From the NCBI GenBank assembly GCA_937129345.1, contig CAKZMZ010000380.1, positions 1 to 32,464 of the forward strand: 32,464 nucleotides of DNA, given 5' to 3'. The notes beneath the pieces are model-generated. The model was not told the DNA's origin, ran no database searches, and saw only the letters and a program-made list of their open reading frames with translations. Source of the stretch: an uncultured Thalassovita sp. Its GTDB lineage: Bacteria; Bacteroidota; Bacteroidia; Cytophagales; Flammeovirgaceae. The position numbers and the translations under genes were made by a program. Shown one piece after another: positions 1 to 32,464 of the stretch (position 1 is its first letter; each line of letters opens with the position of its first letter).

Positions 1-746
1 TCAAAACCGGCACCGCACAGTATTCCCTCAGATTCGGCCAAACTTTGGGTAAATCGATCGCTGTGCACCGGTTGCACGTACAAATTATCTTGTTTGTAAG
101 CATATTTTGTTTTCTTAGAGAAAATATGCCATTGAACATCTTTAATTTTCCCCAGTTTTTTTATTAAATACTCATCGCTAAAAGCAGGTAAATAAACCGT
201 ATAAAACCCTTTGGTAGTAGCCTCTTTTTGCCTTACCTCCTGTCTAATTAATGGGGTGGATATATTTTCATCAAATTTATCGAAATGGAAGCCATAGTAA
301 TCGTTGGCAGGCGCATAGTATTTCAACACCATTTTACCCATAAAATCTTCTTCTTTGGGCTTAGGAGCTTTGTCGGCTAAAATAGCGCTTTGGTGGCTTA
401 GGGCTACACAAGGCGTTTTGGTGTAGTACGCCGCCCAAGCAGAAACAGGCTCAAAATCGTTTATAACGATGTCGTAATTTTTTACAGGCAACTGTCTGAT
501 TTCTTTCATCAGTAAAATAGGGCTGAAATCCATAAAGGTTTTTTTCCAATCTATCCCGCCTTTTTTACCAAAAGTAAAGCCCATGCCGTGCAGTTTGTAA
601 TCAACCTTATAAGGCAAGGGAATTTCTGCTTGGTTTCCACTCACCAATATGTCTACATCGCCTTTTTTCTGTAAAACTGGAATAACGTCTCTGGCCCTAC
701 TTATATGTCCGTTTCCTGTACCCTGTATAGCATACAAAATCTTCAT
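1..746 (-). CDS. Glycosyltransferase, UDP-GlcNAc transferase-like (3' end cut by window)
   Basis: An open frame of 248 codons runs off the left edge and starts with ATG at 746. The N-terminus (MKILYAIQGTGNGHISRARD) has the glycine-rich GTGNGHxSR loop of MurG-like GT-B transferases, in the conserved 'glycosyltransferase family protein' group that works on envelope glycolipids. Only the N-terminal domain and the start of the second are visible, with a CGAGF stretch at the cut. The start lies 13 bases after the stop of the metallophosphatase, so the two are very likely one operon. Pairing with an LpxH-like enzyme suggests a lipid A or glycolipid role; the exact donor and acceptor cannot be read from the sequence. 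Confidence 0.8.
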   Translation of the reverse strand, partial: MKILYAIQGTGNGHISRARDVIPVLQKKGDVDILVSGNQAEIPLPYKVDYKLHGMGFTFGKKGGIDWKKTFMDFSPILLMKEIRQLPVKNYDIVINDFEPVSAWAAYYTKTPCVALSHQSAILADKAPKPKEEDFMGKMVLKYYAPANDYYGFHFDKFDENISTPLIRQEVRQKEATTKGFYTVYLPAFSDEYLIKKLGKIKDVQWHIFSKKTKYAYKQDNLYVQPVHSDRFTQSLAESEGILCGAGF

Positions 747-759
747 ATCTCACTACTTA

Positions 760-1608
760 TTAAGCTACAAAAGTCAACTCTTTTAACAGGTTATTAAAAA
801 TTTCCTGACTGTCAGGAATCTTAATATCTTCTTCTTTTGCATCGGTGTTGGCACAAGCCGCTTCATTGTGATTATAGAGCGACCATTTTTTATCATTGTA
901 CTCTAAAGCCGTCATGTTCTCTACCCAATCACCAGAATTGAGATAGTTCACTTCTCCCCTTTCTGTAAAGATGCTTTTTATTTCTGGCCTGTGTACATGT
1001 CCACACACTACGTAATCGTATTGATTGGCCAAGGCCATTTCTGCAGCGGTCACTTCAAAATCATTGAGGTATTTTACTGCTTTCTTTACACTGTCTTTGA
1101 TTTTTTTAGATAGAGAGACTTTCTTTTGACCTAAAATGTGCTCCCAGAAAAAATTAACCACCCAGTTTAGCAAAATCAGCAAATCGTATCCTAGCGCGCC
1201 GAGCTTGGCAATCCATTTGGCATGTTGCATAGATACATCAAAAGCATCGCCATGAAAGAACCAAGCTTTATCGCCATTGAGCTCTAGAACAAGTTGGTTT
1301 TTGATGTGCAGATTGCCCATGCAAAGCCCGGTAAACTTACGCATCATTTCATCGTGGTTGCCGGTAATGTAATAGATAGGAATGCCTTTAGATAGTAAGG
1401 AAGTGAAATATTTAATGACCTTCATGTGCGATTTAGGCCAATAATTTTTCTTGAAGCGCCAAATGTCTATGATATCTCCGTTGAGGATCAGCTGCTTGGG
1501 CTCAATGCCGTTTAGATAATTGAGAAGCTGTTCTGCTTTACAACCATAAGTACCCAAATGTAAATCAGACAGTACCAAGATTTCTACTTCCCTTTTGTTT
1601 GGCTTCAT
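760..1608 (-). CDS. Metallophosphoesterase, UDP-2,3-diacylglucosamine diphosphatase (LpxH)-like
   Basis: 282 aa with the full calcineurin-type metal-binding set: DLHLG (D15, H17), GD at 44-45, GNHDE (N84, H85), HGD at 119-121 and GHVH (H204, H206). This arrangement and length fit the LpxH branch, which splits UDP-2,3-diacylglucosamine to lipid X and UMP at the cytoplasmic membrane face during lipid A synthesis. An extra hydrophobic stretch at about residues 140-158 probably contacts the membrane or lipid, as in the LpxH cap. A -7 type box lies 26 bases upstream of the ATG. It is followed at 13 bases by the glycosyltransferase. It may be a paralogue rather than the housekeeping LpxH. Confidence 0.85.
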   Translation of the reverse strand: MKPNKREVEILVLSDLHLGTYGCKAEQLLNYLNGIEPKQLILNGDIIDIWRFKKNYWPKSHMKVIKYFTSLLSKGIPIYYITGNHDEMMRKFTGLCMGNLHIKNQLVLELNGDKAWFFHGDAFDVSMQHAKWIAKLGALGYDLLILLNWVVNFFWEHILGQKKVSLSKKIKDSVKKAVKYLNDFEVTAAEMALANQYDYVVCGHVHRPEIKSIFTERGEVNYLNSGDWVENMTALEYNDKKWSLYNHNEAACANTDAKEEDIKIPDSQEIFNNLLKELTFVA

Positions 1609-1954
1609 GTCAAAATAACCTATATTTATTAGCCAAATATAAGCTAAGTATTTTTAGGTTAAGTGAATATAAAGTAAACAAATAATTGATTTAATTAGAA
1701 TATTTGATTCAAAAAGTGGACAATTGCCATATTTTTTAACATTGGGTTAATCCAAGGCGTTTTTGGATGTTAGATTTTGGATATTAGTGATTCATCAGTT
1801 AATTCGTGGATTTGGGGATTTGTTTATTTGGCTGGTAGCTCGTGGTTTTTTGGATGTCGGTAATTCAATCTTGTACTTTTCTCTTATAGAAGTTTATTCA
1901 AATTTATCTCAAACCACAAACAAGCGAAGCCAAACTACAAACAGTAACACCTGT
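1609..1954. other. Gene-free 346-base spacer with degenerate repeats
   Basis: No convincing gene in either strand. The spacer holds a copy of the 3' end of the neighbouring gene (16 identical bases at 1821-1836 and 1952-1967, followed by similar sequence) and a short direct repeat, AAACCACAAACA at 1911-1922 and AAACTACAAACA at 1932-1943. The plus-strand frame through here has no family-like features. Confidence 0.6.
1634..1641 (-). promoter_or_regulatory. Candidate -7 box TATATTTG for the LpxH-like gene
   Basis: On the minus strand this reads TATATTTG, a full match to the Bacteroidota TAnnTTTG element, 26 bases before the ATG at 1608. No convincing -33 TTG was found at the usual distance, so this is moderate evidence in A+T-rich DNA. 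Confidence 0.45.
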
Positions 1955-3061
1955 TTATTTGGCTGGTGCCTCGTTTTTAATTACTGCATTACCACAATTA
2001 GAACAATACGGTAAATGAGCATAGTTTTTATGCCCGCATTGAGTGCAATCTGTAAAAAGTTCTAAACCACAGTGCCTACAAAAATTACTGACCAAGGAGA
2101 AAAGGTCATTATCATTAGGCTTTCCTTTTCTTTTGGGTGCATCCCATTTTTTTAAGATAAAATCTTTACCGCAAGAAGGGCAAAAATGATTGTTGAGGGC
2201 TTTCTCTGCTGTTTCAGTCTTTACCCGCTTAGCCCTTTCTGTAGAAGATTCTTTAAGTTCTGCCTTTTTCTTTTCTATATAGGCTCTTATTCTATTAATG
2301 GCATAAATACCCAAAGCAATTGATAAGGCAATACCAACGGTGTATCTGATATACCCACCGTAACTAGGTAAATAAGGTACTAAGCCCACAAAGAACACAT
2401 AGCCCGAAAACAAGATAAAACCTAGAAAAAGTGGCCAATATTTATGCTTCCTAAATTTTATTAAAAAGAAAATTCCCATAGCTAAAATGGGAAAAGCGAA
2501 AAGCAGACGTTTTAAAAATACATTTAGATCATAGTCTCTTATGGCAGCTTGGTATTTATCATTTGCTTGGTCTTGAGCTTCATATCTTTTTTGTTGAATG
2601 GCAGCTTGTTCTTTTTGCAATGCTGATAATTGCTTGTCATTTTCTGCCAATTCATTTCTCCAATCTTGTTCTATTTGATAATATTCATCGAGTTTTTGGG
2701 CACGCGCTAACACTTCGCTATCCTCTTTAGGTGAGCCTATGGTTTGCCGTGCTGCCAGCCAATTTTCATAGGATTGTTTCTCGTTCTCATAGTTCTTTCT
2801 CACCACCTCAATGGTTTTGTTGATGCTAGAGTTTTTTTCGGCTATTTCATCGACTTTACTGCGTATGTTTCGGCTTAGGGCATCAAGACTGTCCAGTATG
2901 GCCTCGTTTTCAAAATCTTGTAGAGATGGCCTGTTGGACCAGTCATCAATATCTTCTATAATATTGTTACTCAATGCAATTAGAAAAAGGCAAAGCACAA
3001 AAGCGATGGAAAAGTTTACGATTTTGGAGGTGCGCTCCAGCTTTTTGCTATTGAGTTCCAT
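1955..3061 (-). CDS. Unknown membrane protein: coiled coil, four membrane segments, double zinc ribbon
   Basis: 368 aa, family not recognised. Visible parts in order: a membrane segment at about 14-32; a long charged, glutamine/glutamate-rich coiled-coil stretch at about 50-182; three membrane segments at about 184-202, 209-231 and 238-256; a basic linker; and four CxxC knuckles at C294/C297, C328/C331, C339/C342 and C353/C356, which make two zinc-ribbon sites. With the N-terminus inside, the coiled coil would be periplasmic and the zinc ribbons cytoplasmic (inference). It ends in EAPAK. The nearest neighbours are the cyclase upstream and the LpxH-like gene downstream, both on the same strand but with spacers, so no operon is implied. 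No catalytic motif was seen. Confidence 0.8.
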   Translation of the reverse strand: MELNSKKLERTSKIVNFSIAFVLCLFLIALSNNIIEDIDDWSNRPSLQDFENEAILDSLDALSRNIRSKVDEIAEKNSSINKTIEVVRKNYENEKQSYENWLAARQTIGSPKEDSEVLARAQKLDEYYQIEQDWRNELAENDKQLSALQKEQAAIQQKRYEAQDQANDKYQAAIRDYDLNVFLKRLLFAFPILAMGIFFLIKFRKHKYWPLFLGFILFSGYVFFVGLVPYLPSYGGYIRYTVGIALSIALGIYAINRIRAYIEKKKAELKESSTERAKRVKTETAEKALNNHFCPSCGKDFILKKWDAPKRKGKPNDNDLFSLVSNFCRHCGLELFTDCTQCGHKNYAHLPYCSNCGNAVIKNEAPAK

Positions 3062-3162
3062 GAGTTTAAAAAATTAGGTGCTTATAACAGTAAGCTAATT
3101 TAGTTAAAGACCGATGGCTAAACCAAAAAGCATATCTATAAAATTAGACCAATAAATATTTT

Positions 3163-4254
3163 TCATTGAGAATGTATGGTAAACAATTCTATATTTTCAC
3201 TTCTTCCTCTCAATTCACTTTTCCCTAATGGCTTAATTTGCCAATCTGAAGTTAATTCTAGCCTTTTTTGTAAATCAGCCGAAATTAATAAATCTACCTT
3301 ATAAGTGTTACACAACCCTTGAATGCGAGCTGTTGTATTCAATACATCTCCCGTAAAGATGATTTCTTTTTTTATTACGCCAATTTCTCCTGTGGTAGCC
3401 TCTCCTACATGCAAGCCTGCTTTAAATGTAGGTACCAAGCCATATTTTTTTCGGTATTTTTCAACGTGCTTTTCTAAGCTATTTTTCATGTCGAAATAGC
3501 ATTGCAGGCAATTATTGTTTTTTAAGCCTTTTTCTACTTTCCAAGAGACAATTATCTCATCGCCAACGTACTGATAAATTTCGCCAGAGTAGCCAACAAT
3601 AGAGTTTGATAAATCTGCATAATAGTCGCTCAGCATTTCGAAATACCTTACGTGGCCAAGCTTCTCGGCAATAGTGGTAGAAGATTTCATATCTAAAAAC
3701 ATAAATATTCTTTCTTCAATTGATGGTTGGTGGTATTTGCCTTTAAAAAAGTTGAGTAAAACGCCGTGCCCGATATTTTCACTAATCTCAAAATAAAAGA
3801 GTGATACACTTAGTGTTAAAGCGGTATATACTTCTACACTTAGGTAAGCGATATTAGATACAAAAACATACAGCCTTTCCCAAACAGCAGGATCTAAAAG
3901 GTTGGTTCGCAACTCTAGCGCAGTGCCCGAAGTATAGGCAATTACTGTAAAACCGAAGTTTAGTAAGATGTAAATGAGCGTTTTATAAAAAATTTTTTGC
4001 CAGAAGTTTTTATGAATGAATAAACGGTTTAAATACAGTATCTCTACAGTACCTACAACTAAGCCAACTAAGGCCATAGAAAAACTGAATAAAAAACTAA
4101 CTTTTAGCTTATAGGGAATTCCAGTGGAAGGATGATAATCAAATTCACCCAATATACCTTTTTCAACTATTACGTAAACCAAACCGAAAATATACCAGAT
4201 AACCCCAAAAGGGATGATTCTAGAAATATTTCTTCGTTTTTTGGGCGAGAGCAT
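3163..4254 (-). CDS. Membrane-bound class III adenylate/guanylate cyclase
   Basis: 363 aa. The N-terminal half has four hydrophobic segments at about 12-31, 52-74, 88-108 and 128-153 with no recognised sensor domain. The C-terminal cyclase domain (about 180-360) keeps the metal-binding aspartates D188 (FLDMKSS) and D232 (YVGDEII) and the transition-state pair N306 and R310 (GDVLNTTAR), so it should be active in making cAMP or cGMP. The residue that usually reads the base, seven before N306, is I299 instead of Asp or Thr, so substrate preference cannot be assigned. It probably works as a homodimer at the inner membrane. Single gene, about 100 bases from the zinc-ribbon gene. Confidence 0.88.
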   Translation of the reverse strand: MLSPKKRRNISRIIPFGVIWYIFGLVYVIVEKGILGEFDYHPSTGIPYKLKVSFLFSFSMALVGLVVGTVEILYLNRLFIHKNFWQKIFYKTLIYILLNFGFTVIAYTSGTALELRTNLLDPAVWERLYVFVSNIAYLSVEVYTALTLSVSLFYFEISENIGHGVLLNFFKGKYHQPSIEERIFMFLDMKSSTTIAEKLGHVRYFEMLSDYYADLSNSIVGYSGEIYQYVGDEIIVSWKVEKGLKNNNCLQCYFDMKNSLEKHVEKYRKKYGLVPTFKAGLHVGEATTGEIGVIKKEIIFTGDVLNTTARIQGLCNTYKVDLLISADLQKRLELTSDWQIKPLGKSELRGRSENIELFTIHSQ

Positions 4255-4342
4255 TTTTTAATTAAGAATCTAGCACGACAAATTTTCTGATCATAATGAT
4301 ATTATTTGAACTCTATGCTTAAGAAATATTGGAGTTTTCAAA

Positions 4343-4367
4343 AAGCCAATGGTAAATCCATTGGCTT
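4343..4367 (-). terminator. Hairpin terminator after the YtcJ-like gene
   Basis: Perfect 10-bp stem AAGCCAATGG/CCATTGGCTT with a 5-base loop, 37 bases past the stop at 4404. On the minus strand the stem ends in a T-rich run, giving a rho-independent terminator between the amidohydrolase and the cyclase. Confidence 0.75.
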
Positions 4368-4403
4368 CTAATTTAGTGGTAGTGCTTTTTGGGATAAGTT
4401 TTG

Positions 4404-6146
4404 CTATTTCATCACAATTCCCTCTCCCTTTTTATAAGCTACTTTGCCATCTACAATGGTGTATTCAATCTCTGTATCTAGCAAGGCAGATTCTTCAACA
4501 GTCATAATATCTTGAGAAAATACGGTAAAATCAGCCAGTTTGCCTATTTCGATAGAACCTTTAATATCCTCTTCAAAAGCGCCATAGGCCGCATCTAAAG
4601 TGTACGATTTTAATGCCTGCTCTCTCGTCATTTTTTGGCTAGGTTCATACCCGCCTTCTGGCTCTCCTTCTAATGTTTTTCTGCTTACAGAAGCATAAAA
4701 AGAAGCAATAGCACTTACAGGTTCTACGGGTGCATCGGTACCGTTGATCACTGTTGCACCTGTCTGAAGTAGCTTTTGCCAAACATAGGCACCTTCCTCA
4801 ATACGCTCTTTGCCCAAGCGATCAATTGCCCAAGGCCGATCAGAACTCATATGAATGGCTTGTACAGCGGGAATTACGCCCAATGCCCCAAACCTAGGGA
4901 TATCCTGAGCACTGATGTGTTGTGCATGTTCTATTCTAAAGCGGGCATCTTCTGCTTCTTTTGGATGCGCTTCAAAAGCTTCTTCGTAAATATCCAATAC
5001 TTCTCTATTGGTACGGTCACCAATAGCGTGTGTACACACTTGAAACCCATGCTCTAAAGCCTCATTAGATACTTTTTCTACATAAGACATGGGCGTGGTT
5101 TCATGCCCAAAATGCCCTGGTCTGTCTGTATACTCCTCCAAAAGCCAAGCGCCTCTAGAACCTAAGGCACCATCGCCATAGAGCTTTATAGATCGGATGG
5201 TCAGAAAATCATCGCCCAAGCCAATACCAGGGCCTTTAGCATACCAATTGTTCAACAAAGAAGTATCTCGGCTGCTCAACATCACATACAAACGCACCTT
5301 CATTCTTTCTTCTTCAACAAATTTCATAAAAGCAGCCACGGCTAAACTGTCGGAGCCTGCATCATGAAAACTAGTCAAGCCATTTCTCAGACATTCTTCA
5401 AAGGCCAACTCCATAGCCTTACTGTGCGATTCAATGTCTTGCTGGGGCACATGCTTACCCACTATGCCCATGGCCGTTTCATTAAAGATTCCTGTAGGGT
5501 TCCCCAATTCATCCCTAATGATTTCTCCGCCTTCTACTTCTTGCACATCCATCCCTTCTGGATCTATATTGGTTACGCCTGCAATCTCCATAGCTTTGGC
5601 ATTGGCAAAAGCAGCATGCCCACTAGCGTGCCTTAGCCAAACTGGGTTGTCAGGAGAAACTTCGCTCAATTTATCATGGGTCTGAAAGCCTTTGACTAAT
5701 TTTTCAGGTTGCCCATTCCATTTACTCTGATGCCAACCCCTTCCTAAAATCCACTCTCCGGGCTGTGCGGTTTTAGTGGCTTCCTCCACCATAGCCACTA
5801 TTTCATCATAGCTTTTGGTGTTGCTCAAGTCTAAGTTCATGATCTTATAGCCAATACCTAAAAAGTGAGCATGAGACTCAATTAAACCAGGTGTCATGGT
5901 TTTACCTTCTAAATCTAAGACTTGAGTTTCGGGGCCTTGGTGTTTTTGAGCTTCTGCAGAAGTACCTACAAAAGTAATTTTGCCATCTTTTACGCCTATG
6001 GCTTCTGCTTTGGCGTTATTTTCATCAACAGTGTAAATATTCCCATTTATTATGAGCATATCGCAGGGGTCGGATTGCTCACAAGAAGATAGAAAAAAAA
6101 TAGTTGGAAATAGGAGTCCATAAAGGATAATTTTTAATACTTTCAT
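4404..6146 (-). CDS. YtcJ-like amidohydrolase (Amidohydro_3), lipoprotein
   Basis: 580 aa from the ATG at 6146. This start is preferred over an in-frame ATG 13 codons upstream because it begins a clean lipoprotein signal peptide, MKVLKIILYG followed by a hydrophobic core and the lipobox LSSC (lipidated C22). The mature enzyme has the metal-dependent hydrolase marks of the YtcJ family: TPGLIESHAH (H92, H94), a KLYGDGALGSRGA segment near residue 320, HAIGDR, EHAQH and a late NGTDAPVEP aspartate motif. The family hydrolyses amide or ester-type small substrates; the true substrate is unknown. Export makes a periplasmic or outer-membrane location likely. A candidate structured RNA with its own terminator lies immediately upstream. 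Confidence 0.88.
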   Translation of the reverse strand: MKVLKIILYGLLFPTIFFLSSCEQSDPCDMLIINGNIYTVDENNAKAEAIGVKDGKITFVGTSAEAQKHQGPETQVLDLEGKTMTPGLIESHAHFLGIGYKIMNLDLSNTKSYDEIVAMVEEATKTAQPGEWILGRGWHQSKWNGQPEKLVKGFQTHDKLSEVSPDNPVWLRHASGHAAFANAKAMEIAGVTNIDPEGMDVQEVEGGEIIRDELGNPTGIFNETAMGIVGKHVPQQDIESHSKAMELAFEECLRNGLTSFHDAGSDSLAVAAFMKFVEEERMKVRLYVMLSSRDTSLLNNWYAKGPGIGLGDDFLTIRSIKLYGDGALGSRGAWLLEEYTDRPGHFGHETTPMSYVEKVSNEALEHGFQVCTHAIGDRTNREVLDIYEEAFEAHPKEAEDARFRIEHAQHISAQDIPRFGALGVIPAVQAIHMSSDRPWAIDRLGKERIEEGAYVWQKLLQTGATVINGTDAPVEPVSAIASFYASVSRKTLEGEPEGGYEPSQKMTREQALKSYTLDAAYGAFEEDIKGSIEIGKLADFTVFSQDIMTVEESALLDTEIEYTIVDGKVAYKKGEGIVMK

Positions 6147-6182
6147 AGTTTCAATAATTGATATGAGCCGGTAAATTTTAAA

Positions 6183-6212
6183 CAAAAAAACCTGAAAGCA
6201 AAACTCTCAGGC
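6183..6212 (-). terminator. Minus-strand terminator ahead of the YtcJ-like gene
   Basis: On the minus strand CCTGAGAG pairs with CTTTCAGG (8 bp including one G:U pair that would be a mismatch on the plus strand), followed by seven T. It ends about 37 bases before the ATG at 6146. No coding gene lies upstream on this strand, so it must end a non-coding RNA or act as an attenuator in the leader. Confidence 0.7.
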
Positions 6213-6343
6213 TTTTAGTTACAATTAAACCAAGCAATGATGGCCTAAGCCGAACGATGCGGCTTCAATTAATGTAGTATTGAAAAGGGAAACACCATTG
6301 CATGACAAATAAAATTTAGCAGAACGTAAGCTATTTACGCTCT
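6187..6343 (-). ncRNA. Candidate structured RNA or riboswitch-like leader
   Basis: The minus strand folds into several stems. P1 is 6343-6335 with 6329-6321, 9 bp, one G:U. P2 is 6301-6293 with 6242-6234, 9 bp, one G:U. A branch, P4, is 6265-6260 with 6252-6247, 6 bp and 7-base loop. A weaker P3 is 6282-6279 with 6269-6266. The terminator hairpin follows. The G:U pairs in P1, P2 and the terminator would be A:C mismatches on the other strand, which argues for a minus-strand RNA. P2 encloses a multibranch loop holding P3 and P4. The family was not recognised, and the 5' end is uncertain; it may begin near 6303 instead. Confidence 0.5.
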
Positions 6344-6368
6344 TATCCACTTTTAAAAATTGGTAATT

Positions 6369-6773
6369 ATGGAAACCATTATTAGTAATAAGTTTCTGAA
6401 GCTGGATTTTGACAAAGAAAGTAACTGTCTTATATCTATTTGGCAGACTATTAATGACATGCGCGATAGTGACTACCAGCGCTTGTTCTTAAAGTATTAC
6501 GAAGCGGTTGAGAAGTTAAAGCCTACCTACATATTGATCAATGCAGCAGACGCCCAATATGCTATACCTGTAGATACACAGAGGTGGGTAAACCAACAGG
6601 TGTATCCACTATATGAAAAACTAGGAGTAAAAAAAATGGCCATTGTCATGAGCGAGTATTTTGTTGCTCAACTATCCTTTGAGCAAGTAGCGGAAGAAAT
6701 TGAAGTACCTGGCATGGAAGTAGAATATTTTATCAGCCAAAAAAAGGCAATGCAGTGGTTTAAAGAGGAATAG
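6369..6773 (+). CDS. Small SpoIIAA/STAS-like protein
   Basis: 134 aa from ATG 6369, chosen over a TTG start nine bases earlier. Soluble, with no signal peptide or membrane segment. Alternating short hydrophobic strands and helices (YILINAADAQYAIP, MAIVMS) and the closing KKAMQWFKEE helix resemble the SpoIIAA-like (STAS/SEC14) proteins common in Bacteroidota. It shares layout with the protein at 11584-12030: a METI start, a T(Q/K)(R/S)W segment, a (Y/F)(P)xLxxKLG helix and a final A(M/Y)QWF. Function is unknown; a role in binding a partner protein or small ligand is only inferred from the fold. It converges on crcB with a 22-base gap. Confidence 0.65.
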   Translation: METIISNKFLKLDFDKESNCLISIWQTINDMRDSDYQRLFLKYYEAVEKLKPTYILINAADAQYAIPVDTQRWVNQQVYPLYEKLGVKKMAIVMSEYFVAQLSFEQVAEEIEVPGMEVEYFISQKKAMQWFKEE

Positions 6774-6795
6774 TTTGTTTAAAAATGAATCAAAT

Positions 6796-7176
6796 TTAGC
6801 TCAACAAAAATTTTTGGCCAAGCTTTATGCCTAATAGTAAGGCCAATAAACCAACTAAAATACTTGTGCCACCATAGATAAGGGCATGGTATATTTTTCC
6901 GTTTTTTATTAGCCCCAATAGTTCGTTATCAAAAGTAGAAAATGTGCTGAACCCACCGCAAAAACCTACCATAATTATCAGCCTTACCTCATCGGAAAAG
7001 TTTAGATTACTCAACACAAAAACAGTGGCAAAACCTAAAAAAACACAGCTTAGTGCATTGGCTGTAAAAGTACCTAGAGGAAAAGGGCTTTCGGCTTGAT
7101 TTAGCAACAAGGCCAAGGCATACCGGCAGCAACTGCCTAGCCCTCCCCCCAAAAACACAAAAATTAAGTTCTTCAT
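6796..7176 (-). CDS. crcB: Fluoride channel CrcB (Fluc)
   Basis: 126 aa, the usual Fluc length, with four hydrophobic segments. Conserved signatures are GGGLGSCCRY at the N-terminus, GTFTAN (the pore asparagine segment) in helix 2 and GFCGGFSTFSTF in helix 3, which holds the phenylalanine box and polar track. Fluc proteins are small dual-topology dimers that let fluoride leak out of the cell; a single gene fits a homodimer. One departure is a serine where helix 2 usually has a glycine (TANALSC). Divergent from the hydroxyacyl-CoA dehydrogenase gene. I looked for a fluoride riboswitch in the 132-base spacer and did not recognise one. Confidence 0.93.
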   Translation of the reverse strand: MKNLIFVFLGGGLGSCCRYALALLLNQAESPFPLGTFTANALSCVFLGFATVFVLSNLNFSDEVRLIIMVGFCGGFSTFSTFDNELLGLIKNGKIYHALIYGGTSILVGLLALLLGIKLGQKFLLS

Positions 7177-7226
7177 TTGTTTAATCAGAAATTAAGTTGC
7201 TATTATCGACCTATTTAATCAATGGA

Positions 7227-7234
7227 CAAATGTA
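7227..7234 (-). promoter_or_regulatory. Candidate -7 box TACATTTG for crcB
   Basis: The minus strand reads TACATTTG, a full TAnnTTTG match, 51 bases upstream of the crcB ATG. No clear -33 partner. Confidence 0.4.
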
Positions 7235-7271
7235 CTAAGTCCAAACTTTAATCACTTCAGTATAAGCTTTG

Positions 7272-7279
7272 TATATTTG
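7272..7279 (+). promoter_or_regulatory. Candidate -7 box TATATTTG for the hydroxyacyl-CoA dehydrogenase
   Basis: Full TAnnTTTG match 29 bases before the ATG at 7309. It overlaps the in-frame GTG at 7279, which argues against that upstream start. Confidence 0.5.
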
Positions 7280-7308
7280 TGCATCATTCACCAAAAACAC
7301 ATAATTTA

Positions 7309-8193
7309 ATGAACATTGCTGTAATTGGAGCAGGCACTATGGGAAACGGCATTGCCCATGTTTTTGCTCAATATGGAAATAAAGTAAATTTAATAGATGT
7401 CTCTGAAGAAGCCTTAAAAAAAGGGGTGGCCAACATTACCAAAAACCTAGATAGGCAACTCAAGAAAGAAAAGATTACGCAAGCGCAAAAAGAGGCGGCC
7501 TTGGCCAACATCACTACGCTTACATCTATAGCCGAGGGTGTAAAACTAGCCGAATTAGTAGTAGAGGCGGCAACTGAAAATGAAGCAGTTAAACTTAAGA
7601 TATTTGAAGAAATGGATGAAGCAGCGCCTCAATCTGCGATTTTGGCTTCTAATACTTCATCCATTTCCATTACCAAAATTGCCTCGGTTACTAAAAGACC
7701 TGAGCAGGTAATAGGCATGCATTTTATGAACCCCGTACCTGTGATGAAACTGGTGGAAGTCATTAATGGCTATCTTACTTCTAAAGCAACCACCAAAAAA
7801 ATCATTGAGATTTCAGAGTCGATTGGAAAAGTACCCGTAGCAGCCAATGATTATCCAGGTTTTGTGGCCAACCGCATTTTAATGCCTATGATCAATGAGG
7901 CCATTTATACGCTTTACCATGGCGTAGCTGGCGTACAAGAGATAGATACCATTATGAAATTGGGCATGGCACACCCTATGGGGCCTTTGCAACTTGCCGA
8001 TTTTATAGGTTTGGATGTTTGCCTTTCTATTATGAAAGTGCTGCACAACGGTTTGGGCGAAGACAAATACGCCCCTTGCCCACTCTTACAAAACATGGTT
8101 ACCGCCGGTAGAAAAGGCGTGAAATCTGGCGCTGGCTTTTACGACTGGAGCCACGGTACCAAGGACTTGGTGGTAGCTGAGCAGTTTAAGTGA
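7309..8193 (+). CDS. 3-hydroxybutyryl/3-hydroxyacyl-CoA dehydrogenase
   Basis: 294 aa from ATG 7309, where the protein starts directly with the NAD-binding strand MNIAVIGAGTMGNG; an upstream GTG would overlap a promoter-like box. The Rossmann loop GAGTMGNG (7-14) is followed by the catalytic and substrate residues of the HAD family: S117 in NTSS, H138 in GMHFMNPVP, E150 and N188 in VANR. The C-terminal helical domain is complete (KSGAGFYDW). It oxidises (S)-3-hydroxyacyl-CoA with NAD+ in fatty acid or butyrate-type metabolism. A stand-alone monofunctional enzyme, not fused to a hydratase. Its neighbours give no pathway clue. Confidence 0.92.
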   Translation: MNIAVIGAGTMGNGIAHVFAQYGNKVNLIDVSEEALKKGVANITKNLDRQLKKEKITQAQKEAALANITTLTSIAEGVKLAELVVEAATENEAVKLKIFEEMDEAAPQSAILASNTSSISITKIASVTKRPEQVIGMHFMNPVPVMKLVEVINGYLTSKATTKKIIEISESIGKVPVAANDYPGFVANRILMPMINEAIYTLYHGVAGVQEIDTIMKLGMAHPMGPLQLADFIGLDVCLSIMKVLHNGLGEDKYAPCPLLQNMVTAGRKGVKSGAGFYDWSHGTKDLVVAEQFK

Positions 8194-8208
8194 TTTTGAT
8201 AAAACGAT

Positions 8209-8238
8209 GCTGTTCAGGGTGTAGAAACTCTGTACAGC
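8209..8238 (+). terminator. Probable terminator after the hydroxyacyl-CoA dehydrogenase
   Basis: Stem GCTGTTCAGGGT with ACTCTGTACAGC, 12 positions with one mismatch and one G:U pair that exists only on the plus strand, loop of six, then a T-rich tail. It lies 16 bases past the stop. Confidence 0.5.
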
Positions 8239-8378
8239 TTCTTTATTAAGTTTTGGAAGTTTTTATTTGCCAAAAAATTCATAGCTAGCTACTCTGACGA
8301 ATGGGGGAGTAACTACCTATGATTTGTGCACTTATATATCATTTATAGGATGAACAGTCATAATATTTAATTATATAA

Positions 8379-10280
8379 CTATCCCCTCTCCGACAACTCC
8401 ATCCACCGCAAGGTTCTTTCATCAATCACCTCCATCAATTCGCTAATTTGTTCTGATAGTTTTTGAAGTTCTTCGTGATCGGTGATACTGCCTGAACTTA
8501 GCTTTGCTTCTAATTCTGCTTTTTGGGTTTCTAGTTTTTCTATTTCAATTTCTAATGCTTCAAACTCCTTTTTTTCCTTGTAAGAAAGCTTTGATTTATT
8601 AGGGGTTTGGGTTTGTGATTTTTGATTTTGTGCTTTTGCCTCTTCTTTTTCAACTTTTTGTGCCTGTTTCTCTTGCCGCTCCTTTGCTTCTATGTAATCT
8701 CTATATTCAAGATACTTTCCATTAAAATCAGAGATTTTGCCTTCGCCTTCAAAAATGAATAAATGGTCTGTAAGCTTGTCCATAAAATAGCGATCATGCG
8801 ATACAATGATCAAGCAACCAGGAAAATTGAGCAGAAAATCCTCTAATACATTGAGTGTGAGCAAATCCAAATCGTTGGTTGGCTCATCAAGGATCAAGAA
8901 GTTTGGATTTTTCATGAGCACAGTCAATAAATAAAGTCTGCGTTTTTCGCCACCGCTCAATTTTGCTACATAATCATGCTGTTGCTTGGGCGGAAACAAA
9001 AACTTCTGTAACATTTGCGATGCGGTAATCTTAGAACCATCAGGCTGCTCAATTACTTCGGCAATATCACTAATTACTTCAATTACCTTTTTATTATCTT
9101 CCAGTTGGATTCCTGATTGGGTATAATAGCCAAAAACCAGCGTTTCGCCTTGTACAATGCTACCAGTGTCGGGCTTTTCTTTTCCAGTGAGCATATTTAG
9201 AAAAGTACTCTTACCTACGCCATTAGGGCCAACAACACCAATGCGCTCCCTTCTTTTAAATACATAGTTAAAATCAGCTACAATTTTTAAGTCGCCATAG
9301 CTTTTGTGTACATGTTCAATCTCCATCACTTTTTTGCCCAATCGGCTCATGTTGGTAGCCATATCCACCGATTTCTTTTCATTATTGACACTTGCCTTCT
9401 CTTTTAATCCTTCAAAAGCATCAACCCGATATTTGGCTTTGGTTCCACGAGCCTTTGGCATGCGCCTGATCCAATCTAGCTCCTTGCGCATCAGGTTTTT
9501 AGCTTTATCGGTTTCGCGCTGCAATTGCTCCTCGCGCTCTGCTTTGGCTTCTAGGTAAGAAGAATAATTGCCCTTATGCCTAAACATTTGCTGGTTTTCA
9601 ATCTCAAAAATTTCATCGCAAATCCTGTCTAAAAAATAGCGGTCGTGCGTAACCAATAATAAAGTAAGGTTTTGTTTGATGAGGTATTGCTCCAACCATT
9701 CAATCATATCCAAGTCCAAATGGTTGGTAGGCTCATCCAATATTAAAAAGTTAGGTTGGGCAATTAAAACCCTACTAAGTGCAACCCTTTTCTTTTGCCC
9801 ACCAGAGAGTTCGCGCACAGGTTGGGTTAACTTAGGTACTTTCAACTTAGAAATTACCTCTTTGATTTTCACCTCGTAATCCCAAGCTTTAAAGCGTTCC
9901 ATTTGATCGGTAGCTGTATTTAGTTTTTCTAGTTGTCCATCAGAAGGGTCGTTTTCATAAGATGCCAAAGCCGCTTCATAATTTTTAACTGCACTTAGCA
10001 TGGGGTCATCCCCTCTAAAGATAAAATCTTCTATCGTGTCATCGGCTTTAAAATCAGGCTCCTGCGCCAAGATATCGTAGGTGATTTCTTTATTGTAGGC
10101 CAATACTCCGCTATCAGGTGTGTCTTTATATGTTAGTATATTTAGTAGGGTGGTTTTACCCGTACCATTAGCAGCAACCAAAGCCACTTTTTGCCCTTTT
10201 TCAATACCAAAATTCAAGTTTTCAAAGAGTACCTTTTCTCCAAAGGATTTTGTCAAGTTTTCTACAGATAGACAATTCAT
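8379..10280 (-). CDS. uup: ABC-F family ATPase, Uup-like
   Basis: 633 aa with two ABC cassettes and no membrane segment. Cassette 1: AANGTGKTT (Walker A, about 36-44), LSGGQ, LILDEPTNHLD. Cassette 2: GPNGVGKST, LSGGEKRR, LILDEPTNDLD. The linker between them is rich in charged helix (KAEREEQLQRETDKAKN). A C-terminal coiled coil rich in Glu and Lys (about 560-630) is the feature that separates Uup from EttA and other ABC-F proteins. Members act on ribosomes in the cytoplasm; Uup also affects transposon excision and branched DNA in E. coli. The first Walker A has Ala for the first Gly. Single gene, divergent from glycerate kinase. Confidence 0.88.
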   Translation of the reverse strand: MNCLSVENLTKSFGEKVLFENLNFGIEKGQKVALVAANGTGKTTLLNILTYKDTPDSGVLAYNKEITYDILAQEPDFKADDTIEDFIFRGDDPMLSAVKNYEAALASYENDPSDGQLEKLNTATDQMERFKAWDYEVKIKEVISKLKVPKLTQPVRELSGGQKKRVALSRVLIAQPNFLILDEPTNHLDLDMIEWLEQYLIKQNLTLLLVTHDRYFLDRICDEIFEIENQQMFRHKGNYSSYLEAKAEREEQLQRETDKAKNLMRKELDWIRRMPKARGTKAKYRVDAFEGLKEKASVNNEKKSVDMATNMSRLGKKVMEIEHVHKSYGDLKIVADFNYVFKRRERIGVVGPNGVGKSTFLNMLTGKEKPDTGSIVQGETLVFGYYTQSGIQLEDNKKVIEVISDIAEVIEQPDGSKITASQMLQKFLFPPKQQHDYVAKLSGGEKRRLYLLTVLMKNPNFLILDEPTNDLDLLTLNVLEDFLLNFPGCLIIVSHDRYFMDKLTDHLFIFEGEGKISDFNGKYLEYRDYIEAKERQEKQAQKVEKEEAKAQNQKSQTQTPNKSKLSYKEKKEFEALEIEIEKLETQKAELEAKLSSGSITDHEELQKLSEQISELMEVIDERTLRWMELSERG

Positions 10281-10386
10281 AAATCAAAATTACACAGAAT
10301 TTTGGGAAGAGAAAGTTTGTTGGTGTGAGATGTTTAGTAGTGAAGTTGTATAATTGTCAAAAGCAGTTCTTTTTCATCAAAAATGT

Positions 10387-10394
10387 TAGATTTG
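10387..10394 (+). promoter_or_regulatory. Candidate -7 box TAGATTTG for glycerate kinase
   Basis: Full TAnnTTTG match on the plus strand, 66 bases before the ATG at 10461. No -33 TTG at the ideal distance. Confidence 0.35.
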
Positions 10395-10460
10395 ATGACA
10401 ACCTACAAAACTTCAATAACTAGGATCCAATTGCCAAAATCTAAACTCTAATAACTACCC

Positions 10461-11621
10461 ATGCCCCAAAAAATAAAAGTCCTCATTGCCCCCAATTCTT
10501 TTAAAGGAAGTATGAATGCCTTGGTTGCTGCCGATGCTATTGAGAAAGGATTGATACGCGCCAGTGAAAACTTTGAGATCATTAAAACGCCCATTGCAGA
10601 TGGTGGCGATCACTTTGCTGACATAATGACTTTTGCTTTGCAGGGCAAAATGAAAAAAGTGGCTACTGAAAATGCATTGGGTGAAAAAATTGAGGCTGCT
10701 TATGGCGTGGTTGAAAAAAATAAAACCGCTATTATAGAAATGGCAAAAGCGTCAGGGTTGGCCCTTATCGAACATAAAAAATTAGAACCATTAAAGGCAA
10801 GCTCTTACGGCACCGGCTTGCTCATCAAAGATGCCATTGAAAGCGGATATAAAAATATAGTTTTAGGAATTGGTGGTAGCGCTACCAATGATGGTGGCGT
10901 AGGCATTGCCGCAGCATTGGGCGTAAGATTTATCAATCAACAAGAAGAAAGTTTTGTGCCTGCCGGCGGCACATTAAAAAAAATAGTAAATATTGATGTA
11001 TCTGAAGCAATTGATTTTTTGGAGGGGATTTCCATTAAAATAGCTTGCGATGTAGAAAATCCGCTGTTGGGTGAGCATGGGGCTGCTGCGGTTTTTGCCC
11101 CTCAAAAAGGTGCTTCGGCAGAGGAGGTAAAAACCATAGAAGAAAATCTGCAACAGCTTGCCCAAATCATTGAGAAAAGCAATGGTAAAAAAATAGGAAA
11201 TCTAAAACACGGAGGCGCAGCAGGAGGCATTGCAGCAGGCTTATTCGGCTTACTAGATGCGCAATTGGTAAACGGCACCGACTTGGTGATGGAAGAACTA
11301 TCTCTATTAAAAAAAATACAAGATTGCGATGTGGTCATTACCGCTGAGGGTAAATTGGATATGCAAACTTTAGAAGGCAAAGGGCCATACGGCATTGCGA
11401 TTAAAGCAAAAGAAACTGAAAAAATAGTCATCGGTATAGGCGGCAGCATTCCTTCAACAAATACTGAAAAATTCAAAGCCTTTGATGCTATGTTCGGTCT
11501 ACCCGATGGCCCTATGACTTTAGAAGATGCCATGCAAAATGGGGAGCAGCTCTTAGAAAATCTTTCTTGCGAAATCGGTAAACTTATGATGGCAATTCTT
11601 CGTCATCCTTTCTCTCGGTAA
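10461..11621 (+). CDS. Glycerate kinase (GarK/GlxK family)
   Basis: 386 aa. It carries the family marks APNSFKGSM near the N-terminus, IADGGDHFADI, GIGGSATNDGG and a late ITAEGKLDMQTLEGKGP segment. It phosphorylates D-glycerate with ATP, feeding glycerate from glyoxylate or serine-type routes into glycolysis, in the cytoplasm. The last dozen residues (MAILRHPFSR) look like an add-on: the family-like part ends about CEIGKLM, and the tail is read from the opposite-strand gene with which this one overlaps by 38 bases. The stop is clean, so this appears to be a real tail-to-tail overlap and not a frameshift. Confidence 0.93.
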   Translation: MPQKIKVLIAPNSFKGSMNALVAADAIEKGLIRASENFEIIKTPIADGGDHFADIMTFALQGKMKKVATENALGEKIEAAYGVVEKNKTAIIEMAKASGLALIEHKKLEPLKASSYGTGLLIKDAIESGYKNIVLGIGGSATNDGGVGIAAALGVRFINQQEESFVPAGGTLKKIVNIDVSEAIDFLEGISIKIACDVENPLLGEHGAAAVFAPQKGASAEEVKTIEENLQQLAQIIEKSNGKKIGNLKHGGAAGGIAAGLFGLLDAQLVNGTDLVMEELSLLKKIQDCDVVITAEGKLDMQTLEGKGPYGIAIKAKETEKIVIGIGGSIPSTNTEKFKAFDAMFGLPDGPMTLEDAMQNGEQLLENLSCEIGKLMMAILRHPFSR

Positions 11622-12030
11622 GCTTTAATGACTCAAACCATTGATAGGCTTCTTCTAAATGCTCAAAAGGTGCAATTTTTACACTTTTGCTTATATTCTT
11701 AAATTGACTGATAAAAAGTTTGGTTTTGGAATCTACGTACTTGGTAGGTTTTACCATGATAGCTATTTGTAAATTAAAGCCCAACTTGGCAAATAGCTGA
11801 GGTATAAAAACAGCCGCAAACCAACTCTTAGTTCTAAGACTGGTTTTCCCTAATGCAGTGTGATCAATCAGAATTTTATGGATGCCCGCTCTTGTTGCAT
11901 GCTCTAATAGGTGCTCATAAGCAAATCTATAAGCAGAGAACCCTATGTCATCCACCAATTTAATGGTGAGGAAATGATCTTGCAGCGAGCGCTCTATTTT
12001 TACATTAGCTTCTTCTAATATAGTTTCCAT
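11584..12030 (-). CDS. SpoIIAA/STAS-like small protein, second copy
   Basis: 148 aa from ATG 12030. This start (METILEEA) is preferred over two in-frame ATGs up to nine codons upstream because it matches the METIIS start of the related protein at 6369. Predicted soluble alpha/beta fold with strands such as KILIDHTAL and LQIAIMV, and a closing EEAYQWFESL helix as in SpoIIAA-like proteins. Function unknown. The C-terminal tail (KDDEELPS) is encoded in the 38-base overlap with glycerate kinase. Sequence identity to the 6369 protein looks low, so they are distant paralogues and not a recent duplication. Confidence 0.6.
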   Translation of the reverse strand: METILEEANVKIERSLQDHFLTIKLVDDIGFSAYRFAYEHLLEHATRAGIHKILIDHTALGKTSLRTKSWFAAVFIPQLFAKLGFNLQIAIMVKPTKYVDSKTKLFISQFKNISKSVKIAPFEHLEEAYQWFESLKLTERKDDEELPS

Positions 12031-12120
12031 GGCTATTATTTTTGAAGTCATATTCAATACTTAAATTACGAAAAGGATTATATAATTAGATTACCTTTGC
12101 TACTGAAAAAGACAATCCTA

Positions 12121-12260
12121 ACTTTTGCGAGGCACATACTTTTTCCATTGATGAAAAAGTATGCAAAAAATCTAGGAAAATTTGAAACGGTGCGACCGTC
12201 GCTCGCTTCGCTCAAACAACAAATTTTCCATTTATTTTTAACTTTTACAGCTATCAGAAA
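12121..12260. repeat. Intergenic element with two perfect inverted repeats
   Basis: Within the 283-base gene-free spacer 12058-12340. First repeat: CATACTTTTTC (12135-12145) and GAAAAAGTATG (12153-12163), 11 bp, 7-base loop. Second: GGAAAATTTG (12175-12184) and CAAATTTTCC (12220-12229), 10 bp, enclosing a C+G-rich core with GCGACCGTCGC and GCTCGCTTCGC. The core is clearly richer in G+C than the surroundings. The build suggests an interspersed REP- or MITE-like repeat; copies elsewhere cannot be tested here. Confidence 0.5.
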
Positions 12261-12340
12261 CCTAGATTAATATACCTTATTACGGAAAATAACCAAAAAC
12301 AGATTTAACAAATACACAAACGGCCTTAACCAAATACGAA

Positions 12341-13975
12341 ATGAAGGAAAATATAGCGCTGAACAAAAATGAAGACGCCTTTAAACAACTTTGTTATAAA
12401 CTCAGCCACAAGCTAGAACAAGTAAAATTAGGTGGTGGGGAAAAGAAAATTGCCAAACAATACGAAAAAGGAAAGCTCACTGCGAGAGAACGCATCAATT
12501 TTTTAAAAGATGATGAGGCAGATTTTTTGGAAATTGGAGCTTTTGCCGGCGAAGGTATGTACAAGGAATACGGCGGGTGCCCATCAGGCGGTGTGGTGGT
12601 AGGCATTACTAAAGTGAGCGGCAGGCAATGCATTGTTGTTGCCAACGATGCTACCGTAAAAGCAGGAGCCTGGTTTCCGATAACCGCCAAAAAGAATTTA
12701 AGAGCGCAAGAAATCGCTATTGAAAACAACTTGCCCATTATTTATTTGGTAGATAGCGCTGGTGTTTTCCTACCCATGCAAGATGAAATCTTTCCCGATA
12801 AAGAACATTTTGGACGTATTTTTAGAAATAATGCGGTGATGTCTTCCAAAGGCATCTTACAGATTGCTGCTATTATGGGCAGTTGTGTAGCAGGTGGTGC
12901 TTATTTACCTATTATGTCTGATGAATCTTTGATAGTAGAGGGTACGGGCTCTGTGTTTTTAGCAGGCTCTTATTTGGTTAAGTCTGCCATTGGGGAAAGT
13001 ATAGACAATGAAACGCTTGGAGGCGCTACTACCCATACTGAAATCTCTGGCGTAGTCGATTATAAATGTGAGAACGATGAAGCATGCCTAGAACAAATCA
13101 AAAGATTGATGGACAAAGTGGGTGATAATGAAAAAGCAGGCTTTAATAGAACAGAATCAAAATCGCCTAAAACTCCTACCGAAGAAATATTTAGGCATTT
13201 CCCAATTGATCGGGCCAAGCCTTATGACACCATACAAATTATAGACAGTTTGGTGGATGCCAACTCTTTTGATGCCTACAAAGAAGGCTATGGCCAATCT
13301 TTGATTTGTGGTTATGCAAGAATAGATGGCTGGGCAATAGGTATTGTTGCCAATCAGAGAAAAATCATCAAATCTAAAAAAGGCGAAATGCAAATGGGCG
13401 GGGTCATCTACTCCGACTCTGCTGATAAGGCAGCAAGGTTCATTATGAACTGTAACCAGAAAAAAATTCCTTTGGTTTTCTTCCAGGATGTTTCTGGGTT
13501 TATGGTAGGCAGCAGAGCAGAACACGGTGGCATTATAAAAGACGGTGCTAAAATGGTGAATGCCATGTCTAATTCAGTGGTACCAAAATTTACCATAGTT
13601 ACCGGAAACTCTTACGGAGCTGGCAATTATGCCATGTGCGGAAAGGCTTATGACCCAAGACTAATTGTAGCTTGGCCAACTGCACAAATGGCGGTTATGA
13701 GTGGGGCGTCTGCCGCCAAAACGTTGTTACAAATCAAGGTTTCCGCTTTAAAGGCAAAAGGTAAAGAGTTGAGTGACGAAGAGCAAAAAGAAATGCTGGA
13801 TGAAATAAAGGCAAGATATGATGAGCAGCTTTCACCGTACTATGCTGCTTCAAGATTGTGGGTAGATGCCATCATCAATCCTTTAGAAACCAGAAAAGTG
13901 ATTTCAGCAGGAATAGAAATGGCCAATCATGCTAAAATTGAAGCAGCCTTTAATGTAGGAAACATTCAGACATAA
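12341..13975 (+). CDS. Acyl-CoA carboxylase carboxyltransferase (beta) subunit, methylcrotonyl-CoA type
   Basis: 544 aa, the usual length for biotin-dependent carboxyltransferase beta subunits. Two crotonase-like halves are present. The first has DSAGVFLPMQ, FPDKEHFGRIF and GSCVAGGAYLP, which resemble methylcrotonyl-CoA carboxylase beta more than AccD. The second has FFQDVSGFMVG, GNSYGAGNYAMCGKAY and a VMSGASAAKTL segment. It moves CO2 from carboxybiotin to an acyl-CoA (3-methylcrotonyl-, propionyl- or acetyl-CoA; not decided by sequence). No biotin carboxylase gene sits beside it, so the AccB/AccC pair at 23.7-25.6 kb or a partner outside must supply carboxybiotin. No frameshift. Confidence 0.9.
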   Translation: MKENIALNKNEDAFKQLCYKLSHKLEQVKLGGGEKKIAKQYEKGKLTARERINFLKDDEADFLEIGAFAGEGMYKEYGGCPSGGVVVGITKVSGRQCIVVANDATVKAGAWFPITAKKNLRAQEIAIENNLPIIYLVDSAGVFLPMQDEIFPDKEHFGRIFRNNAVMSSKGILQIAAIMGSCVAGGAYLPIMSDESLIVEGTGSVFLAGSYLVKSAIGESIDNETLGGATTHTEISGVVDYKCENDEACLEQIKRLMDKVGDNEKAGFNRTESKSPKTPTEEIFRHFPIDRAKPYDTIQIIDSLVDANSFDAYKEGYGQSLICGYARIDGWAIGIVANQRKIIKSKKGEMQMGGVIYSDSADKAARFIMNCNQKKIPLVFFQDVSGFMVGSRAEHGGIIKDGAKMVNAMSNSVVPKFTIVTGNSYGAGNYAMCGKAYDPRLIVAWPTAQMAVMSGASAAKTLLQIKVSALKAKGKELSDEEQKEMLDEIKARYDEQLSPYYAASRLWVDAIINPLETRKVISAGIEMANHAKIEAAFNVGNIQT

Positions 13976-14001
13976 AAAAAGCCCAAGTTTGTCACTTGAG
14001 C
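13974..14001 (-). terminator. Terminator after gldN
   Basis: On the minus strand GCTCAAGT pairs with ACTTGGGC (8 bp with one G:U that is a mismatch on the plus strand), then seven T. It lies 24 bases past the gldN stop, and its T-run overlaps the stop codon of the converging carboxyltransferase gene. Confidence 0.75.
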
Positions 14002-14024
14002 TTCATGTTATATCTAATTTACAA

Positions 14025-14861
14025 TTAATATTCCCAAAGCAATGCTTCGTATTCCATTAACTGCATTACTGCATTTTGTGCTTCTATAAACGAGCGCTTA
14101 CTTTCACCGTAAACATCCATGATTCTGTTGTCCTTGGGGTTTTCATATTTTACCAACATGCCATCAGGTAATCTTAATGTAAATGCATCAGCTATGTTGA
14201 GGTGTGCACCAGCATTTTGTGGATTGTACCAAATAGCATTAGGATTGTTCTTAAATAATTTGCTTGCCAACTCTTTATACGAGAAAGAAGCTACTGTTTT
14301 ATCAATACCTGTTGGAGTTTGCTCGGCAGGAATAATCAATGTAAAAGCAAGTATATCGTGCTTCATTCTAGATTCTCTTTTATCAAAAAGTAAATCTTCT
14401 TTCATCTCTAGAATGTAAAGTTGTCTTGGAAGATATTCTTCAGGACCTAGTTCTACCTCTTTTTCTGGTTCGTTGGTCCAAGGATCAACATTATCAAAAC
14501 CCAAGTCGTCTTCATCGTTTTTGCCGCTCAAGGGAATTTTTAAATTTTCTAAAAATTCTTTTTTAGACATTACTGTATTTAAAGAATCATTTTTATAAGG
14601 TGTAACAATTCCTTGTTTAACAGCATCCACTAAAAGTTTAGAAATCTCATTGTTTTGAGCAAATAGCGGCGCATTTATTTTAGTACGTAAATCATACCTA
14701 TACCACAAGCTCTTTTTAAACATGATGTCATCCTTACGTACTGGGTTTAAGGATTGCTTGTTGTAAAGTTCTTTATCAGCTACATCATTCTTTGCTAACT
14801 GCGCAAAACCTGTTTGAAAACTTAGTAAACCAAGTATTAATACAATTGATAGTTTGTGCAT
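14025..14861 (-). CDS. gldN: Gliding motility / type IX secretion protein GldN
   Basis: 278 aa with a signal peptide (MHKLSIVLILGLLSFQTGFA, cleavage near residue 20), so it is periplasmic. The mature part follows the GldN pattern: an N-terminal KKSLWYRYDLRTKINAPL segment, then LLVDAVKQGIVTPY, a middle RQLYILEMKEDLLFDKRES segment, AIWYNPQNAG, and a C-terminal RSFIEAQNAVMQLMEYEALLWEY. GldN with GldK forms the periplasmic ring of the type IX secretion machine used for secretion and gliding. It is usually encoded in gldKLMN; here it is alone between a carboxyltransferase and a DUF547 gene. It may be a GldO-like paralogue rather than the main copy. Confidence 0.82.
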   Translation of the reverse strand: MHKLSIVLILGLLSFQTGFAQLAKNDVADKELYNKQSLNPVRKDDIMFKKSLWYRYDLRTKINAPLFAQNNEISKLLVDAVKQGIVTPYKNDSLNTVMSKKEFLENLKIPLSGKNDEDDLGFDNVDPWTNEPEKEVELGPEEYLPRQLYILEMKEDLLFDKRESRMKHDILAFTLIIPAEQTPTGIDKTVASFSYKELASKLFKNNPNAIWYNPQNAGAHLNIADAFTLRLPDGMLVKYENPKDNRIMDVYGESKRSFIEAQNAVMQLMEYEALLWEY

Positions 14862-14990
14862 AATTTGAATAAAATATTATAAGAATGTAAAAAATGTAGA
14901 TGTTTAGCTCATAAAAATACTTTAAAGATTTATATCAAAAATCATACCCTTGAACTGCATATTTAATGCATATATCGAAAAATGGTAACC

Positions 14991-15779
14991 TTACTGACTA
15001 TTTAATAACCAATTGTATGCCATGTAATCTACTTGGGCAGAATTTTTAATATTTACATCTGCATAACGGTTAAGGTAGTCAATGAGTGTGCCATCTCTCT
15101 TAAAGTCTTTTCCAAACCATAAGAATATCTTAGACACTTGAACTCGATTTTCGGTGATTAAGTTCTTGCTTTCATCATTAATAAACTCATCGGCCTGTTT
15201 ATCCATTAAAGAATCCAAAGTTTCTGGAACATAGGCTTTATTAAGTAACCTAGGGCAAGATATTGAGGCACAATTGATTACGAAATGGATCCTGGATTCT
15301 TTAAAATGCCCTCTCAAAATATCGTGCTCTATATTGTTTAAACTAAGACTCGTATTTCCTATATCTATAAATTGTACATCCCAAATAGAATTGACAAAGG
15401 GTATTGAAATAGAAGGATTCAAATCTTTTATACTTTTTAAAGGATAATTATCAGTAATCAACTGTATAGTAAAGGCATTGTACGCATTGATCCAATAAGC
15501 CATTTGTTCTTCTCTACTCCAAGTATTGGTATCAGGCGGATTGGCTTTCAAGCTTTCTAGGTACTCATTTAGAAGCATAGAGTCTTGCTTAACTCCAGGA
15601 TAATCTACCCAGCCTTTTTCATCTATATACAAGGTTAGAAGAGAATCTAGTAAATGATGGGATGGCACCTCAGACTGGTAATCGAAATCTAACTTTGTTT
15701 GTTTACAGCTCCAAAAACCAAAAGCCACTACGAGAAGAACTATACAAATCGATTTAAATTTGCAGAATATTTTTTCCAT
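14991..15779 (-). CDS. DUF547 lipoprotein
   Basis: 262 aa. The N-terminus is a lipoprotein signal with a hydrophobic stretch and lipobox FWSC (lipidated Cys about residue 25). The rest carries DUF547 features: WSREEQMAYWINAYNAFTI, a segment around SIWDVQFIDIG, LNNIEHDILRG, and the HFVINCASISCPRL motif with its two cysteines. The biochemical role of DUF547 is not established. Envelope location is expected. It diverges from the thioredoxin-fold gene with only 30 bases between start codons; the two often make sense as an envelope redox or stress pair, but that is inference. Confidence 0.88.
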   Translation of the reverse strand: MEKIFCKFKSICIVLLVVAFGFWSCKQTKLDFDYQSEVPSHHLLDSLLTLYIDEKGWVDYPGVKQDSMLLNEYLESLKANPPDTNTWSREEQMAYWINAYNAFTIQLITDNYPLKSIKDLNPSISIPFVNSIWDVQFIDIGNTSLSLNNIEHDILRGHFKESRIHFVINCASISCPRLLNKAYVPETLDSLMDKQADEFINDESKNLITENRVQVSKIFLWFGKDFKRDGTLIDYLNRYADVNIKNSAQVDYMAYNWLLNSQ

Positions 15780-15809
15780 TGATATATTCTTAAAAACAAT
15801 TAAAATTTT

Positions 15810-16376
15810 ATGGCTGCAACACCTTCTAATATGATACCTTTGGGGACTTTAGCCCCTGATTTTAAACTTACAGACACCCTTACTGACAAAACCCTTGGCC
15901 TTTCTGACTTACCTGAGAAAAAGGCCACAGTAGTCATGTTCATCTGCAATCATTGTCCTTATGTAAAAATGCTTTTAGATGAAATCGTGAGTGTAGCCAA
16001 TGAATACATAGCTAAAGAAGTAAATTTTGTAGCAATCAGTTCTAATGATATAGAAAATTATCCTGATGATGCGCCAGATAAAATGAAGGAGTTGGGCGAA
16101 AGCATTAAAATGCCATTTCCTTACCTTTTTGATGAAACCCAGGAAGTTGCCAAAGCTTACCAAGCTGCTTGCACACCTGATTTCTACATATTCGATAGAG
16201 ATTTAAAATGTGCTTATAGAGGACAGTTTGATGATGCCCGACCAGGTAACGACAAAGCAGTTACTGGCAGAGATTTAAGAAAGGCACTCAATGAAATTAT
16301 TGAAGGGAAAGCAGTTTCTTTTGAGCAAATACCTAGTATAGGTTGTAACATCAAATGGAAAAAAAACAGCCAGTAA
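15810..16376 (+). CDS. Thioredoxin-fold protein (AhpC/TSA-like redoxin) with CNHC motif
   Basis: 188 aa, no signal peptide, so likely cytoplasmic. A peroxiredoxin/TlpA-type fold: APDFKLTDTLTDK strand region, then FICNHCPYVK with C46 and C49 where the thioredoxin CxxC active site sits, then a cis-Pro region CTPDFYIFDRDLKCAYRGQFDDARPG. This subgroup of about 190 aa is common in Bacteroidota, and its reaction is not well defined; thiol-disulfide exchange or peroxide reduction is likely. The gene's last codons and stop lie inside the terminator hairpin. Confidence 0.88.
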   Translation: MAATPSNMIPLGTLAPDFKLTDTLTDKTLGLSDLPEKKATVVMFICNHCPYVKMLLDEIVSVANEYIAKEVNFVAISSNDIENYPDDAPDKMKELGESIKMPFPYLFDETQEVAKAYQAACTPDFYIFDRDLKCAYRGQFDDARPGNDKAVTGRDLRKALNEIIEGKAVSFEQIPSIGCNIKWKKNSQ

Positions 16377-16396
16377 ATATGATTTCCTGGCTGTTT
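16364..16396. terminator. Bidirectional terminator between thioredoxin-like gene and sulP
   Basis: Perfect 10-bp stem AAACAGCCAG/CTGGCTGTTT with a 13-base loop that contains the stop codon of the plus-strand gene. On the minus strand the stem runs into eight T, a strong end for sulP; on the plus strand the T-run is short. Confidence 0.75.
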
Positions 16397-16419
16397 CAGT
16401 AATTATGATGATTTAAAAG

Positions 16420-18015
16420 TCAGGCAATCTTTCTTTCTAAAGATGGTATACCTTTCACTTCTACTACTATGTTGTTGAGCGAAGCATGGGCAATGTAGTT
16501 TTCAATGATTTCAATTACATCATGATCAATGAGTGTTGAGCGTGTACCATCAATAATTACCCTAGAGTTTTCGGGTAATTCTTCTAACAATTTTAAAATA
16601 CTGCCCTTATTTAAGAATGAGACTTCCTCTGCAAGTGTAATCTTGATAACATCTCCTGCATGATGATCCTCTTTGTGGAAAAAATACGGCGTTTTAAAGT
16701 TGTTTCTTAAAATGTAGAAAATGGCTACTACCATACCTATAGAAATACCTTTTAGCAAGTCGGTAAAGACAATACCTAAAATGGTAACCACAAAAGGTAC
16801 AAATTGCATATTGCCTAGTTTGTACATTCCTTTAAACAATGAAACTCTCGCCAATTTATAGCCCACCATTAATAAAATAGCGGCCAATGAGGCCAAAGGA
16901 ATCATATTGAGTAGGTTGGGTATTGAGATTACACACACCAAAAGTAGAATACCATGAAAAACAGTAGCTACTTTTGTTTTGCCACCCGAACTAATGTTGG
17001 CAGAACTTCTTACAATTACCTGAGTAATGGGTAAACCGCCTATCAGACCAGAAAAGAAATTTCCTACACCTTGGGCTTTTAACTCCAAATTGGTGGGCGT
17101 TACACGCTTGTATGGATCCAATTTGTCTGTAGCTTCTACACATAAAAGGGTTTCTATAGAAGCGACCAAGGCTATTGTAATAGCAGTTATGTAAACATTA
17201 GAATTGGTGATTTGAGAGAAATCCGGCAATGAAAACAACCCTAAAAAACCAGTAAAATCTTCAGGTATTGGGATATCTACCAAGTGAAAGTTTTTTACAT
17301 TGTCCACGATTTCATTGCCTAGTGCCAATACAGGTACAAAACCCTTAAAGAATTGATTGAGCACAATACCTAGTAAGACCACTAATAAAGGCCCTGGTAT
17401 AAACTGCTTAAGCTTTTTATCCTTCATGTAGGAAGAATCCCACAAAATAAGCACAAACAGAGAAAGCACAGAAATTACAATGGCTCCCGGACTATTGTAA
17501 ACTATAGAGTAATAAATCTCAGAAAGCGTATTGTGCCCATCGGCTTGCAAGAAGCCCCAATCGCCTTCAGGGTCTCTATCATAGCCAAGTGCATGAGGGA
17601 TTTGCTTTAAAATCAGGATAATACCTATACCTGCCAACATGCCTTTGATCACTGAGGAGGGAAAATAATACCCGATAATACCGGCTCTTAAAAAACCCAG
17701 TAGAACTTGCAGTAGACCTGCGATCATTACCGCCAGTAAAAAGGTCTCGAAACCTAAAAAGCCTATGGCATCGAAAACGATGACTGCCAAACCTGCTGCA
17801 GGGCCGCTAACCCCTAGCGGCGACTGACTGATTATACCAACAACAATACCGCCTATAATGCCCGATATAATGCCCGAAAACAAAGGAGCACCTGAGGCCA
17901 AAGCAATGCCCAAGCATAAAGGCAAAGCCACTAAAAAAACCACTAAACCAGATGGTAAATCATAATTTAGATTCTTAAATACATTTTTGTCGAGTGAAGG
18001 ATGGGACTTAGACAT
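16420..18015 (-). CDS. SulP family inorganic anion transporter (SLC26-like) with STAS domain
   Basis: 531 aa. The N-terminal part has about 12 hydrophobic segments with SulP signatures: LPSGLVVFLVALPLCLGIALASGAPLF near the start (split here: LPSGLVVFLVALP, LCLGIALASGAP), SPLGVSGPAAGL, a VASIETLLCVEATDK segment and GGLPITQVIVRSSANISSGG. The C-terminal 90 or so residues form a STAS domain (VIIDGTRSTLIDHDVIEII). Members carry sulfate, bicarbonate or other anions, often with sodium; the substrate cannot be read here, and no carbonic anhydrase gene is adjacent. Inner membrane. Confidence 0.9.
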   Translation of the reverse strand: MSKSHPSLDKNVFKNLNYDLPSGLVVFLVALPLCLGIALASGAPLFSGIISGIIGGIVVGIISQSPLGVSGPAAGLAVIVFDAIGFLGFETFLLAVMIAGLLQVLLGFLRAGIIGYYFPSSVIKGMLAGIGIILILKQIPHALGYDRDPEGDWGFLQADGHNTLSEIYYSIVYNSPGAIVISVLSLFVLILWDSSYMKDKKLKQFIPGPLLVVLLGIVLNQFFKGFVPVLALGNEIVDNVKNFHLVDIPIPEDFTGFLGLFSLPDFSQITNSNVYITAITIALVASIETLLCVEATDKLDPYKRVTPTNLELKAQGVGNFFSGLIGGLPITQVIVRSSANISSGGKTKVATVFHGILLLVCVISIPNLLNMIPLASLAAILLMVGYKLARVSLFKGMYKLGNMQFVPFVVTILGIVFTDLLKGISIGMVVAIFYILRNNFKTPYFFHKEDHHAGDVIKITLAEEVSFLNKGSILKLLEELPENSRVIIDGTRSTLIDHDVIEIIENYIAHASLNNIVVEVKGIPSLERKIA

Positions 18016-18408
18016 ATAATTGAAAAAGTATAGTTTAATTCATCGATAAACACCTTCTTCTCATAGAGACTGTTCTATGATAAATGGCTTTGTGAGTGGT
18101 AAACCTTTTATGAAATAGCCTTAATTGATATGCTTATAGACAAGATGTAGCTTGAGTGTAATTTTGAGGAGCCTGCTTTTAGTTCAATACTACTCTTCTT
18201 TTGTTCAATATACCATTAAATTACTTTACTTTGAAATTTTTTCCTGAATAAGCAGCTGTACAAATTAAAATTAACTAAAACGCTCCCTAGGGTCAGTCAT
18301 AAAGTACTTATTTTGAGCTCATTAATCAAAACCCTAAAGGGGCTAACCTGCCGAGATTAACCATATTTATTTTTGTGTTCTTAATTACGACTAAATAAAA
18401 GAATCCAA
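18016..18408. other. Gene-free 393-base spacer
   Basis: Between sulP and the DPM1-like gene. I see no coding frame with family features, tRNA or clear terminator. A plus-strand TATTTTTG (TAnnTTTG match) at 18368-18375 has no gene behind it. Presumably it carries the sulP promoter, not identified. Confidence 0.5.
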
Positions 18409-19140
18409 TCAGTTTTCATATGACTGAAATAGGCTCATAACCTTGAGTTTTATCACTCCAAAAAAAGCCTCAGCAAATATTTTTGTAGACATTTTTGAAG
18501 TGCCTTTTGTGCGGTCTGTAAAGATGATGGGAACTTCCTTGATTTTAAAGTTATACCGCCATGCCTTAAATTTCATTTCTATTTGAAAGGCATAACCTAC
18601 AAATCTGATCGAATCTAGATTGATTTTTTCAAGCACTTGCCTGGTGTAACATTTAAAGCCTGCAGTAGCATCTGAAATAGGCATACCGGTAATGAATTTT
18701 ACATACATACTGGCAAAGTATGACATAATGACCCTATTCATTGGCCAATTGACAACATTTACCCCTGTAATATATCTAGAACCTATAGAAAGATCATTAC
18801 CTTCATTGGTACATGCTTCAAACAATCTCACCAAATCTCTTGGGTTGTGAGAAAAATCGGCATCCATCTCAAATATATAATCGTAACCATTGGCCAAGGC
18901 GTATTTAAAACCTGTAATGTATGCCGTTCCTAGGCCAGATTTTTTGCTTCTTTCGATCAAATGAATAAGTCCATCGAACTGCTTCTGCATTTCTTTTACT
19001 TTATGTGCGGTACCGTCGGGAGAACCATCATCCACTATCAAAATATGAATATCAATATAAAGGCTCAGGATTTCTGAGATGATTCCCTCTATATTTTCAA
19101 TCTCATTATATGTGGGTATGATAACTATTTGCTTGGACAA
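18409..19140 (-). CDS. Polyprenol-phosphate mannosyltransferase-like GT2 (DPM1-like)
   Basis: 243 aa GT-A, family 2. It starts with IVIIPTYNEIENI, then LIVDDGSPDGTA (nucleotide-sugar site), GLGTAYITGFKYAL and the metal-binding EMDADFSHNP (DxD-like DAD). The C-terminal ends with RTKGTSKMS, as in dolichyl- or polyprenyl-phosphate mannose synthases. No membrane domain is fused, so it is the soluble or peripheral type. It likely makes polyprenyl-phosphate hexose for periplasmic glycosylation, an inference from family. It lies downstream of smc on the same strand, with a tandem heptamer repeat 31-71 bases before its ATG. Confidence 0.9.
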   Translation of the reverse strand: MSKQIVIIPTYNEIENIEGIISEILSLYIDIHILIVDDGSPDGTAHKVKEMQKQFDGLIHLIERSKKSGLGTAYITGFKYALANGYDYIFEMDADFSHNPRDLVRLFEACTNEGNDLSIGSRYITGVNVVNWPMNRVIMSYFASMYVKFITGMPISDATAGFKCYTRQVLEKINLDSIRFVGYAFQIEMKFKAWRYNFKIKEVPIIFTDRTKGTSKMSTKIFAEAFFGVIKLKVMSLFQSYEN

Positions 19141-19170
19141 TGCTGAGAATTTTTACCCTACAAAAGAATA

Positions 19171-19211
19171 TTAATTGTTAATTGTTAATTGTTAATTGTT
19201 AATTGTTAATT
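19171..19211. repeat. Heptanucleotide tandem repeat (TTAATTG), about six units
   Basis: Five perfect TTAATTG units (19171-19205) plus six further bases of a sixth. It lies in the 128-base spacer between the smc stop and the DPM1-like ATG, upstream of that ATG. Unit number could vary by slippage. Confidence 0.9.
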
Positions 19212-19268
19212 TGATAACGTCAATCTTTATCACAACTCCACAGACTTTCTATAAGAGTGCTCATGCAG

Positions 19269-22200
19269 CTAGGTCAGCTCACGCAAATCAACAGGTACTA
19301 CTGAAGAAACGCCTTGCTCCACCATAGTTATTCCATAGATCACATCTGTTGTAGACATGGTTCTTTTGTTATGGGTAACTATGATAAATTGAGAATTGGC
19401 AGAAAACTTCTTTATAATTTTATTGAACTTATCGATGTTGGCGTCATCAAGTGGCGCATCAACTTCGTCAAAAATACAAAAAGGTGCTGGCTTGAGTAGA
19501 TATATTGCAAAAAGTAAGGCTGTAGCAGTTAAGGTCTTTTCCCCACCTGAAAGCTGATTAATGGTCAAAGGTTTTTTACCTTTTGGCTGTGCAATAATTT
19601 CTATTTTGGAGGTAAGTGGCTCATTTTCATCCTCCAAAACCAAATCGCAACTATCTTGGTCGGTAAACAAAGATCGAAATACCTCTTGAAAGTTTGTTCT
19701 TATATGCGTAAATGCTTGAATGAAGTTCTCCCTAGCGACCGTATCAATTTCAGTTATGGTAGTATTTAGAGAGTCTATGGCCTCTAAAAGGTCGCCCCTT
19801 TGTTCGGTAATAAAATCATTGCGCTCTTTGATCTCGTTATAGGCCTCAATAGCCATATGGTTTATGGGGCCTATTTTTTCCATTTTTTGCTTAATACCAT
19901 CCACTTCTTCGCGCAAAGCATCTATACTAAACTCTTCTACTTCTTTCTCTTCAGGGTCCTTGAACAAATCCTCGACCGCAACAGCAAATTCTACAGAAAC
20001 GCGCTCTTGTACAGAAGCAGTTTTCATATTGATTTCATTGGCCTGATCTTTCAATTCCGTTGACATTCCATCAACCTGTTCTTTTTTCCTGTGCAGTTCT
20101 CTAATGGTTTTCTCTAGTTCTGAAATATTGCCTCTAGTATTATAATAGTCTTTCTCGGCCTCATTTACCCCTTCCTCAATAGAGGTTTTCTCTTCATAGA
20201 GATCGATCAACTGTTGGTCATTGTCGTTGGCATGGGCTTCTAGTTGCTGTATTTCCTCATTGGTATGCATGAGGTCTTGGCGGTGGTTTTCGATTTTTGC
20301 CTTGCCCCTATCAAAGGCATTTTCCTTATAGTCAATTTCTTTTTCTAAGCTATCGAGCTTGTTGGTATGTTGATGGAAAATAAGATTTTTCTGATTAAAA
20401 TCTGCCGATGTCTGATTTAGTTGCTCGGTTTCGGCATCTAGCTGCTCCCTTAAAGACTCTAAATGTGCATCAAGGGTCTCGAGTTCGCTTTCTGCTGTTT
20501 CAAGTTCTGGAAAAGCCTCAGCAATTTTTTCTTTAAGGTCGGCAAGCCTTTCCTCTATATGTTCTCTTTTATTCTGCTGATCTAAGAGCAACTCAGAAAA
20601 CTGCTCTTTTTTAGATTGTACTCCTGCCAATTCTTGTCTGTTAAAACTGATTTCTTCCTGCAGTTTTGTGATCACTTCTTGTTGAGTTTCTCCTTTTAGG
20701 TAAGAAACATCTTTGTGCTTTTGCTCTATTATTTTTTCGAGGTTTTTATTTTTTTGCTGAAGCTCTTTTATCCTATGGTTGAGTTTTTCTAAGTTTTTGG
20801 CCCTACCCAATTTTTTACCTTCAAAAAGGCCTACAGACCCACCCGTAACACTATTAGGCCTCTTGATCAGCTTTCCATTTTGTGTGATAAAAGTCAATCC
20901 TTCACCCCTTGGTAAACTTTCCTGATTGCTTGTGATCACATATACGTTATCAAGTAAGTAGCAAACCAATTCCCTGTATTTTTCATCGAACTCGACAACA
21001 CTCATGGCAGGTATGGCATCTTCAAATTGCTTATAGCTGCTAGGAGAAAAACCCTCAAATTTTTCAAGTACCAAGAAATTACCCTTGCCCTTAGCCGAGT
21101 CGCTTAGCAAGTTGACTGCCTCTAAAGCTTGGACTTCTTGTTCTAGTATGTAGTAATTAAGGTAGGGCTCTAAATAATTCTCTATGCAAACCCTAAATTT
21201 TTCTTCTGCAGCAACCACATCCGATAAAAGCGGATAGTTTTTCCCCCACTTGGTTTGCTTTCTCAAAAACTTGATGGCTTGGGGGTAACCTTCGAGGTTG
21301 TCTACCATAGACTTGGTTAAACTGTGCTCATTTTGCTTGGCATCTAACTCGCGGTTATTTTTCACCAACTCTTCTTTCAATTTTGTTAGGGATGCTTCCG
21401 CGGCTTCAATCTGTTTGTCTAGTTCTTTCTGCTTGTAGACTGCCCTTTCTAACTTGGCTCCTTTTTCTTTTAAGTCTGCCTCTAAACTTACTAAACGCTC
21501 ATCAAAAGCCTCTAAGTTGGCTGTTTTTTCGGTAGAGTCAGAGTGCTCTTTCTCCAATTCTTGCTGCAAAGAGGTCTGCTGTACTTGGTTGATCTCTAAG
21601 TCTTTCTTTAGCTGGTAAACCCTATTCTGCTTGGATTTGTACTGTTGGGATAGTTCTTTTAGCTCCTCCTTAAGTTTATCGGTAGTTTCTTTTTGTTTAC
21701 CGTGCTCCTTTTTACTGCTTTCGAGCTCAAAACTGGCCTCTTTTAAAGCGTGTTGCGATTGCTCCTTTTCCTTAATCAATCCTTCTATGCTAAACTGAGC
21801 TCTTTCATTGCTTTTTTGCTCTTCTGCAAGTTGTATCTGTAAACTATTGGCCCTTTCTGACAAAAACCGTAAACGCTCGCTTTTTATCTTTTTTTCACTC
21901 TCAAACTGCCTGGTTTTGTTCACATGCTCATTAAGTGTTTTTTGCCTAGATGCCAACAACTGCTCTTTCTTTACTAAGTCTAGTTTTTCATTCTCTAGGG
22001 CGGCCTCTTGCTCAGCTTGTTGTTTCTGTAAGGATACCTTTTCTGTATTTAAGCGTTCTATCTCTTTTTCAAGCTGTTGCTTTTTTTGGATAAAATCTTT
22101 GAGTGAGGCTTTAGCGAGTAGAATAGATCTTTCTTTATAGGCATTTTTTAAGCGAAGGTATTTTTCAGCCTGTTTGGCCTGTCTTTCCAAAGAGCGCATG

Positions 22201-22802
22201 TTCTTGCCTATTTCATGCAGTAAGTCTTCCACACGCTCTAAATCTGCACTGGTATCGCTTAGTTTTTTTAGGGTTTCTTTTTTTCTTTTCTTAAATTTTG
22301 AAATGCCTGCTGCCTCTTCAAAAAGTTGCCTTCTCGACTGGTTTTGGTCATTGAGTATTTCATCGACCATTTTCAGTTCTATAATGGCATAACTATCTGA
22401 ACTTACGCCGGTGTCCATAAAAAGGGACTGTATATCTTTAAGCCTGCAAGTAACTCCATTTAATAAGTACTCGCTATCTCCTGAACGATAATACCTGCGC
22501 GAGATCATGACCTCTGAATACTCAGTGGGAAGCAGGTTTTTGGTATTTTTAAAAGACAGACTCACCTCGGCCATTTGTTGTGCCTTGCGATTTTTGGTGC
22601 CATTAAAAATAACATTTTCCATTTTATCAGACCGAAGCGCTTTGCTACTCTGCTCGCCCAATACCCACCTTATCGCATCCACTACATTGGACTTACCACT
22701 GCCATTGGGGCCTACAACAGCGGTAACACCTTCGTCAAAATTGAGTATTACCTTCTCTCCAAAACTTTTAAATCCCTTAATTTCAAGGCGTTGTAACAAC
22801 AT
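19269..22802 (-). CDS. smc: Chromosome segregation ATPase SMC
   Basis: 1177 aa, typical SMC length. N-terminal ATPase half: LEIKGFKSFGEKV, Walker A GPNGSGKSN (31-39), Q-loop near RWVLGEQSS. Two long coiled-coil arms, about 165-500 and 670-1010, flank a hinge around 510-660 (GYPQAIKFLRKQTKWG, then GNFLVLE). The C-terminal half has the ABC signature NQLSGGEKT and Walker B FCIFDEVDAPLDDAN. SMC holds and organises newly replicated chromosome arms, working with ScpA and ScpB, which are not in this window. No frameshift. The start MLLQRLEIKGFKSFG is the family norm. Confidence 0.97.
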   Translation of the reverse strand: MLLQRLEIKGFKSFGEKVILNFDEGVTAVVGPNGSGKSNVVDAIRWVLGEQSSKALRSDKMENVIFNGTKNRKAQQMAEVSLSFKNTKNLLPTEYSEVMISRRYYRSGDSEYLLNGVTCRLKDIQSLFMDTGVSSDSYAIIELKMVDEILNDQNQSRRQLFEEAAGISKFKKRKKETLKKLSDTSADLERVEDLLHEIGKNMRSLERQAKQAEKYLRLKNAYKERSILLAKASLKDFIQKKQQLEKEIERLNTEKVSLQKQQAEQEAALENEKLDLVKKEQLLASRQKTLNEHVNKTRQFESEKKIKSERLRFLSERANSLQIQLAEEQKSNERAQFSIEGLIKEKEQSQHALKEASFELESSKKEHGKQKETTDKLKEELKELSQQYKSKQNRVYQLKKDLEINQVQQTSLQQELEKEHSDSTEKTANLEAFDERLVSLEADLKEKGAKLERAVYKQKELDKQIEAAEASLTKLKEELVKNNRELDAKQNEHSLTKSMVDNLEGYPQAIKFLRKQTKWGKNYPLLSDVVAAEEKFRVCIENYLEPYLNYYILEQEVQALEAVNLLSDSAKGKGNFLVLEKFEGFSPSSYKQFEDAIPAMSVVEFDEKYRELVCYLLDNVYVITSNQESLPRGEGLTFITQNGKLIKRPNSVTGGSVGLFEGKKLGRAKNLEKLNHRIKELQQKNKNLEKIIEQKHKDVSYLKGETQQEVITKLQEEISFNRQELAGVQSKKEQFSELLLDQQNKREHIEERLADLKEKIAEAFPELETAESELETLDAHLESLREQLDAETEQLNQTSADFNQKNLIFHQHTNKLDSLEKEIDYKENAFDRGKAKIENHRQDLMHTNEEIQQLEAHANDNDQQLIDLYEEKTSIEEGVNEAEKDYYNTRGNISELEKTIRELHRKKEQVDGMSTELKDQANEINMKTASVQERVSVEFAVAVEDLFKDPEEKEVEEFSIDALREEVDGIKQKMEKIGPINHMAIEAYNEIKERNDFITEQRGDLLEAIDSLNTTITEIDTVARENFIQAFTHIRTNFQEVFRSLFTDQDSCDLVLEDENEPLTSKIEIIAQPKGKKPLTINQLSGGEKTLTATALLFAIYLLKPAPFCIFDEVDAPLDDANIDKFNKIIKKFSANSQFIIVTHNKRTMSTTDVIYGITMVEQGVSSVVPVDLRELT

Positions 22803-22903
22803 GTTGTATTTTTAAAAATGATATGCGACTAAAAATCAGTTCGACGCTTAATAGGTTGGCTACTGACTAATGAAAAATGAAAAGCAAAAATAAAATTATT
22901 TTG

Positions 22904-22911
22904 TAGATTTG
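22904..22911 (+). promoter_or_regulatory. Candidate -7 box TAGATTTG for the gene at 23009
   Basis: Full TAnnTTTG match 97 bases before the ATG at 23009, in the divergent spacer with smc. No clear -33 element. Confidence 0.35.
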
Positions 22912-23008
22912 GATAAGCCCTACAAAAGGAAAGTAATTATTTTTTATTTGGAGGCTTATCTTTTTACTTAGCAATCCCTTAAATGCAGGAGGCAATATAA
23001 GATAGAAT

Positions 23009-23611
23009 ATGGAAGAAATCATTGAAATTATAGTTTCTTTAATCGGCTTGATTTTCTATTGGCTGCTCACTTCTAGAAAATCAGGTTCAAAAAAGAAAAA
23101 AGTTAAAAAGGTACAACCGCCTAGATCTTCAAGGCAAAGAGAACAAGAAGACAGGCCGGAGCCACAAGAGGTTTACGAACCAGTTGAAGAAGACATAGAA
23201 GAAAAAGAAGAGAAGGAAGAAGAGATTGGCAAGCCCCTTAGTTTTGAAGAATTGCTAGAGCAATTTACAGGTGGTAAAAGTAAAAAGCCCGTATTCGAAG
23301 CGCCCGACGAGCCAGAGGCCAGCCAACCGACCAAGCTGCCGCCCTATGAAAGTGACGAGTATTTAGACGAATACAAACCCATTGTAAAAGGTGGCGAAAG
23401 ACTCATGAAACCCGGTGAACACACTGGTTCTATATTAAAAAAATCTATAGAAGAACTGCCCACGCCCAAGGTAAGTACGCCAGCATTAAGATCAGAAAAA
23501 TATAGGAAACGGGGTAAGCAAAAGAACAAATACGCTAAACTGCTGCAAAATAAAAACAGCTTAAAAAATGCGCTTATAATGAAAGAAATCTTCGACAGAA
23601 AACACTTTTAA
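23009..23611 (+). CDS. Unknown membrane-anchored, highly charged protein
   Basis: 200 aa, family not recognised. One N-terminal membrane segment (about 5-20, IIEIIVSLIGLIFYWLL), then a basic patch SGSKKKKVKK, then a disordered acidic run at about 45-75 rich in Glu and Pro, a short ordered-looking LSFEELLEQFTGG segment, and a basic C-terminus (RKRGKQKNKYAKLLQNKNSLKNALIMKEIFDRKHF, of which KNALIMKEIFDRKH looks helical). The last helix ending in I(L/M)KEI(F/L)xRK is often seen at the end of Bacteroidota proteins of this kind. It has its own terminator. Single gene, divergent from smc; role unknown. Confidence 0.75.
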   Translation: MEEIIEIIVSLIGLIFYWLLTSRKSGSKKKKVKKVQPPRSSRQREQEDRPEPQEVYEPVEEDIEEKEEKEEEIGKPLSFEELLEQFTGGKSKKPVFEAPDEPEASQPTKLPPYESDEYLDEYKPIVKGGERLMKPGEHTGSILKKSIEELPTPKVSTPALRSEKYRKRGKQKNKYAKLLQNKNSLKNALIMKEIFDRKHF

Positions 23612-23615
23612 AAGT

Positions 23616-23644
23616 AAAACCCATTGAGTAGCTCAATGGGTTTT
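23616..23644. terminator. Strong bidirectional terminator
   Basis: Perfect 13-bp palindromic stem AAAACCCATTGAG/CTCAATGGGTTTT with a three-base loop, between the converging gene at 23009 and accC. T-runs on both strands; it can serve both. Confidence 0.9.
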
Positions 23645-23698
23645 TGTTATATGCATAAAAAGTTTATTCTTAAAAAATCTGCCAGGTAATTCTTAAGG

Positions 23699-25045
23699 CT
23701 ACTTTAACTTAGAAAAATCGTAATTATCAAGGTACTTTGTGGTGAAGTTACCAGCATTAAAACCTTCATCGTTCATCAAATCTAAATGAAATGGAATGGT
23801 CGTTTTAATTCCCTCTATTACAAATTCTTCTAAGGCGCGCTTCATTCTCACAATGGCTTCTTCCCTTGTTTGAGCATAAACAATCAATTTGGCTATCATA
23901 GAATCGTAATATGGAGGGATTACATAACCTGCATATACATGGCTATCTACTCTAACACCTGCCCCACCCGGATAATGCAAATTGGTTATTTTGCCAGGAC
24001 TTGGCCTAAAGTTATTCGCAGGATCCTCTGCATTGATCCTACATTCTATTGAGTGGCCATTAGGATAATAATTCTCCCCACTGATCTGAATGCCCGCAGC
24101 TACCTTAATTTGTTCTTTGATCAAATCGTAGCTCGTAACCATTTCAGTTACAGGATGCTCTACTTGTATCCTTGTATTCATTTCCATAAAGTAGAAATCG
24201 CCATTTTTATCTACTAAGAACTCAATAGTGCCAGCGCCTTCATAATTTACCGCTTTGGTCCCTTTTATGGCTGCCTCACCCATACGCTGCCTCAAATCAT
24301 CGGTCATTACGGGTGAGGGGCTTTCTTCCACTAACTTTTGATGCCTTCTCTGTATAGAGCAATCCCTTTCAGACAAATGGCAAGCATTGCCGTGCTTATC
24401 GCCAAAAACTTGAATCTCTACGTGCCTTGGCTCCTCTACAAATTTTTCTAGATACATACCATCGTTGCCAAAGGCGGCGGCGGCTTCTGCCTTGGCGCTT
24501 TCCCAAGCTTTCTTAAACTCTCCGTCGTTGTTAACTACCCGCATGCCTTTACCTCCACCTCCTGCCGTAGCTTTTAAGATAACCGGGTATTTAATTTCGT
24601 TCGCTAGTTCAATGCCCTGTTCCATAGATTCTAACAAACCCTCAGACCCAGGTATAGTAGGTACACCGGCAGCTTTCATGGTAGCTTTTGCAGTAGCTTT
24701 ATCGCCCATAGAGGTGATCATTGCCGCTGAGGCACCGATAAACTTGATGTTGTATTCTTCGCAAATTTGAGAGAATTCGGCATTTTCAGATAAAAACCCA
24801 TATCCCGGATGTATGGCATCTGCGTTGGTGATCTCGGCTGCGGCCATTAGGTTAGGAATGTTTAAATAAGAACCTGAGCTTGCAGGTGGGCCAATGCAAA
24901 CGGCTTCATCGGCAAAACGCACGTGTAAGCTGTCTTTGTCTGCTTGGGAGTAGACCGCCACCGTTTTTATTCCCATTTCCTTACAGGTCCTGATGATTCT
25001 CAGTGCTATTTCTCCCCTGTTCGCTATTAAAATTTTCTTAAACAC
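23699..25045 (-). CDS. accC: Biotin carboxylase AccC
   Basis: 448 aa, typical length. Starts [17 protein letters not shown], followed by [10 protein letters not shown], the glycine-rich ATP loop [10 protein letters not shown] (about 160-170), [15 protein letters not shown], and the active-site [16 protein letters not shown]-terminal [11 protein letters not shown]-type segment ([13 protein letters not shown]). It carboxylates the biotin on AccB using ATP and bicarbonate, the first half-reaction of acetyl-CoA carboxylase. Lies 66 bases after accB on the same strand with no terminator between, so they form one operon. accA and accD are not in the window. Confidence 0.97.
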
Positions 25046-25111
25046 AGTGTATTGTAGTTTTAATTCAAATTTTCATAAAAACTAAAAAATAGAAGTATCA
25101 GAAGGCTTTAC

Positions 25112-25588
25112 TTAGGATGGGTCGACTAAGAATAGAGGTTGGTCGTACTCAACTGGAGAAGCATTCTCCACCAAAACTTTCACTATTTTTCCGCTTACTT
25201 CAGATTCAATTTCATTGAAAAGCTTCATAGCCTCAATAATGCACACTACATTACCGGCTGCTACATTGTCTCCAACATTTACAAAAGGATCAGACTCTGG
25301 ACTTGAAGAGCGATAAAAAGTACCGATCATAGGAGACTTTATGGTCACATAGTTACTGCTGTCTTCTTTTGGGGCTTCTTCTTTAACTTCTTTTTTGGGA
25401 GGGGGCGTATTTTGTTGTGGAACAGCAACCGGCTGTTGGACTACGGGAGTTACTTGCTCTACTGTTTTTAACACTGCTTCACTTTGTTTTTTAACATGTA
25501 GCTTGATTTCATCTGTTTCGATATTGACCTCATCTAATCCAGAATTGGCAATAAAGTTTATCAATTCCTTTATTTCTTTAGCTTTCAT
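25112..25588 (-). CDS. accB: Biotin carboxyl carrier protein AccB
   Basis: 158 aa. N-terminal domain (1-40), a proline/glutamine-rich flexible linker (about 45-75), and the C-terminal biotinyl domain with [18 protein letters not shown] and the biotin site [13 protein letters not shown]. The lysine that takes biotin is K122, and the family's thumb segment (about 90-101) is present. It shuttles CO2 between AccC and the carboxyltransferase. A terminator lies between efp and accB, so the accB-accC pair likely has its own promoter, not identified. Confidence 0.97.
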
Positions 25589-25642
25589 ATTTTGTTGAAA
25601 TTAAATAAAAAAAATTAATTAGCTGTAGAAGTATAATAAAAA

Positions 25643-25663
25643 AGCTTGGCCTAGGTCCAAGCT
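25643..25663 (-). terminator. Terminator after efp
   Basis: Stem AGCTTGG/CCAAGCT, 7 bp with a 7-base loop, followed on the minus strand by a T-run. It sits 12 bases past the efp stop and splits efp from accB. Confidence 0.75.
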
Positions 25664-25674
25664 ATGGGCAATCG

Positions 25675-26241
25675 TTATTGTTTTACTCTTTCCACGTATG
25701 AGCGGCTGCGGGTATCAATTTTCAATACATCGCCTTGGTTTACAAAAAGAGGCACTTGAATTTCGGCACCGGTCTCTAGCGTTGCTGGCTTGGTGGCATT
25801 GGTAGCCGTATCTCCTTTAATGCCCGGCTCGGTGTAGGTAACCTCTAAAGTAACAAAAGCTGGAAGTTCACAACCGATTATTTTTTCTTCTTCTGCATGT
25901 ACCAATACCTCTAGTCCTTGGCCATCTTTGATCAAATCGGAGTTTTCTATCAAGTGTTCTTCTAAACTGATCTGTTCAAAAGTGTTGCTGTCCATCATGT
26001 GGTAGCCAAGATCATCTTTGTAGAGGTACTGAAAATCCCTTCTTTCTATACGGGCAGTCGTTACTTTGTGACCTGATGTAAAAGTATTATCGATTACCTT
26101 GCCTGTAGTAATACTTTTGAGTTTTGTGCGTACAAAGGCAGGTCCTTTGCCTGGTTTTACATGTTGAAACTCTACAATAGCATATAAATCGTTGTTGTAC
26201 TCTATGCACAGTCCATTTCTAAAATCTGCTGTTGTTGCCAT
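25675..26241 (-). CDS. efp: Elongation factor P
   Basis: 188 aa, three-domain EF-P. The KOW-like domain 1 carries the tip loop VKPGKGPAF with Lys at position 32, the site that other bacteria modify; no EpmA, EarP or YmfI-type modifying enzyme is in this window. Domains 2 and 3 are intact (GYHMMDSNTFEQI; KIDTRSRSYVERV). It helps ribosomes make runs of prolines. The gene lies between fabH and accB; the fabH-efp gap is 97 bases without a clear terminator, so co-transcription is possible. Confidence 0.97.
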   Translation of the reverse strand: MATTADFRNGLCIEYNNDLYAIVEFQHVKPGKGPAFVRTKLKSITTGKVIDNTFTSGHKVTTARIERRDFQYLYKDDLGYHMMDSNTFEQISLEEHLIENSDLIKDGQGLEVLVHAEEEKIIGCELPAFVTLEVTYTEPGIKGDTATNATKPATLETGAEIQVPLFVNQGDVLKIDTRSRSYVERVKQ

Positions 26242-26338
26242 TACTTATTTTGTTCTAGATAAGTTTTTTTAATGATAAAGATCCAGATTTATTGACACTA
26301 GATATTATTGGTTAGTTGTTAATACAGGGTTTAATAAT

Positions 26339-27334
26339 TTAAATCTCATAAGCCCACTTTACATATACTGCTCCCCAAGTAAAGCCCCCGCCAAAGGCGG
26401 CCAATATAAGATTGTCTCCTTTATGCAATTTTTTCTCGTAATCCCAGAGGCAAAGTGGAATAGTTGCAGCAGTAGTATTTCCATAGCGGTCTATATTGAG
26501 CATAACCTTATCATCGCCTATGCCCATTCTTTTAGCAGTGGCATCTATAATGCGCTTGTTCGCTTGGTGCGGTACTAAGTAGGCGATATCATCTGCAGTT
26601 AAATTATTTTGCTGCATCACTTTGTAGGCCGCATCTGCCATATTGGTTACGGCAAATTTAAAAACCGCCTTACCTTCTTGATACACAAAATGCTCTTTAT
26701 TATCTACTGTTTGGTGGCTAGCAGGTTTTCTACTCCCTCCTGCTTTCATGTGTAGGTGTTTCTCGCCAATGCCATCGGATCTTAAGTAGTAGTCTAGAAC
26801 ACCTTGCTCTTGGTCTGTGGCTTCGAGCAGTACGGCGCCTGCGCCATCTCCAAAGATAATGCAGGTGGCCCTGTCTTCGTAATCTATGATGCTAGACATC
26901 TTATCAACTCCGACTACTACGATTTTGCTGTGCATGCCGCTCTCTATAAATTTGGCCGCTGTGGACAATCCATAAATAAATCCCGAGCAAGCAGCATTTA
27001 TATCATAACTAAAAGCATTTACGGCACCCACTTCAGTAGCGATAATGTTTGCAGTAGCAGGAAATTGCATATCCGGAGTTACAGTACAACAGATTAAGAG
27101 CTCGATTTCATTAGGGTCGACGCCCGACTTTTCTATGAGCTCATTTACAGCTTTTGTACCCATAAAAGAACTACCCATGTTATCTCCCTTCAAAATCCTT
27201 CTTTCTCTAATGCCCGTCCTCTCTAAAATCCAATCGTTATTGGTATCTACCATTTTTTCTAACTCTTGGTTGGTGAGGATGTAGTCAGGTAGATAACCTC
27301 CTACTGCTGTAATAGCTGCTCTTCTATTCTCCAT
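26339..27334 (-). CDS. fabH: Beta-ketoacyl-ACP synthase III
   Basis: 331 aa, a KASIII with the catalytic triad in place: C116 in NAACSGFIYGL, H256 in VPHQANKRI and N286 in RYGNTTAATIP. It condenses acetyl-CoA or a branched acyl-CoA with malonyl-ACP to start fatty-acid synthesis. TNNDWILERTGIRERRI near the N-terminus is the standard FabH segment. plsX, often between rpmF and fabH in bacteria, is absent here. A terminator after rpmF separates fabH from the L32 gene, so fabH probably has its own promoter in the 27335-27480 stretch. Confidence 0.96.
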   Translation of the reverse strand: MENRRAAITAVGGYLPDYILTNQELEKMVDTNNDWILERTGIRERRILKGDNMGSSFMGTKAVNELIEKSGVDPNEIELLICCTVTPDMQFPATANIIATEVGAVNAFSYDINAACSGFIYGLSTAAKFIESGMHSKIVVVGVDKMSSIIDYEDRATCIIFGDGAGAVLLEATDQEQGVLDYYLRSDGIGEKHLHMKAGGSRKPASHQTVDNKEHFVYQEGKAVFKFAVTNMADAAYKVMQQNNLTADDIAYLVPHQANKRIIDATAKRMGIGDDKVMLNIDRYGNTTAATIPLCLWDYEKKLHKGDNLILAAFGGGFTWGAVYVKWAYEI

Positions 27335-27487
27335 CAGATTTTGGATTTTTAATAACCGACTGCAAAGTATGAAATCAAAAAGTAATTATCAAAGATTTAG
27401 CAAGTCGAATTTTTTCCTTAAAGTAAGAAAAACTTCTAGATAAAAAGATTGATTTTATCCAGTTATTTATAAAAAAAATCATAAAAA

Positions 27488-27511
27488 AAAGAGAAGTTAA
27501 TACTTCTCTTT
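27488..27511 (-). terminator. Terminator after rpmF
   Basis: 10-bp stem AAAGAGAAGT/ACTTCTCTTT with a 4-base loop, running into eight T on the minus strand, 24 bases past the rpmF stop. It separates DUF177-rpmF from fabH. Confidence 0.8.
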
Positions 27512-27534
27512 GCCATTTCATTGCAGAAAAGATT

Positions 27535-27735
27535 CTATTCTTCGTCGCCAACTACCTCTTTCTCTAAAACTACTTTGCCTTTGTAGTAGAGTTTCCCTTC
27601 AGACCAATAAGCTCTGTGCCACATGTGAGACTCACCGGTTACATCGCAAATAGCAATTGGCGCTGGCTTTAAAGACTGATGCGATCTTCTTTTATTTCTC
27701 CTTTGTTTCGATATTTTTCGTTTGGGATGTGCCAT
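27535..27735 (-). CDS. rpmF: Large ribosomal subunit protein bL32
   Basis: 66 aa. N-terminal MAHPKRKISKQRRNKRRSH is the L32 signature. The middle AICDVTGESHMWHRAYW sits where many L32 proteins have a four-Cys zinc ribbon; here only one Cys remains, so zinc binding is lost, as in other C-minus L32 proteins. The acidic C-terminus (LEKEVVGDEE) is a lineage-type tail. Eleven bases after the DUF177 gene, as usual, so they are one operon. Confidence 0.95.
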   Translation of the reverse strand: MAHPKRKISKQRRNKRRSHQSLKPAPIAICDVTGESHMWHRAYWSEGKLYYKGKVVLEKEVVGDEE

Positions 27736-27746
27736 CTTGTATCTAT

Positions 27747-28271
27747 TTAATTTTTATTGAATTTTAAATTTTTAAGTTTCTCCCATCTAGGGTCTATTTC
27801 TTCCTGCTCTGCTTCAATGTTATTTTCCTCTTCTGTAGAAGTACTAAAAGTAAAAGACCCTTCCTCATCATCCTGCAAATCAGGATGGATCACCTTTGGC
27901 GGAATGGCCAATACTATGGTATCGTAAATGAGTTGCGAAAAGTCTATATCAGCTTGATTAAATGGAATGGTCACCACATCTTCTGATAATTCCTCATAGT
28001 GTTCTCCAAATTTGTAATAAACACTTTCCTTTAAGTTTAAAGGATATTCAAATTCTTTTAAACTTCTATCGCAAACCAACTCAACTGTGCCATCTACTTC
28101 TACAGTTGCCGTAATCATTGTTTCTGACTTGTCTAGAGTCAGTAAAACTTTTAGGGAAACATCTTGTAAAGTATCATTTCCGAAATTTTCAAATAGAGAA
28201 TTATCTACTCTAAAGTCGAAAAAATGCTTCTTGTTCTTTAAGCCAACAATGTCTACAGTATACTTCTTCAC
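27747..28271 (-). CDS. DUF177 / YceD family protein
   Basis: 174 aa from a GTG start at 28271, which makes the protein begin MKKYTVDIVGLKNKKHFFDF, the typical family N-terminus. The longer in-frame reading from a TTG at 28298 would add nine residues, and that TTG lies inside a TAGTTTTG -7 type box, so it is unlikely. Other marks: DGTVELVCDRSLKEFEYPL and IDPRWEKLKNLKF at the C-terminus, the latter being the conserved YceD end. YceD proteins are linked to 23S rRNA/L32 assembly, and the gene is fixed next to rpmF. The DEE- and TE-rich run near 145-160 is acidic. No catalytic motif. Confidence 0.85.
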   Translation of the reverse strand: MKKYTVDIVGLKNKKHFFDFRVDNSLFENFGNDTLQDVSLKVLLTLDKSETMITATVEVDGTVELVCDRSLKEFEYPLNLKESVYYKFGEHYEELSEDVVTIPFNQADIDFSQLIYDTIVLAIPPKVIHPDLQDDEEGSFTFSTSTEEENNIEAEQEEIDPRWEKLKNLKFNKN

Positions 28272-28295
28272 GTCAACGGCTTTTTTTTCAAGTTG

Positions 28296-28303
28296 CAAAA
28301 CTA
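28296..28303 (-). promoter_or_regulatory. Candidate -7 box TAGTTTTG for DUF177-rpmF
   Basis: Minus-strand TAGTTTTG, full TAnnTTTG match, 24 bases upstream of the GTG start at 28271. It overlaps the alternative TTG and helps decide the start. Confidence 0.45.
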
Positions 28304-28384
28304 AGATAATTCAATCAAAATAATTAAAGATTTTTTAAAATTCTAAGTCATAAAGCTATAGAAGCCAATTTAAGCACCTGCAAG

Positions 28385-29656
28385 CTAAGCATCTTCGGGC
28401 GAAATACTACCAAATAAAAACCCACAAACCACTTTGGGATAAAAATAGGTGGATTTTTGGGGCAATGTGTATCCGCTATAGCAAACTTCTTTTACTTGGT
28501 CTATATGAACCTCATTGGTGATCAAGGCCATATCTGCCCTACCACTGTTAACCTTCTGGTAACAAGCCAGTAAATTTCTCTCAAAATCTATATGTTGGCT
28601 GCTTCTTTGGTATTTACCGGGTATACCCAAAACCTTCTCAATAAAAAAATAATGTAAGACAGTAAGGTCTAATGCCTTTATTTTTTCAGGGAACTGCCAT
28701 TGCAAGTCTTTAAACTGCTCTTCTCTCAGTTTAATAACAAAGGCTTTTTCTGCTAGTAAAACCCCATAACACCATTTTTTGCCCATTATAAATTCATTGA
28801 TAGCGCTGGTATCTTCTACTTCTTTTACATAAAAAAAGCGCGTTATGTCTTTTAAAAGTTGAGAAACATCAAACCTAGGCAAATCTTTTATAAGTCGATG
28901 TGTTGGTAGGATTCTTAGGTCGTCGGCTTCGGTGTTGGTGAGGTAAATCATGTGATAATTGTAAAGCGCTTCGCCATCATCAAGTTTTTGCATCATTTGC
29001 TTACGGTATTGCAAAGACCCTGCATAACGGTGGTGGCCATCTGCCAATATAATTTTTTGGTTGGCTAATTTTTCTTGGAAAAATCTAATGACTTCAGGAT
29101 GCCTAATGATGGCAAAGGCATCAGTTACCCCTTGGTAGTCTTCTATTTCATAAATAGGCGATTCCATGGCCGCATCCATGTATGGCTCTAATCCAAAGTC
29201 AGTATCCGTGTAAAGCCCATGCGTAGGACTTACATTTAAATGCGTTTGTTCTAAAAGCTCTATCCTATCGTTTACCGAATGAGGTATGGTGTTTTCATGC
29301 CTTAGCACAATACCCTCTTTGTAGTCGTATGCCTTAATGAAACAGACAAAGCCTTTACGAACTCTTTTTACAGGATCATTAGGTAAGCAAAAATATTGGT
29401 AATATACATATATGCTTGGTTCAGGGTCTTGAACAATGTCGCCATTATTTTTCCATTCAGATAATTTCTGCTTGGCACGCAAAGCCGAGTTTTCGCCCAA
29501 CGGTACTGAAAGATGCATGCTATTGAGTGGCTCGGCATAAAGTTGCTTGCGCTGTTTCTCTGATATGACGTCAAACAATGGAGATACCAAGCTATCTATC
29601 CTATGAGTGTGTTTAGAATGGTACCTCCAAGCTCTAAAAGGCCTTATTTCAGCCAT
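28385..29656 (-). CDS. DUF1015 family protein
   Basis: 423 aa. Begins MAEIRPFRAWRYHSK, then VSPLFDVIS, and carries the family pattern with IYVYYQ, RHENTIPHSVNDRIELL, HLNVSPTHGLY, and ILADGHHRYAGSLQYRK in the middle. DUF1015 proteins are widespread in Bacteroidota and have an unresolved function, sometimes linked to serine metabolism or D-3-phosphoglycerate dehydrogenase neighbours, which are absent here. The DGHHRY motif looks like a conserved catalytic or metal site (inference). Soluble, no signal. Followed downstream on the minus strand by DUF177, 86 bases away. Confidence 0.9.
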   Translation of the reverse strand: MAEIRPFRAWRYHSKHTHRIDSLVSPLFDVISEKQRKQLYAEPLNSMHLSVPLGENSALRAKQKLSEWKNNGDIVQDPEPSIYVYYQYFCLPNDPVKRVRKGFVCFIKAYDYKEGIVLRHENTIPHSVNDRIELLEQTHLNVSPTHGLYTDTDFGLEPYMDAAMESPIYEIEDYQGVTDAFAIIRHPEVIRFFQEKLANQKIILADGHHRYAGSLQYRKQMMQKLDDGEALYNYHMIYLTNTEADDLRILPTHRLIKDLPRFDVSQLLKDITRFFYVKEVEDTSAINEFIMGKKWCYGVLLAEKAFVIKLREEQFKDLQWQFPEKIKALDLTVLHYFFIEKVLGIPGKYQRSSQHIDFERNLLACYQKVNSGRADMALITNEVHIDQVKEVCYSGYTLPQKSTYFYPKVVCGFLFGSISPEDA

Positions 29657-29754
29657 AAAATTTAATTTAGTTAAATGTAGTGGTTAAGAAATTGTAGCAA
29701 ATAACGTATGCATACCATTAAAACCCTCAAAAACATTATTGGCAAAGCTCTTTC

Positions 29755-30324
29755 TCAAGCATTCTTGTTCAATAATTGGAGTAATATGGGAAAGTATTCT
29801 ATGATATGTTTTATCGCATTGTACTTACGTACTTTTCCAGATCCTTGCACAAGACAAAACGGCAATTGATTGTCTTTGAGGTACTTTTCCATTGATTTGA
29901 ACAAGGCATGTTGCGCCTGCTCGCTATCTCTTTGTGGATCTGCTTGCCAAGGCAAATCCGTGTCGCAAAGCAAAAAAAAATCATACCTTGCCTTTTTGGC
30001 CATTTCTTGTAAAGCCTTTGGTACATGGCCAAAGTAGTGCTTTGCATAAATTAGGTTGGTATGTATGCAAGTATCTAAGAATACAACCTGCTCATTGGAG
30101 TTAACCGTTTCTTCCTCAGCTTTAATTTGCTCCCTAGCTATTTTTATCACTTCGCTTTCCCTAACCAATTCGGCTGTATCCTCAATACCCCTTTCTATTT
30201 TCTCGTCTACAAATTTTCTTAAATATTCTGTGCTCCAAGTGGTACCAAAGGCCTCTGCTAACTCATTTGCCAAGGTAGATTTTCCAGTAGACTCAGGGCC
30301 GAACAATACTATTTTTATTGGCAT
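29755..30324 (-). CDS. NadR-like ATPase, ribosylnicotinamide kinase domain
   Basis: 189 aa. Starts with KIVLFGPESTGKST (Walker A 9-16), then WSTEYLRKFVDEK, and VVFLDTCIHTNLIYAKHYFG with a Walker-B-like stretch; later DFFLLCDTDLPWQADPQRD. This matches the C-terminal kinase domain of NadR without the adenylyltransferase and repressor parts. It probably phosphorylates nicotinamide riboside to NMN in the salvage of NAD. A partner transporter (PnuC) is not seen in this window. The start ATG at 30324 gives a clean beta strand, as in the family. Confidence 0.85.
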   Translation of the reverse strand: MPIKIVLFGPESTGKSTLANELAEAFGTTWSTEYLRKFVDEKIERGIEDTAELVRESEVIKIAREQIKAEEETVNSNEQVVFLDTCIHTNLIYAKHYFGHVPKALQEMAKKARYDFFLLCDTDLPWQADPQRDSEQAQHALFKSMEKYLKDNQLPFCLVQGSGKVRKYNAIKHIIEYFPILLQLLNKNA

Positions 30325-30382
30325 AAAGCAGCTTTTCGGTTGTAAGCAAAGGTTTTAGAGCAAAGTAATAAGGCCCTACTAT

Positions 30383-30775
30383 TTATAAATATTGTCTGAT
30401 TTTCCCAGCAGTGGCCGCTAGTTCTTCTTGCGAAAACTTCAACTTTTCATTGGCAAAATTCATATCGTCCATTTTGTTTATAGGGATGAGGTGTAAATGG
30501 GCATGCGGTACTTCTAAACCCATTACAGCAGTACCAATTCTAGTGCAAGGTATGGCTTTGGCAATCGCGATAGCAACTTTTTTACTTACTAAGGTAAGGC
30601 CTGTTAAAAGCTCATCGTCCAGATCAAACATATAATCTATCTCTTGCTTTGGAATTACCAGTGTATGCCCTTCTTGCAATGGGAATACATCTAAAAAGGC
30701 AAGGTATTTTTCGTCTTCGTAGATTTTATGAGAAGGGATCTCGCCCTTAACGATTTTAGTGAAAATTGATGCCAT
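30383..30775 (-). CDS. HIT family protein
   Basis: 130 aa from ATG 30775 (MASIFTKIVKGEIP), the standard HIT start. A longer reading up to 30826 would translate the terminator hairpin of greA and is rejected. The domain is complete: IPSHKIYEDEKYLAFLDVFP, EGHTLVIPK, and the nucleotide-binding HAHLHLIP (HxHxH). HINT-type members hydrolyse adenosine-5'-phosphoramidates or bind purine nucleotides. Cytoplasmic. Between the NadR-like gene and greA, separated from greA by a terminator, so it probably has its own promoter. Confidence 0.93.
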   Translation of the reverse strand: MASIFTKIVKGEIPSHKIYEDEKYLAFLDVFPLQEGHTLVIPKQEIDYMFDLDDELLTGLTLVSKKVAIAIAKAIPCTRIGTAVMGLEVPHAHLHLIPINKMDDMNFANEKLKFSQEELAATAGKIRQYL

Positions 30776-30800
30776 CTTGTAAAATTTTATAACTAAAAAA

Positions 30801-30816
30801 GGCCTGCGAGCAGGCC
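30801..30816 (-). terminator. Terminator after greA
   Basis: GGCCTG/CAGGCC 6-bp stem with a 4-base loop; on the minus strand it is followed by six T. 26 bases past the greA stop, ahead of the HIT gene. Confidence 0.8.
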
Positions 30817-30841
30817 CTAAAATCAAATATTAAAGCTTTAT

Positions 30842-31315
30842 CTATCTACTTATTTCGATTACTTCAAATTTCATAACACCTCTAGGTGCTTTTATTTCTG
30901 CAACCTCGCCAACCTTTTTGCCCAAAAGCCCTTCTCCAAAAGGAGATTTTACTGAAATCTTATTTAGCTTCAAATCGGCTTCCTCTTCGGCCACTAGCGT
31001 ATAGGCCACTTGCGCTCCGTTTGCTATATTTTTTATTTTTACTGTGGAAAGTACAGAAACCATGGAAGTATCTACCTTAGAATCGTCTAAAACCCTACCT
31101 TTTGACAACTTCTCTTCAAGTTTAGAAATTTTTAGCTCCAATAGTCCCTGAGCATCTTTTGCAGCATCGTATTCTGCATTTTCACTTAAATCGCCTTTAT
31201 CTCTGGCTTCAGCTATCTGCCTGGCTATATCTGCTCTGCCTTTCGTTTTTAGTTCCTGCAGCTCTTTCCTGAGCTTATCAAAACCTTCTTGGGTATAATA
31301 TGTAAAACCTGACAT
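30842..31315 (-). CDS. greA: Transcription elongation factor GreA
   Basis: 157 aa, the family length. Starts YYTQEGFDKLRKELQELK, with two helices of coiled coil (about 9-75) and the tip GDLSENAEYDAAKD, whose acidic residues rescue backtracked RNA polymerase. The C-terminal globular part has SPFGEGLLGKKVGE and ends with RGVMKFEVIEI. Cleaves stalled transcripts in the RNA polymerase secondary channel. Its 5' region is long (gene-free to 31867), with a hairpin and a promoter-like box in it. Confidence 0.96.
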   Translation of the reverse strand: MSGFTYYTQEGFDKLRKELQELKTKGRADIARQIAEARDKGDLSENAEYDAAKDAQGLLELKISKLEEKLSKGRVLDDSKVDTSMVSVLSTVKIKNIANGAQVAYTLVAEEEADLKLNKISVKSPFGEGLLGKKVGEVAEIKAPRGVMKFEVIEISR

Positions 31316-31383
31316 AATAATAGAGTTTAAGTAATACTGAAAATTGCTTAAAGCATACTTACTAAAGTAATATTAAATAAATA

Positions 31384-31440
31384 GCTTGAAATGATTTGGC
31401 TTGAAATGGTTCAGCCTTAAAGGCTCGGCCTGAAACGACC
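31384..31440 (-). repeat. Three imperfect 13-mers upstream of greA
   Basis: On the plus strand GCTTGAAATGATT (31384-31396), GCTTGAAATGGTT (31399-31411) and GCCTGAAACGACC (31428-31440). A hairpin AGCCT/AGGCT lies between the second and third. They would be in the greA leader if it is transcribed from 31533. Confidence 0.55.
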
Positions 31441-31485
31441 TTACCTAAACATTAAAAAAGTTTTAAGCAAGTTCAAAATAAAAAA

Positions 31486-31511
31486 TAACGGCACAAAAAT
31501 CTGTACCGTTA
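31486..31511 (-). terminator. Minus-strand terminator-like hairpin upstream of greA
   Basis: TAACGGTACA pairs with TGTGCCGTTA on the minus strand (10 bp with one G:U, a mismatch on plus), loop of six, followed by six T and more T-rich sequence. No coding gene precedes it on this strand, so it is an attenuator or the end of a short RNA. Confidence 0.65.
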
Positions 31512-31867
31512 CCCGTATAATACAAATATAATCAACCTGTATTAAATATGAAACAAAATTGCAGTAGATAACTTTTTAGCAATAAAATCGCATCTTATAG
31601 CTTTTTAGGGCTGCATGCAGTAAGCTTTGTGTATTAATTAACTCAATTTTTTTAATTAGCTTTAAGGAAAATTTATCACAGTTAATTAAAACTACTCAAT
31701 TAAGCCCATCGGGGTTAGCCTAGCTTGGGCAACAAGCTTTATTTTAAAGGCAACTTTTTAGTCACCTTTATTTTTTTTAGGTATAACAAGTTGGTTTCCC
31801 GAATAATATTAACAAAGAGCAAAACTTTTATTTAGCATTTTTCCTGGTTGATAAATTAACAAATAAG
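31512..31867. other. Gene-free upper part of the 552-base greA/DUF4836 spacer
   Basis: No protein or recognised RNA. Contains the palindrome CTGCATGCAG (31611-31620), a C+G-richer island at about 31703-31736, and a stem AAAGGTGAC/GTTGCCTTT (31747-31769, 9 bp with two G:U on the minus strand; on plus it has two mismatches but a T-run follows). Confidence 0.5.
31533..31540 (-). promoter_or_regulatory. Candidate -7 box TATATTTG upstream of the hairpin
   Basis: Full TAnnTTTG match on the minus strand, with a TTTTG 23 bases upstream as a possible -33 element. The start of transcription would be about 10 bases before the hairpin at 31511. Confidence 0.5.
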
Positions 31868-32464
31868 ATGATTCTTAGAAGCATCAAAAAATCCATAATT
31901 TACTTAATACTGGCTTCTGCTTTATCGCTTCTATTATTTACAGCATGCGAAGAAAAGAAAGGGGCTGCTAGCTATATTCCCAAAGATGCCGCGGCCATTG
32001 TAAGCATCAATACCAGCAACTTGGTTACAAAATTGTTGTTCAATAATTTCGAGGGCATCAACCTCAAATCTTTTTTAAGCCTTTCTGAGATTTTCTTTAT
32101 CAATGATGAAATCCCCGTTTCGCAATCGCCTATAAGTGCATTTTTCAATAATCCTGGAGCTTCAGGTCTAAATCTACTAGACGATATCCACCTTTACATG
32201 AACGACATTTCTGAAAATGACAAAAGGTTCAGCGGTATCTTTTGGAACATGGACAATTCGGACAAGTTTGAAAAATTCATAAAGAAAAACATCGCTCCCA
32301 ATTATACAATACAGATAGAAAATAGGCAGCGCTTTAAAACGGTAACTTTTGAGAATTTTAGCTTTGCTTTTGGGTGGAACCAAGAAATATTAGTGGCTAT
32401 CTTTCCTATGGAAAAAGCCAAAGAAGAGGATTCTCTAGAGAAGCTGGCGCACATTTTTAAAATG
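31868..32464 (+). CDS. DUF4836-like lipoprotein (3' end cut by window)
   Basis: 199 codons, open to the right edge. The N-terminus is a lipoprotein signal: MILRSIKKSI, hydrophobic LILASALSLLLF, lipobox FTAC with lipidated C27, then EEKKGAA. The next segment YIPKDAAAIVSINTSNLVTKLLFN is typical of the DUF4836 family, which in Bacteroidota are outer-membrane-bound lipoproteins of unknown function. The rest of the visible part shows the family's pattern of short beta strands with no motif for catalysis. Membership is by resemblance only. No promoter box found. Confidence 0.7.
   Translation, partial: MILRSIKKSIIYLILASALSLLLFTACEEKKGAASYIPKDAAAIVSINTSNLVTKLLFNNFEGINLKSFLSLSEIFFINDEIPVSQSPISAFFNNPGASGLNLLDDIHLYMNDISENDKRFSGIFWNMDNSDKFEKFIKKNIAPNYTIQIENRQRFKTVTFENFSFAFGWNQEILVAIFPMEKAKEEDSLEKLAHIFKM

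Follow-up and report, generated by a model that had tools for sequence, protein, structure and literature searches.

Upstream of a gene for a YtcJ-like lipoprotein amidohydrolase, the minus strand of a contig from an uncultured member of the Flammeovirgaceae (order Cytophagales) can fold into three stems, called here P1, P2 and the terminator, and the locus raises the question of whether they belong to a small RNA with its own gene or to a leader of the amidohydrolase mRNA. The preliminary description of the window (the whole stretch of 32,464 nucleotides that was analysed) had proposed either. We find that the element is very probably an independent small RNA; the fuller reading of a stand-alone gene with a recA-type promoter, a 13-mer, a terminator and mRNA pairing before start codons seems to us reasonably probable from sequence comparisons. 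In the proposed mechanism, a palindromic operator at fixed spacing from the −7 box would drive an RNA of about 120 nt in which a 5' stem is followed by the invariant 13-mer UUGGUUUAAUUGU and an intrinsic terminator that ends in a T tract at about 6180 (Table 1).

Table 1. Positions in the window of the predicted small RNA gene, its parts and its downstream neighbour.
Feature	Position	Strand	Evidence
Palindromic operator CGTAAATAGCTTACG, core of P1 (6321-6343)	6325..6339	-	exact match of recurring palindrome, fixed TTTG spacing, unit before recA
−7 box TTTATTTG	6306..6313	-	TTTG 15 bases after palindrome; one mismatch to TAnnTTTG
Predicted small RNA, ~120 nt	6180..6303	-	5' end inferred from −7 box; fold z
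5' stem P2 and multibranch loop	6234..6301	-	fold
Conserved 13-mer TTGGTTTAATTGT, proposed pairing seed	6221..6233	-	invariant in 10/10 aligned copies (chosen from model matches for carrying it) and in siblings
Intrinsic terminator, stem and T tract	6180..6216	-	covariation, fold, terminator scan
YtcJ-like lipoprotein amidohydrolase (Amidohydro_3), downstream neighbour outside the RNA gene	4404..6145	-	

The computed fold of the minus strand between 6345 and 6187 (−45.2 kcal/mol, z −3.95, 0 of 200 shuffles as good) agrees with the positions given earlier for the three stems, including P2 as a 9-bp stem around a multibranch loop; in the same shuffle comparison the plus strand reaches a z of only −1.31. 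The predicted RNA has a z of −3.43 (1 of 200 shuffles as good) and the stem fragment of the terminator (6216-6186) one of −5.28, while the segment 6236-6303 folded alone gives −0.68, a value of little information as this fragment lacks the 3' arm of P2. The terminator scan found 2 sites for 0.2 expected, this terminator among them. Judged by sequence only, the element has its own promoter (operator and −7 box) and an intrinsic terminator in an intergenic place. It had been stated that no coding gene lies upstream on the minus strand, and this needs correction: a CrcB-like gene occupies 6796-7176 on that strand, some 450 bases upstream, and a plus-strand gene (about 6369-6773) separates it from the element. 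That the fold is not a known riboswitch, 6S, SRP or tmRNA still holds, since Rfam gave no match at the gathering cut-off in the window or in 10 loci with copies, and none at relaxed thresholds either, and a tRNA and tmRNA search of the window found none. A small protein in place of an RNA was rejected, as the 12-codon frame that starts with ATG in the window copy has, by eye, no ATG in G001, the one other genome of its genus.

DNA-level searches of G001 and of the contig's own genome (G000) returned a syntenic homologue and repeated short matches to P1. G001 preserves the 3' half of the element (89% over 69 bases), and there, as in G011 and G012, a plain hairpin of other sequence replaces P2. 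In a search of 291 genomes of the order, a first covariance model built on the core picked up the 13-mer joined to quite different terminators; most of its low-scoring matches resemble plain terminators and were left out of the counts. A second model matched in 61 of 390 genomes of the order at E≤0.003, of which matches only part were inspected. The exact 13-mer followed by a terminator is present in 17 of the 18 genomes of the family (the exception being G015) and, outside the family, in G018, G020, G039, G054 and G106. Model matches number three each in G000 and G001, and four each in G011, G012, G013 and G016. A wider sample of 395 genomes from across the phylum gave a match at E≤3e-4 in G000 alone, under filters that lose weak matches.

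In the alignment of the ten copies of Table 1, 99.1% of the 108 cells of the terminator stem are paired and 10 of its 12 pairs have changed on both sides; this alignment was fitted to the structure, which favours pairing, and sliding it by one column lowers pairing to at most 58%. The covariation score was reached by 0 of 500 shuffles. The compensatory changes that homologues were expected to reveal are hence present in the terminator stem. The 13-mer stays invariant while the 5' part and the terminator vary in sequence, so that the seed is conserved above its surroundings; its predicted accessibility is not exceptional (openness 0.46, vs 0.43 for the 5' part).

In many siblings the invariant linker is longer, AGGATATTTTAAGGATTATTTGGTTTAATTGTTAAA or a near-identical sequence, and siblings with their own terminators lie at many unrelated places. 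The palindrome precedes 4 of 38 copies, those of G000, G001, G011 and G012, and an exact TAnnTTTG, the usual −7 box of this phylum, lies upstream of only 9 of the 38, a tally that omits two further copies whose T run was too short for the rule. The window RNA would be one sibling of a multicopy family in which most members have other promoters and the longer linker.

What such a family might act on is suggested by the complement of the seed. With at most one mismatch, AACAATTAAACCAA has 106 matches in G000, G001, G011 and G012, vs 41 for the reversed pattern; 14 of them are the RNA copies themselves, and the other 92 were inspected in batches of 80, 11 and 1. A mechanical rule places 15 of the 80 sites and 4 of the 11 just before a sense-strand start codon, a share given without a shuffled control, and some of these sites look spurious (e.g. 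L296 and L351). Many complement matches fall inside reading frames, and coding sequence may contribute part of the excess. Pfam searches of the genes with start-codon sites identified DPBB (RlpA-like) domains in G000 and G012 and LysM in G011, and the G012 orthologue of the LysM gene also carries a site. An orphan gene of 573-579 codons, with no Pfam family above the cut-off, has a complement site shortly before its ATG in 4 of 4 genomes; its proteins are 35-65% identical in their aligned parts, and the leaders hardly align outside the site. Of 40,000 shuffled 14-mers, 2 fit the four leaders equally well, a post hoc figure for a gene that was picked for its match.

The 13-mer would most likely pair with mRNAs just before their start codons, and translation would thereby be blocked; we give such base pairing an even chance. 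Action through a bound protein, with the invariant linker serving as a decoy or sponge instead of pairing with mRNAs, seems unlikely to us: the linker is invariant and multicopy, and in siblings it can form a weak hairpin that takes in part of the 13-mer, but the location of seed complements ahead of start codons, which one gene shows in all four genomes, speaks against it. At three complement sites (L274, L301 and L317) a hairpin and a T run follow directly, and these are possible sponges of the small RNAs.

The 5' end of the RNA depends on how P1 is read. P1 had been described as part of the RNA, which our analysis does not bear out. It is a DNA palindrome, CGTAA-N5-TTACG, placed 15 bases ahead of a TTTG box, and CGTAAATAGCTTACG recurs elsewhere in the genome together with variants. 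Among the 24 palindromes within two mismatches, TTTG lies exactly 15 bases downstream in 8 and within one mismatch in 16, the next best same-strand offset having 2 exact cases. The 34-base unit from palindrome to TTTG has four exact matches each in G000 and G001. Only exact and one-mismatch operator sites were used, because at up to three mismatches the pattern has fewer matches than its reversed control. Since the palindrome keeps a fixed distance to the TTTG box, transcription likely starts after it, near 6303, and P1 is probably not part of the RNA. That P1 is instead an RNA hairpin, a terminator or a 5' domain, with the RNA starting above it, we regard as quite improbable. P1 does fold well alone (z −3.34) and scores terminator-like in the terminator scan, and its counterparts behind ribA in G011 and G012 are longer, perfect inverted repeats with T-rich sequence after them. 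Against this, recA and many other genes have it at the same fixed spacing to TTTG, and no T run begins directly behind P1 in the window copy. A REP-like repeat element was set aside on account of the rigid TTTG spacing and the link to recA.

This link extends over ten genomes (G000, G001, G003, G004, G005, G011, G012, G013, G016 and G017), in which CGTAA-N5-TTACG-N15-TTTG precedes recA; five of the ten RecA proteins were checked with Pfam and the others by their first residues. With a widened gap and one mismatch, the operator matches in 18 of 18 genomes of the family, with a similar control count in most; the recA tally beyond G000 and G001 comes from 40 of these sites, fetched in eleven genomes. 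The recA promoter unit (L095, L109, L224, L238, L245, L253, L254, L257-L259) has looser arms in some genera. In G000 and G001, the unit precedes recA in both and one C5 DNA methylase in each, and also a PARP-WGR protein, a nuclease related to Holliday junction resolvase, polyketide-cyclase-like proteins and small orphan proteins; PARP-WGR stands behind the unit again in G011 and G013. Judged by these annotations, the genes behind the unit are a DNA-damage-like set. Small predicted membrane proteins of 90-120 residues with no Pfam family also occur behind the operator (L099, L102, L100).

It is quite probable, in our view, that the small RNA would be controlled by this recA-class promoter, and from there we infer its induction by DNA damage. 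The palindrome stands before recA and repair genes, as a regulon of a non-canonical LexA (SOS) would require. Neither the XRE+S24 gene, which is the LexA-like candidate, nor the UmuD-like gene has GTAA-N5-TTAC at its locus in either genome of the genus, and the rigid operator spacing would be more expected of an activator. The comparison also exposes a family-wide recA promoter element, whose regulator can be sought directly.

The same unit bears on the relation to ytcJ. In G000, G001, G011 and G012 the operator and RNA occupy two unrelated places, and in the genus of G011 and G012 they follow ribA (named from its sequence), away from the ytcJ homologues of these genomes. The upstream regions of ytcJ homologues in relatives, where a search for the element had been proposed, lack it in other genera: no such leader was seen among the homologues inspected, those of G011, G012, G013 and 13 named relatives (of 24 found). 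The proposed tie to the amidohydrolase is thus not borne out, and of the two readings proposed the independent RNA is supported and the leader is not. A cis-acting ytcJ leader whose terminator attenuates transcription unless a ligand or protein intervenes is highly improbable. In its favour, some 40 bases separate the terminator from the ytcJ ATG in the window, and G001 keeps this arrangement; against it, G011 and G012 have the unit behind ribA while their ytcJ homologues stand elsewhere without a leader, and sibling RNAs occur at many unrelated places. A riboswitch or attenuator of ytcJ was rejected on the ground that unit and gene lie apart in other genera.

Multicopy sibling base-pairing small RNAs include the Qrr, LhrC and csRNA types. 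The family described here is like them in having several copies per genome, one conserved seed, a 5' stem, its own terminator and seed complements at ribosome-binding regions; unlike them, it is limited to this order, has promoters that differ among siblings and has no Rfam match, and we know of no sequence relation to any of them. Its kind is known; the family itself is absent from Rfam, and literature searches on the small RNAs and DNA-damage regulators of these bacteria turned up nothing similar. The best Rfam score was for MicX (RF01808), which has stems and a terminator in similar order; membership was rejected, as it scores 21.9 bits where the gathering score is 75, and P1 falls within the match. 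The mycobacterial promoters of PafBC-type activators control recA and damage genes through a motif fixed in the promoter, and the unit resembles them in that recA and damage genes stand under a motif of fixed promoter place, a likeness of build. For Bacteroidetes, PMC8565304 gives the SOS boxes of non-canonical LexA as CTAA-N5-TTAG and diverged forms. The operator shares with these boxes the four-base arms, the five-base gap and the place before recA and repair genes, and it differs in its GTAA/TTAC arms, its rigid −7 box spacing and its absence before the XRE+S24 gene.

We tentatively, and at somewhat less than even confidence, put forward a wider picture: a new order-restricted family of sibling RNAs would place one invariant antisense seed on different promoters, with the window copy as its DNA-damage arm, through which the recA-class regulator would silence cell-envelope genes (DPBB/RlpA-like, LysM) and the 573-579-codon orphan gene by start-codon pairing. 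If true, this would give a multicopy family of RNAs whose seed and terminator are defined and for which target sites can be proposed, together with a possible RNA branch of a recA-type response in this phylum.

Several siblings have surroundings of their own. In G013 (C1:787073-787866; L242, L143) a sibling lies shortly 3' of an operator-bearing polyketide-cyclase-like gene, as if it could be read from the 3' end of that gene. At G011:C47:309064-309081 (L036/L359) the 13-mer and its flank occur with no terminator after them. Another family of the order has the variant TGTTTATGTTGTTTAATTGTT before a terminator (L171-L174), which may represent a remote branch of this RNA family. Finally, G039 and G020 each have two sibling copies spaced by about 330 bases (L192, L193), and the G039 pair stands, by eye, upstream of a porU-like gene.
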